NCBI GenBank assembly: GCA_942159475.1
Contig: OW804094.1
Location: forward strand, 18,705,067 to 18,769,066
DNA length: 64,000 nt
Reading direction: 5' to 3'
From: Sthenelais limicola
Taxonomy: Eukaryota > Annelida > Polychaeta > Phyllodocida > Sigalionidae
The notes under the pieces are model-generated. The model was given only the letters and a program-made list of their open reading frames with translations, ran no database searches and was not told where the DNA came from. The position numbers were made by a program, and so were the translations under genes. The first letter of the stretch is position 1. Every line of letters starts with the position of its first letter. This document shows, piece by piece, positions 1-64,000 of this stretch.

Positions 1-124
1 TCTTAGCTACGGAACTGGAAGTGTAGATGCCGCAAGTGCCGCGACGGAAATAGTTTTTTTCTACCTCTTTTACACGCGAACACCCAATCTCGGAAGCGAC
101 GTATTGGTGAGGAGGTTAGATAAA

Positions 125-348
125 GGGTCAGATTTTCAGAAAATGTACAATTCGCCTTCACTTATCCTCTCAAATAACCCACATTTGAGACAAAAATGAG
201 CTTCAAAATGCAGTTTAACGTAACAGAACTGATACTTTAAATCAATGCAATACCAAATATACTCAGATATACCCGGTGTTCTTCATTTTTCAGCTTAATT
301 TAGGAGAATTTCCTAAATGTGTAGAGCATTTTCTGAAAATCTGACCCA
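125..348 (-). repeat. MITE-A copy 1
   Basis: First of a family whose consensus is about 237 bp, flanked by TA, with inverted ends starting TGGGTCAGATTTTCAGAAAA. Orientation is called + when the left end runs into AATTGGCAGC and the right end is preceded by GGTGAAGGCG. This copy is reversed and has lost about 11 bp just inside its right terminal repeat. Confidence 0.85.
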
Positions 349-649
349 TATAGAACTTTTATTCTCAAGTTGAAAAATACAAGGAAAAGGGCAACAGATT
401 CTACACAGTAGATCTCCCATCCTACCCTAAATTATATAAATTAAGGTATTACATCATTTCATCATCTTCATTGGAAATACTTGAATAAAGTTATTACGTC
501 ATTGAACAACATTTCCTGAAGTTCATTTAGTTAGATTTAGGTAAGTTGCGTTCTCCGATTAACTGATTACCAAGTTTCTAGAAATCCCTTGATTAATTAA
601 TTGATTAAGTATACGCTTTTTGATTAATTGATAGATTAAGAGAGAGATG
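349..649. other. No gene seen
   Basis: AT-rich sequence between a MITE-A and a MITE-B. Only short chance ORFs are present, without recognisable domains or codon bias. Confidence 0.6.
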
Positions 650-915
650 TGTGATGTGTTCAAGGAAAATGAGTCACAAGTCGCGAAAAAGTGATTTTGA
701 GATAATATCCTATTTGGGATCAAGCCGATTCCAATGATTGTAAACATTAGGACATTTAATAAGTATATTCTTGAAAACAATAAGTTTACGATATCTCTGG
801 GTGGACAATTACTAAGAAAAGTAGCTAAATATACTCTACAGTATAAGATTGGAAGTGCGTAGATACATTTAATAGACGATCTTGGAATTTAGTACATGTA
901 TTTCATGTACTGACT
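650..915 (+). repeat. MITE-B copy 1, right end lost
   Basis: MITE-B consensus is about 407 bp, flanked by TA, with ends starting TGTGATGTGTTTCAGGAAAA followed by TGAGTCACAAGTCGC. Orientation + means the left end runs into GATTTTGAGATATCATC. Here the left end and the middle are recognisable, but no right inverted repeat is found. Confidence 0.75.
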
Positions 916-2220
916 GAGATATTGAATAATGGAATGCTTGTAAGATTTGAGCTGTCGTCGTCTGTTAACTTTTTCAATTTATATTGATGTACTGCATTGT
1001 ATTGTAAAATAGTAGCACTAAATTAAATGAATAAGTCAGAGGGAGTCGATGTTGGTTGTTCAAATCTGGCAAAGCAAGGCCAAAAGCCCATTTTATTGAC
1101 ATGTTCAGGAATATAAACCTTACAGGAATCAGGAATCATCACGTGGTAAAGCCCACTTGGGGAAATAAAAGAACATGTTAAAATACTCATTTAACTACTC
1201 ATACATTGATTAAATCAAGTGTATGTGTTATTTAGTTAATAGAAAATGATGTAAGATGAAAGTTTATCTAACTTAAAACTAAAAGGTGAAGATTATATGT
1301 AAAATAAAGGGAATTAAAACTAACTATTGAAATAAAACATGGTTGACATGTTCCCTAAATGAATAGGTATCCCCCCTTCATCATATTTGACCTGATTCCA
1401 CTTGTGGAGGAAAACATTCCAACCTATAATATGCTTCAAAACAACAGAGATTATCAGGAGTATGATAACTCCTTTGTTGAGAAGAATAGACCATTACATT
1501 ACGTTTTGTCATGCTTATATAATGTTCTCTTAAACGAACTAGATAATATTTAACAGAGTAATACTCATTTAAAAGTATATGTTTAAATGATTTAGATTAT
1601 AAAGGTACTTCAAGTCTCATGTAATTCAGAACATACTGTAATCTCATAGAGTAAACAAGGGAACGCTCACGTAACCCAATGCCAGTCTCCCTCATAACCA
1701 GAATGAAATGCTCTGTTGATATAAACTTTACCTGTATGAACCATAGAATGTATTCAGTTAAAGCCTGATCGGAAATGTAGATAATTACTTTCAACAACAT
1801 AATAATTTAGAAACATTTATGCACTTGAAAACAACACGATTTTAGTGTATATTACCTTCTAAAATGAGATTTATATATATATTCTAAAAATCAGTCAAAA
1901 AAGGTCACTTTTTAACAGTATAATATGACCTATCTTGTGATTGGGCCTATGTTACCAATATGAATTGCTTTTTCTTAATGCTAAACAATAATAATATGAA
2001 CTGAAAGCGGAATATCCAATGGTATACGTGTAAGAGCACGACGCAATCACATTGATAATCTGTTTATTGTTTTTAATACATTGTTTTTAGTAAAATGTTT
2101 CTTATATAGACATGTATAGAGTTGTAAAGTATATTACAATGTACTGAGCATATCAAAGTCATTATATATTTGAAATGTGTATTTTTCTTGATTAAATTTC
2201 CTTTTTTGTATTATAATGTA
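916..2220. other. No gene seen
   Basis: About 1.3 kb of AT-rich DNA. The ORFs at 1359-1553 and 1597-1800 (64 and 67 codons) have no domain, signal or conserved motif that supports coding. No inverted or tandem repeat stands out by eye. Confidence 0.55.
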
Positions 2221-2222
2221 TA

Positions 2223-2290
2223 ATATAGTGCCATGCCTTAAGCTGAAATGTATTTTTGTTGTCCTGAATAAACATAATTAAAAATCAAAA
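2223..2290 (+). repeat. Non-LTR-like 3' tail fragment (copy 1)
   Basis: The motif TTGTTGTCCTGAATAAACA followed by an A-rich stretch recurs at 52136-52245 (there TTGTTGTCCTAAATAAACA). A shared end with AATAAA and an A-rich tail suggests the 3' terminus of a LINE or SINE. No coding part is recognised next to it. Confidence 0.4.
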
Positions 2291-2539
2291 TCATTCCTTC
2301 CCACCCCCGCATGGTGAATAATGATCAACAGGTATATTAATACTGGGGCATTAGTGACATGTTATTGCAATACCAATAATAACTAATAGAGAGTGAAATT
2401 ACCTTGTTTACCACTATTGACACCCACACACTATGCAGGCAGTCCAAATGCACTCAATGCCCCTTTCTCTCTCTCCCCAATAACGGATGGCCGACTCTCA
2501 TGTACGTTTGCTATGACGTCATATATGACGTGGTCAGCG

Positions 2540-2742
2540 TTCATCTCGGTAAGTAGGTAAGCCTGGAGCAAGAGAGATAGCAGGGATAGAGAGAAAGAGA
2601 GTAGAGAGAGAGGGGGCAGAGAGAGAGGGGGCAGAGAGAGAAGGAGAGGGAGAGAGATGGCAGAGAGAGAGAAAGCAGAAAGAGAGAGAGAGAGAGAGAG
2701 AGCAGAAAGAGAGACATGGCAGAGAGAGAGCAGAGAGAGCAG
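2540..2742. repeat. GA-rich microsatellite
   Basis: Interrupted (GA)n and AGAGAGGGGGCAG runs over about 200 bp. It abuts MITE-A copy 2 and has replaced that copy's left terminal repeat. The Leu/Ser-rich ORF on the minus strand here is a translation of the repeat. Confidence 0.85.
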
Positions 2743-2911
2743 ATATCCCACATTTAAGACAAAAATGAGCTTCAAAATGCAGTTTAACATAACAGAACTG
2801 ATACTTTAAATCATTGCGATACCAAATATACTCAAATATACCCGGTATTTATCATTTTTTAGCCTAACTTAGCCTAATTTCCTAAATGCGTAGAGCTGCC
2901 AATTGTACATT
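2743..2911 (-). repeat. MITE-A copy 2, left part (target of the LTR element)
   Basis: Reversed MITE-A lacking its left terminal repeat. It is cut after AATTGTACATT inside its right terminal repeat. The remaining ATTTTCTGAAATCTGACCC lies 10.26 kb away, immediately after the 3' LTR. Confidence 0.85.
2908..2911. repeat. Target-site duplication CATT, left
   Basis: The four bases before the 5' LTR match the four bases after the 3' LTR (13169-13172). Four bp is a usual duplication length for Ty3/gypsy integrases. Confidence 0.85.
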
Positions 2912-3717
2912 TGTAAAGTATGGAGGTCATTAATAAATTACTAATTGATTGTAATTAGGTAATTGGGATAGACCTATAATAATTAGATATGATTAGATAA
3001 TGAAAACATATTAAATGAGCCACTATGGTTTAAGCCTATACAATGATCACCTATCCTTACTAAGAGTTGTATAGCTCACATTGGAATGTGTTTGTGCATT
3101 GGTGTATGTAAATATAGATCAAGCCGGAGGCATGTTGGAACATGTCCCCGGACTTAAACCTGGTTGACAATATACATCTCACCCTGGATCACCGGGATAT
3201 GGGTTGTATCCTTCTGGCAACATGCGGTTGATCCCAGGTCACCTGATTCCCAACCAACTGGCACGGAGGAGAGGTAAAGGATCCAAGCACAAGGGCAGAA
3301 ATGTCACGTGTCCGGATCTAGTATGATCTGCCATGCATTAAGGGTACATGTGAACTTGTAAAGGTGACATCATCAGCATGCGCATATTGTGTCCTGTACT
3401 GGTAGTTATCACGTATTGGTTCTTGACTGAGAATATAAATAAAGCCTCCTGGCAACCCAGGAACACACAACCACTTCTACATTCAACCGTATACCATGTA
3501 GTTGGACTCCACATTATTTCTACACCCCAACCTATGGGGACTTCTATATTCTATTTGGTACAACTAGGACTGTACTGAAGATCAGCCAACTTAGCACCCT
3601 GGCAGCAATGGTTTCAGGCAGCCCCATTTGTATCAAGAGTTCTTTGGAATGGTTCCATCTCAATCACCAGTAATTAATTAGGACAATTAATTAAGGAACC
3701 AGACCAGGGACCTCACA
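2912..3717 (+). repeat. 5' LTR
   Basis: 806 bp with TG...CA ends. By direct reading it matches the 3' LTR at every position except A (3333) versus T (12784). It contains a TATA-like box at 3434-3441. The ORF at 3378-3578 lies wholly inside the LTR, recurs in the other LTR, and is not regarded as a gene. Confidence 0.97.
3434..3441 (+). promoter_or_regulatory. TATA-like box in LTR (overlaps AATAAA)
   Basis: TATAAATAAAG lies 277 bp before the LTR end. It reads both as a TATA box and, at 3438-3443, as a polyadenylation hexamer. Transcription would start about 30 bp downstream. The same site in the 3' LTR is at 12885-12892. U3/R/U5 limits cannot be set from sequence alone. Confidence 0.55.
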
Positions 3718-3721
3718 TAAA

Positions 3722-3732
3722 TGGCGACGAGG
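3722..3732 (+). other. Primer-binding site, tRNA-Ser(GCU) type
   Basis: TGGCGACGAGG begins 4 bp after the LTR. Its complement CCTCGTCG plus CCA is the 3' end of animal tRNA-Ser(GCU) as I recall it. This gives 11 matching bases, including the obligatory TGG. The spacing fits reverse-transcription priming. Confidence 0.75.
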
Positions 3733-3807
3733 TAATGGGATTTAACAGATAGGATAGATACATTTTCCTATGGAGTTAATTGGAAAGGAAACTTTTCAGC
3801 CCACGGA

Positions 3808-4146
3808 ATGGCAGAGAAAAGAGGCAGACGTTGGGACCTGGATGACCTCATGACAGAACTAGAGAACACCTCCAAGACCACAGACAGCAACAGTAAGTGT
3901 GAAAATATCCTTCAAACCATTGAGAGACGTCTGACAAAGATAGAGAAGAAACTGAATAATATTGAACTTCATTTTGGCCTTATTACAAGAAGAGAAAGAA
4001 CTGTTCCATCTGTTATTGAACCTTTCAAATTTGCAAGTCCAGTAAAAGAAGAAGTAAGCTCAGAAGAATATGCAAGGCGCATGAGAACTGTGAGATCAGA
4101 AATGAGAATAGAAGATAAATTGCCATCATCAGATGAGGAAAACTAA
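3808..4146 (+). CDS. Small coiled-coil ORF upstream of gag (unknown)
   Basis: 112 codons from ATG to TAA, ending 85 bp before gag and in a different frame. The protein is highly charged. Residues about 30-55 look like an amphipathic coiled coil (repeated I/L with E/K, near ERRLTKIEKKLNNIELHF). The tail is acidic and ends SSDEEN. No zinc finger, catalytic motif or membrane segment is visible. It is the first ORF on the genomic RNA, so it could be a leader protein, a separated gag N-terminus or a regulator. Most Ty3/gypsy elements start directly with gag. An in-frame open stretch with charged composition supports coding, but function is unknown. Confidence 0.6.
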   Translation: MAEKRGRRWDLDDLMTELENTSKTTDSNSKCENILQTIERRLTKIEKKLNNIELHFGLITRRERTVPSVIEPFKFASPVKEEVSSEEYARRMRTVRSEMRIEDKLPSSDEEN

Positions 4147-4231
4147 TCATAAAGAAAGGTCTACTGTATAACAGGGAAATCAGAATTGATAATAGAGACT
4201 GTATATTTGATCAATACAATCAAAATTCAAC

Positions 4232-5173
4232 ATGGATCCTTTACTACAAAAGAGAATCCAAGAGCAGGTTAGAAGGATTGGGGAATGTGATGGTAGAAAC
4301 AAGGAGGATGTCAAAAGATTCATTAAAGAGATTGATGCCTTGAAAACATGGACAGGGATACAAGATCACCATTTGATCCCTATCTTGGGGTACACATGTA
4401 AAGGGAATTTGAGGGATTCCATTCAGTCATTCATAGCAGCCCAACCAAGGGATCCGCAACATCCGGATCAGCTAGCCCCAATAACATGGGCTAGGGTAAA
4501 GCAGGAAATTGAGGCTAATTTCATGGAGGAGAATGAATATCTCTGCAGGAGACTAGAGATATCCTACATTAAACAAAGGCAATATGAATCAGTAAGAGAA
4601 TTTGCCCAAAGGTTTAGAGATATGGTAAACCAAGCCTATAGGCCGGGACAAGTGAATGATATTGTAAGAGAGCAACTGATATATCATTTTATAAATGGGC
4701 TCATGAATAGTGATATCCGCTTCATGACTCTGAGCGCTCGACCTCAGACTCTGGATTTGGCGATAACTAGGGCACTGGATATCTCCAACGCCCACAAGAT
4801 GAGTTCGATCGCGTCACAGAACTTCGCCGGACCTAGTTATCCGACTCAGACTACCCTGGATCGTCACGAGACCCCCATGGAAACCGCAGCAGTAGCTCCG
4901 CGAGCTCCTCGCCCTGCCCCGACCGGAGATCAAGGTGGGACAGGCGCGGCCAAGGAGAAGCAGTATACGCTTCGGGAGGATGTCGATTATCTAAAGCGAC
5001 AGTTCAAAGGTATTGACCGTAAAATGCAACGGTTCATGAAAGACGTAAAGGATGCAGTTGGAGGATCCACGGATCAAAAGAGGCCGAGTAGGTTTGGAGA
5101 TAAGCAAGTCTGCTTCGCGTGTCAAAAGGAAGGACATTTTGCACGCGAATGTCCAAACAAGCAGGGAAACTAG
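4232..5173 (+). CDS. gag: Gag polyprotein
   Basis: 313 codons. The protein would form the virus-like particle and bind genomic RNA. Residues about 1-200 are helical, capsid-like and Trp/Gln-containing, resembling retrotransposon gag domains. A Pro/Ala-rich linker follows. Near the C-terminus a basic segment precedes a single CCHC zinc knuckle, CFACQKEGHFARECPN (C-x2-C-x4-H-x4-C), typical of nucleocapsid. The stop TAG at 5171-5173 directly follows the slippery heptamer at 5164-5170, so a fraction of ribosomes should continue into pol. The start is the first ATG of the open frame. No disruption is seen. Confidence 0.93.
   Translation: MDPLLQKRIQEQVRRIGECDGRNKEDVKRFIKEIDALKTWTGIQDHHLIPILGYTCKGNLRDSIQSFIAAQPRDPQHPDQLAPITWARVKQEIEANFMEENEYLCRRLEISYIKQRQYESVREFAQRFRDMVNQAYRPGQVNDIVREQLIYHFINGLMNSDIRFMTLSARPQTLDLAITRALDISNAHKMSSIASQNFAGPSYPTQTTLDRHETPMETAAVAPRAPRPAPTGDQGGTGAAKEKQYTLREDVDYLKRQFKGIDRKMQRFMKDVKDAVGGSTDQKRPSRFGDKQVCFACQKEGHFARECPNKQGN
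5164..5170 (+). other. -1 ribosomal frameshift site GGGAAAC
   Basis: In the gag frame the sequence reads G GGA AAC then TAG, a textbook X XXY YYZ heptamer. pol is open in exactly the -1 frame from here (next codon 5170-5172). A short downstream stem (TTGTG/CACAA near 5204-5220) is weak. A stimulatory pseudoknot was not resolved by eye. Confidence 0.85.
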
Positions 5174-6453
5174 GAGGACCTGTGTCACTGAGGCGGCCAT
5201 CAATTGTGATCGAGGCACAAGACGTCAGTGTGACCGCCCTCGTTGACACAGGGTCAACATGTTCTCTCATGAGTGAGCAACTATTTTCTCTTATTTGTAA
5301 ACGATCGCATAGACAACCTATAACCTATTATACACCAGGACTGTGTGGTGTATCTGGACAGAGACTAGAGGTAGTAGGAAAGACTGTATTGCCACTAAAT
5401 TGTTGTCCCGATATAGATGTAGTGGTGGTGAGAGAATTGCCTCACGATTTTATTATTGGGAATGATTATCTTGAACGTCACGGAGGAGTTGTGAACTACA
5501 TAACAAAGAAAGTAACTATTGATGGAAAAGAACATTCTTATGTCGGTGCTTCCATGGTACCGGTGGTTTACTCTTGTGCGGTGGTAGACTGGGAAGGGCG
5601 CTACCCGGAGGTATTCTCGACTCTTAAGGAACCGCTGGGACGCGTCTCGACTAGGTGTGCCATTGACACGGGAGAACACTTACCGTTTCGCATGAAAGCC
5701 TACCGTACTCCCCTGACCAAGAGAAAGGTAATCGAGGAAACTTTGGAAGAAATGTTGAAAGATGGTGTAGTAGAACCATCGAAATCCCCTTGGGCATCAC
5801 CCGTGACACTGGTGCCTAAGAAAGGGGGAGAGCAGCGTTTCTGTATTGACTACCGGAAGTTAAATTCTTATACAAAGAAAGACAGTTATCCACTTCCGGT
5901 AATACAAGATATTTTTGATCAGTTGGGAGGGTGTAACCTATTTACGACCCTCGATCTTAAAAGTGGGTATTGGCAAGTGCCAATGGATGAAGCATCAAAG
6001 GAGAAGACAGCATTCATAACTCACAAAGGTCTGTACCAGTTTAATGTCATGCCATTTGGACTGTGTAATGCACCAGCTGTATTCCAGCGATTGATGAATG
6101 AAATTCTATATGATGTGCTCGGACGTTTTGCAATGGTCTACTTAGACGATGTAGTTATATATAGCAAAACAAAGGAGGAGCACAAGGAACATGTGTCGGC
6201 AGTGCTTGAACGCCTATTGGAGGCCGGTGTCAAATTGAAGAAATCAAAATGTACATTTGCAGCGAGAGAGGTCAAACTTCTGGGCTATATTGTGACACCA
6301 GAAGGAATAGCAGCTGACCCAGATAAAGTACGCGCCATTGAACAGTTAGAGGAACCAAAGACTGTCACAGAGGTGCGTAGTTTCATAGGCATGGCGTCCT
6401 ATTATAGACAATGTATTAAAAAACTTCGCAACAATTGCTGCTCCCCTGAATGA
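5170..6453 (+). CDS. pol: Pol, protease and reverse transcriptase part (ends at frameshift)
   Basis: Read in the -1 frame from the slippery site. The aspartic protease active site is ALVDTGSTCSL (DTG at 5245-5253). The reverse transcriptase follows: PLP and LDLKSGYWQVPM motifs, MPFGLCNAPAVFQRLM, and the catalytic YLDD at 6139-6150, then LLGYIVTPEGI of the thumb/connection. These are Ty3/gypsy signatures. The frame runs out at TGA 6451-6453, shortly after the expected RT-RNase H junction, because of an extra base in the A-run at 6418-6423. Protease cuts the polyprotein. RT copies RNA to DNA in the particle. Confidence 0.94.
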   Translation, partial: LGGPVSLRRPSIVIEAQDVSVTALVDTGSTCSLMSEQLFSLICKRSHRQPITYYTPGLCGVSGQRLEVVGKTVLPLNCCPDIDVVVVRELPHDFIIGNDYLERHGGVVNYITKKVTIDGKEHSYVGASMVPVVYSCAVVDWEGRYPEVFSTLKEPLGRVSTRCAIDTGEHLPFRMKAYRTPLTKRKVIEETLEEMLKDGVVEPSKSPWASPVTLVPKKGGEQRFCIDYRKLNSYTKKDSYPLPVIQDIFDQLGGCNLFTTLDLKSGYWQVPMDEASKEKTAFITHKGLYQFNVMPFGLCNAPAVFQRLMNEILYDVLGRFAMVYLDDVVIYSKTKEEHKEHVSAVLERLLEAGVKLKKSKCTFAAREVKLLGYIVTPEGIAADPDKVRAIEQLEEPKTVTEVRSFIGMASYYRQCIKKLRNNCCSPE

Positions 6454-8455
6454 GTTAACAAAGAAACGTGCAACATTTAAATGGACACCCGAATGTACGG
6501 AATCGTTCAACAAATTGAAAGAAGCATTGTGCGGACAGGAGATAATGGCTGTCCCGGACCTGACGCAGCCATACATCTTGTATACGGATGCTTCGAATGT
6601 CGCTGTAGGGGGCGTGTTGGTTCAGGAGAGGGACGGAGTCGAACGAGTGATACAGTACGTTTCGAAGAAACTAAACTCTAGCGAGAAGAAGTGGTCTACC
6701 ATCGAGAAAGAGGCCTGGGCGATAATCTATTGCCTGAAGAAATTGAGAACATATCTGTATTCCGCTCGCTTTGTCATCCGGACGGATCATAAACCATTGA
6801 AGAGTCTATTTCTAAGTGAGGTAGCTAACACCAGAGTACAGAGATGGGCAGTATTGTTAGCAGAGCACGGAGCACCGATCGAGCACCGAAAAGGGAAAGA
6901 CAATGTCCGGGCCGATATGCTTTCAAGATTGACACCACCGGAAGTATGCATATTAGACACATGTGTGAATTGGATCAAACCCGAGGAAGATGATGCCGAA
7001 GAAGAAGGCGTGTCTATTCCTTGGGATGGAGATGGCCTTAAAATTGATGAGGTCATAACTGAACAGAAAACTATGGCCGAATATACCGCAGCGCTAGAAG
7101 GAGATGAGCGCTACAACTTATGTAAAGGGCTTTTGTATGATGTCACAGAAGAAAATCAACTAACACCGTACCCGAGGTTGGTACTCCCGCCCTCGTGCCG
7201 GTGGCGTGTCATCCGACGCACGCACACTGAAGTAGGTCATCAAGGAGTCTCTAAAACACTATGGAGACTAAAGGAGGCTTACAAATGGCCGGGAATGAGG
7301 AAACAGATCAAAACTGTCCTAGCCAAGTGTGCCCACTGTGCCATTAAACGCGATACCCAACAACATGCAGCGCCAGGAGAGATGCCTATTGCAACTTATC
7401 CTTTTCAAATCATTGGCATGGATTTGACAGGCCCTTTTCAACGTTCAGATAATGGAAATCGATATATACTGACTGTTATTGATCACTGCAGTGGGTGGGT
7501 CGAAATGAAGCCCATTCCTTCAAAACATGAGGAAAATGTCTTCAACTACTTAGACCGAGAATTGGTTCCACGGTATGGCACGCCGGAGGTCATTATTACG
7601 GACCAGGGAGGAGAATTCAATGGCCATGTCATAACAGAATATATGAAGAGCTTAGGAATTGACCACCGCCGGACTTCCCCGTACCACCCACACTCTAACG
7701 GCCGTACGGAACGCGCACATAGGTCAATCAAGCAGATAATCAGGTCATTAGTGCAAGGTCAGAATAGTCGATGGGAGCAGGAGCTTGGTCACGCGCTCCT
7801 GGCTCATAGGATATCTACATCAGTAACTACCGGTTACACGCCCTATTTTCTCCTATATGGGCGTCGGGCAAGGATACCGCTCAGCTCCATGTTGAGAAGA
7901 GTGCCTGGGGATGATCCCACGGTAGTGAGTGATCGGTTGGATACCTTGGCAACAGCCTTACAGGATGCAGCCCGTAATACATCCGAGTCACGTACATATA
8001 ACACAAAGAGGTTACAGGAAAAAGCATCTAAGGTACAGATACAGCCCGGAGACACCGTGGTTGTAAAGAACACACGTCATCAGGCTTTTGATTCCGGGTG
8101 GTTACCGCAGTACGAGGTCACTCGGGTCACCGGTCCCGTGATATGGTGTCGTCATCAACTGACAGGCAAAATGAAGATCGTCAATCGGTGCAGGGTATAT
8201 CCTGTGGCGAGGGACATCGTTTGGGACATTCCTATTCCACCTCGGAGGGAACCCAAACCTACTCGACCCTACCTGCCCAGAGCAGCCAAGGAGCGCAACC
8301 CGCCTCGGTACGAAGACGATCCCGACTGGACACCTGTGTTGCCTAGAACGGTTCAGAAGAGAGGACATTCTGAAACAGAAACAGATACAAAGGCGGAGAT
8401 AGAGCCTGAAGGAAAGAGACAATGCATTGGATGCATTGGTCCTTGTGTCTGCTAA
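6422..8455 (+). CDS. pol: Pol, RNase H and integrase part
   Basis: Continues pol in the next frame. RNase H shows YILYTDASNVAVGG (first Asp), STIEKEAWAI (Glu) and RTDHKPL (Asp). Integrase has an HHCC zinc domain (HTEVGHQG to CAHC), then a catalytic triad in GMDLTGP, TDQGGEF and NGRTERAHR. The second Asp and the Glu are separated by 35 residues (D-35-E). A C-terminal GPY/F-like module lies around TGPVIWCRH. The last 34 bp overlap the env start. Every catalytic residue is present. The only defect is the separation from the RT frame upstream. Confidence 0.94.
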   Translation, partial: NFATIAAPLNELTKKRATFKWTPECTESFNKLKEALCGQEIMAVPDLTQPYILYTDASNVAVGGVLVQERDGVERVIQYVSKKLNSSEKKWSTIEKEAWAIIYCLKKLRTYLYSARFVIRTDHKPLKSLFLSEVANTRVQRWAVLLAEHGAPIEHRKGKDNVRADMLSRLTPPEVCILDTCVNWIKPEEDDAEEEGVSIPWDGDGLKIDEVITEQKTMAEYTAALEGDERYNLCKGLLYDVTEENQLTPYPRLVLPPSCRWRVIRRTHTEVGHQGVSKTLWRLKEAYKWPGMRKQIKTVLAKCAHCAIKRDTQQHAAPGEMPIATYPFQIIGMDLTGPFQRSDNGNRYILTVIDHCSGWVEMKPIPSKHEENVFNYLDRELVPRYGTPEVIITDQGGEFNGHVITEYMKSLGIDHRRTSPYHPHSNGRTERAHRSIKQIIRSLVQGQNSRWEQELGHALLAHRISTSVTTGYTPYFLLYGRRARIPLSSMLRRVPGDDPTVVSDRLDTLATALQDAARNTSESRTYNTKRLQEKASKVQIQPGDTVVVKNTRHQAFDSGWLPQYEVTRVTGPVIWCRHQLTGKMKIVNRCRVYPVARDIVWDIPIPPRREPKPTRPYLPRAAKERNPPRYEDDPDWTPVLPRTVQKRGHSETETDTKAEIEPEGKRQCIGCIGPCVC

Positions 8456-10215
8456 GCCTCCTACACTTAGTGACTGGGTCACTTCTACGGAATGATGGAG
8501 TCTTAATCACGGAAGCTGCGAAAGGACGTGAGAGAGTGGGAACGTGGACTGTACTCGTTACGGTACGGGCCCCACCACCTAGCCAGGTATGGACACTCAT
8601 TCCACAGGTAGAGGAGCGCTTGAAAGCAATGAAGAAGGATGTAGGTAACATTACCTACAACGATTGGCTAAGGAGATTGAATAGGATGAGGGACGCTTCA
8701 TCGGCTTCACCTAGCCGAACCAAAAGAGGATTGGTAAACGGCATAGGGCACCTTAGTCGTTGGCTGTTCGGCACGGCCACGGTGGACGAAGTAAAGGAAT
8801 TACAAGGAATTGTTGAATCCGTACGAGGAACAACTGAAGGACTTGTACACGCGCACAACGGACTTGTCACTGTTGTTAATAAGACAGCCGAAGCTTTGCT
8901 ACAACAGCAGACTAAGATCCAGGGACTACAGGATCAACTTATGGACATAGGAGAAGAAATGGCTCTTGTTACCATAAGGATTAATCATCTCAGCAGAGAA
9001 GTTACTAAGTTACAAATGAAAGGAGCTGTCGATGGATTGCTGTCGCAACTCGAATTGCTACATAGCGACTGGGAGAGAAACCAAGCAGTCTTCGTCGATC
9101 AACAACGGGCCCTCGATCGGGGTTGGCTCACGGTTGATCTCCTCAGTGAAAACCAGCTACATTCGATTCTTGAGAGTCAATCAGGGACACTTTCTACTCG
9201 ACCCTTACCAATTCGCTGGTACTACCGGAACACCTGAATAGGACTTCTGTGGTACAAAGACAGTGAGTTTGTTTATAGAGCTTCTTTACCAATAGTTAAT
9301 AACGAACAATATATTATCTACAATATCAAAACTGTACCTGTATACACGGGTAAAGAGAACATCTGGAGAAGACTCACCGACGTTCCGGAACAAGTGGGAT
9401 GGAACACACGACGCGGTGGTGTTATCGACACTAAATTCTGTAGAGGTGATGATCCGGTGGTATGCCCACCAACTGTGCACCATAGACATGAACTGTGTAT
9501 CGAAGGAGTGATAACAGGACATAAAGGACAATTCGACAGTTGCCGAGTGCTACTGTTCGAAGATGATCGTGAAAGTGACGCCTATAAAATTGCTAATAAT
9601 TTGTATCTCCTTTCAGCTCGAGAAAATGTGACAATGTCAATCCATTGTCTTGGTAAACAGGAAACTCGGGAATCCGTTAGTAAAGCTAGAATATATGAAG
9701 TAAAGCCAGGTTGCATTGTTTCAACAGAGGGTTGGAGGATAATGGGAGAATGGACGCATACGATCAAAATAACGAAGGTACAACAAAATAAAGCTTCTTT
9801 GGCAGTAAAATTAGATTTTGACGCAGATTTGGCAGTAAGTACATTTAAGAAAATTCGGAAATCTACAGGACAAGATTCGGTAAAAATTGATATTGGTACT
9901 ACAGATAGTCTATATGTTAACAAACCTAAAGTATTCACAAAGAAACATGTTGCCGGAACTTCTGTCGGAATAACTATTATATTTTGCCTGACTTTGATTG
10001 TATGTGGGTATTGTTTATGTAAATATAAACCATGTCCGGCACGCCGAGTGCGTGTACCCACTGTAGAAATGTCAACATTACCGACCGGCGTACAGAGATT
10101 CACTGTGAGGACCACCCCCACTGTTGAGCGGCGGGCTGGTGATCGGAGAGCGGTTATCGAACAAATCAATGAAATACCACCGCCTCCTAGCGCGCCAAGA
10201 GCGAGTCAAGCGTGA
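8422..10215 (+). pseudogene. env: Envelope glycoprotein, F-like, with one internal TGA
   Basis: The frame opens at ATG 8422 inside the end of pol. Residues 1-20 form a signal peptide. A short ectodomain with an N-glycosylation site (NIT, about residue 76) leads to RTKR (99-102), a furin-type site. A Gly-rich hydrophobic stretch GLVNGIGHLSRWLFGTAT follows it, then a long heptad region. This layout (small N-part, R-x-K-R, fusion peptide-like start) resembles baculovirus F / errantivirus Env proteins. A TGA at 9235-9237 interrupts the frame. The same frame then stays open through Cys-rich sequence and a transmembrane segment (about 9964-10020) to TGA at 10213. Upstream of that last stop is a Pro-rich cytoplasmic tail. 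The first TGA (followed by ATA) most likely inactivates this copy. Confidence 0.85.
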
Positions 10216-10407
10216 CTAGGACCGGAACCGCTGTATGACCGGCCTGGCTCGGTTAAGACCAGAACTCCGAAACAAAGGACGCGCTCTATAGGTCATCAAG
10301 TGTCATTTTCCGAGTCTGACGAACACTTGTACGAGGATCTAAGTTCAACTTATGATATCTCCGATGACGACGAGTTTGTACGGAGACAGTTGTATATTAG
10401 ACCATAA
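10216..10407 (+). other. Open in-frame extension after env stop (possible readthrough tail)
   Basis: The env stop reads TGA CTA G, the context known to allow efficient readthrough. The env frame stays open for 63 further codons to TAA at 10405-10407. The encoded stretch is charged and carries YEDL (a Y-x-x-hydrophobic sorting-type motif) and an acidic YDISDDDEF. Alternatively the TGA is a CGA-to-TGA mutation and the longer form is the ancestral Env tail. Confidence 0.5.
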
Positions 10408-10685
10408 TTTCTAAATTGACTAATTTCAGGCTTCCTTTTCCGGGCGGAGTATAAGATAACGCTTATACATTAGAAATTCGAAATTTCATGACTTACGAGA
10501 GAGCGAGATTATGAATCGAGACTAAAATAACGAATTGAGAATTGCGATAGACAGATCACTGCGATACGATACAAGCTAAGGCTGTATTCAAAGGAGAAAA
10601 CGTATATATACACCGGAAGTATATTACGTATATATATACATATATATATATTTTAACCCTAGAAAATATAATCTACTATATAACT
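10408..10685 (+). promoter_or_regulatory. AT-rich leader of the downstream ORF
   Basis: After env, 10601-10652 holds repeated TATATA blocks. A pyrimidine-containing TTTTAACCCTAG at 10651-10662 ends 23 bp before the next ATG. It could be an internal TATA-type promoter or a 3' splice site for a subgenomic mRNA. The sequence alone does not decide. Confidence 0.35.
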
Positions 10686-11660
10686 ATGGTGGAGGAGTAT
10701 ATCATATCTAATGACGAGTTGGATTTTGAGCGGCTAATGTATTGCTCGCCGTATTTCCGGCTATTAAAGCGCTATGTGGGAGATGGTTGGGCGGACGAGA
10801 TTGTCTTACCCCCGATTCTCGATTTAACTGGATATGTTACCGTTTTTAAGATCCTAGCAACTCAGAAAGGGGATGTGGCTCTGTGGTCGTTGGCGGAATT
10901 GATCCGGAGGGGGGACGTAGAACGCTATGTCGATTTTATGCTCTACTTCTTAAACGAAAATTATCTTTTGGACATTGTCTACGTATTAGCTCAGGGTTTG
11001 GGAGAGGGAGTCCACCGTTACGTAGCGGCACTTCTGAACGTGGCCGGACTCCGCTCTGACAGACTTTGGCAATGCGCCCATTTTAAAGGTAAGAAAACCC
11101 TTTCGGACTCTATTGTGGAAATCCTCGCGGACACATGCGAGATAGCCCCCGGATCGATGATACCAGCCACTGTAGCAACTAGCCCCGAGCGCGGCGAATA
11201 TATCTCAACGAATAAAATGTCGCGTTTTATTTATAAAGGCCGCCGAAGGAAAAGGCGTCAAGTGCCTTCCTTCTTCGTGTGCGCCATATGCTTAGAGCTT
11301 GGCCTTCTTTTAAAGCGTGGACCGTGGACGGTCAGTCGTGCGGGTCGCACTCCCTGTTGTGGCGCATTGGTCCATCCAATGTGCTATTGGAAGACAAGTA
11401 ATGGGGAGTGGCGTCCTGACGATTGGCAGTGTGATGTCTGCGCTAATTTTATCGAAATCCCCACTGGCCTGGTAGACATAGATTTAAACAACTGGACCGA
11501 TGCGATGAGGCGTATGGAGGTACGGCGGAAATATCAAGTCCCGTTGGAGGTTGATATTCATGTGCCGAAGCGCGAGGAGGAGAAATATGTACCCAAGAAC
11601 GTCGAGGGTATCGAATATTATTCTCCCGAGGTCCGGGTTTACGAGACGCTACCATGGTAG
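10686..11660 (+). CDS. Accessory ORF with C4HC3-type zinc finger (novel)
   Basis: 324 codons, ATG in good context (ACTATGG), uninterrupted. Residues 1-180 are mostly helical with no match I recognise. A basic run, GRRRKRR (185-191), could be a nuclear signal. A zinc-finger-like cluster follows: C199-x2-C202, C224-C225, H230-x2-C233, C249-x2-C252, with W247 two residues before the seventh Cys. Cys/His order and the W-x-C-x2-C ending resemble PHD and RING-CH fingers; adjacent C224-C225 is atypical. Such domains bind chromatin marks or act as E3 ubiquitin ligases. It lies inside the element between env and the 3' LTR, so it is an accessory gene in the position where complex retroviruses place theirs. 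Ancestry could be host capture. Function is inferred only. Confidence 0.8.
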   Translation: MVEEYIISNDELDFERLMYCSPYFRLLKRYVGDGWADEIVLPPILDLTGYVTVFKILATQKGDVALWSLAELIRRGDVERYVDFMLYFLNENYLLDIVYVLAQGLGEGVHRYVAALLNVAGLRSDRLWQCAHFKGKKTLSDSIVEILADTCEIAPGSMIPATVATSPERGEYISTNKMSRFIYKGRRRKRRQVPSFFVCAICLELGLLLKRGPWTVSRAGRTPCCGALVHPMCYWKTSNGEWRPDDWQCDVCANFIEIPTGLVDIDLNNWTDAMRRMEVRRKYQVPLEVDIHVPKREEEKYVPKNVEGIEYYSPEVRVYETLPW

Positions 11661-11710
11661 TGATCTACCCTGTATAACTTTGTATTTGTACTACTTATCT
11701 CTGTTATTTC

Positions 11711-12280
11711 TTACCATGTCTTGAGGAATGGACTGTGTTCCTAAGACTAAAATATGAATAGGGGTTCGGTGATAAAACTAGAAATAGGTTAAAATCTTTT
11801 GGATCTCGTGATCCGTAAAAGAAAGTCTTACCATGTCTTGAGGGACGGACTGTGTTCCCAGGACTAAAATAAAGGTTGGAGTTTTGGGAGAAAGTATCTT
11901 CCCATCCGGTTGGATTTCACGATCCGTAAAGTTCTTACCAAGTCTTATGGGAACGGACTGTGTTCCCTAAGACCCATTGTCGGGATAGATTCGAATTTTG
12001 TTTGGAGGTATTGGTATACCTTTGTGGGTCTCTTAGCCCACACAAAATCTCTTACCCAAGGAACAATTCCTGTGGATTCATTTTTAACAACCTCTGGATC
12101 ACTGATATCCGGGTACCATTTTTGGGTCTCCTAACCCACTAAATTCTTACACCATGGACGACGATGTTCCTTAAATTACAGCGTAATATAGCATTGTTGT
12201 GGTAGAACTTCTGGATGCGTCGATATTAGCCACTTTTAACCATGAAAACTCTTACACAAGGACAGAAATGTTCCTTATCT
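11711..12280 (+). repeat. Degenerate six-unit hairpin array in 3' untranslated region
   Basis: Units of roughly 95-120 bp each begin with CTTAC(C/A). The first three hold hairpins at 11718-11747, 11835-11864 and 11942-11973. These have a GTCTT.../...AAGAC-type stem and the same loop core GGACTGTG. Stem bases change on both sides (AGGAA/TTCCT in the first, GGGAA/TTCCC in the third). Units 4 and 6 have AAGGA/TCCTT hairpins near 12058-12071 and 12258-12276; unit 5 (near 12154-12171) is weak. Second small palindromes GGATC/GATCC occur at 11801-11814 and 11912-11925. No ORF runs through. A packaging, dimerisation or RNA-export role is possible. Confidence 0.7.
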
Positions 12281-12348
12281 GACGGCATAATAGGGCATTC
12301 TTTTGCTGTACTCCTAGATACGTTTGGTATCAGCCGGCTCAAAATCTT

Positions 12349-12360
12349 AAGTAAGGGGGG
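12349..12360 (+). other. Polypurine tract
   Basis: AAGTAAGGGGGG is followed by TA and then the TG of the 3' LTR. This is the expected primer for plus-strand DNA synthesis. Confidence 0.85.
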
Positions 12361-12362
12361 TA

Positions 12363-13168
12363 TGTAAAGTATGGAGGTCATTAATAAATTACTAATTGAT
12401 TGTAATTAGGTAATTGGGATAGACCTATAATAATTAGATATGATTAGATAATGAAAACATATTAAATGAGCCACTATGGTTTAAGCCTATACAATGATCA
12501 CCTATCCTTACTAAGAGTTGTATAGCTCACATTGGAATGTGTTTGTGCATTGGTGTATGTAAATATAGATCAAGCCGGAGGCATGTTGGAACATGTCCCC
12601 GGACTTAAACCTGGTTGACAATATACATCTCACCCTGGATCACCGGGATATGGGTTGTATCCTTCTGGCAACATGCGGTTGATCCCAGGTCACCTGATTC
12701 CCAACCAACTGGCACGGAGGAGAGGTAAAGGATCCAAGCACAAGGGCAGAAATGTCACGTGTCCGGATCTAGTATGATCTGCCTTGCATTAAGGGTACAT
12801 GTGAACTTGTAAAGGTGACATCATCAGCATGCGCATATTGTGTCCTGTACTGGTAGTTATCACGTATTGGTTCTTGACTGAGAATATAAATAAAGCCTCC
12901 TGGCAACCCAGGAACACACAACCACTTCTACATTCAACCGTATACCATGTAGTTGGACTCCACATTATTTCTACACCCCAACCTATGGGGACTTCTATAT
13001 TCTATTTGGTACAACTAGGACTGTACTGAAGATCAGCCAACTTAGCACCCTGGCAGCAATGGTTTCAGGCAGCCCCATTTGTATCAAGAGTTCTTTGGAA
13101 TGGTTCCATCTCAATCACCAGTAATTAATTAGGACAATTAATTAAGGAACCAGACCAGGGACCTCACA
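12363..13168 (+). repeat. 3' LTR
   Basis: 806 bp, one substitution from the 5' LTR (T at 12784). Ends ...GGACCTCACA, then CATT of the target duplication. Confidence 0.97.
12885..12892 (+). promoter_or_regulatory. TATA/AATAAA motif in 3' LTR
   Basis: Identical to 3434-3441. In this LTR the overlapping AATAAA would be the one used for polyadenylation, if it is functional. Confidence 0.5.
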
Positions 13169-13190
13169 CATTTTCTGAAATCTGACCCAT
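13169..13190 (-). repeat. MITE-A copy 2, right end, with CATT duplication
   Basis: CATT (13169-13172), then the terminal repeat remainder ending CTGACCCA. A second partial end (AATCTGACCCATATA) follows at 13226-13241, so a degraded MITE-A piece may adjoin it. Confidence 0.85.
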
Positions 13191-13321
13191 CTAGTTGCTA
13201 GTGTCATTCTCCTTCACTTGGTTTTGAATCTGACCCATATACCATTGGTAACTAAAGCATATATGCTGCCATTTTTTAAACAAACCCCAGCCTTCAATCA
13301 AATGTAAGAACAAAAGACTTC

Positions 13322-13548
13322 ACTCTCCCCCCCGCTTCCTCTGCCTCCCCCTCTCTCCCCACCCCCTCCCCTCTCCTACACCCCTCCCCCTCCCCTCTTT
13401 TCCCTCCCTCTCTTCTCTGTTACTCATACCTTTTTTCCCCTCCCCTCCCCCTCTCCGATTTCCCCACCCGCACCCTCTTCTTGACTCTCCTCCTCCCCCT
13501 CCCCCTTCTCCCCCTCTCCCTCCCTCCCCACCTCTTTTTCTCTGCGAT
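13322..13548. repeat. CT/C-rich low-complexity tract
   Basis: About 225 bp of almost pure pyrimidine on the + strand. The Gly/Arg/Glu-rich minus-strand ORF over it is an artefact of this composition. Confidence 0.85.
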
Positions 13549-13863
13549 GGTTCCGTGGCACATTGAAGGCATGACATCATTACATTTTCATTCAAATTCT
13601 CTTCTAGTTCCCAGGGGCTATCCCAGGCTATAAATAGAGTGTAGAGATCCATGATTAAAAAGGGCTTCAAAATCACATTTCCACCCCAGATACCTTCACA
13701 AACGACACTTTTTGTCCTCCGGAAAGGGTTTGACAGACCTGTACAGAGCAGAAAAACGGCTAGTAAAATCTCAGATTCCAAGAACATGATCCACAAAAAA
13801 ATCACCGTTTCACGTTTATTATATAGATATACCATGTGAAATGTATTTTGTGTATCTGAGATG

Positions 13864-14100
13864 TGGGTCAGATTTTCAGAAAATGTACAATTGGCAGCTC
13901 TACACATTTAGGAAATTCTGATACATTAGGCTGAAAAAGGATGAATGTTGGATATATTTGAGTATATTTGGTATCACCTTGATTTAAATTATCAGTTCTG
14001 TTATGTTAAACTGCATTTTGAAGCTCATTTTTGTCTTAAATGTGGGTTATTTGAGAGGATTGGTGAAGGCGAATTGTACATTTTCTGAAAATCTGACCCA
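13864..14100 (+). repeat. MITE-A copy 3, full length (237 bp)
   Basis: Near-consensus, with both ends of the TCAGATTTTC type. A good reference copy for the family. Confidence 0.9.
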
Positions 14101-14154
14101 TGTATTCTGTCTCTTGTTTACAGGTTGAGCGCCTGGGGAATAACCATTATCTTG

Positions 14155-14393
14155 TGGGTCAGATCTTCAGAAAATGTACAATTGGCAGATCAACACATTT
14201 AGTAAATTCTGATAAATCAGACTGGAAAATGGTCAATACAAGGTATATCTGAATATATTATTTGATGTTACCTTGATTCAAACAATGTGTTTGGTTGTGG
14301 TGAACTGTATTTCTAACCTCATTTTTGTCTTAAATTTGTGTTATTTGAGAAGATTGGTGAAGGCTAATTGTACATTTTCTGGCAATTTCACCC
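14155..14393 (+). repeat. MITE-A copy 4, mixed ends
   Basis: Left end TGGGTCAGATCTTC, right end of the other type (GGCAATTTCACCC). It lies only 54 bp after copy 3, in the same orientation. Confidence 0.85.
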
Positions 14394-14464
14394 GCGTCCA
14401 ATTTCAGCATCCCGAGCGGAACATATCTAGGTTGGCCGCCTTTTCTGCCCTAATTAAACCCCTT

Positions 14465-14568
14465 GTGTCACAAGTCGCAAATATCATATTTCTCAAATGT
14501 TCTTCCATAAGAACCTTTCCTCAGAATGTTTTCATTTCTGAGGTGTTTAGTGCTGCTGGTAGCATAAA
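14465..14568 (-). repeat. MITE-B fragment
   Basis: Starts at GTCACAAGTCGCAAATATC and resembles the left 100 bp of a reversed MITE-B. It is immediately followed by a full copy. Confidence 0.55.
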
Positions 14569-14977
14569 TGTGATGTGTTTTAGGAAAATGAGTCACAAGT
14601 CGCAAAATTTATATTATTCAAAGTCATTTATTCACAAGATATCTTTTTTGGAATGTTTTCATTTTTGGATTATCTAGTCAGATAGGTCTTAAGAATACAT
14701 GAACTCAATTTCAGGATAGTGTATTAATTATATCAGTCGGTTACTTAGATCATCCTATTGAGTATATTTAGCTACTTTACTGGTAATTATCCACCCAGAA
14801 ATATTGCAATTTTTTTTTCAGAAATAAAAATATTTAACTAAAAAGATAAAAGTGCTTATTAGATGTCCTTAATGTTTACATTCATTAGAATCGACTTGGT
14901 CTCATTTTTTCAAATATGATGATATCTCAAAATCCATATTTTGCGACTTATGACCCATTTTGCTAAAACGGATCACA
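14569..14977 (-). repeat. MITE-B copy 2, full length
   Basis: Left TGTGATGTGTTTTAGG, right CTAAAACGGATCACA. The right end has TGACCCA in place of TGACTCA. Confidence 0.85.
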
Positions 14978-15130
14978 AATACATGTATCAAAGTTCAATA
15001 CTGTGTATTCAATATATCTAGGTTATCCGAGGTTTTTCTAAGGAGAATATTTAACTACTAGATGGCCCCCGTCTAAAACGGGTAGTACTTCTCAGCATGT
15101 AGTTTCTATTCAATTCCTCCATCTCTTCTT

Positions 15131-15420
15131 CTATTGTGTTTCACTCCCACCTTTATAATTCAGGCGGGGATGACATTGCATCAACCCAGTAGAGCCCAGC
15201 TGTCGTAAGTGGGTCGAAGCCTTTGCAATTTTCCGAATGGAATAGCATTGAAATAGCTTTAAAATCACTTCCTTGAAAAAGATATTTTGGGGAAAACAAT
15301 ACCCAGGTAACATCACTTGAGATCTATGTAAGCCATCTTGAAAGTTAGAGCCCTGTGCATACAGCAAGTAAAAAGCCTTTGACAACTTTGTGTGGAGCAT
15401 TAAATGTCGTAAATCCACAA
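15131..15420. other. No gene seen
   Basis: A 95-codon minus-strand ORF spans this stretch but has no domain, and the sequence has no conserved repeat partner in the window. Left unannotated as coding. Confidence 0.4.
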
Positions 15421-15494
15421 TTAATATAGTGTGGATATTGTTTAAAGTTTGTATATGTTGCTGTTATATGAAAAATCTTATCTTGATGTTTATA

Positions 15495-15730
15495 TGGGTC
15501 AGATTTTCAGAAAATGTACAATTGGCAGCTGTACACATCAAGTAAATTCTGCTAAATTAGGGTGCAATTTGGCCAATACTAGGTAAATTCGAGTAGATTC
15601 GGCATTGCATTGATTCTAGCAATCTGTCTGATTAGGTTGAACTGTATTGTGAACTTTATTTTCGTCTGAAATTTGGTTATTTCAGACGATTTCTGAAAGC
15701 AAATTGTACATTTTCTGAAAATCTGACCCA
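15495..15730 (+). repeat. MITE-A copy 5, full length (236 bp)
   Basis: Flanked by TATA on both sides. Belongs to the variant with GCAATTTGG in the middle, shared with copies 14, 30 and 31. Confidence 0.88.
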
Positions 15731-15889
15731 TATATATTATAGTAAAGTTAATCGAGAATTATGAGATTAATTGTGATGTGTCAGATAGGCTCAAATTGGT
15801 TGCTGCCATCCCTAGGGATGGTTACGCATGGCTGCGACAGAAAATTATGTTACACCAAAAGAGAAAATAACACTGTTTCAGGTGAATGA

Positions 15890-16945
15890 GAATTTAAATA
15901 ACATTAGAGAGTTCAAGAACAAAGAGGTGTATGCAGAGCTGGTTAAGATTATGAAAAGTTGAATGGATGGAACGAAATACTTGAAGATGAAAATTTCGAA
16001 GGATCAGAAGAACTGTGGAAAGATAAATTTATTATTCCTTTCAATAGGGGATTTGCATAGCCGCCATTTTGAATCTTGATTTGCATGGAATTATGGGACT
16101 AATGGTACAGTCTAAAATCTATAGAAAACATGCCATGATCAGCATAGAATATTTATCAATGCTCTATTGTCAATATCCATGTTTCCCTGACACAAGTCCC
16201 CATCTTTCCCATCATGCATTTAGTTTTCATAGATAATTTTTACAAGCTATGATATTGTTGAATACATTCTTGCAATTTTCGATAAAAATGTTCCCAATAA
16301 TTGTATGTCAGATTTCAACAGAATCCATTCCAGCATGCACTGCAGTAGACATGCGCAGTGAGACATGCAACTCCCCTATTGTAATAAAATTACCAAATGT
16401 ATTTTTAAAAAAATATGAAAAATTACCAAATGTCAAGCATTGCAATATAGAGTTCTGTATAGAAGGATAGGATGTAATAAATATCTGAACAGGTCAAGAT
16501 TAAACCGTCAGCAAGATGTGAATATTGTGAAGCAGTTGACACAATTGATCACTTTTTTGTAAGTTGTATAAAACCCAGTATCCTATGGGAAAGACTAAAA
16601 AGTTGGGCTAGAAACAGTAATGAACTGGGTGGATTTCAAGAGAACGAATTTGATTAAACCAATATTTTATTAGGTTATAGTGGCGAAAGCAGCCAAAAAA
16701 AATTCATCAACTGGATTATAATAGCAGCCAAGGTTTACATACAGAGACAAAGGATTTTTTTACAACAATGAAATTGTATTTCGAGCCTTTGTTAATGCAA
16801 TGAAGGTAAATGTAAGAGCTATAGAATACAATAACTTTGTACAAGGAAAGGGTAAAGACAGAAAGAATGTACTGCGAAAGATGCTATACGAAATGGACAA
16901 TGGAGATTGAAAACCTCAATTGATATTGGATTATGTGTGAAAATA
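15890..16945 (+). pseudogene. LINE ORF2 C-terminal remnant, split by a MITE-C
   Basis: Conceptual translation around 15895-16035 shows NNIREFKNKEVYAELV and EELWKDKFIIPF, matching the post-RT region of many LINE ORF2 proteins. After a MITE-C insertion, 16441-16490 reads QYRVLYRRIGCNKYLNR. After a frameshift, RCEYCEAVDTIDHFFVSC (16510-16565) gives the usual CxxC...HxxxxC terminal zinc motif. Stops and frameshifts break it repeatedly. A 3' A-rich end follows near 16945. The clade cannot be assigned by eye. It is old and non-functional. Confidence 0.7.
16042..16388 (+). repeat. MITE-C copy 1
   Basis: Inverted ends CAATAGGGGA...TCCCCTATTG with a conserved core GCCGCCATTTTGAATC. Two further copies at 32863 (reversed) and 48096. 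Inserted in the LINE remnant. Confidence 0.8.
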
Positions 16946-17318
16946 CTTTAAATAAAATAAAAAACGCAAAAGGGACGCGGCAAAATGTGCCATTAGAATT
17001 GTCAGAGCCTCGATGGCAGGTCATGCTAAATAAAACCTTTTCAAAAACAAAAAAAAAGGCAATCGCAGATCTTTTGTCACGGATGTTCTCAGAAGAGAGT
17101 TAGATTGGCACATACAGGACGAGTAATTGCTGAACCGCAATAAACAAATAAACAAATTCATCCATTTATTGAATAAAAGTATATAATTATTTATACCAAT
17201 AAAGATGTTCATGAATTGAATTTAAGATCTTTTTGGATTTTGGTTTTTCAAACCTTTTTATCTAAAAAACTGGGGTCTTACAATGCTAAACATTTTATGC
17301 AATATGGTTTCCTGTATA

Positions 17319-17553
17319 TGTCAGATCTTCAGGAAATGTACAATTCGCCTTCACCAATCCTCTCAAATAACCCACATTTAAAACAGAAATGAGCTTCAAA
17401 ATGCAGTTTAACATAACAGAACTGATACTTTGAATCAATGCGATACCAAGTATACTCAGATATACCTGGTATTTATCATTTTTCAGCCTCATTTAGCTAA
17501 ATTTCCTAAAAGTGTAGAGCTGCCAGTTGTCCATTTTCTGACGATCTGACCCA
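17319..17553 (-). repeat. MITE-A copy 6
   Basis: Left end has lost two Gs (TATGTCAGATCTTC). The right end reads GACGATCTGACCCA. Confidence 0.85.
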
Positions 17554-17640
17554 TATTATATAAAGGGAGAAACATGTCCCTAAAGTTTGTAGCTGTATAC
17601 TTCAAGGAAAACACCGTCTAAAGTTTGTAAAGTTCCCTGC

Positions 17641-18314
17641 TTAAAGGCCTAAATCCACTGTCGCCCAAAAATAATGAGCGATTCTACAAAATTCTAGCAA
17701 TTGTTTAATATCATTTTAATTGAGCGACTTTCATTAAATTGCGGCAACTTAGGACTATAGGATTCGGGATGAGCGACAACATGCAAGTCACCTATCAAAG
17801 TCGGAACCCACTAGTAATTTATGTGTGGCTACATTGTAATGTCGCCAAGCTTTCACATCTGAAATAAGAATATTTTAGTCATACAAACAATTCCAACTAC
17901 TTGGAGATTGAGCGACTTCACAGCTTTCCAGGCTTGTGATTGGTTGAAACAGACCATGTTGCTGGGTGTTATTTCACTGGCTGGAATCCACACACAGTAT
18001 GCAGCACATCAAACCCACTTGGGCGACCTCCTGATGGGCGACTTCAGGTTAATGACCCCCGTGTCGCTCACGTTTTGAGCGACTGGAATCAAAATGTTTA
18101 ATCTAGTTGCTCAAGTTGTGTCACCCATGCAAGTCGCCAAGGTAATTAGAGGTGTCGCCAGAAGAGGCTCTTATTTTGGGAATCCACACAGCAGCCAAAG
18201 TGGGCGACACGACGGGCGACAGAGAGCGACTGAAAACTTGGGCGACTTGGTTGGAAAACATGAGCAACTGATAAGTGACTTGGCCCTGAAGTCGCTGTGT
18301 GATTCCCGGCTTTA
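17641..18314. repeat. Inverted-end element packed with GCGAC words
   Basis: Left end TTAAAGGCCTAAATCCACTG and right end GTGTGATTCCCGGCTTTA are imperfect inverted repeats. Between them GCGAC or its complement GTCGC occurs about 17 times in both orientations (for example 17723, 17908, 18022, 18037, 18203, 18241). ORFs at 18094-18381 (+) and 18121-18366 (-) run through these repeats and are not credible genes. Subterminal arrays of short words are typical transposase-binding sites in non-autonomous DNA transposons. Confidence 0.55.
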
Positions 18315-18466
18315 TCTGGCATGTCTTAAAAGTGAAACTCATGGAAGGAAAAGTAGAGTTGTACACTATAAAAAATATTAAAATTTTTAATTTAGTACTT
18401 CACATATGTCCTCCCGTACCCTCCTTCAGGGTAGAGACCTGTCATCTTTACTTGTAGTATTGAATA

Positions 18467-18682
18467 TGGGTCAGATCTTCAGAAAATATACAATTGGCAA
18501 CACTACACATTTAGTAAATTCTTATAAATCAGAGTGGAAAATGGTCAATATGGTATATCTGAGTATATTTGATATTACCTTAAACAATGTCTTCGTTTGT
18601 AGTGAACTGTATTTCTAATCTCATTTTTGCGTTATTTGTGAAGATTGTTGAAGGTGATTGTACATTTTCTGGCGATTTCACC
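18467..18682 (+). repeat. MITE-A copy 7, mixed ends
   Basis: Left GGGTCAGATCTTC, right GGCGATTTCACCG. Small internal deletions. Confidence 0.8.
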
Positions 18683-18990
18683 GACATACCTTTAATAATA
18701 GATATATCACGCCCGTACTTATTTATATGCCAGAATTCACAACATACCATTACATACCTTTAATAGAAATATCACACCTGTAGAAACATTGTTTTAACAA
18801 CAACATGAAGACATTGTATAGCGGTGACCGGCAGCACTGGCAGCACTGTCCCCCCAGCCATTCTGCTGCTGAGCAACTCCCAGCTGCTGCCTCCTGCTCA
18901 TACATCTGCTCATACATCTGCTCTCCACTGCCTCCTCCTCCTCCTCCTGCTATAGATCCGTCCATTCACAGCGGCAGATACACAAAATAA

Positions 18991-19663
18991 TGTGATGTGT
19001 TCCAGGAAAATCACAAGTCGCAAAATTGATATTTTCCAAAGTTATTTCTTCTCAAGAACACTTGGAATGTTGTCGTTCTTGGGGTTCTGAGCTGTGTTAG
19101 TAGCATGAATGCATGTACCAAATCTGATGTATGTTGAATATATTAATGCATATCTGAGGTTATCCTAAGGAGTATATTTAACTAAATTTACCTATTTTAC
19201 TATAGTGAGTGACCAATAGGATATATCACTAACTTCTTTTCGTGCATACTTGAATGACTTTTGTACACAGAATCGATGAGTTTTATGTACAGAATGACTT
19301 CTGTACACAGAATCAATGAGTTTTATGTACAGAATGACTTTTGTACACAGAATTGATGAGTTTTATGTACAGAATGACTTCTGTACACAGAATCGATGAG
19401 AATCTGACCCATATATTATAGCATCAATCAACTGGACAGAGCAGTAACAGCAGTATACGCAGCAGTAACTAGTAACTGTTCACCCAAAAATATTGCAAAC
19501 TTTTCTTCAAACATAAAAATGTCAAACATAAAATATAGAAATATGTTTTAGATGTCCTTCATGTTTACTATCATTGGAATCGGCTCGATCTCATCTTTTC
19601 AAATATGATGATATCTCAGAATCCATTTTTTACGACTTGTGACATTTCCCTGTGACACATAAT
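18991..19663 (-). repeat. MITE-B copy 3, interrupted
   Basis: Left half 18991-19205, right half from about 19467. The intervening 260 bp contain the 40-bp tandem repeat and a MITE-A terminal fragment (AATCTGACCCATATA). Confidence 0.7.
19249..19400. repeat. 40-bp tandem repeat, about 3.7 copies
   Basis: Unit AGAATGACTTCTGTACACAG followed by AATCAATGAGTTTTATGTAC. Copies differ at single bases (CTG/TTG, AATC/AATT). Lies inside the interrupted MITE-B copy 3. Confidence 0.85.
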
Positions 19664-19706
19664 ACATAGCATCAATCTGCTGGACAGACCAGTAACAGGA
19701 GAAGTA

Positions 19707-19942
19707 TGGGTCAGATTTTCAGAAAATGTACAATTGGCAGCCGTACAAATTTGCTAACTTCTGTTAAATTAGACTGAAAAATTATGAATAACATGTATAT
19801 CAGAGTAACTTTGGCATTGTTTTGATTAACAATGCCTTTTTCATTGTCTTAAACTGTATTTTGAACGTCACTTTTCTCTTAAATTTGGGTTATTTGAGTG
19901 GATTGGTGAAGGTGAATTGTACATTTTCTGAAAATCTGACCC
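19707..19942 (+). repeat. MITE-A copy 8
   Basis: Full length, flanked by GTA on both sides. The right end carries CTGACCCG. Confidence 0.87.
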
Positions 19943-20008
19943 GTATACGCAGTAGCAGCACATTGGGGTGGAGGCGTAGCAGGAGGAATGAAGCACAGGC
20001 AGAAGCAC

Positions 20009-20241
20009 TGGGTGAAATCGCCAGTAAACGTATAATTCATCTTCACCAATCCTCTCAAATAACCCAAATTTACGACAAAAATGGGGTTCAAATACAGTTC
20101 AAAATAACCTAACAGATTGTCTGAATCAACTCAATACCAAATATACTCAGATATAGCTTGTATTTATTATTTCACAGTCACATTTAGTAGAATTTGCTTA
20201 ATGTGTAGATCTGCCGATTGGACATTTCCCGACGATCTGAC
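20009..20241 (-). repeat. MITE-A copy 9, mixed ends
   Basis: Left TGGGTGAAATCGCCAG, right GACGATCTGACGG. Only about 65 bp from copy 8 and in opposite orientation. Confidence 0.8.
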
Positions 20242-20257
20242 GGCAGAAGCAGACATA

Positions 20258-20259
20258 GA

Positions 20260-20301
<42 letters not shown>

Positions 20302-20302
20302 T
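20258..20302. repeat. (GGAGCA)n microsatellite
   Basis: About seven units of the hexamer GGAGCA. It accounts for the Gly/Ala and Pro/Ala runs in the short ORFs here. Confidence 0.9.
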
Positions 20303-20730
20303 GGTAGAATCACAATCATCACACAACACCCACCCACACTACAGCTAAACACTCGGTCCAACTCTCCCACTCTTCTAATTCACTCACCACCACACCACAC
20401 CAACAACATGTTCACCATCAATTATCCTCTTCACCAAGCCTACCACCACTGAATACTCTGATTCAGTCTGATACTACGCAACGGATTCAGGAGATACGTA
20501 TATATTGAGGAGGAGCAGGAGGAGGAGAGAGATGTAGTCGGTGAAGAATTGCAATGCTGGACCATGGAGGAGTAGTTATAGGAATACATTATAGGAGAGA
20601 GAGAGGGAAACCAGTCGCGGTGCAGTCCCAACCAGCCACAGCCTGCTGGGCTGTGTGTCTGTCAGTTTGTCAACCTTCTCTGTCACATCAGCTGTCACAT
20701 CAGCTGTCACTATAGGTGAGGGTTAACATA

Positions 20731-21060
20731 TGTGATATATGTTCCAGGAGAATGTGTCACAAATCGCAAAATTGATATTTTTCAATGTGTTTTATTTGTA
20801 AGATGTCTTTGTGGGAATGTGTTTATTTTTGGGGTGCTTAACGCTGTCCGTAGCGTGGATTTATGTACCAAATTTCAAGACGGTGTATCAGATATATTCT
20901 TAGATTTCTAAGCTCACCCTATGGAATATATTTAGCTACTTTACTAGTAATTGACCACCGAGATATACTGCAAACCATTCTTTCAAAAATAAAAAATATC
21001 AAATATAAAAAGATATAGACTTAAGGCATAGAAATACTTATTAGATGTCCTAGTGACATC
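20731..21060 (-). repeat. MITE-B copy 4, right end lost
   Basis: Left end TGTGATATATGTTCCAGG. The body runs to TTAGATGTCCTAGTG, then unrelated sequence. Confidence 0.75.
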
Positions 21061-21209
21061 AATATCTTTTTCTTAAAGAATGATACAAAACACAAACATA
21101 CATACTTTTACAGGAATTACTACTCATGTAATAAACATCTTTAGGAAATTGGTTTTGGTGTGACTTCATTTTTACTCTATTTTTTACTACATATATTTAT
21201 TGGTATATA

Positions 21210-21608
21210 TGTGATGTGTTTCAGGAAAATGAGTCATAAGTCGCAAAATTGATATTTTTCAAAGTGCTTTATTTATAAGATGTCTTTGTTGGAATATTCT
21301 GACATTTGGGGTACTTAATGCTGCTAGTAATATTAATACATGTACGATATTCCAAGGCAATGTAATGAATACATCTATGCATTTCTAAGGTCGTCTTATG
21401 GAGTATATTTAGGTACTTTATTAGTAATTATCCACCCAAAAATATCATTAACTTTTTTTTTCAAAAATAAAGATATCAAACTTATAATATAGAAATACTA
21501 CTTAGATGTCCTAGATGTTTACTACCATTAGAATCGGCTTGAGCTCATCTATTCAAATATGATGGTATCTTAAAGTCCATTTTTTGCGACTTATGACTCA
21601 CTTCCTAC
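21210..21608 (-). repeat. MITE-B copy 5, right tip replaced by MITE-A
   Basis: Runs to GACTTATGACTCACTTCCT, where MITE-A copy 10 begins. The last 15 or so bases are missing. Confidence 0.82.
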
Positions 21609-21844
21609 TGGGTGAGATTTTCAGAAAATGTACAATTCACCTTCACCAATCCTCTCAAATAATCAAATTCAAGACAGAAATGAGGCGCAGAACACAGTTT
21701 AACCTAACCAAACAGATTGTTTTAGTCAGGGTGATACTAAATATACTCATATATAATTAGTATTGACCATTTTTTAGCCCGATTTTCAAGGATTTGCTAA
21801 ATATGCAGTGCTGGGGATTGTACATTTTCTGACGATCTGACCCA
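21609..21844 (-). repeat. MITE-A copy 10
   Basis: Left end TGGGTGAGATTTTCAG is a chimera of the two terminal types. Right end GACGATCTGACCCA. Confidence 0.85.
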
Positions 21845-21846
21845 TA

Positions 21847-21925
21847 TGTGATATATGACGATCTGACCCATATGCCTCAGGAAAATGAGTCCCAAGTCAC
21901 AAAAAATAGATTTTGAGATAAAGTG
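21847..21925 (+). repeat. MITE-B fragment carrying a MITE-A tip
   Basis: TGTGATATATGACGATCTGACCCATATG, then CCTCAGGAAAATGAGTC. A MITE-A right tip is duplicated inside the MITE-B left end. Confidence 0.5.
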
Positions 21926-22238
21926 TATCACTACCGAATCACTGGTTTAACATTAAATTATTATCTGAGTTATTATTCATGAAACACGATTCCTATAATA
22001 TTTCAATCCAAATAATCACTGAAAAGGGAAAATCAAGCGAGCACTAAAAGCTGTAGTTTACACTTAAACATTTCCCAAGCTTTCCCGAGCTTTCTGTCAA
22101 TACCCATAACGATATTGGCTTCATTTGCAAACAATTTCACATTATTGATATGTGAATTACCATTATTACTTGGCACTAAGTTGGAATTGGCATAGCAGGA
22201 GCGGTCACCGTCCCATTCATTGCTAACTGCTGTGTCAG

Positions 22239-22703
22239 TTAAGGTGAGATTCCATTGGATCACTCTTTTGGCCCGCTCATGGTCCGCTCTTTTTATTTTC
22301 CCAAGCGCCTAACAAGTGGAGACAGAGCGAAATCAGAGCGGTCCAATGGAATTGGTGACCGCGCTTCCTATCCGCTTTTTAAAAAATCCTATTTGCGCTT
22401 CTTTAGAAGAGCGCAGGGTGTTCGCTAATGTCTGATGTGTTTGATTTGAGCACAGCAAAGTGCAATTCTTTCCATGTCTTTTAGTAGCGGCCTAATGGCA
22501 CAGTGAGAGCGAACCAACGCGCTTGCTACTGATTTCATAAGGAAACAAGCGCACCAGTAGAATCGCTCTGCGCTTGTCTTGTGCTAAAAATATTAGCAGA
22601 TGAAGAGTGAATGAAAAGCACACCATAAAGAAGCGAAGCAAGAGCGAACAATGAGCAAGATATGGGCGCAGATACATGTGATCCAGTGGAATCGCAGCTT
22701 TAG
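22239..22703. repeat. Inverted-end element rich in AGCG/CGCT words
   Basis: Left AAGGTGAGATTCCATTGGAT and right ATCCAGTGGAATCGCAGCTT form imperfect terminal inverted repeats. AGCG, GCGC or CGCT words recur about 15 times between them in both orientations. It has the same architecture as 17641-18314 but a different word. Confidence 0.5.
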
Positions 22704-23049
22704 CCTTATAGGCCAGCAGTCCAAGACAAAATAATTGTTAATTTGTTAATTTTTTTCCCCAAAACTGGATCTTTGTTCAATTTGTCAACAAATTCTTTTC
22801 CTCAGAGCGGATAACATCACGATTAGATTTGCTCCTTTCTCCTCATCTCTGTTTTGAAAGCTGTTTCTTCACCTTATTGTCCTAGAAATTGACTAAAAAG
22901 ACCGTTACTGTTTTATATAATTCGAAAATTCTCTTTATCCTTCCTTAGAAGGCTAATACAATATTTTGCTATACCTATCTAGCCGTGAATATTGCTAAAG
23001 TCAGCATAAAGCTTCTTCAAGATTTCTTATCATTCTTTAGTTGCCGAAT

Positions 23050-23396
23050 TGTTATGTGTTACAGGAAAATGAGTCACAAGTCGCAAAAAATGGATAGTAA
23101 TAACAATATGACAGAATAATACTCATTTCTATATTCTAAGTTTGATATCTTATTTTTGAAAAAAGCTGGGTAGACAAAGTACAGTAGGTAAATCTTCTCT
23201 ATAAGATGAGCTTGGAAATGCAAGAATGTATTTGATACAGAATCTTGAAATTGTGTACATGTATTCATACATCCTCAACCACTAGATACTCAAAGGATAA
23301 AAACATTCCAACAAAGAGATCCTGTGAATAAATCACTTTGAAAAATATCAATCTTGCAACTTGCGACTTGCGACTCATTTTCCTGAAACACATCAT
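23050..23396 (+). repeat. MITE-B copy 7, internally deleted
   Basis: Both terminal repeats are present (GTTATGTGTTACAGG and TCCTGAAACACATCAT). About 60 bp are missing after the left end. Lies 370 bp upstream of the first SOCS-box gene. Confidence 0.82.
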
Positions 23397-23440
23397 ACAT
23401 GTATGAATAATCTAATTTTACCACAACATATCATCCCCCA

Positions 23441-23458
23441 CTTATTGCTGTTTTTCAG
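23441..23458 (+). promoter_or_regulatory. Candidate 3' splice site upstream of SOCS-box gene
   Basis: CTTATTGCTGTTTTTCAG is a good pyrimidine tract plus AG, about 306 bp before the ATG. It could join an upstream untranslated exon. No donor was identified. Confidence 0.3.
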
Positions 23459-23764
23459 GAAGTGCAGTGAAGTAAAAAGGCGTCTATGACTACATCCAGA
23501 AATGTTTAGGAATTTTTACTGGAAGCTTCTGACGACATCTTCATGGATGAAGGAATGCTGAACTTGTGGCTATTATCGCTCAGGCTGCTACAGATTACAA
23601 AGCACAGCAGCTAAACTGGTTTAAAATAAGAGATGAAGAGGAGGTTAGAATGAGCCAACTATCGCCCTGTACTCCTCCTGCAACAGTGGCTACAATAAAA
23701 ATCTACCCCAGGCAATAACTATTTCAAGGTCACATTCAGGTTAGGACTATTATAGGTTTTGATC

Positions 23765-25015
23765 ATGGGTTCTGGTGGCAGCCGGAGAAACTCCACGGAA
23801 CCTCCGGAGCTGCCCGAGGCTGAGACGAGTGATGCAACCAATGCATGGGCCCAGGTCTATTCCACCACCCTCGCCTCTTGGAAGTATTCAGCTGTGTTGT
23901 GGGGCTTTGACCCCAGGATTGACTATACATACAATGTTAAGGCTCGATTACAGCCATGGTGCACAAATGGGAGATACTTCTCTCTCCGGCATGACACCGC
24001 GGAAGAGATCATGGAACGACCCTTCTTCTTGCTGACAATCACCGAAGGATGTTTCCATCAGGATACACATATTAGACTGCCCTGTGCTTACCAACAGAGA
24101 CTGCACACCGAGCCTGAGCCTTCAGGACATTATCTCAAGTCAGCACAAGTGGTTGGGTACAGAGATGGAATTGCAATCATCCAGATCAACTGCTCGGATG
24201 CAGTGATGGAGTTTCTGGTGGTGCATATGAAGACTGGGGTGGTGACGGGCATGTACAAGGAAGAAGCCACATCCAGACACTACCTCTGTGACTGTATCAT
24301 CAGCCCTGATCTGTCTTCATTTATCGTCAAGCCTAATGCTATGTATGTGCTTAACTTCTGCAGAGGGGAATACAAAAACATCATGAAGCTTATATCTTGT
24401 AAAGGTGATCAATGTCCGGTTATACGTACTATGTTTGAAGGAACGGCAGTGCGGCCTTTCATTGCCTTCGATCCAAGGTACAAATCGCGACGAGTTGCAA
24501 TTGCAAACTATCTGAAAAATGGAATGGATATTATGTGTACTTATGATCTCGAGGACGATGTAGTGATAACAGAAAGTGACCCAAGTCACTATCAGACAAC
24601 CCATAACATTGTATTCAGTCCAGATGGAATCTACATAGCTTCTCTAATTCTGGGCAGATCAGTCAAAGATGGCCTCTTCAACTTTCCACGAGTACTTGTA
24701 TACTCCAGTACGGATCTGAAGGTACTGCATGTGCTACGTACACAGTACCTGGCGGAAGTACCCACGCTCTCCCCTGCTGCCCTCTTTCCTTTGTTTTCAG
24801 AAACAGGGACGCACCTAGCGGTTGCTTTTGGCGAACAGGGGACGTTCTACCAACAGGTGTCAGGAGTGAGGGTGTTCAAGGTTCCCGTGCTCCTTGATCT
24901 GCAAAGTCTGTGTCGACTTGTGCTTCGACAGTATTTTGATGCCCAAGATGTACAGCGACTCCCTCTGCCGACCAAACTAAAAGCTTATTTAAGATTTCAA
25001 CCGAGCTATGGATAA
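23765..25015 (+). CDS. SOCS-box protein with degenerate propeller-like body (paralogue 1)
   Basis: 416 codons, single open exon. The first ATG of the frame is at 23765 (MGSGGSRR); the open frame extends only two non-ATG codons upstream. Gly-2 with Ser at the fifth following place fits an N-myristoylation signal. The body has WD-like strands such as CIISPDLSSFIVKP, IAFDPRY, IVFSPDGIYIASL and LFPLFSETGTHLAVAF. The last 41 residues are a SOCS box: BC-box LQSLCRLVL (L-x3-C-x3-hydrophobic) and Cul5-box LPLPTKLKAYL. Known SOCS-box proteins recruit Elongin B/C and Cullin-5 to ubiquitinate a bound target, so the body would be the substrate receptor. The paralogue is at 57122. The target is unknown. 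Confidence 0.85.
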   Translation: MGSGGSRRNSTEPPELPEAETSDATNAWAQVYSTTLASWKYSAVLWGFDPRIDYTYNVKARLQPWCTNGRYFSLRHDTAEEIMERPFFLLTITEGCFHQDTHIRLPCAYQQRLHTEPEPSGHYLKSAQVVGYRDGIAIIQINCSDAVMEFLVVHMKTGVVTGMYKEEATSRHYLCDCIISPDLSSFIVKPNAMYVLNFCRGEYKNIMKLISCKGDQCPVIRTMFEGTAVRPFIAFDPRYKSRRVAIANYLKNGMDIMCTYDLEDDVVITESDPSHYQTTHNIVFSPDGIYIASLILGRSVKDGLFNFPRVLVYSSTDLKVLHVLRTQYLAEVPTLSPAALFPLFSETGTHLAVAFGEQGTFYQQVSGVRVFKVPVLLDLQSLCRLVLRQYFDAQDVQRLPLPTKLKAYLRFQPSYG

Positions 25016-26360
25016 TGGTGATGATGATGATGGAGGAGGTTATATTTAGTTGAGAGAAAGTGGTTGAAGACAAGAAAGAAGAAAAGAAAAGAATGGAGAA
25101 GAAGAAGGAGAAGAAGGAGATCCTTAATGAATGTCAGGAGTGTTGAAGTTGCATAATTTTAGTTAACACTTTGCTAGAACAAATGTTTTGTTCCTTAAGC
25201 ATCTCATACTCCTTTTTGGAGACAGCATTTTACGTTTGGAGTTGATATTGATTGATTAAGACTTGTTGGAGGAAATACCTGGTTATATGCTACCGCAATC
25301 TCTCCTCTTTCTTAAATAAGTTATACTCTGGTATTATGAGAACATGTTTTCCTAGGTAGCACTAGCAAATCAGAAATGGCGTTAATTCCATTCTTTCATT
25401 TGCCAATCGTTGGTTCGCATTTATGACAAAGCAAGTATTATATTCATTTCAGTATTTATACCTAAATTGATTTCTCGTGTGATAATCAGGAATTAAACAG
25501 GGTGAGCTGAACCTTTTAAGTATTTATTCTAAACATGTTATAATTGACCTATTGTTTAGAGAATGAACTGCATCAATGAAAGATTGGAGAGTGAGAACGA
25601 TAGAGCAATTGTCATATAGTCAGATATAGGTATAGATGTATAAACCTATTAAAGATTTAAAGAATGTTATGCTATTTGCCAAAGATCTCACGATGAAATG
25701 TATCCATCATTATTAATATAGACACTTTACCTAATATATATTATGAGCTAAGAGACGAAATCCCAAAGTATTTTTACTAACTGTTATGTACGTCAAGACT
25801 TAGCTTATTCAAATGAGCAAAAATGGAGACAAATGGACCGCAAGCAAAGGAGGTGCCGAGAAGGCGAAATCCTTAGAGTAATAGGGTGTTTTAGCACATT
25901 ACCGTAAGGCTATACAGCGTATTCATATGCGTGTTATTACATTATTGTGCAATATGATTTATTTCAATGGTATTCAGTTAACCTCTTGTTGACTCTGACT
26001 GCTTCAATTAATTAAGTCTAGTCACACATATATGGTGACAAATTTTGTTCTCATAATTATTGTTTTGTTTTTGAATGTTGCTATTGTGACAATGCCAAGT
26101 CTCTTGCAGGATTAGTCATATATGGATAGAGTGATATCAAAATATGTATCGCAACTTTACATCCTAGATTGTCACATCCTGTAAAGTGACGTCATACAAA
26201 AGCTACTACATCGTAAATGTGTTGCAAACTGCACAAAGGTTAGTGAGTAAATTCTTCTTTCTAGTTTGAAGGTGTTGATGAGGCGATTCTTGAGGTGGTC
26301 ACATGACCTATTTTTCTGTGACGTCACGTTTGTCTAGAAGCAGATGACATGTGGCTACAG
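25016..26360. other. 3' flank of SOCS-box gene, no second gene seen
   Basis: A short GAT/GAA-rich stretch (25017-25120) follows the stop. The rest is AT-rich, with only short ORFs and no MITE. A clear AATAAA near the stop was not seen. Part of this is presumably 3' untranslated region. Confidence 0.5.
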
Positions 26361-26361
26361 T

Positions 26362-26466
26362 TGAATTGAATTCAATTAAAAAATTCTTTATCGCTGATGT
26401 TATTACAAGGGTGTATCACCTCTGACATAGACAATGATGCCAGATCTTCCTGTGATTGCCATCTTA
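26362..26466 (+). repeat. Dispersed repeat L, copy 1
   Basis: GAATTGAATTCAATT, then AAATTCTTTATCGCTGATGT and CCAGATCTTCCTGTGATTGCC. Diverged match to 62711-62823 over about 105 bp. SINE-like or an untranslated tail; not classified. Confidence 0.55.
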
Positions 26467-26658
26467 TATAGAACTTTGAGAACTTGTACTGCGTACGGTA
26501 AAGTGCTACAACACCAATAACTGCTGAGAAATTAGCCAAAGATACTTCAGTTCAAGGCTGATGATAGACGACTTGACAGCTACAATTGATGTGCTAACAA
26601 TCACACAAAAGTGTCTAGCTTAAAAAGTGATTTCAGCAGAGGGAGCACCCATAATAGC

Positions 26659-26861
26659 GAGGTTCAGCAAGCCTAAAATATACGTAAACGTATCCGTATC
26701 TCTGATATACAAATATGCGTTAAAAGGAAGAAAAAGGTTTAGCAAAACATGATGGGTAAACGTAACGCAATCTCACAATCTATTTTTTATACATAAAAAT
26801 GCGACGTAGTTCACAAAAAAGATATGGATACGGTTACGTAATTGAGATTGCAGAAACTCTC
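26659..26861. repeat. MITE-I copy 1
   Basis: Ends GAGGTTCAGCAAGCC and an imperfect inverse. Subterminal ACGTAAACGTATCCGTATC is inverted near the other end (GATACGGTTACGT). Second copy at 43549-43787. Confidence 0.65.
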
Positions 26862-27093
26862 TATTATTGTTACCATATTCTGTGCTAAGCTGATTAAAAC
26901 AGAACATAATTATACTGCAGAGTATTCTTGTACTACACAATGTATATCTTGTGAATGGCAAAATGTTTCTAGGTGGTTCCTGGAGATGATATTCCGACCA
27001 CCAATTTTAAAACACTGTATCAACTGGCCCAATCTCATGGGGATATTTTAGTGGTATACTGTTGTATTATTATTTGTCCAAGATTCAGGCTTA

Positions 27094-27439
27094 AGGGTCA
27101 GATTTTTTAGAAAATGTACAATTTGCCTTCACCAATCCTCTCAAATAACTCACATTTAAGACAAAAATGAGCTTTAAAAGGCAGTTTAGCACAACAGAAC
27201 TGATACTTTAAGTCAAAGGCGATGCCAAATATACTCAAATATTTCTGATATTCATAATCTTTCAGCCTCATTTAGCAGAACTCCCTAAATGTGTAGAGCT
27301 GCCAATCGTACATTTTCTGTACAATTGTATCCCTTTCATTGGGTTAAACTGTATTTTGAACGTCACCTTTCACTTAAATTTGGGTTATTTGAAAGGATTG
27401 GTGAAGGTGAATTGTACATTTTCTGACAATCTGACCCAT
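27094..27439. repeat. MITE-A copies 11 and 12, head-to-head dimer
   Basis: A reversed MITE-A (27094-about 27321) loses its right tip at CATTTTCTGTACAATTG. It is joined to the right half of a + copy ending CTGACCCA at 27439. Confidence 0.75.
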
Positions 27440-27670
27440 TTTGTAATCTGGGGTGGAATGAAATTGGGCCAGTTGACTATGATTATATTGTTATTAAAGT
27501 TTGCATCCGGACCAATTTTCAAGATAGTTTCCATTTGGCATGAGGGTCCTTTCCATACAATGGTAGAACCGATACTTGAAATCTACCTTTAATTTCTATT
27601 TAGTCAGGTTACTTAGTCAAGCATCTGAAATACGTTCAATGATTTTATAATCAAACACTGTGAATGGACT

Positions 27671-27876
27671 AAGACCCTGCCCACACACAGCCGATTTGCT
27701 CCGCGATTGCCCCCCAATTTGGGTCTCCCGATGAATCCTATGATCTCATTTTAATTCCTGGTTTATGTTTTTGAAATACAATCAACCAGGATTTGAAATG
27801 AATTCATAGGATTCATCGGGAGACCCTAATCGGGAGGCAATCGGGGGGCAAATCGGCTGTGTGTGGGCAGGGTTTT
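27671..27876. repeat. Fold-back element with arms of about 90 bp
   Basis: Left arm starts AAGACCCTGCCCACACACAG and right arm ends CTGTGTGTGGGCAGGGTTTT. The arms stay complementary through GGGTCTCCCGATGAATCC to a spacer of about 20-25 bp. No ORF. Confidence 0.88.
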
Positions 27877-27979
27877 AAACATCGTGCATTGCAAAATGAG
27901 TTCACAAGGAATGTATGGGTCGTGTTATCATAATATGTACAATCGGGAGGTTTTGATTATCAATTAAATTTCCCCCAAT

Positions 27980-28347
27980 TGTGATGCGTTACAGGAAAAT
28001 GAATCATGAGTCGCCGAAAAATGGATTTTGAGATATCATCATATTTGAAAAGATGATATCAAGCCGATTCTAATGATAGTAAACAGTAGGACATCTAATA
28101 AGTACTTCTATATTTTAAGTTTGATACTGTTACTTTTGAAAAAAAAGTTTGCAATATTTCTGGGTGGGCAATCCCCATTAAAATAACTAAATATACTCCA
28201 TAGGATGACCTTCAAAACACAAGGCTGTATTTAATACAATGTCCTGCAAATGGATTTGCTAAACCCTCCAAAAATCAGAACATTCCCATAAAGAGATCTT
28301 GGAAAAATATAATTTTTGCGATTTATGACTCATTTTCCTGTAACGCA
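27980..28347 (+). repeat. MITE-B copy 8
   Basis: TGTGATGCGTTACAGG to CCTGTAACGCA. The right tip is cut off by the adjoining partial MITE-A. Base changes in the two ends are matched (GCGTTACAG/CTGTAACGC). Confidence 0.82.
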
Positions 28348-28349
28348 GA

Positions 28350-28486
28350 TTCAAACAGATTGTTTGAATCAAGGCAATACTAAATATATTCAGATATACT
28401 TAGTGTTGACGATTTTCGGTCTAATTCAGCAGAATTTACCAACTGTGTTGATCTGCCAATTGTACATTTTCTGAAAATCCGACCCA
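28350..28486 (-). repeat. MITE-A copy 13, right half
   Basis: From the middle (CAAACAGATTGTTTGAATCA) to GAAAATCCGACCCA. A degenerate left tip may survive at 27924-27950 on the far side of MITE-B copy 8. Confidence 0.75.
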
Positions 28487-29890
28487 TATATCATATATTT
28501 ACAAGGAACATGTGATACATAAAACCTTTCCGGTATATATACATAATATTTGTACATATTTTCCTCTTCTTTTCTCTGTAAAATGCGAAATAAGAAACTT
28601 TGCATTCCTCAAAAGTACCGATGTCTCTGTGAAGAGGAGGAAAAGAAGAGAAATGTTTAATTTGAATGTTTATGCTTATAATTGTTGTTGTTATGTGTTA
28701 ATGGTACTATTGTTATTCTTATTAGCGTTTGATTAGATATTCCCAGGCTATTGCACAAGGGCATTGGGCACTCATTGCATTCCGACCAACCCTACATTTA
28801 AAATACAGTCTAGGCCCAAAGATGAGAGAGTCCCTTCAAACAGAGGGAAAGCCTCAAGCCTCAATCCGCAAGGTACCATTATAATTCCGTTAAGACTGCA
28901 ATTCTCTATCCAAATGAATTCCACCTTGAAAAAGATGTTGTTGGTTTGAGAAGAAGACGTATCAGAATGTGTAGACGGTTAGGGCAAACCCTCAGATCAG
29001 ATAAGAGTTGTATATATATATATAAAACTTTTATTCACGATCTTCACATGCAATTAAGACGGTACAATCAAGAATAGGGCGGAGCCTCACAGCAGTGATC
29101 TTCCATGGTGGCCCTTGGAAAATGAAATGTAATAAGATAAATGATCCTTAGGTACTAACATCATGATAATACTATAACTTTAACAAAGTGGTGTGATCTT
29201 AGCGGAGAGTATTAATATTAAATGTCAAGCGAAGGTCCATGTAGTGATTTAGCTATAATTTTATATATTTTAAAATCATGTCAGTGATTGGAAGCCTACT
29301 TCGCTAATCGGTTTCCTGACCTAGGATTAGGCGTTCTAATGGAATTATAATGACATTTTGCTGTCTTAATGGAATTATTATACATATCTAGAGTGATTTA
29401 CGCATAGTGCGTATTTCACTAGTAATTTACGTGGGGTTGTCATGGCAACCATCTTGTTTTTTCAACTAAAATTACCGGTAAAATTCTTTATTTATGACTC
29501 GATTTTTTTTCTATATTCATGATTGAAATCATGTATAATAAATCTGTTGGTTTCAGTCGTTCTTTGGTTTCAATCGCTTAGAATAATAATCACACTCCTT
29601 CAACCAACTCGTTAGTTTTTTTTGGACAAAATTTTATTCAGATTTTAACAGACAGTTACATTCTCACAAAAATATAGATAAATTTGTGGTTTTCGTTATG
29701 CCCTGACTTAGTGGACAATTCTTACAAATACGAGAAGATTCTAACTCACATTTCAGCCAAAATATATTTAAAAACTTTTAAGTTATAAAAAGAATAATAA
29801 AAAAAATAAAAAAAAAATATAACGAAGATGATGTATGAAGATACCTGTCTATTAGATATAAACTAATACTATTAACCTTAACCTGTATAT
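28487..29890. other. No gene seen
   Basis: AT-rich sequence with several small ORFs (28512-28736 and 28764-28949) that lack domains. A (TA)n run lies near 29011-29024. Nothing repetitive beyond that is recognised. Confidence 0.5.
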
Positions 29891-29967
29891 TATATTATAT
29901 CATATCATATCATATTGTTTTGTATTGTATTATATTATATTATATTATATTATATTATATTATATTA
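29885..29967. repeat. (TATAT)n / TATCA microsatellite
   Basis: Perfect and near-perfect TATAT and CATAT pentamers over about 80 bp, directly before the 96-bp minisatellite. Confidence 0.9.
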
Positions 29968-29999
29968 GTTGTCAGGGATTCCAGACTGCCCCATTGTCA

Positions 30000-30640
30000 A
30001 TCACCCCAGTATTACGACTGCCTTGTCTCAATACCTCAGTCACTCAAAGTCACTCACAGGGCTGCAACTGTCTTTCTACTTCTATAACCCCAACCAATTG
30101 TCACTTGTTGTTATGAGCTTGTTATGTCTTGTTATGAGCTTACTAGCTCTGTTGACTCAAACCTATTGTCACTCCCAGGGCTATTGCCTTGTCTCATTAG
30201 AGTTATTTCTCCAATCCATGGTCACTCACAGGACTACTATTATCTCTGTCACCCCAACCCATAGTCACTCTCAGGGCTATTGCCTTGTCTCATTAGAGTT
30301 ATTTCTCCATCCCATGGTCACTCACAGGCCTACTACTATCTCTGTCACCCCAACCCATAGTCACTCTCAGGGCTATTGCCCTGTCTCATTAGAGTTATTT
30401 CTCCATCCCATAGTCACTCTCAGGGCTACTACTATCTCTGTCACCCCAACCCATAGTCACTCTCAGGGCTATTGCCTTGTCTCATTAGAGTTATTTCTCC
30501 AACCCATGGTCACTCACAGGATTACTACTATCTCTGTCACCCCAACCCATAGTCACTCTCAGGACTATTACTATCTCTGTCACCCCAACCCCTGGTCACT
30601 CACTCACAGAGCTACTATTGTCTTGTCTCATTAAATATCT
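30000..30640. repeat. 96-bp minisatellite, about 5 copies
   Basis: Units contain CCAACCCATAGTCACTCTCA, CATTAGAGTTATTTCTCCA and CTACTATCTCTGTCACC. The unit length divides by three, which keeps a 221-codon frame open with a repeating YCLVSLELFL motif. No start context or other protein feature supports a gene. Confidence 0.85.
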
Positions 30641-30705
30641 CTCTCCATCCAAGGGCACCCAAAGGACCACTAATACTTCTACACAAATTGGTAGTATACA
30701 TACTA

Positions 30706-31109
30706 TGTGATGAGTTACAGGAAAATGAGTCACAAGTCGATAAAAAAATCGATTTTGAGATATCAGCATATTTGAGAAGATGAGATCAAGCCGATTCTAA
30801 TGATAGTAAACAGTATAGGACATCTAATAAGTATTTCTATATTTTAAGTTTTATATATTTCTTTTTGAAAAGAAAGTTTACTAATATTTCTGGGTGGACA
30901 TTTACTAGTAAAGTAGCTAAAATACTCTATAGGATGACCTTACAAATGGATATATTCAATACACTGTCCTGAAACTTGGTAAATGTATTCATGCTACAAA
31001 CAGCGTTATGCACCCCAAAAATGAAAAACATTTTGATAAAGATATCCTGTGAATAAAACACCTGAAGAATATCGATTTTGCGACTTGTGACTCATTGCGA
31101 GACATCACA
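30706..31109 (+). repeat. MITE-B copy 9, near full length
   Basis: TGTGATGAGTTACAGG to GACATCACA. A few bases of the right terminal repeat are lost (CTCATTGCGAGACATC). Confidence 0.85.
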
Positions 31110-31482
31110 TATAATATGTGCTAAATATTATTTACGTGCGCAAACTTGAATAATATAAAGAATGCCCCACAACTTGTGCAATAAGCCTTTATTTGAGTTC
31201 CCCCAAGAGATGTGATGGTAGCTAGTATTTAACATTCTACAAACAAATGATGTACAATTACCGTCCCCATTCAGCAACTATTTGCGTATGTATCTTGTAA
31301 AATAATATTATTGATCATGATGAGCGTAAAGAGTGTTTAAACTAACTCAACGTATAATCCACTGATCAAACTACCAAAATATGACTGCAAAAATGTCAAT
31401 AGTGTGCGTTACCAAATTATGTGTTGAAATATTGGGAATATGGAAGTTAGGAACAGGTTTCTAACATTGATAAATCCCCTTT

Positions 31483-31686
31483 AAGGGTGGTCTCCACTGG
31501 CTGCGGTAAGCTCTGCGGTAAGCCTTGCAATGGTTTGTGCTGGTTCTGTAGGTGGTGAGGAATGACGAGGTCCTTACCTACATGGTCAGTCAATGATGTA
31601 GGCCGGACCTCGCCACTCCTCAACAACACAGCACCATCACAAGGCTTACCGCAGAGCTTATCGCAGCCAGTGGAGACCACCCTTTA
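31483..31686. repeat. Fold-back element with TTAA-like flanks
   Basis: Left arm AAGGGTGGTCTCCACTGGCT and right arm AGCCAGTGGAGACCACCCTT. Arms of about 45 bp also include GCGGTAAGC and GCTTACCGC. The flank TTTAA/TTTAT suggests a TTAA-type target. Confidence 0.85.
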
Positions 31687-32061
31687 TAAGCTATATCCCT
31701 ATATTTATTTGAGTTCAGTAAATGACGTGCCTTTACCAAATAATTCTGATTCTGATTTAAATCAGATTGTATTCTACTAATCTATATTCCCCACATATTA
31801 ATTAAACATATATGAATCAGCCTAATTAATTTCGTCTACAATTATGAATATAGAAAATATTGTCAATGAAATCCTCATACAATCGAATTAACGTTGCTTG
31901 ACTATTGAAGTTACTTTAAGAGGTCTAAATCGTTCCTCAATTATCTAGGTCTTTGTAATATCTCTTGCTAGGTATAGGTAAGGGATAGTTTATATTTGAA
32001 AAACAAATTTGGTGATATGGTGATTAGTTTAAACATTCGCGCCAAAGTATTTTTCATGTAC

Positions 32062-32295
32062 TGGGTCAGATTTTCAGAAAATGTACAATTGGCAGCTGTA
32101 CACATTTAATCAATTCTGCTAGATTCTGCTGCAATTTGGTCAATACTAGATTTCGAGTATATTCGGCATTGCATTGATTCTAGCAATCCGTTTGGTTAGG
32201 TTGAACTGAATTTTTAAGTTTATTTTCGTCTGAAATGTGGGTTATTTCAGAGAATTGGTGAAGGTGAATTGTACATTTTCTGGCGACTTGACCCA
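32062..32295 (+). repeat. MITE-A copy 14
   Basis: Left TGGGTCAGATTTTC, right GGCGACTTGACCCA, intermediate between the two end types. Confidence 0.86.
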
Positions 32296-32654
32296 TATAT
32301 ATAAATGGTCATTTACAGCTGTACTGCTCTACTTGGTATTTGAAATGAACCTTAGCTCCATGAAATAGGTTATTTAATTATGCATTTATTATTTCTTCAC
32401 ACAAATTCGATCAATAAGATAACCATACTTGTATGTATGTATATTGTTTATTTCCGAAGACAGTACATGATAAAAATATAGATAATTTACATCGGAAATG
32501 GGTCAGTCCTCTTCTGTGGCAGCCACAGCTCTTCCAGAGGGTCCCTTAGACTAGACTTTTAAGTTACAATTTACGGTATACTTACATCAACTCAGTAATT
32601 TTTGTGTTTTCTACATATGATAAAGCAATGTGTGACACAATCAATTGTCTAAAT

Positions 32655-32760
32655 GGCCCAGTCCACTAAGCTGATTCTCATGCGATTCTCGCAGAATTTA
32701 GTGCAAAAGAGTCCTCTGCGGCGCAAATTCGCATGAGAATCGGCTTGGTGGACTAGGCCC
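32655..32760. repeat. Fold-back MITE-D copy 1 (106 bp)
   Basis: GGCCCAGTCCACTAAGCTGA at the left and TTGGTGGACTAGGCCC at the right pair almost fully, with a spacer of about 30 bp. Second copy at 49189-49296. Confidence 0.88.
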
Positions 32761-32862
32761 TTAATTCATTAGACTTGACATGTGAGAGGTTGTTAAATAC
32801 ACCAATTGATGGTTTCCATTGTACAACATTGTTTCCATAGAACAAGAGCCATGTGTGATACT

Positions 32863-33222
32863 AGTGTCCAATAGGGGAGTTGCATGTCTCACTGTGCATG
32901 TCTGTCACAGTGCATGCTGGGACGGATTCAGGTCAAGTCTGACATACAAATATTTGGCAACATTTTTATCAAAAATTGAAAAATTGTTTTCATCAATATC
33001 AGAGCTTCTATAAATGATCTATGAAAACCAAATGCATGATGGGAAAGGTGAAGTCAAGTGTTATGGAAATATGTATAATACATGGATATTGATATTAGAA
33101 CATTGATAAATATTCCATGCAGAACATGACATGTTTTCTATAGATTTTAGACTGTACCATTACTCCCATAATTCCATGCGAATCAAGATTCAACATGGCG
33201 GCTATGCAACTCCCCAATTCAA
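32863..33222 (-). repeat. MITE-C copy 2
   Basis: CAATAGGGGAGTTGCATGTC at one end and GGCGGCTATGCAACTCCCC at the other. The internal GCATGATGGGAAAG and TTTGGCAACATTTTTATC blocks match copies 1 and 3. Confidence 0.82.
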
Positions 33223-33224
33223 AT

Positions 33225-34180
33225 ATCAAGTTTTGGAGTAATCAGATAAGATAACTATAGGCAAACACAATGGCAAATACGTATATAATGTGTGTATATA
33301 TGAGTTATTTTAATTGATTAATAATTAATTATTAATTAATACAGCATTGTATGCATTGTGCTTGTTGCAAACTGGTGATATTTCTGAGGTATTGATATTT
33401 TCTCTCATACTTCCCCTTCTTACGATATGATGATTGATACTTAAAGCTAAATGCCAGTGTTTAATAATCATGGAATTGTTCTAAATCTTTGGATTTAGAA
33501 AGAATATGGTTGTAGGAACCTCAAAAGCCCCCAAAAGCATATGTCATTGGATTAGTTTTTATTTCAGGGACCGCTGAAATTTATGACTGTTCTAAGCCTA
33601 TATGGGTAAAACAGGTATTTTCTGCATTTTCTCCAATAGCAAACAATTGAATCATACGATTTTTAAAAAAAATTGCATATGCATAGCTGACATGTTATTC
33701 TACCCTCCCAATTAAAAATGATAAGGGGTCATTGAACTAAAAAGAAAGTTATTCAGCTGAACTTGTACCACGATGAGTTTCCCCCCATTGAAACCAATAG
33801 TGAATGTAAGTAAACTTCACTCATCCCTAAAACACAAAATAATAGCATCTTGTCTGTTTTGCTTTTTTTTTATTCCCCGAACCATAATCTTTCTCAAGAC
33901 GAAGTTTGAACAAAATATTGTGCCTGCTATTGTTTCATGCATTAGTTCCTTAAATTCCCACCTGCGGCAGTGCTGAGGATGCTGGCATTTACCATTAAAT
34001 ATCCCCCTATTAATAATCTATTGTTCGCATTTCATTTCCTGTTTGGCCTCTACCGATTCCTTTAGAGGATTGTGATTCCATTTATATAGATCATGGTGAT
34101 TTAATCCGAATAAAAGACTGAAAAATCTACAAGTGTATTTTGTCTTCTTTTCCTATGCTGGTAACGGTGGTCTAGTCATA
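33225..34180. other. No gene seen
   Basis: AT-rich. The 67-codon ORF at 33773-33976 has no supporting feature. No repeat family of this window occurs here. Confidence 0.5.
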
Positions 34181-34182
34181 TA

Positions 34183-34591
34183 TGTGATGTGTTTCAGGAA
34201 AATGAGTCATAAGTCGCAAAAAATAGATTTTGAGGAATCATTATATTTGAAAAGATGAGACCAAGCGGATTGTAATGGTAATAAACAGTCTAATAATCTA
34301 ATAAGTATTTCTAGATTCTACATTTGATATTTTCATTTTTGAAACAAAAGGTTCCAATATTTCTCGGGGGCAATAAACAGTAATGAAACTAAATATACTC
34401 CATACGAGGACCTTTAAAACGAAAGGATATATTAGATACATTGTCCTGACATTTGATACATCGATTGATATACCTATGAGTGATAAACTCTCCAATAATC
34501 AGAACATTCCAATGAAATGATCTTGTAAAATAAACACTTTGTAAAATACCATTTTTGCGACTTGTGACTCATTTCCCTGAAACACATCACA
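34183..34591 (+). repeat. MITE-B copy 10, full length (409 bp)
   Basis: Consensus-like ends. It is followed by TA and then directly by copy 11 in the same orientation. Confidence 0.9.
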
Positions 34592-34593
34592 TA

Positions 34594-35239
34594 TGCGATG
34601 TGTTGCCGGAAAATGAGTCACAAGTCGCAAGAAATTGGATTTTGAGATACCATCATAATTGGAAAGATGAGATCAAGCAGATTCCAATGATAGTAAACAG
34701 TTGGACATCTAAGAAGTACTTCTATTTTTGAAGTTTGATATTTAAATTTTGAAAAACCTTTTTTGCAATACTTTTGTAAATACTTTAGTAAAGTAGCTAA
34801 ATATACCCTATATGGGTCAGATTTTCAGAAAATGTACAATACAACTTCACCAATTCTCTCAAATAACCCAAATTCCAGACGAGAATAAAGTTCAAAATAT
34901 AGTTCAACCTAACCAAACAGATTGCTAGAATCAATGCAGTGCCGAATATACTCGAATTTACCTAGTATTGACCAAATTGCAGCCTAATTTAGCAGAATGA
35001 ATTAAATGTGTAGAGCTGACAATTGTACATTTTCTGAAAATCTGACCCATATGATGATCTTGAAAATGCAAGGATATGTTAGATACGCAGCCTTGAAAGT
35101 TGGTACATGTATTCCTACAACTCAATGCGTTGAATTCTCCAAAATTGAAAACTTTTCCACTAAGAAATCTTGTGAATGAAACTCTTTGAAAAATATCAAT
35201 TTTGCGACTTGTGACTCATTTTTGTTCAACACATCACAT
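34594..35239 (+). repeat. MITE-B copy 11, split by MITE-A copy 15
   Basis: Left half to TAGCTAAATATACCC, right half from TGATGATCTTGAAAATGC to CAACACATCACA. When the 239-bp insert is set aside, the order of MITE-B segments is uninterrupted. Confidence 0.88.
34813..35049 (-). repeat. MITE-A copy 15, nested (237 bp)
   Basis: Inserted in MITE-B with TA on both sides (34811-34812 and 35050-35051). This defines the exact ends of the family. Confidence 0.93.
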
Positions 35240-35263
35240 ATAGGGAATACCCTGGCTCATATA

Positions 35264-35500
35264 TGGGTCAGGTTTTCAGAAAATGTACAATTCACCTTCA
35301 CATATCCTCTCAAATAACCCACATTTGAGACAAAGATGAGCTTCAAAATGCAGTTTAACATAACAGAACTGATACTTTAAATCAATGCGATACTCAATAT
35401 ACTCAGATATACTCAGTATTCACCATTTTTCAGCCTAATATAGGAGAATTTCCTAAATGTGTAGAGCTGCCAATTGTACATTTTCTGAAAATCTGACCCA
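35264..35500 (-). repeat. MITE-A copy 16, full length (237 bp)
   Basis: Flanked by TATA on both sides. Left end TGGGTCAGGTTTTC. Confidence 0.9.
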
Positions 35501-36340
35501 TATACTGGAGGCGTGCCTGGTGGTGCTAACCAGAACCACACCCTATAGTGGGTGAGTTGTTAAGTGCATAAAATAGGCTGTTTACTTCAGATCATGCTAT
35601 AAATGTCCCCTTTGGTTTGAAGGTAGCCAAAGGTCATAGAAACAAATTTATCCAAAGACACAAGTGAGAAAATATATGGGTTACCATAAGCAAGAGTCAA
35701 TATTTTTTTTGTTCTTACAAAAAAAAACGGTTTTCAGTTTCCAATTTCTACACTTTTGTTGGGAATGTCACCAAACTTAGGGATAATAATGGTATTCATG
35801 AGGGCTATAACCAGGCACCTGGTGGTAAACCCCCTACACATGTACAGTGAGTAAACATCCCGCCTGCACTGTGCGCGTCACCGTATTCGCGCGATACGAA
35901 ATTGGATACGAATTACCGGTCCCCACTTTTGATACGATTTTTTCCGTCTCAGCGTATTCACGCAGCGTTTTTCGTATCGGTGATTCGTGCAGCGTTTTTC
36001 ATTCAGGGGGGGGGGGGCGGTGATGACGCTAGTTTTCACACTTGTGTCGCCCGTGAATGCTTGCATAGACAAGGATGGGAGTGGGGAGGACGGGGTGGGG
36101 GTGGGGTGTATAGGTAGCTTGCTATTATTCATGATTTATTAGGATGTATTAGGCCTGGGTTATCAGATCGATCATTACTGATTTTATTTCTTTAAATATT
36201 TGTGTGAGGAGTAACATATTTTATTTTCCCTCAGATAATCATCATTTCTTCATTTTCTTTTCAAAGGTTCTCCTTGATCTCAAAGGTTCTCCTTAATCTC
36301 CAGCTTCTGCAAAGAAAAAATTGACACATAACATATTGTA
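35501..36340. other. No gene seen; GC-richer island with poly-G
   Basis: 35871-36110 has CpG-containing sequence with TACGATTTTTTCCGTCTC and TATCGGTGATTC words and an 11-12 bp poly-G at about 36006. A loosely similar patch with poly-G lies at 37640-37880. A shared degenerate repeat is possible but not proven. Confidence 0.35.
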
Positions 36341-36347
36341 ATATAAC

Positions 36348-36420
36348 AAAATGAGAGTAACAAATCGCAAAATTGATATTTTCCAAAGTGATTTATTCAC
36401 AAGATTTCCTTTTCACAACT
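36348..36420 (-). repeat. MITE-B left-end fragment
   Basis: AAAATGAGAGTAACAAATCGC, then TGATATTTTCCAAAGTGATTTATTCACAAGAT. The rest is absent. Confidence 0.6.
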
Positions 36421-37039
36421 TATGTTACATATATAAGAGGCCCTAGCTCCTGTAGCTCCAAGCGTCTGCATGTCTGACCTTTGGCTTGGTGTAGTCAGTC
36501 AGCTGGAACAGTGCTTGCGACAGGTGTCTGCTACAGCCTACACTACTGCAGGCTTGCTAAATTAACGGTTTTTTCACCTGGCATTAGAAAGATTTAAAAT
36601 CCAACATTAATAGTTAAATAGCTCTTACCTACACTTTCAGTATGGCTGGCGTTTGCCCACATCACTATCCTATCCTGTCAGACATGTTCTACGCAATAAC
36701 AAATGGTACAGGATAAAGGATAAGGATAAAGATACTATACCACTTTAGAATCAATTTGATGAGATTCTGGGAGGTTTTTTTTCTCTATAGAATCGCGCCT
36801 ACGACTTCAGCCTCGAGAGATCAGTGGTCGGCCGGATCTATAGTTCCCTGTCACTTCCGTCGGCCAGCCAAGCGGTGACCGTATTCGAACGTTGATATAA
36901 AAAAAAACGGGACCTTGTATAAAGACGAAATCTTCAGGACATCTTAATCAATATGATTTTTTATGATATCTGAAATCTTGTTGTTATCCCATTATTCCTT
37001 CATAGAGAAATGTTAGTAGGAACGTCGCAAAAATGAAAA

Positions 37040-37118
37040 AAAAAGCTGCCCGGGCGAGCCTCAAACTCCTATTCCTAGGCACTGAAGGCGAAGGCTCTGC
37101 CACTGAGCTATGCATGTT
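37040..37118 (-). other. tRNA-derived sequence (pseudogene or SINE head)
   Basis: On the minus strand TAGCTCAGTGGCAGAGC is a good A box with a D-arm. GAGTTTGAGGCTC is a plausible but degenerate B box, and a T9 run follows like a Pol III terminator. The acceptor stem and T stem do not pair properly, so it is not called as a tRNA. Confidence 0.4.
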
Positions 37119-37647
37119 GGTTATGGGAAGATGACAGAATTTGCCTATTTATATGAGAAAGGCAGACGCATGCAAAGTGCTGGAAAGTGGCCAAGATTGT
37201 TTATTCTACAGTTGTACTGACAACGGCCTTATGAAAGAAGGTTTGTCTATCTTTTTTTCTCTCCCATGAAGTGAATCTCATCAAATCTCATCTAAAAGCA
37301 ATAATTCCCTTGGTTTTTTCTGCTCGTGGGTATTGTAGCCTGGGGGAAGTTCTCGGGCTTGTATAACAGCATCTATTACAATTATAGAATGGGGAAGTTT
37401 ATATATCACTACATCAGTTATCCGCTCCATTCTGTCTATTATTCTTATACCTTCTCTATGAGTCTATCCCCAGATGATACATGTAGCATGTATTTATAAA
37501 GGGTTGAAAGGTGGTAAAATTGCAAATAAAACGAAGTATAGCCTCCCATGTTTGCAAGTGAACCTTCTCATGTGAACTGCCACTGCCAATTGAGCCTTTT
37601 GGGGAGTCCTGTGTTACCGGTGGCGGCGCTGTCAGCGCTAAAGCCTA

Positions 37648-37680
37648 CTAGACGGGGAGGCGGGGGGGGGGGGGAGGGGT
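37648..37680. repeat. Poly-G tract
   Basis: G-rich run (GGCGGGGGGGGGGGGGGAGG) between CpG-containing flanks. A potential G-quadruplex. Confidence 0.7.
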
Positions 37681-37959
37681 GGAATGATGCCACACCCCCA
37701 CGAGCTATTACACAATACGAAAAACGCAACGCAAATACGGAGCATATCAAATTTCGTCTCCGTGATTCAAATGACTGCTTTTCGTCTCAGAAGTTCGCGC
37801 AATTTTGTCACCACACTTCACCAGTAGCGTTCGCGGTGCTCTGTAGACAAACAACGTCTCAATGAAGACGAAAAAACTTGTCGCTCTGTATCGCCCGGGT
37901 ACGGCGGGCGGGAGAGTGTGGAATACTTTAAGTCCTGCCCCATGATGAAAATGAATATG

Positions 37960-38108
37960 AAAATGAATATGTATTTGGCATCGAGTTGATTCAAGAGATG
38001 TGTTTGGTTATGTTGAATTTGTGTTTTGAGTCTCATTTGTGTATCAAATCCGGGTTATTCGGAACGGTTTCTGAAGGTGAATTGTGCATTTTCTGGAAAT
38101 GTCACCCA
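37960..38108 (+). repeat. MITE-A copy 17, right part
   Basis: From TTGGCATCGAGTTGATTCA to GGAAATGTCACCCA, with TCACCC-type end. Closest to copy 26 (GAGTCTCATTTGTGTAT). Confidence 0.75.
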
Positions 38109-38112
38109 TATG

Positions 38113-38513
38113 TGTGATGAGTCGTAAATGAGTCGTAAGTCGCAAAAAATGTGTTTTGAGATATCATCATATTTGAAAAGATGAACTCAAGCCGATTCAA
38201 ATCATAGTAAACATCAAGGACATCTAAGTAGTGTTTCTATATTATAAGTTTGATATCTTTATTTTTGAAAAAAAATTTATTGATATTTTTGGGTGGATAA
38301 TTACTAATAAAGTACCTAAATATACTTGATGACCTTAAAAATGCATAAAATATTCAATACATAGCCTTGAACTCTCGTACATATATTAATATCGCTAGCA
38401 GCATTAATAACTCCAAAAATTAGAATATTCCAACAAAGATATCTTCTGAGTAAACCACTTTGAAAAATATCAATTTTGCGACTTATGACTCATTTTCCTG
38501 AAACTCATCACAT
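38113..38513 (+). repeat. MITE-B copy 12
   Basis: The left end has a small duplication (TGAGTCGTAAATGAGTCGTA). The right end reads TCCTGAAACTCATCACA. Confidence 0.85.
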
Positions 38514-38963
38514 ATAACAGCAGGAAAAGAAAAAGAATCATCAAACGGTTTGCACAGTCAACATAGAATGAAGGACTTGTTTCGTGCAGTGAGCGAACCA
38601 ATGTTCGTTCGTACAGGGGCACCTCTAGTGATAAGATGTTGTACCAACCCCTTGCGGGAAGGCTGCGCACTAGGGCACGAAGATCCACCACACCATGCAG
38701 AGAACAATATTGGAATATAAACTTTTTTTTGTGTTGTATCGTCATAAAGTATTAAATAGAGAGAATGGAACGAGGTGCTAGTAATTGAATATTTATTGGA
38801 CGAGATTGCATACATACCATAGACAAATATCGATACATAAACCTTTCTTTTTGGTTTTGAATCGTCATGAATTCTAAAAGCTAAAAGAAAATTCGAATTT
38901 TCATTGTACACTTACGATAAAAATATTCTTATTGCACTCCACCTCTCAAGTAGAATGCACATA

Positions 38964-40940
38964 TGTGATGTGTTTCAGGAAAATGAGTCACAAGTCACAA
39001 AATATATATTTTGAGATATCATCATATTTGAAAAGAGGAGATCAAGTCTATTCCAATTATAGTAAACACTAGGACACCTTATAAGTATTTCTATTTTAGA
39101 GTTTGATATTTTTATTTTTGAAAATATAATAAAGCTGTTTACAATATATTTCTAATGTAGTAACGTTACCCTTTTCTCAGCTTGAACTGAAAATATTGGG
39201 ATTCAGCTGAATAGAACTTCTAACTAAAAATAATATCATCATATAATATCATAATATCTCCTATCCAGCTCACGGTGGACGATAGAGACCAGAACGTTGA
39301 ATCTGCATTCCCAACTATCTTCATAAAGATTGTCCTCTCCTATTCGCTTTGATATTAACCTTTTAATTTTAACCAAATGATGCATGACACTCAGGATAAA
39401 GCGACAAATGAATAGGTGTATGTGTCTCTGTGTCAATGTATCCATCTTTATAATCCAAGGAACAAGAGCTATGCCGTGCCTAAGTGCTGGACTTGACAGA
39501 ACCTTGAATAGACTGGTGCCAAACTGCATATTATATGTGATATGTTTCACGAAAATGAGTCATAAGTGGCAAAAAATAGATTTTGAGATACTATTATATT
39601 TGAAACGATGAGATCAAGCCGATTCCAATGATAGTAAACAGTCTAATAATCTTATAAGTATTTCTAGATTTTAAGTTTGATATTTTCGTTTTTGAAAAAA
39701 AAAAGTTTCCAATATTTCTGGGGGTCAATAAACAGTAAAGTAACTAATGTAGTCCATATGAGGACCTTTAAAACGAAAGGACATATTACATAGATTGTCA
39801 TGGAATTTAATACATCAATTGACATAACTATAAGTAACAAACTCCCAACAAACTCCCAACTATCTTCATAAAGATTGTCCTCTCCTATTCGCTTTGATAT
39901 TAACCTTTTAATTTTAACCAAATGATGCATGACACTCAGGATAAAGCGACAAATGAATAGGTGTATGTGTCTCTGTGTCAATGTATCCATCTTTATAATC
40001 CAAGGAACAAGAGCTATGCCGTGCCTAAGTGCTGGACTTGACAGAACCTTGAATAGACTGGTGCCAAACTGCATATTATATGTGATATGTTTCACGAAAA
40101 TGAGTCATAAGTGGCAAAAAATAGATTTTGAGATACTATTATATTTGAAACGATGAGATCAAGCCGATTCCAATGATAGTAAACAGTCTAATAATCTTAT
40201 AAGTATTTCTAGATTTTAAGTTTGATATTTTCGTTTTTGAAAAAAAAAAGTTTCCAATATTTCTGGGGGTCAATAAACAGTAAAGTAACTAATGTAAACT
40301 TTATAACTTTAAAACGAAAGGACATATTACATAGATTGTCATGGAATTTAATACATCAATTGACATAACTATAAGTAACAAACTCCCCAAAAATCAGAAC
40401 ACTCCAATACTGTGATTTTGTGGAAAAAACACTTTGAAAAATATCAATTTTGCGACTTATGACTCATTTTCCTGAAACACATCACATATGTGATGTGTTT
40501 CAGGAAAATGAGTCACAAGTCACAAAATATAGATTTTGAGATATCAACATATTTGAAAAGAGGAGATCAAGTCTATTCCAATTATAGTAAACACTAGGAC
40601 ACCTAATAAGTATTTCCATATTTAGAGTTTGATATTTTTATTTTTGAAAATATAATAAAGCCGTTTACAATATATTTCTAATGTAGTAACGTTACCTTTT
40701 CTCAGCTTGAACTGAAAATATTGGGATTCAGCTGAATAGAACTTCTAACTAAAAATAATATCATCATATAATATCATAATATCTCCTATCCAGCTCACGG
40801 TGGACGATAGAGATCAGAACGTTGACTCTGCATTCCCAACTATCTTCATGAAGCTTGTCTTCTCCTATTTCCTTTGGTATTTGAACCACTGCACTTCAGA
40901 CAGTGTCTTCCACACTCAGGATAAAGCGACAAATAAATAG
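38964..40940. repeat. Compound tandem duplication built on MITE-B pieces
   Basis: Block A (38964-39310) is repeated at 40489-40840. Block B (39311-39855) is repeated in tandem at 39856-40400 with a 545-bp offset. A third, diverged B start follows at 40841. Order A-B-B'-A'-B''. MITE-B parts start at 38964, 39535, 40080 (complete, to 40486) and 40489. The duplicated 103- and 143-codon minus-strand ORFs only reflect the duplication. Confidence 0.85.
40080..40486 (+). repeat. MITE-B copy 15, full length
   Basis: Left TGTGATATGTTTCACG, right CCTGAAACACATCACA. TA follows, then the next MITE-B at 40489. Confidence 0.87.
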
Positions 40941-40945
40941 ATGTA

Positions 40946-41182
40946 GGGGTCAGATTTTCAGAAAATGTACAATTCAACTTCGCCAATCTTCTCAAATAAC
41001 CCAAATTTCAGACGAAAATAAAGTTCAAAATACCGTTCAACCTAACAAAACCGATTGCTAGAATCAATGCAATGCCGAATATACTCGAATTTACCTAGTA
41101 TTGACCAAATTGCAGCCTAATTTAGCGGAATTTACTAAATGTGTACAGCTGCCAATTGTACATTTTCTGAAAATCTGACCCG
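40946..41182 (-). repeat. MITE-A copy 18
   Basis: Left GGGGTCAGATTTTC, right CTGACCCG. Belongs with copies 15, 34, 36 and 37 (TGCCGAATATACTCGAATTTACC core). Confidence 0.87.
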
Positions 41183-41469
41183 TATGTGTTTCCGTGTCAA
41201 TGTCTCCATCTTTATAATCCTAGGAAGAAGGGGTACGCCGTCCCTAAAGTGCTGGACTTGAAAGAACCTTGAATGCGAAAACGCCTTGAAACACGGCTAA
41301 AGTAGACAATAACATATTACCCCAGACAAGCTGTAGGAGCTGCTGAAATGAAAAACTCATCCATTCGTTTTATACCTTGTGTCGGGGATGAAGAGGGTAA
41401 ATTTATAGAGTGAGATATTTTGGCGCCAAAATAGCTGCCTTTTCCTATTTGTATTCATGGTTTCTCAAT

Positions 41470-41577
41470 GTGTCAGATCTTCAGAAAATGTAGAATTGGC
41501 CAGCAATCCTCTCAAATAACCCACATTTAAGACAGAAATGAGCTTCCAAAATGCAGTTTAACATAACAGAACTGCAG
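41470..41577 (-). repeat. MITE-A copy 19, left part
   Basis: GTCAGATCTTCAGAAAATG to AACATAACAGAACTG, then unrelated sequence. About 20 bp are deleted after the terminal repeat. Confidence 0.7.
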
Positions 41578-41924
41578 TCAGCCAGAAAAACCTGCGAGCG
41601 AGCAGAGGACATTAACCTGTTCGAATTTAACTCCAAAAACTATGTACCTGTCTCAACTTTATTTGAATAAAAGTATTATAATAATATAATAATAAAAACT
41701 AAACTAACTATTTTCTACTTTTTGTTTCATTTTTGCCAACCCATCTAAGATTCATTTGAGCAACATTTTGGAGGATTTTGTCAGGTTGTTTTTGCTACAG
41801 GGCTTCTAAAGTATCCCCGTTTGTATTTTGAGGACCCGCCGGAATCCTTTCCTATGATGACTTCACTTATTATCACTCATCGGCGGCTGTTTTCTCTCGA
41901 CGGATTTACCTTCAAATTTTTGTA

Positions 41925-42735
41925 TACACATGTAACAGCAGCAGAATATTGATAAATCCAGTCCTATAAGTCATAATATGAGTAATTCTTGTATAAACAT
42001 ATAACAGCAGAATATTTATAAATCCAGTCCTGTAAGTCATAATATGAGTAACTCTTGTATACACATAGAACAGCAGCATAATATTGATAAATCCAGTCCT
42101 ATAAGTCATAATATGAGTAATTCTTGTATAAACATATAACAGCAGCATAATATTGATAAATCCAGTCCTATAAGTCATAATATGAGTAACTCTTGTATAC
42201 ATATATAATAGCAACATAATATTGATGAATCCAGTCCTATAAGTCATAATATGAGTAATTCTTGTATAAACATATAACAGCAGAATATTTATAAATCCAG
42301 TCCTGTAAGTCATAATATGAGTAACTCTTGTATACATATATAATAGCAGCATAATATTGATAAATCCAGTCCTATAAGTCATAATATGAGTAACTCTTGT
42401 ATACACATATAACAGCAGCATAATATTGATAAATCCAGTCCTATAAGTCATAATATGAGTAACTCTTGTATAAACATATAACAGCAGAATATTTATAAAT
42501 CCAGTCCTATAAGTCATAATATGAGTAACTCTTGTATACACATAGAACAGCAGCATAATATTGATAAATCCAGTCCTATAAGTCATAATATGAGTAACTC
42601 TTGTATACACATATAACAGCAGCATAATATTGATAAATCCAGTCCTATAAGTCGTAATATGAGTAACTCTTGTATACACATATAACAGCAGCATAATATT
42701 GATAAATCCAGTCCTATAAGTCATAATATGAGTAC
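41925..42735. repeat. 66/69-bp minisatellite, about 12 copies
   Basis: Units contain CAGCATAATATTGATAAATC, CAGTCCTATAAGTCATAATA and TGAGTAACTCTTGTATACAC. A 66-bp variant has CAGAATATTTATAAATCC. Both lengths divide by three, so the minus strand stays open for 270 codons (repeating MTYRTGFINI). There is no evidence of translation. Confidence 0.93.
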
Positions 42736-42908
42736 ATTTGGTAAGATATGCTTAGTCGTAATTGCTGAGAGTGCAACTTTAAATGTTCTTTCGGACAGCT
42801 GTTTTGTGTCTGGGCCCACTTCATAACATTCTGCCATAATATATGGAGGCGTGATAGGGTCGAGAGCCTCGTATATTTATGGTCTATATGAATAGGCAGA
42901 TGTACATA

Positions 42909-43145
42909 AGGGTCAGATCGTCAGAAAATGCACAATCGGCAGCTCTACACATTTAGTAAATTCTGCTAAATTAGGCTGAGAAATGGTCTATATCTAAGTA
43001 TATCTAAGTATAGTTGGTGTTGTGTTGATTTAGACAATCTGTTTGGTTTTGTTGAACTGAATTTTGAACCTTATTTTTGTCTTAAATTTGGGTTATTTGA
43101 GAGGATAAGTGAAGGTGAATTGTACATTTTCTGGCGATTTCACCC
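42909..43145 (+). repeat. MITE-A copy 20, mixed ends
   Basis: Left GGGTCAGATCGTC, right GGCGATTTCACCC. Confidence 0.87.
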
Positions 43146-43548
43146 TTAAGATTCTCAGGCGAAAAGCAACATATTCCCCCCCCCCACCTGCATGGCCCTT
43201 CGTAAAGAAGTTAAATTTGCAATAATGTACAACAATAAGCACTAAACTATATATTGTAATCTGTACGACAGGAAACTTAAATCATAAATGAATATATTAA
43301 AGAATAATGAATATTTATATATAAGTATGCATGGGTAGCTAAGTGATATCTCATTGCTCCAAGCAAATGAGCTATAAAGATTTTTAAGTGGTTCAAAAGT
43401 ATGGCATTTCCTGAAATATCCAGGGTTGTGTCTCTCTCTATGACACAATACTGACAGAAGTGGTTCGTGGTAAACTGGCACCAGGAAGACTAAGGAAAAC
43501 TGCGATCTTTTTAGTAGTTTTCCAATAGATTCTAGACATGTTAATAGG

Positions 43549-43787
43549 GAGGTTCCGCAAGCAAACGTATCGCAATTACGTATCCGTATCCTTATCTTTT
43601 TTGAGACTTAGGTCGTATTTTCATTTATGAAAAATAAATTGTGAGATGAAGCATTTTTCTTGAAATGTTATGTTACATTTTTCCCGCCATGTTTTACTGA
43701 ACATCTTTCTTCCTTTTAAATGTATATTTGTATAGCAGAGATACGGATACGTTTACGTTTACGTATAGGTTAGACTTGCTGAACCTC
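43549..43787. repeat. MITE-I copy 2 (239 bp)
   Basis: GAGGTTCCGCAAGC at the left and GCTGAACCTC at the right. Subterminal ACGTATCCGTATCC and GGATACGTTTACG are inverted. Confidence 0.72.
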
Positions 43788-43979
43788 AGTAATATAAGCT
43801 ATCTGGTTGGTAGCTTTATAAACAGTGATTTACTCATCACCAATCGGACATTTGCCCTGCTGAGTAAAAATTACGCAGGCACTCAAAAGCAAAATGATTT
43901 GTTGGATGAGTTAGAGGAAACACAGTGTATGAAGCACATAATGTTTGCTGTCGACACTTTGTTATGTCTAGGAGTAGAT

Positions 43980-44214
43980 AGGTCAGATCACCAGAAAATG
44001 TACAATTGGCAGCTCTACGCATTTTGTAAATTCTGCTAAATTGGACTGAAATGCGGCCAATGCTAGCTATATCTAAATATATTTGGTATTTAGTTGATTA
44101 AAAAAACATGTTTGGTTATGTTCAACTTTATTTTGAGTGTCATTTTGTCTTAAATCTTGGTTATTTGAGAGGATTGGCAAAGGTCAATTGTGCATTTTCT
44201 GGTGATTCAACCCA
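43980..44214 (+). repeat. MITE-A copy 21
   Basis: Left GGTCAGATCACCAG, right GGTGATTCAACCC, so both ends deviate together. Confidence 0.82.
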
Positions 44215-44270
44215 GCCATAGTAAATACTGGCTATAGATCAACAGCATACAAACTGACCATCCGGTCAAT

Positions 44271-44292
44271 TGTGATGTGTTCTGGGAAAAAA
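44271..44292 (+). repeat. MITE-B left-tip fragment
   Basis: TGTGATGTGTTCTGGGAAAA only. The next 670 bp contain no recognised repeat or gene. Confidence 0.5.
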
Positions 44293-44962
44293 TGGAGTAA
44301 AAACCCTAAAGAATCCTCCCAAATGTACCCTGTGACGTAAAAAGGCTAATTCAGGTTATTGAAGGCATTCATGACAAAGGGCATTAGGAAACATATTTTT
44401 GCAGTCCAAAATGTAATGCAAATGTTTTTAATAGTTTTAAGTGTGACTGAAATGAAGACAAAAAATAGTCAATTTGTCTATGATGTAAAACAGTTGTAAG
44501 GTATTAGTTCACAGATTTTTGTAATATTCCCTGACAAATAAAATATATCCAGATGTTTCAAATTCTGAATCTTCCGATATTGATTCTAACCCATTCCAGG
44601 AAGAGTGAGTGAGTGAGATTAGTTGCTTTATTTCACCTCTGGAATGGAGTGTCCATAGACTTGTATAGACTCGCTATATGCTAGTGAGCGGGAAGAAATA
44701 TGTTTCATTCCTCCCTAGGGAAGAAACAGATGACCCAGTTTATCCTTCTGCGTTTTCATTGGCTATTCTGAAAGTAGGGCAGGGTTGTCATGGCGTCGTC
44801 AATGTCACGCCCGGCGTCAACGACGGCCGTCATAAACTCAAGCGCCACTGGAACGATGCAGCTCCCTTGCCGTGTTTTTCTCGTAACATGTTACCGTAAT
44901 TAAAAGGATTCCAAGACATTTAAAATCATTTGTACAGGTCAAATAAATCTCGAACTAACCTT

Positions 44963-45089
44963 AGTGATGTATTTCCGATCATTCTTCACCTTGTTTCCGG
45001 CGGGGGAAATCCCTCGGTGCTACGCTACGCTCCGCACCTCGGGATTCCCCGCCTCCAACTCGGTGAAGAACGATCGGAAATACATCACT
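44963..45089. repeat. Near-perfect hairpin (127 bp)
   Basis: AGTGATGTATTTCCGATC...GATCGGAAATACATCACT with inner arms CGGGGGAAATCCCTCGGTGC and GCACCTCGGGATTCCCCGCC. The loop is about 13 bp. GC-rich core in an AT-rich setting. Confidence 0.88.
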
Positions 45090-45107
45090 ACGGTCAGTTC
45101 TACCTAT

Positions 45108-45225
45108 TTACGCCCTTATTAACTCATTTAATATGGTTATATCAAGGGTGGGAGAGCTGAGAGGGAGTGAGTCTATGATCATACCCAAGAAAAAGAGATA
45201 GAGTAGAAGGGAGAGAGAGGGACAT
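45108..45225 (+). repeat. Dispersed repeat K, copy 1
   Basis: GGTTATATCAAGGGTGGGAG, CTATGATCATACCC, then AGAAGGGAGAGAGAG. Shared with 51668-51775 and, reversed, 60672-60812. Confidence 0.7.
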
Positions 45226-45401
45226 CCATATCACCATCACCAATATTCTTATATTGTGCCCCTAAATCTAAATAAATACAGGGACCTATAACTGACTGCA
45301 GGAGTGAGTGAATGTTATTTCTGCTGGGGGCTATAGGAGTACTAGTGCATTAGGTGGATAGATAACCCTTACTAGACATAAGTGTCACCCTTGTCCTCGC
45401 C

Positions 45402-45499
45402 TAGGCTGCTAATATAAACACACCAGACATCAAGGCTGGAGTGGCCAGCCAAAAGCGTGTAGTAAAAGCTGAAGCTAAGGGTCCTTCCCATGTCTATTT
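45402..45499 (+). repeat. 98-bp direct repeat, left of MITE-B
   Basis: Starts TAGGCTGCTAATATAAACAC and ends CCCATGTCTATTT. Identical by eye to 45907-46004. Confidence 0.93.
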
Positions 45500-45906
45500 G
45501 TGCTGTGTTTCAGGAAAATGAGTCATAAGTCGCAAAAAAAAAGATTTTGAGATACCATTATATCTGAAAAGATGAGATCAAGCTGATTCCAATGATAGTA
45601 AACAGTCTAATAATCTAATAAGTATTTCTAGATTTTAAGTTTGATATTTTCGTATTTGAAAAAAAGTTTCCAATATTTCTGGGAGTCACTAAACAGTAAA
45701 GTAACTAAATGTAGTCCATATGAGGACCTTTAAAACTAAAGGATATATTACATAGATTGTCTTGAAATTTGAAACATCGATTGACATATCCATCCGTGAC
45801 ACACTCTCCAAAACTCAGAAGATTCCAATAATGTGATCTTGTGAAAAAAACGCTTTGAAAAATATCAATTTTGCGACTTATGACTCATTTTCCTGAAACA
45901 CATCAC
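45500..45906 (+). repeat. MITE-B copy 18, full length (407 bp)
   Basis: Fills exactly the interval between the two 98-bp direct repeats, and lacks the usual plain TA flank. Confidence 0.92.
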
Positions 45907-46004
45907 TAGGCTGCTAATATAAACACACCAGACATCAAGGCTGGAGTGGCCAGCCAAAAGCGTGTAGTAAAAGCTGAAGCTAAGGGTCCTTCCCATGTCT
46001 ATTT
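45907..46004 (+). repeat. 98-bp direct repeat, right of MITE-B
   Basis: Second copy of 45402-45499, beginning immediately after CACATCAC. Confidence 0.93.
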
Positions 46005-46079
46005 ATCACTATCTCATGTCTACTCATAGTCAAGTGGAAATGGTACGGTCAGTGCAAGTGGAAGGCATGGATATTTTGT

Positions 46080-46850
46080 GGTGATGTGTTTCAGGAAAAT
46101 GAGTCACAAGTCGCAAAAATGATATTTTTCAGTACGAAAGTGATTTATATGTATGAATGTTCTCATTTTTGGGTTATCCAATGCCCCGGGTCGTTCTTTT
46201 TCAAAAATAAACATCAAACTTAAAATATGGAAACACTTATTGGATGTATTAGTATTTACTCCATGGTGAAATGTGTATCACATAACATTTGTATGTAGAG
46301 GCGTGTGGTACATACCGTGTGGTACATTGTTTTGTACCACATGGGCGGAGCCTAAAATGATGTGCAAAATAAACTCATTTGATTGGTTCCCTTCCACGCG
46401 GGAAAATGCATTGTCAATGACTCTTACTAGCTTTACTAACGTCATGACGTTAGGCCTACAATGTAGGCCTACACTATTGCGTAGTCGCCGGCATCAGTGA
46501 GAGAAGAATGGCTGTAGATTCGTAAGTAAATAAAGGACTTTGTGTTATAATTTATAATTAATCTAATAGCACCGTGGAGTAAAAATAGGACCACATCTCG
46601 TAGTTGGTCTGGCTCAAAGGATCACATCGACCCTCGACGATTCTTTTTGATATAACACACTCGCCTATCGGCTTGTGTGCCATGCAAAAAGAAACGTCTC
46701 GGGTCAATGTGATCCTTTGAGCCAGACCAACTACTCATGCGGTCCTATCATACTACCATCATTAACATTGATCTCGTCGCTTCAAATATGATGATATCTC
46801 AAAATCCATTTTAGCGACTTGTGACTTATTTTTCTGTGACACATCACATT
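46080..46850 (-). repeat. MITE-B copy 19, interrupted
   Basis: Left 46080-46262, right from about 46755 to CACATCACA. The 490-bp insert includes the fold-back at 46585. Confidence 0.72.
46585..46748. repeat. Fold-back element with arms of about 65 bp
   Basis: ATAGGACCACATCTCGTAGT at the left and ACTACTCATGCGGTCCTAT at the right. Inner arms TGGTCTGGCTCAAAGGATCA and TGATCCTTTGAGCCAGACCA are perfect complements. Confidence 0.9.
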
Positions 46851-46953
46851 TTTCAAAGGGGAAGAGAGGGACTCCAGCAGTATGTCCAGTTAATTTCGAA
46901 AGAAAGGATTGCTCCACTCATTCTCTAGCCGAAAGTAGAACGTCATCAGAAAG

Positions 46954-47410
46954 TGTGATGTGTTACAGGGAAATGAGTCACAAGTCGCAAAAATGGATTT
47001 TGAGACATGAGCATATTTGAAAAGATGAGATCAAGCGGATTCCAATGATAGTAAACATTAGGGACTTTTAAGAAGTGTTTCTATATTTTATGTTTGATAT
47101 TTCTATGTTCATGAAAAAAAATTTGCAATATATCTGGGAGGGCAATTACCAGTAAAGTAATTAAATGTACTCCATAAGATGAACTTCGAAACGCATGGAA
47201 ATATTTAATGCACTGATTCTAGACCTAGTTGATCAATTATTTCAACTTTTCGATCTACTTTTCAATTGAGTTTCCTGACTTTACGATTGACTATTCTGAC
47301 TTTACGATTGACTATTCTGACTTAACGTCTTGAAAGTTGGTACATCAATCTCGCCGACTGTCAAGGCGCTAAACACTCGAAAGAGATCTTGTGAATACAC
47401 TTTGGAAAAT
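46954..47410 (+). repeat. MITE-B copy 20, right end lost
   Basis: TGTGATGTGTTACAGG to AATACACTTTGGAAAAT. About 100 bp of other sequence (three near-repeats of CTGACTTTACGATTGACTAT) are inserted at 47220-47320. Confidence 0.72.
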
Positions 47411-47818
47411 CCATTCCAATCCACTAGATCCATAGATAATCCAACCGACTATGATCTGACACTGCATGGCCAGGTTGGTCCAGGTCCAGGTTGTAGCTTT
47501 AGGCATTCCTTATAATTATTATTTCATTTCGTTGATATTTAGATCATATATTTATGATCGATCCAACTTGCCGTTTGCTTCAGCGATCTAACGTTAAAGG
47601 CAGGCCCATCATTAGTGCGGAAAAGATATATATCATGCGGAAAAGATGTATAGCGTCCCTACTATGATTAACAACCATTAAACTTTGATGGCTTTCAAGG
47701 GCTATATCTTCACCATTGGACTGTCATCAGCCGTGTTTGATTCCCGCCTCAAAGATGTTCCAGTGCAGTACAATCTATCAGCCAGTGTATTAACACCCTT
47801 CTTTATGCTTCTTTTATA

Positions 47819-48055
47819 TGGGTCAGATTTTCAGCAAAGGTACAATTGACCTTCACTAATCCTCTCAAATAACCCGAATTTAAGAAAAAAAATTAGGTTC
47901 AAAATACAGTTCAACATAACCAGACAGATTTATTAAATGAATAGAATACAGAATATACTCAGATATACCTAGTATTCATCATTTTGCACTTTAATTTAGA
48001 AGAATTTGATAGATCTGTACAACTGTAGCTTGTGCATTTTCTGAAAATCTGACCC
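47819..48055 (-). repeat. MITE-A copy 22 (237 bp)
   Basis: TATA flanks. Left GGGTCAGATTTTCAGCAAAGG, right standard. Confidence 0.88.
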
Positions 48056-48095
48056 ATATGCTTTCTAACATGCATTATTTCTTCAAAATAGCTCA

Positions 48096-48449
48096 ATAGG
48101 GGATTAGCATAGCCGCCATTTTGAATCGTCATTCGCATGGAATTATGGGACTAATGGTACAGTCTAAAACCTACAGAAAACATGTCATGTTCAGCATGGA
48201 ATATTTATCAATGCTCTAATATCAATATTCATATGTTATACATGTTTCTTTACCACCATGTCCCCCATCTTTCCCGAAATGCATTTGGTTATCATATATC
48301 ATTTATACAAGCTGTGATAATCGTGAAAATATTCTTGCAATTTCCGATAAAAATGTTGCCAAATATTTGTATTTGTGTTTCAACAGAATTCGTCCCAGGA
48401 TGCACTGTAAATTACATGTGCAGTGGCAAATGCAAAATATACCCTATTG
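48096..48449 (+). repeat. MITE-C copy 3
   Basis: CAATAGGGGATTAGCATAGC to CCCTATTG. A chance 115-codon ORF crosses it. Confidence 0.82.
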
Positions 48450-48812
48450 TTATCCGATTGCATGAGATTCCTGCTCTCTTACACTTTGAAAGTAGATTTT
48501 TAGAAGAGAAGAGCATGAAGAGGAAGTAAAATGAAGCCAAACTTAAACATGAAGAAAATAGGTCAACCACTCATAACACCGGGAAAAGGCACATATTTCA
48601 GTTAACCCCTTTTTATAAAACATCACGAGGGAAGTGTACCATTTGTCAGAGTGAGGGAGCAAATTTCAGACAAAAATAATGAAAAACAAAGTGAAGAAAC
48701 TAGAGGAGGCCAGCTGGTTTAAGCCATCGCTTGTCCATGTGGTTTGTATTATACTGCTCTAATGCTCATAGATGCTCAGAGAACGTGCGTGAGCTACTCT
48801 AGTTTATGTATA

Positions 48813-49032
48813 GGGGTCAGATTTTCAGAAAATTGGCAGCTCTACACTTTTAGGAACTTCTGCTAAATTAGGCTGAAAAATGATAAATACCAGGTATATT
48901 TGGTATCGCATTGATTCAAAGTATCAGTTCGGTTATGTTAAACTGCATTTTGAAGCTCATTTTCGTCTTAAATGTGGGTTATTTGAGAGGATTGGTGAAG
49001 GTGAATTGTACATTTTCTGAAAATCTTACCCA
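48813..49032 (+). repeat. MITE-A copy 23
   Basis: The left terminal repeat lacks TGTACA (CAGAAAATTGGCAGC). Right end CTTACCCA. Confidence 0.85.
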
Positions 49033-49188
49033 TAGGTGCAAACTCAGATAATTCCCAGCAGAACGTAGACTTTGTGCTCTCTACTGTTTCCTACTATAAA
49101 AATGTACGTACTTATTAGAACAAGGGGAACGAGAGAGGAAGATATAGTTCTTTCTACATATTTGATTTTCAATAATTGTTACTGTTAA

Positions 49189-49296
49189 GGGCCTATAGTC
49201 CACTGAGCCGATTGTCATGCGATTCTCACAGATTTTAGGCAAAAGAGTCCTCTGCGGCGCAAAATCGCGTGAGAATCGGCTTAGTGGACTAGGCCC
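49189..49296. repeat. Fold-back MITE-D copy 2 (108 bp)
   Basis: GGGCCTATAGTCCACTGAGC and GGCTTAGTGGACTAGGCCC. Preceded by TTAA and followed by TTTA. Confidence 0.88.
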
Positions 49297-49321
49297 TTTA
49301 TATTCAACTGAGACCTCTATA

Positions 49322-49411
49322 TGGGTCAGATTTTCAGAAAATGTACAATTTACTTTCACAAATTCTCTGAAATAACCCAAATTTCAGACGAAAATAAAAT
49401 TCAAAATACAG
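49322..49411 (-). repeat. MITE-A copy 24, left part
   Basis: Ends at AAAATACAGTG, where a MITE-B begins without TA. Confidence 0.78.
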
Positions 49412-49770
49412 TGTTTGATGTGTTACAGAGAAATGAGTCACAAGTCGCAAAAAATGGATTTGAGATAACATCATATTTGAAAAGATGAGATTAACCCGAT
49501 TCCAACGACAGTAAATATAAGGGTATTCAAGTATGTTTATATATTACGTTTGATATTTTCTTTTTGAAAAACAAAGTGTGCATTTTTTTTGTGTGGATAA
49601 TTACTAGAAAAGTAGCAAAATATACTCTATATGATGAGATTAGAAACGCATCTATTATATGCTTAATACACTGTCTTGAAATTTGGTACATGTATTCATA
49701 CGACTTTCAACGTTAAGCACCCCAAAACTGAAAACATTCCTACAAATACATATTGCGGATAAAATATTAA
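49412..49770 (+). repeat. MITE-B copy 21, right end lost
   Basis: TTTGATGTGTTACAGAG to TATTGCGGATAAAATATT. Confidence 0.78.
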
Positions 49771-49845
49771 AAAATCCACACAGACCCAAGATGGCTTGCA
49801 GCCTAGGCTGGCGTAGACGCTACCCGGATCATTCTGGCTCTCAAA

Positions 49846-50162
49846 TGGGTCAGATTTTCAGAAAATGTACAATTGGCAGCTCTACATATTTAGGAAATTC
49901 TGTTAAATAAGGCTGAAAAATGAAGAAAAAGAAGAATGTGAAAATGTACAATTGGCAGCTCTACATATTTAGGAAATTCTGTTAAATAAGGCTGAAAAAT
50001 GAAGAATACCGGGTATATCTGAGTATATTTTAGTATCGCATTGATTTAAAGTATTATTTGTGTTATGTTAAACTGCATTTTGAAGCCCATTTTCGTCTTA
50101 AATATCGGTTAATTGAGAGAATCAGTGAAGGCAAATTGTACATTTTCTGAAAATCTGACCCA
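49846..50162 (+). repeat. MITE-A copy 25 with 78-bp internal duplication
   Basis: The block GAAAATGTACAATTGGCAGC...GGCTGAAAAATGAAGAA is present twice (from 49860 and 49938), making this copy 317 bp. Confidence 0.9.
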
Positions 50163-50310
50163 AATGCGATGTTAGTGTCCCGATGTATTATTTTCACATC
50201 ATTTCATATCGCCCCTATAGCCCTCATACAATATCGGTAAAAGAGTTCAGTTTGGTACAGAATTCTGACAGATTTCGTGAGTTCTAGCAGAGGCTTTTTG
50301 AATTGGAATA

Positions 50311-50549
50311 GGGAGTCAAGTCATCGGAAAATGTACAATTGGCAGCTCTACACATTTATGAAATTTTGCTAAATTAGGCTAAAAAAATGGTGAATACCAG
50401 GTATATCTGAGTATATTTGGTATCGAGTTGATTCAAGGGATGTGTTTGGTTATGTTGAATTGTGTTTTGAGTCTAGTTTTTGTATTGAATTCGGGTTATT
50501 TGGCAGGGTTTCTAAATGTGAATTGTGCATTTTCTGGAAATCTGACCCT
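50311..50549 (+). repeat. MITE-A copy 26
   Basis: Left GGGAGTCAAGTCATCGG (divergent), right GGAAATCTGACCC. Confidence 0.8.
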
Positions 50550-50629
50550 AATATTACAGGAATACCACTTCCACTCAGATAAAACGTGGGATGTTGGAAC
50601 AGGGTGGATACTGAATGCTATACCGCCAG

Positions 50630-50718
50630 GTAAAATACACGCATTTATAAAGATATCTTAAAAGTTCTTATTTTTAAAAATAAGAACAAAGATATCTTTA
50701 TAAATGCGTTTATTTTAC
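50630..50718. repeat. Near-perfect 89-bp palindrome
   Basis: GTAAAATACACGCATTTATA at one side and TATAAATGCGTTTATTTTAC at the other, meeting at TTATTTTTAAAAATAA with almost no loop. Confidence 0.92.
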
Positions 50719-50785
50719 TCAGATAATAAGAAAATAAATGTCCGGTCATTTCCCTTGACCACATCACATATGATGTATATCTATA

Positions 50786-51022
50786 GGTGAAATCGCCAGA
50801 AAATGTACAATTTGCTTTCACCAATCATCTCAAATAACACAAATTTAAGACAAAAATAAGGTTAAAATACAACTCACTATAACCAAACAACATTGCTTGA
50901 TTATCAAGGTGATATCAAATATACTCAAATATACCTTGTATTGACCATTTTCCTCTCTGATTAATCAGAATTTACTAAATGTGTTGATCTGCCAATTGTA
51001 CATTTTCTTAAGACCTGACCCA
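50786..51022 (-). repeat. MITE-A copy 27, mixed ends
   Basis: Left GGTGAAATCGCC, right AAGACCTGACCCA. A MITE-B right tip (CACATCACATATG) lies just upstream at 50759. Confidence 0.85.
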
Positions 51023-51667
51023 TATATTGTTTATTTTCAGTCAAACATCATGGTAATAAAATTTCAACAAATAACCTGATCTACTTGTGGAAATGGTTGG
51101 GAGGGAGGGAGGTTCCTATAGCTGAGATCTTCATTAGATTCACAGTTGGAGTTCACCATTCCATCAACATGGCCAAGAAAAGTTTATTGTTTAGCTGGTC
51201 AGTAACTGAAGGAATATTGCTTGCAGGCAATACACGGTGACCTAGTTTTTGGTACACTGTGCGCATGCATGCTTTCTGATCTGGTTCCGGCTCTTCTTCA
51301 GGGCTGTTTTCAGAGCGAATCAAGCTTAAGAAATGATTATTTAACTATTTATTCCTCAGAATCGCTGTAGACCATTTATATTAATTTAACGTTATGTGGG
51401 AGGGGTGAAAAAAACACAGAACAACCCTTGGATTCTCGGCAACTGCCCCTTGACCGCCATCGATGAATATTCATTGCCGCCTTGAATCCCGGGTAGTTCT
51501 GTCTATCAACCCACTGTATTTAACAATTGACATGTGATGCAAAATTTGAGGGTAAAAGGCAGAAGACTGGGCTTAGCCAGCATATATTTCTGAATAAAGA
51601 GTTGTTAAAAAATAAAAAAGTAGACAATTTCATTGAAGCAACACATTTCATTGAAGCAACACATTGA
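51023..51667. other. No gene seen
   Basis: No ORF above 60 codons with support and no family of this window, apart from the edge of repeat K at 51668. Confidence 0.5.
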
Positions 51668-51775
51668 AGGTTATATCAAGGGCGGGAGAGCTAAGAGGGA
51701 GGCGGTTTATGATCATACCCCGGAAATAGAGATAGAGAAGAAGGGAGAGAGAGACAGAGAAAAAGAGACAGAAAG
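51668..51775 (+). repeat. Dispersed repeat K, copy 2
   Basis: GGTTATATCAAGGGCGGGAG, TATGATCATACCC, then GA-rich tail. Confidence 0.7.
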
Positions 51776-52135
51776 ACTCTTTATGGTCTTACCCAGGACC
51801 AGTAGAACGCTATGATGTTGTCCGAGTGGTTCAGTTTTACATTGCCTAGTGCTCTGGCCCATATACTGCCAGTTTGACCCATAAAGGCAAGCACAAGGCA
51901 CAAGGCAAGAGCTGCTCCTGGTACACTTGGCTACCATACAGTGAGCGGGTGTGAGCAGTTGGAGCAGTTGGAGCCAGAAACTTTATCCACACCAGAGTGG
52001 AGCCAAGGTTTGTACAACTTCTAGGTTTTACTAAATTGTTTGATTTGATGGTTCTGTTGAACAACCTCAATTTAGAGTTAAAATGTAATGTTTAATATTT
52101 TTATATAAATTTCTTCCTAGGTGTTATTGAATAAT

Positions 52136-52245
52136 TTAGTGCGATGCCTCATGCAATCAGGCAACTTCTGAGAATATCAACGCTTGTCGCTGAAATGTTT
52201 TGTTGTTGTCCTAAATAAACATAATTTAGAAAAAAAATCAAATCA
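52136..52245 (+). repeat. Non-LTR-like 3' tail fragment (copy 2)
   Basis: GTGCGATGCC...GCTGAAATG, then TTGTTGTCCTAAATAAACAT and an A-rich end. Partner of 2223-2290. Confidence 0.42.
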
Positions 52246-52255
52246 AAACACATTA

Positions 52256-52459
52256 GGGTCAGAGCGTCAGAAAATGTCCAATTCACTTTTATCAAACTTC
52301 TCAAATAACTCAAAATTCAGACAAAAATAAGTTTTAAAATTCAGTTCAACACAACCAAACACATTGTTTGAATCAAGGCAATTCCAAATGTACTCAGATA
52401 TAACCAGTATTTATCATTTTCAGTAAAGTTTAGGAGAATGTACCAAACTATCTGACCCA
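52256..52459 (-). repeat. MITE-A copy 28
   Basis: Left GGGTCAGAGCGTC. About 30 bp are missing before the right CTGACCCA. Confidence 0.78.
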
Positions 52460-52826
52460 TTACTGACCCACAGGTGTTTAAAGCAAAGCTCAACCATAGT
52501 TTAGATTGCGATTTTACCATTGCCACTCTCACATAGTGAACACTGTATCAAATTATAACAATAGTCTATTATCTATTCACTCATCTTCTTTCTATAGTTA
52601 ATTTCACATCATCTGATCATAATGCATTATTATACTTTGCTCTCTTCTTTCAACTAACACAAGCTGAATTGAATGTACTTTAATATGTGATGAATGTCAG
52701 GGAAGGGAGGAAAACCGGAGGTAACACTCTGATCCCGCTATATAAGGCCAATGCCATTCTAGCACCCCTGCTTAAATAAAATGTTTTTGTTTTTTTTTCT
52801 CGAAAAAGGACATAATTATTATCTAA

Positions 52827-53064
52827 TGGGTGAAATTTCCAGAAAATGCACAATTCACATTTAGAAACCCTCCCAAATCACCCTAATTTTACACAAAAAT
52901 GAGACTCAAAACACAATTGAACATAACCAGACACATCCTTTGAATCAACTCGATACCAAATCTATTCAGATATACCTATAGTATTTATCATTTTTAAGTC
53001 GAATTAAGCAGCATTCACTAAATGTGTAGCTCTGGCGATTGTACATTTTCTGGTGACCTGACCC
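52827..53064 (-). repeat. MITE-A copy 29, mixed ends
   Basis: Left TGGGTGAAATTTCCAG, right TGGTGACCTGACCC. Confidence 0.85.
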
Positions 53065-53596
53065 TTCTTATACTGTTGGTTTTCAGTGAAGTGTACTGGG
53101 GTGAAATGCGAAGAGTGGAGCAAATGATTTTAACAACTTCTAATCTTTACTTATATCCACTGCGTGTTTTTAGGGTTATTTTGTAAACGTAAATAGCAGG
53201 CATTAGGTTTTGAAGAAGTGTATTGGCTCATTCATTCATTTCTTACTGCATTAATCACTAGCAGGCTTTTATTTGTTTCCAAAGCTATTACGACAAGCCA
53301 GCACTCTGTAAAAATATTCGTTCATTCAATGATAATTAGAAATAAGTGAACTTCATATAATAATATAATAATTAAATAATATAATAATAGAAGGTGAGTC
53401 GAATAGGCGTTGATATATGACTTTAAAAGGTGTCGAAAAAACTGTGACAAGATTTGTGCTTGTGGGAAAAAGCCTTTTTAAATAACAAATTGGGATTAGA
53501 TCCCGGTAATCTCAATCTCAGCATAGAGAAAACCCCCTGAACGGTTCTTTCTGGCAAACTTTGAACTTTATCACACAACTGGCCGTGGCTAACATA
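53065..53596. other. No gene seen
   Basis: AT-rich. A short AATAATATAATAATTAAATA simple repeat lies at about 53358-53388. Confidence 0.5.
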
Positions 53597-54007
53597 TGTG
53601 ATGTCTTTCAGGAAAATGAGTCATAAGTCGCAAAATTTATATATTTCAAACCTTCTTTTTTACAAGATCTCTTTCTTGAAATGTTCTGATTTTTAGAAGG
53701 TTTAGCAATTATAGTACTATGAATCCATGTGACAAATTTCAGGACATTGTATTGAATATATCTTTGCGTTTTGAAGACCATTCTATGGAGTATATTTAGT
53801 TACTTTACTGGTAATTACCCATCTAGAAACATTGCAAACCTTTTCTTTCAAACATAGAAATATTTAAACATAGAATATAGAAATACATATTAGGTGTCCT
53901 AGTGTTTACTATCGTTAGAATCGGCTTGATCTCCTCTTTTCAAATATGGTGATATCTCAAAATCCATATTTTGCGACTTATGACTCATTTTCCTAAAACG
54001 GATCACA
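53597..54007 (-). repeat. MITE-B copy 22, full length
   Basis: TGTGATGTCTTTCAGG to CCTAAAACGGATCACA, sharing the AACGGATCACA right end with copy 2. Confidence 0.87.
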
Positions 54008-55060
54008 TATTCTTGAATAACCACCATTGGACTAAAATTCCAACCTGTTGGTAGTTCTGTGTGACCTCCAAAAGACAACCCTTTTGTCGAAATTGTTAAC
54101 TATAAATAGAACAATAAAGGATTATTTTATTAAATAATAAAGGATTATTCAATTCTATATTGCAACTGACAATTGTTTAAATATTCTAGTAAAACTAGGC
54201 TGTGAATGTCATTTCTGCAGCTGAAGTATTCTCTGCTTGTCAGTGTATTCGTCTCGTTCCTACAGCAACCTACTCAACGAGCGATTATTTGTATGTGAGT
54301 AGTGGTTTACATTAAGCCCAATGAGTAAACGCTGTTTGTTTACACTTCTATTTATCACTCTCTGATAAGGACATACATCCAGGACCTGCTGCTGTACACA
54401 TAGTAACAGGAATCTACCATTTCTCTTTCCGTATTGTGATTCAAGCCAGTCGCTCGTATAGATAGGCACCACAAGAAATAGCCACAAATCAATTTTTTTA
54501 AATGAAATTAGAATGGATGCGAACGCCACAAAATTACATTATCAATATGTGAAAATCAATGTTCGCTACGACGATAAAATTTAATTTGATTTGATTTTAA
54601 TGTTCTGGATTTTTTTTGATTTTTTTTTTACTAAGTTGGACAATTTGGAACGAGCATTATGAAATTTTGATGTGTTACAGGAATATGCATCACAAGTTGT
54701 TGCGTCCCAAAGTAGACATATGCACTAATGATGACATCCGTACAGACTTTTCCTCGTTGGTACAAGCTATTTCTCATATTACAAATTCTTTTCCAACTGC
54801 TAACTTCATATGTCCGGCTGGATTTTACTATTTCCAGAACAAAAAGTTCCATGTCAGCCTCCTTTCCCACTATTTCCCTTAGGTAATCACCACAGAAAAG
54901 TATGTCACTGCACCTTTTGCCTATGTCTCCTATGGTATGTCCTATTTCCCCTACATGAAAACCCATGTCTGGCTCCTCTGACACTTATGTCAAGATTTGG
55001 TCTTCTTTTCCAATCGATTTCCTCCCTGGTACACTCCTTTTCTACCCATACAAAAGCAGA
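54008..55060. other. No gene seen
   Basis: Overlapping ORFs at 54616-54882 (+) and 54631-54984 (-) lie on opposite strands of the same DNA and show no domain. A MITE-B left-tip fragment (GATGTGTTACAGGAATATGC) is at 54668-54700. Confidence 0.45.
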
Positions 55061-55299
55061 CATGGGTCAGATTTTCAGAAAATGTACAATTGGCAGCTGT
55101 ACACCTTTAGTATATTCTGCTAAATTAGGCTTTAATTTGATCAATATTAGGTAAATTCCAGTATATTTGGCATTGCATTGATCCTAGCAATCTGTTTGGT
55201 TAGGTTGAACTGTATTTTGAACTTTATTTTGGTCTGAAATTTGGGTTATTTGAGAGGATTGGTGAAGATAAATTGCACATTTTCTAAACATCTAACCCA
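55061..55299 (+). repeat. MITE-A copy 30
   Basis: Right end decayed to TCTAACCCA. Confidence 0.86.
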
Positions 55300-55428
55300 C
55301 ATGAGTAGTGGCTCAGTGTTACATAACATTATCCACTAGCCCTGAGAGTGGGCCCACCAGCTATCTTTGTAGTGTAGCAGTGTTACATAACACATCCAAG
55401 ACAGTCACTAAACACTGCTGCCCACCAG

Positions 55429-55535
55429 CTTTCCTTTCTCTTTCTCCCTCTCTCCCTCTCCCCTCCCGCTCACCCCCCCCCTCCCCCGCTCACCCACCCT
55501 CTCCCTCTCACCCTCCTTCTCCCTCCCAGTCATGT
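55429..55535. repeat. CT/C-rich low-complexity tract
   Basis: CTCCCTCTC and CCCCCC runs. It produces Pro/Ser-rich chance ORFs. Confidence 0.85.
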
Positions 55536-55574
55536 TGGGGTAAGAATACATAATCATGGTACATTTGGGTGAAA

Positions 55575-55735
55575 AGGAGTGGATATTCGGAAAAGGAAAA
55601 GGATATTCCAAAAAGAAAAAGTATATTCCTAAAAGGAAAATGATAATCCGAAAAGGAAAAGGACATTGGCAAAAAGGAAAAGAAAGTTGACAAAAAGGTG
55701 TTGGATATTCCAAAAAGAAAAGTCTTGGATATTTT
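55575..55735. repeat. Purine-rich degenerate tandem repeat
   Basis: Recurring GGATATTCCAAAAAGAAAAG, TATATTCCTAAAAGGAAAA and GATAATCCGAAAAGGAAAA at a spacing of about 25-30 bp. Confidence 0.7.
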
Positions 55736-55764
55736 TTATTTTTCCTATTTCAGGTTTATATCCT

Positions 55765-56147
55765 TTCAGATTGGGGACAAAACACATGTCGCAAAAAATG
55801 GGTTTTGAGATACCATCATATTTGAAAAGAAGGGATCAAGCCGATTCCAATGATAGTACACAGTATAGGACATCTATATCTTAAGTTCGATATTTTTATT
55901 TTCGAAAAAAGTTTGCAAAATTTCTGGTTGGGCAATAACCAGTTGAATAACTAAACATACTCCATAAGATGACCTTCAAAACGCAAAGATATATTTATAC
56001 AATGTCCTGCAATTTGATGCATGGAGTCATATGACTAACAGTGCTAAACCATCAGAAAATCAGAACATTCCAATAAGAAGATCTTGTAAATGAATCACTT
56101 AAGTATAATTTTTGCGACTTGTGCTCATTTTCCTGTAAAACAACACT
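55765..56147 (+). repeat. MITE-B copy 24, left tip decayed
   Basis: CACATGTCGCAAAAAATGGG to GTGCTCATTTTCCTGTAAAACAACA. Confidence 0.78.
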
Positions 56148-56278
56148 TAACAGAGTAGTATGTAATTGGTGTTTGTAATCTGCTAATCATCTAACATTTC
56201 TTCAGGCTATTATAATAATTTCTAAGTAATCGGGGATGAAATATTGGTATTCTAACCATGTTGAATGATTTCATTATA

Positions 56279-56515
56279 TGGGTCAGATTTTCAGAAAATG
56301 TACAATTGGCAGCTGTACACATTTAGTAAATTCAGCTAAATTAGGCTGCAATTTGGTCAATACTAGGTAAATTCGAGTATATTCAGCATTGCATTGATTA
56401 TAGCAATCTGTTTGGTTAGGTTGAACTGTATTTTGAACTTTATTTTCGTCTGATATTTGGGTTATTTGAGAAGATTGGCGAAGTTGAATTGTACATTTTC
56501 TGAAAATCTGACCCA
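56279..56515 (+). repeat. MITE-A copy 31 (237 bp)
   Basis: Near-consensus, TATA on the left and GATA on the right. Confidence 0.9.
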
Positions 56516-56794
56516 GATATTTAATTGCTTTTCAGACCTGCACACCAATCCAGGAGACATCAGTCAAAGAGCAGTAGGACGAGACGAAGACCACACGATG
56601 CGCATTGACATGGAGCAAAGGACGGCATTCACAATATAGGCAAAATATCGCCAAACATACTCTCAGCTCTCTAAAGTGAAAGTATATTATAAAAGTCCTA
56701 AGATACCACAGAACTATTTCCCAAGTCTACATAGAATACTGACCCATTATAGCCTATATATACTTGCGGGACAGATGTGAAATTGTCCTTCAGT

Positions 56795-57030
56795 AATATC
56801 CATTAGTAAACGTACAATTCGTCTTCACCCATCCTCTCAAATAACCCAAGTTTAAGACAAAAATGAGGTTCACTTTTAAGTTCAACTAAAGCAAGCATAC
56901 TTTTTGACTCAAGGCAATACCAAATATACTCAGATATAAACAGTATTAACCATTTTCCACCCCATGCAATTTAGCAGATTTTCTAAATGTGTATAGCTGC
57001 CAATTATACATTTTCAGAAAATCTGACCCA
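56795..57030 (-). repeat. MITE-A copy 32, next to gene start
   Basis: The left terminal repeat is decayed (CATTAGTAAACGTACAATTC). The right end CAGAAAATCTGACCCA stops 91 bp before the ATG of the second SOCS-box gene. Confidence 0.8.
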
Positions 57031-57121
57031 TATATAGGGACTGCATTAAAGTCCGACAACTATTAATGAGTTCTTTGATTCTGCGGCATGAACTTTACAA
57101 AATCTCAGCCGACATTTTACA

Positions 57122-58426
57122 ATGGGCACTTGCAGTGGAAAACTCAGAGCCGGAAGTGGAGATGCCCCTATTTCACCCTCTATACCGGAGAGTTTCTCTA
57201 TGGAATGGGTGGAACTGGGAATGTATACGGTAGAGCGTTGGGCAAAACAGGGCTTCCAGATTTGGAACTTCGCTCCCAACATCAACTACGATAATGACTG
57301 TAAATACAGGTTCCAACCCTGGACAACAGGGGGCCGGCATCAGCGCCCAATCATCACCAACTCAGATTATTTCGAACTCGGTGCGTTCGTTGCGATGGTT
57401 GCAGGAACACATGGGCACTTTCTGCTGATTGTTGAAAAGAAAACAAAGCATATTTTCAGCTGGAAAATTGTGTCCCAGTCTCAGACTCTGAAGCTGGAAA
57501 AGTTGGATGAGTGCCAGTTGGAAGTTGAAAAACCGGTGCATGTGATCGGAGCAAGGAATGACGTCGTTGTTCTTCAGGTTAATAGAAATATGGGAATATT
57601 TGAAGGATATGTTCTCAAGGATTATGACACTCATATGAAAGTTCACCAGAAGGTTATATTTGAATGCCCAGAGGCGGATAGATGTATCATGGAAGCCATT
57701 ATAAGCCCAGATTGTACGAAAATATTATTGAAACCCAGTTGGGTTCATCATCAAATCCTCTCTATGGGACGATCAGCTTCGAGGGACTTTAACGATTGTG
57801 TTTACTTTTTGGATCTCGAAAAGGAGGATGACATGATGATTGCTGGGACATTTTATGTAAATGAAGGCCATCAAATGGTTATAGCTTTCGATCCACGATT
57901 TGCATGGAGTAAGATTTGCGTTGGAAACCGGTGGGCAAGCGGGGCAGACGACAATTTAGCCATTGTGGATCTGCGAGACAGGCGCCGTCTGGCGTATCAT
58001 AAACACACTGAGGTGTGCCCAGTTCAGAACATCACCTATTCAAAAGACGGAACTTATATCGCTGTTCTGGAAGGGGAGGTGCCTAGCTCGGGACATGGTA
58101 AAATACAACCGCAACGTGTTAAAGTCTTCACTTCGAAGAATCTCAATGTTTTGAAAGTGTTTACTAATCTAGGAGGTGGGCTTAAAGTGAATGTCACTCC
58201 TTTTGGTATTTTCCCCTTGTTTTCTGAAGACAATCGACAGATGGCGATCATGTATCATACGTCGAGGAAGTACATGGTCAGTGTGTATAATGTGCCTATA
58301 CAGCTAAACCTCATGAACCTGTGCAGAATCAAGATTCTTAAAATTTCATCAGAGGGGAGATTGCCAAAGGACCATTTCCCTAAAGATATTCTAGATTATT
58401 TGGCTTACAAACCAGTTAAAAAGTGA
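57122..58426 (+). CDS. SOCS-box protein with degenerate propeller-like body (paralogue 2)
   Basis: 434 codons, single open exon from ATG (MGTCSGKL) to TGA. It is collinear with the protein at 23765: YRFQPWTTGGR/ARLQPWCTNGR, AIISPDCTKILLKPS, IAFDPRF, ITYSKDGTYIAVL and IFPLFSEDNRQMAIMY match the same positions. The last 41 residues form a SOCS-type box with a good BC-box, LMNLCRIKI. The Cul5-box position reads DHFPKDILDYL, so LPLP of the paralogue is not kept. It should still bind Elongin C; Cullin-5 choice may be altered. Divergence is large, so the duplication is old. The target is unknown. Confidence 0.87.
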   Translation: MGTCSGKLRAGSGDAPISPSIPESFSMEWVELGMYTVERWAKQGFQIWNFAPNINYDNDCKYRFQPWTTGGRHQRPIITNSDYFELGAFVAMVAGTHGHFLLIVEKKTKHIFSWKIVSQSQTLKLEKLDECQLEVEKPVHVIGARNDVVVLQVNRNMGIFEGYVLKDYDTHMKVHQKVIFECPEADRCIMEAIISPDCTKILLKPSWVHHQILSMGRSASRDFNDCVYFLDLEKEDDMMIAGTFYVNEGHQMVIAFDPRFAWSKICVGNRWASGADDNLAIVDLRDRRRLAYHKHTEVCPVQNITYSKDGTYIAVLEGEVPSSGHGKIQPQRVKVFTSKNLNVLKVFTNLGGGLKVNVTPFGIFPLFSEDNRQMAIMYHTSRKYMVSVYNVPIQLNLMNLCRIKILKISSEGRLPKDHFPKDILDYLAYKPVKK

Positions 58427-58559
58427 AAAGGTTGTCAGTTCTGCCTTTCTGTAGCCTACTACTATTCTTGCCATTGATGATTGTTCTGTCTTTTCTCAAG
58501 ATGGACCAACAAAGCATTATTTACCATTATGTGTACTGCATATATCCTTATGATTGTTA

Positions 58560-59380
58560 TGTAATGTGTTCCAGGGCCCTCTCTCATGATCGTGGTTTTT
58601 CAATTATCCTCGCTAGACCTAAGTTGTCCCAATTATTTAGGACAATGCCAAAAGAGCTGGCCTCCCGAGTGGGATAGGATTCAACTGAGTAACGTTGGTG
58701 TTGGATAGACTGATTTGGCTAGTATAGAGTATACGGTGGCGGTGGAGTAGCCTGTGTGTGGTGCAGTGGCTGGTTGTCCTAACATGTGTCCTAAAGTGCG
58801 TCCTAACTTACTCCTTCCATTAGCTAGGCGAAATTCGCGCGAGTTAGCTTACTCCGCTTGGACAGCAGTTGGATAGCGGCTGTCCTGTCCTAATGAAGGG
58901 GCCCGCACATTTTTGGTTGTCCCAAGGATGCACCCCAAATCACTGTATTTGAAAAAACACAACCATGAGAGAGGGCCCTGGGGAATGAGTCACAGGTCAC
59001 ATTTATAAATTATATTTTTCAAAGTGATGTTATTCAAAAGATCTCCTTGTAGGAATATTCTGATCTGTGGAGGGTTTTGCGCTTTGAGTCATATAAATAC
59101 ATGTACCAAATCTCAAGACTATGTACTAAATATATCCTGCGTTTTGAAGGTCATCCTATGGAGTACATTTAATTACTTTACTGGTAATTGCCCACCCAGA
59201 AATATTGCAAACTTTTTTCAAACAGAAATATATCAAATATGAAATAAAGAAACACTTCTTAGATGTCCTTAATGTTTACCATCATTAGAATCGGCTTGAT
59301 CTCATCTATTCAAATATGATGATATCTCAAAATCCATTTTTCTCGACTTGTGACTCATTTTCCTGTAACACATCACATAA
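58560..59380 (-). repeat. MITE-B copy 25, split by a fold-back
   Basis: GTAATGTGTTCCAG at the left, resuming with GGAATGAGTCACAGGTCAC at 58981 and ending CCTGTAACACATCACA. Lies 134 bp after the second SOCS-box gene. Confidence 0.85.
58574..58978. repeat. Fold-back element nested in MITE-B (405 bp)
   Basis: GGGCCCTCTCTCATGATCGT and the inverse ACCATGAGAGAGGGCCC. Arms of about 28 bp. The ORF 58423-58677 crosses the junction and is not credible. Confidence 0.82.
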
Positions 59381-59385
59381 TATGT

Positions 59386-59793
59386 GATCCGTTTTAGGAA
59401 AATGTGTCATAAGTCGCAAAATGTAGATTTTGAGATATCATCATAATTGAAAAGAGGAAAACAAGCTGATTTCAATGATAGTGAACATGTAGGACATTTA
59501 AGAAGTATTTCTATATTTCATGTTTGATATTTTTATTTTTGAAAAAAAAAGTTTATAATGTTTCTGGGTCGGTAATTACTAGTAAAGTAACTAAACATCA
59601 TCAATATGAAGGCCTCCAAAACGCAAGGATATATTTAATACTATGTCCTGATATTTGACACATAGGTTCATATGACTAAGTGTGCTAGACCCTCGAGAAA
59701 TCAGAACATTTCAATAAAGGAATCTTTCGAAAAAGTCACTTTGAAAAATATCAATTCTGCGACTTGTGACTCATATTCTTAAAACATATCACA
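59386..59793 (+). repeat. MITE-B copy 26
   Basis: TGTGATCCGTTTTAGG to TTAAAACATATCACA. Separated from copy 25 by TAATA only. Confidence 0.87.
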
Positions 59794-60671
59794 TATGTGC
59801 ACAACAGGCAGTACTTGAATGTTCAACTTAACTCAGCAGTAGGAGAAAACATAGATGCGTGAACCATCCTGATCATCGATTTTACAAATTTACTAATGAT
59901 TCATAATCACAACAGATAGACACATGGAAATATTCATACTCGCTTTGAAAGCAAAGGATGATTTAAACTGAACAAATTAATTTTTTGTTATATGTAGCAA
60001 GGTATAGTTTGATGTTCGTATATTTTGTCTGAATGTAAAATAAATCTTGTACAAAAACGCAGGATCTTGTTAAAAGGTTACTCAAAAGAGCATGCAAACC
60101 AATATTTTCATTTTCGACAATTGATATCTTCAATATGTAGGCCTTTAATAAACTACTTTAAGCACCTAAAATTAAAATGAGTTTAAAGTTTATCGTTGGT
60201 GAAGCATTCCTCAAATCTAATATCAGCCTGGACTGCAATTGCCACAATTGCAACTCCAAACATGGGAAATCCTACCGGTTAATATCTAAGGTTACAGATA
60301 CGTTAAAAATGATATAATAATATAATGATATAGATACTATCATTTCGATGTTATTAGTTCCTATTTTTAGTTACATTATATAGCCATGCACCTAGTTAGT
60401 TAAAACCACACTAGACACAGTGCCAGGCAGAATATCATTAAAGATGCCGTGAGCTTTGGTCTTGACAAATAGTCATGTCTTGCTGTATAAAAAAAAAGAA
60501 AAAGAAATATAAGACCCAAGATTGTTTCAACAGTTTGCCCCAGTTTATTTACTGTATTTTCCCTTTATAACGCTCTCTCTGCAATCGGGATACCTCGCCA
60601 TTGTGTACACAGTTTTAAATGTACTATACTTATACCCCTACTATACCCCTACCCCAACTACCTAAAAGTGC
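59794..60671. other. No gene seen
   Basis: AT-rich, with no family of this window and no ORF of note. Confidence 0.5.
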
Positions 60672-60812
60672 CTTTCTGTCTCTTTTCTCTGTCTCTCTCT
60701 CCCTTCTTCTTTATCTCTTATTTCCTGGGTATGTTCATAAACTGCCTCCCTCTCAGCTCTCCCAGCCTTGATATAACCATATTATATGTGTTGATAAGGG
60801 CGTAAAGCAACC
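60672..60812 (-). repeat. Dispersed repeat K, copy 3
   Basis: Reverse of 45108-45225: CTCTCTCCCTTCTTCTTTATC, GGGTATGTTCATAAACTGCC, CTCCCAGCCTTGATATAACC. Confidence 0.68.
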
Positions 60813-61035
60813 AATCTCACTCACTCCAACTGTCTTGCCACTGTTCTAGGAAAATGTAGCGTGCAGAACCTATCCCTAATACACCAACCTATGCCCCATT
60901 GCAATCTGCCATCATTTTCTAAAAAATTGTTTACTGCAAATTTATATGAAATCTGGCTGGGTATACGATTTTTCAATTTTATATGAATCTACTTCAATGA
61001 AACAACAAAATTGACCCCCCAGTAGTTTAATTATA

Positions 61036-61272
61036 TGGGTCAGATTTTCAGAAAATGTACAATTGGCAGCTCTACACATTTAGGAAATTCTCCTAAATTA
61101 GGCTGAAAAATGAAGAATAACGGGTATATCTGAGTATATTTGGTGTCACATTGATTCAAAGTATCAGTTCTGTTATGTTAAACTGCTTTTTGAAGCTCAT
61201 TTTTGTCTTAAATGTGGGTTATTTGAGAGGATTGGTGAAGGCGAATTGTACATTTTCTGAAAATCCGACCCA
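61036..61272 (+). repeat. MITE-A copy 33 (237 bp)
   Basis: TA flanks. Right end GAAAATCCGACCCA. Confidence 0.9.
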
Positions 61273-61515
61273 TATGTGCATTCCTATTCCAAAAAAGGCT
61301 AACTATGAAATTAACAACTAAGGTCTCCCCAAAGCACGTCAACAAAGAGAAACAAAGAGACTTTTTCCCACCAAGTCGGCTACTTTTTAAGTGTGATATG
61401 ATGATTTACACATGGTATTTGATCAAACTTTATGCACATATAATAAATATAGAATGGAACTCACCATCGTAATCGAAGATTTATTGGATTCATCCGCATA
61501 AGCACTCTGCCTATA

Positions 61516-61752
61516 TGGGTGAAATCGCCAGAAAATGTACAATTCAACTTCACCAATCTTCTCAAATAACCCAAATTTAATACATAAATCAGGTTCAAAA
61601 TTCAGTTCAACCTAACCAAACAGGTTGCTAGAATCAATGCAATGCCAAATATACTCAAATTTACCTAGTATTGACCAAATTGCAGCCTAATTTAGCAGAT
61701 TTTACTAAATGTATATAGTTGCCAATTGTACATTTTCTGAAAATCTGACCCA
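61516..61752 (-). repeat. MITE-A copy 34, mixed ends
   Basis: Left TGGGTGAAATCGCCAG, right GAAAATCTGACCCA. Full length, so mixed ends do not reflect truncation. Confidence 0.9.
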
Positions 61753-61956
61753 CATATGGCATCGTATGGCATCGTGCTTACGCGGACGAATCTCATCCCA
61801 TCAATTTTCGCTTTACTGGTGGCCCGTTCCATTGTCTCTATGTATTCATTGAGACAATTATATCTCCCTATAGTTTGATATGAATATATGTCATCTGTTG
61901 ACAATGAGCAGGATCATAACTCATTTGTGATGTGTTTCAGGAAACGCTGAAACACA

Positions 61957-62193
61957 TGGGTAAGATTTTCAGAAAATGTACAATTGGCAGCTGTACACAT
62001 TTAGGAAATTCTCCTAAATTAGGCTGAAAAGTGATGAATACCGGGTATATCTGAGTATATTTGGTATCACATTGAATTAAAGTATCAGTTCTGTTATGTT
62101 AAACTGTATTTTGAAGCTCATTTTTGTCTTAAATGTGGGTTATTTGAGAGGATTGGTGCAGGCAAATTGTACATTTTCTGAAAATCTGACCAA
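61957..62193 (+). repeat. MITE-A copy 35
   Basis: Directly preceded by a collapsed MITE-B (TGTGATGTGTTTCAGGAAAC joined to GCTGAAACACA at 61927-61956). Confidence 0.87.
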
Positions 62194-62289
62194 CATAACA
62201 AATAATCTAAAAACTGATCCCTTACTACAGTATTTTTTATTCTCTGCCAACCTACTTATCCACCCACCCCCTCCCACGCTCCCCTCTAT

Positions 62290-62527
62290 ACGGATCAGAT
62301 TTTCAGAAAATGTACAATTCAACATCGCCAATCTTCTCATATAACCCAAATTTCAGAGGAAAATAAAGTTCAAAATAGAGTTCAGCCTAACCAAAATGAT
62401 TGCTAGAATCGATGCAATGCCGAATATACTCGAATTTACCGAGTATTGACCAAATTGCAGCCTAATTTAGCAATATTTATTAAATGTGTACAGCTGCCAA
62501 TTGTACATTTTCTGAAAATCTGACCCA
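62290..62527 (-). repeat. MITE-A copy 36
   Basis: Left ACGGATCAGATTTTC, right standard. Confidence 0.87.
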
Positions 62528-62710
62528 TGCATTCCACACTGCCTCCAGCCATGGGCCAGGCTTCAATTAAGGAGTCAGTACATCAGATTATGTACAATTG
62601 AACTTCAAGAATCCAATATAATGGCAAGAATTCTGAATGAAACAAAGGTTTGCGATTCGTCTTATTAAATATTGCAACAGGGTCTCTGCTATGGATGATA
62701 AGTAACAGAT

Positions 62711-62823
62711 ATTCAATTCAATTGAATTCAATTCAGAAATTCTTTTATTGCAATCGATGATGTTGTTACAATGTGGTTAGTCAGGTCTGACTTTATAGCC
62801 AGGTCTTCCTATGAATGCCTTCT
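62711..62823 (+). repeat. Dispersed repeat L, copy 2
   Basis: TTCAATTGAATTCAATT, AAATTCTTTTATTGCAATCG, CCAGGTCTTCCTATGAATGC. Confidence 0.55.
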
Positions 62824-62894
62824 TTCTTGCATTGATTCGTTACAATAATAAACGGATTTGTTACAAAGAGAAAAAATAAAAGTCTTAAAGCTAA

Positions 62895-62953
62895 ATGACC
62901 TGTGAAAAGTAGCAATTTTGCGATTTGTCACACATTTTCCTGAAACACACCAC
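62895..62953 (+). repeat. MITE-B right-end fragment
   Basis: CAATTTTGCGATTTGTCACACATTTTCCTGAAACACACCACA. Confidence 0.6.
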
Positions 62954-62996
62954 AGTTGTACATGCCACCCTGATCCGATCCATACATGGGTCAGGT

Positions 62997-63224
62997 TTTC
63001 AGAAAATGTACAATTCAACTTCGCCAATCGTCTCAAATAACCCAAATTTCAGACGAAAATAAAGTTCAAAATATAGTTCAATCTAACCAAACCGATTGCT
63101 AGAATCAATGTAATGCCGAATATACTCGAATTGACCTAATACTGATCAAATTGCAGCAGAATTTAGCAGAATTTACTCAATGTGTAGCGCTGCCAATTGT
63201 ACATTCTCTGAAAATCTGACCCAC
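62997..63224 (-). repeat. MITE-A copy 37
   Basis: Left TGGGTCAGGTTTTC, right CTCTGAAAATCTGACCCA. Confidence 0.87.
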
Positions 63225-63491
63225 TGTATATGGTGTGATGGAAGAGTAATAGGAGGCAGAGAAGCAGCGGGAGAGACACATGTTCTATATGAATGTTTAA
63301 TTCCTCATCAGTGCAGTATGAAAACCGTTACGCTTGGCGGGAGTTGCTATGACAACTGGGGACGTGTATCATTTGATGGATTTCAGTCTACATTATACAT
63401 AGCATTGCATTGTTCCAGCCATATTTGGTGAAGGTGAAGCGGGAGAGTCAGTGTATGGGAGAAGGGCATAGTATAGGATAATAGATACACT

Positions 63492-63985
63492 TTAAGAAGA
63501 AGAAGAAGAAGAAGAAGAAGAGGTTGATATTGTGATAGAAAAAGAGAGGAAAGGAGAGTGAGGGAAGGAGAGAGAGAGGGAGAGAGAGAGAAAGAGAGAG
63601 AGAGGGAGGGAGAAGGAAAAGGAGAGAGAAAGAGAAAGAGCGAGAGAGAGAGAGAGGAGAAGGAGAAGGAGAGATAGAGAAACAGAGAGAGAAGGAGAGG
63701 ACAGGATATTGATAATGGATTCATTGATTGACACCTTAACTACTACTGCAAGACAAACCTAGTTTCAGAGGAAGAGAACGAGAGTGGAAGAAAGAGAAGA
63801 GAGGGAGGCATAGGAGAGAAAGAGAAGTAGAGTCGCAACGTACTCAAAAAGTGAGGTAGAAAAGAAGAAGGTAGTCTAACAAAACCCCGAAAAGGAGTAA
63901 GTAAGAGAAAAAACAAGAAGAAAACAAGCAGGATTAAGAGAAAACGCCGTGGAAAAACAACAGAAAACAACTGCATATAAAACAA
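63492..63985. repeat. GAA / GA-rich low-complexity DNA to window edge
   Basis: (GAA)n at 63495-63521, then interrupted (GAGA)n to about 63710, and more purine-rich sequence to the end. The Leu/Ser-rich minus-strand ORFs are compositional. Confidence 0.88.
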
Positions 63986-64000
63986 GGACGAAGCCTAAAG

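Follow-up and report, generated by a model that had tools for sequence, protein, structure and literature searches.

A Ty3/gypsy element with an additional gene

We analyzed a stretch of 64,000 nucleotides from the polychaete Sthenelais limicola, referred to as the window. It contains a whole LTR element carrying an accessory gene, denoted X, downstream of env. The element and its parts are as follows.

2912-13168, plus strand: whole Ty3/gypsy LTR element, 10,257 nt, delimited by an LTR pair and a 4-nt duplication (CATT at 2908-2911 and 13169-13172)
2912-3717, plus strand: 5' LTR with TG...CA ends, identical to the 3' LTR in 805 of 806 columns without gaps
4211-5173, plus strand: gag frame (Pfam Retrotrans_gag, 2e-07; zf-CCHC, 8e-07)
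5104-6453, plus strand: protease-RT part of pol (Pfam RVT_1, 5.7e-42)
6389-8455, plus strand: RNase H-integrase part of pol, in a different frame from the protease-RT part (RT_RNaseH, 2.5e-35; rve, 5.4e-13)
8410-9237, plus strand: 5' part of env, terminated by a stop (Baculo_F, 1.8e-04, 20.7 bits, under the cut-off of 24.1)
9238-10215, plus strand: 3' part of env, an open frame in the same frame as the 5' part, without a Pfam family
10686-11660, plus strand: accessory gene X, 324 aa, from ATG to a single terminal stop, in a stop-to-stop frame of 369 codons
10692-10994, plus strand: X residues 3-103, possibly BTB-like, judging from a fold comparison that used a low-confidence model
11238-11258, plus strand: basic run GRRRKRR, X residues 185-191, read from the translation
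11280-11441, plus strand: C4HC3 zinc finger, X residues 199-252, from invariant ligands and RING matches of the finger profile
12363-13168, plus strand: 3' LTR, 806 nt, with one mismatch to the 5' LTR

The LTRs, gag and the protease-RT-RNase H-integrase order are those of a Ty3/gypsy element. The near-identity of the LTRs indicates that the insertion is young. In the window copy, pol is split over two frames and env is broken by a stop. The env stop was found in 1 of the 14 copies covering that place, namely the window copy itself, and the 3' part of env is open in all 14. The preliminary description had presented X as staying open while pol and env are broken. This holds for the window copy, but since the env stop is private to it, an open X beside a broken env is a late accident of that copy and not a family trait. 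The idea that X outlives a decaying element was dropped for the same reason.

Other features of the element were also observed. A 136-codon open frame lies between the 5' LTR and gag (3736-4146); in Pfam it meets Snapin_Pallidin at 0.14, under the cut-off, and it is perhaps a second accessory gene. The non-coding region from X to the 3' LTR (11661-12362) contains diverged internal repeats of about 72-76% over about 150 nt, and a CTTACCATGTCTTGAGG-like motif recurs there. The element is inserted within a copy of an interspersed repeat (2740-2912 and from 13169 onwards), which recurs in the window (repeat families D2-D5 and inverted pairs I1 and I2). An identification of the element as Troyka was dropped, as Troyka, in the part of its description available, lacks an envelope and is marked by 3-bp duplications and CG ends (PMC12440569).

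X is common to several LTR families and to an element without detected pol

X is positioned 3' of both env parts and 5' of the LTR that starts at 12363. As the preliminary description had it, this is an intact ORF of 324 codons. The motifs reported there were found exactly in the translation: C199-x2-C202, C224-C225-x4-H230-x2-C233 and W-x-C249-x2-C252, in C4HC3 order, together with the basic run. Searches of Pfam and PHROGs with the X protein, its relatives and finger pieces gave no family at the cut-off, and a PDB search with the single X sequence gave no match. Two relatives, P0002 and P0003, were found in a protein database search. No relatives were present in the viral contigs, phages and prokaryote genomes searched.

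Searching the 161 contigs (1.13 Gb) of the host assembly with the X protein at E <= 0.001 gave at least 126 matches; all counts from this search are lower bounds. X is thus present in other element copies, a point on which the preliminary description had staked its reading. The window family, denoted A, has 11 full-length X copies at 98-100% identity and further partial ones. Family B comprises 32 matches at 36-37% identity over residues 11-323, with no internal stops. Families C (12 matches, 29-31%) and D (6 matches, 27-28%) are more distant from the window X, and family E has 22 matches at 27-28% over a shorter part, one of them with internal stops. Matches beyond these five families were partial, broken or weak. 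No host source gene of X was identified among the part of the 126 matches viewed in context, and the capture that the preliminary description suggested is at most a possible origin.

We read the context of one member each of families C, D and E, taking lengths as open frames between stops. All three have the order gag-pol-env-X-LTR, and their X is 25-30% identical to that of the window. The family E member is 16.6 kb long with 702-nt LTRs differing at one position, and its gag, pol, env and X frames have 718, 1386, 970 and 423 codons. The family C member (20.0 kb) has identical LTRs of 425 nt and an X of 346 codons; the family D member (19.5 kb) has LTRs of 313 nt at 99.7% and an X of 340 codons. 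An env related to baculovirus F marks Errantivirus-like elements; the env of family E matched Baculo_F at 7.3e-11, above the cut-off, and that of the window stayed under it. For C and D, the frames resembling env had no match in Pfam and matched the family E env (E 1e-14 and 4e-19).

Family B differs from the others in context. Two copies have a 7.6-kb unit in common that includes X, and no pol was found in this unit. When the unit was compared with the window gag, pol and env pieces and the family E pol, there was no convincing match apart from X; a single match to an env piece (envA) had an E of 0.55. All 10 family-B loci examined have the same upstream exon pieces, at 99.5-99.8% identity to locus L023 over 3.9 kb. 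These pieces contain the motif GHD-x3-HKEYYR, which looks tyrosine-recombinase-like. Pfam, searched up to E 10 with three exon-like frames, returned no recombinase; the sole match was the unrelated SH3BP5 at 0.11. The left end adjoins a TA-rich tract in 9 of 10 loci (the exception is L031; L033 and L056 have the same flanks), and a right-end motif occurs in 9 of 10 stretches (L032, L033 and L065 have the same flank). At G000 C4:5209350-5263097 (L026-L029 and L031-L033), four family-B copies are spaced by exactly 17,608 bases, a tandem array whose unit exceeds the 7.6-kb element. Downstream of one family-B copy, beyond the 7.6-kb unit, a 632-codon frame matches DUF7869 at 2.1e-19 (L035, 5988-7886, minus strand).

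X therefore occurs in four or more LTR families as well as in an element with no detected pol. In a group of Ty3/gypsy retroelements that bear an envelope, it is the fourth gene, conserved and accessory. The preliminary description had proposed an accessory function in one element; the accessory gene is indeed conserved, but it is not peculiar to that element.

In a tree of seven X proteins, P0002 and P0003 were grouped with support of 100/100 and C and D less firmly, with 93/93. The joining of A and B was unresolved in this tree and E formed a long branch, so we do not claim that B took X from A-like elements. Between C and D, the identity is 38-39% in X, 76% in RT and 81% in integrase. By X, A and C are nearer to each other than C and E, and the integrase distances show the reverse. 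This comparison, in which the distances are possibly saturated, gives a hint that X may have been exchanged between families. Within family A, 7 of 9 copies (L002-L010) have fewer differences from the window copy in the 3' part of env than in X; L007 shows the reverse and L010 is equal. L005, for example, differs at 2 of 978 positions in the 3' part of env and at 14 of 975 in X. This pattern may reflect recombination between copies.

X is under purifying selection

Among the 11 full-length copies of the window family, the pooled dN/dS of X was 0.12 over pairs that are not independent of each other, well away from the value near 1 that the preliminary description had set as a sign against function. 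Of 47 variable X codons, 31 varied only synonymously. Counting each distinct single-step variant once gave 34 synonymous and 16 non-synonymous variants (p = 1.4e-9, against 27% synonymous expected without selection). By part, dN/dS reached 0.39 in the linker (166-192), with 0.15 in residues 1-165 and 0.07 in the tail. Residues 193-260, which contain the finger and have no amino-acid change, gave 0. The 3' part of env gave 0.24 in 10 copies. One pair per family gave X values of 0.06 for C, 0.10 for D and 0.13 for E. X is kept under purifying selection within families.

These results also bear on whether X is an open frame that arose by chance or is decaying, or a host sequence acquired by one copy. 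Some X copies are fragmentary or stop-bearing, as such an origin would predict, and for the window frame itself nothing points that way. The presence of X in several element families, its invariant ligands and the dN/dS of 0.06-0.13 make this origin extremely improbable.

Genes in conflict with hosts often change fast. X appears functional within families yet fast-changing between them, which would fit the pattern of such genes.

The zinc finger is RING-like

We compared the finger across seven full proteins and eight finger pieces. C199, C202, C224, C225, H230, C233, C249 and C252 are invariant, and the residues between them vary from family to family. The finger follows the C4HC3 order, which is that of the eight ligands of RING-CH. 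In canonical RING fingers, one residue separates the third and fourth ligands; this spacing is absent from X, where C225 directly follows C224 in the aligned sequences. Because the adjacent cysteines are unusual for RING and PHD folds alike, we call the finger RING-like rather than RING. In two AlphaFold runs, the finger, for which the preliminary description had asked for a predicted zinc site, was modelled with low confidence.

A profile of the finger gave 19 matches among PDB sequences up to E = 10, of which 17 bear the name of an E3 ligase or a RING finger protein, with some proteins repeated. Only one match was under 0.001, the E3 ligase in 6f98 (3.3e-4). It was followed by DTX1 (0.0089), AMFR (best 0.010), HRD1 (best 0.017), RNF165, RCHY1, ARK2C and RNF126. 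The other two matches were PCF11 (0.54) and the PHD protein SP140 (2.3). With a profile of full-length X, RING proteins made up 6 of 7 matches (best 0.041). All Pfam matches were under the cut-off: the window finger alone met PHD_2 at 1.1, zf-Sec23_Sec24 at 1.4 and PHD at 2.4, and among the eight finger pieces, zf-RING_2 (best 0.019), RH_dom (best 0.015) and PHD (best 2.4) each appeared in two.

The preliminary description had left a ubiquitin ligase and a chromatin reader side by side. The preference of the finger profile for RING ligases over PHD readers favors a ligase. If X instead regulated the RNA or chromatin of the element itself in the nucleus, a PHD-like finger would read histone tails or bind RNA, with the basic run directing X to the nucleus. 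C-x4-H-x2-C and W-x-C-x2-C are PHD-like spacings, the basic run adjoins the finger, and PHD_2 and PHD are among the models that the window finger meets in Pfam, under the cut-off. These points are outweighed by the lone PHD protein among the 19 profile matches and by the occurrence of X in an element without detected pol, and we regard a nuclear regulator as unlikely.

X could also be a non-enzymatic adaptor that binds a host factor and sequesters or relocates it, with a finger that serves as a pseudo-RING or as a structural zinc module. Conserved ligands among varying residues, the non-canonical spacing and the sub-threshold Pfam RING models would all be expected of such a module. The finger profile nevertheless still prefers RING E3 ligases, and residues 193-260 are unchanged among the 11 copies. 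We consider the adaptor possible but doubtful.

The N-terminus of X resembles BTB domains in a fold comparison of a low-confidence model alone, and a sequence profile gave no BTB matches. The N-terminal half may be BTB-like. The layout of X is best explained as a mostly helical, possibly BTB-like N-terminal part, a basic linker and a RING-like C4HC3 finger.

A putative role in redirecting host ubiquitination

Manipulation of host ubiquitination is a practice of lentiviruses and of large DNA viruses, and lentiviral accessory proteins redirect host ligases. Since distant elements of one genome keep X under selection, it probably helps them inside their host. The reading we prefer, at somewhat less than an even chance, is that X serves as an accessory protein which, as part of an E3 ubiquitin ligase, redirects host ubiquitination towards a host factor. 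The N-terminal part would dimerize or dock on a partner, either CUL3, in the case of a true BTB domain, or a host target, and a loaded E2 would be brought in by the finger. A host protein restraining the element, through silencing or antiviral defence, would then be ubiquitinated. As an element without detected pol carries X, an action on the host is suggested rather than one in reverse transcription or virion building. For the same reason, the function of X would be separable from reverse transcription and could be tested with one small protein.

If this is true, a conserved RING-like accessory gene would let such elements manipulate the host ubiquitin system and would point to an as yet unknown host factor that restrains them. 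A bolder and rather doubtful proposal is that a BTB-like and RING-like ubiquitin-hijacking module is a counter-defence gene common to invertebrate mobile elements. It would occur in several deeply separated enveloped LTR retroelements and in an unrelated recombinase-type element without pol of the same genome, would have been exchanged between them, and would for both kinds disarm, as an E3 ligase, the host defence against transposons or viruses.

Comparison with known systems

Among the titles and abstract openings listed in searches of open PubMed Central, none describes an LTR retroelement with an accessory gene of RING or BTB type. RING E3 ligases (6f98, DTX1, AMFR and HRD1) are the best finger profile matches and have in common with X the arrangement C-x2-C ... 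H-x2-C ... C-x2-C. Unlike them, X is a putative ligase, has adjacent C224 and C225 for the usual third and fourth ligands, and stays under Pfam cut-offs. The resemblance of the N-terminus to BTB proteins (ZBTB18, Nac1, SPOP, KBTBD2 and KEAP1) has no sequence-profile support.

Few invertebrate LTR-retroelement accessory genes have a known role. The nearest precedents are CERV, sORF1 and sORF2, the ORF3 that bdelloid rotifer retroelements have in common, and Cryptons with an extra peptidase. CERV of Cer1 is, like X, an accessory protein that a Ty3/gypsy-type element of an invertebrate makes in addition to gag and pol, but its role is in genomic RNA export (PMC10309623); the likeness is one of description and we claim no kinship. 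The sORF1 and sORF2 of the Drosophila MDG1 group are likewise LTR-element accessory ORFs with low non-synonymous rates. As far as the available text goes, they differ from X in being short and upstream of gag, and sORF2 is a membrane protein that acts in cell-to-cell transfer (PMC11952523).

Element B shows no LTRs in the two copies compared and has the tyrosine-recombinase-like motif, features in which it may resemble Cryptons. Some Cryptons carry an additional protein, a C48 peptidase (PMC3212892). That protein differs from X, and the recombinase of B is a candidate without Pfam support. The ORF3 of bdelloid rotifer retroelements, in the sections of its description available, is a GDSL esterase, DEDDy exonuclease or dUTPase and not RING-like, but it is comparable to X in that a single type of accessory ORF occurs across different retroelement classes (PMC5408684).
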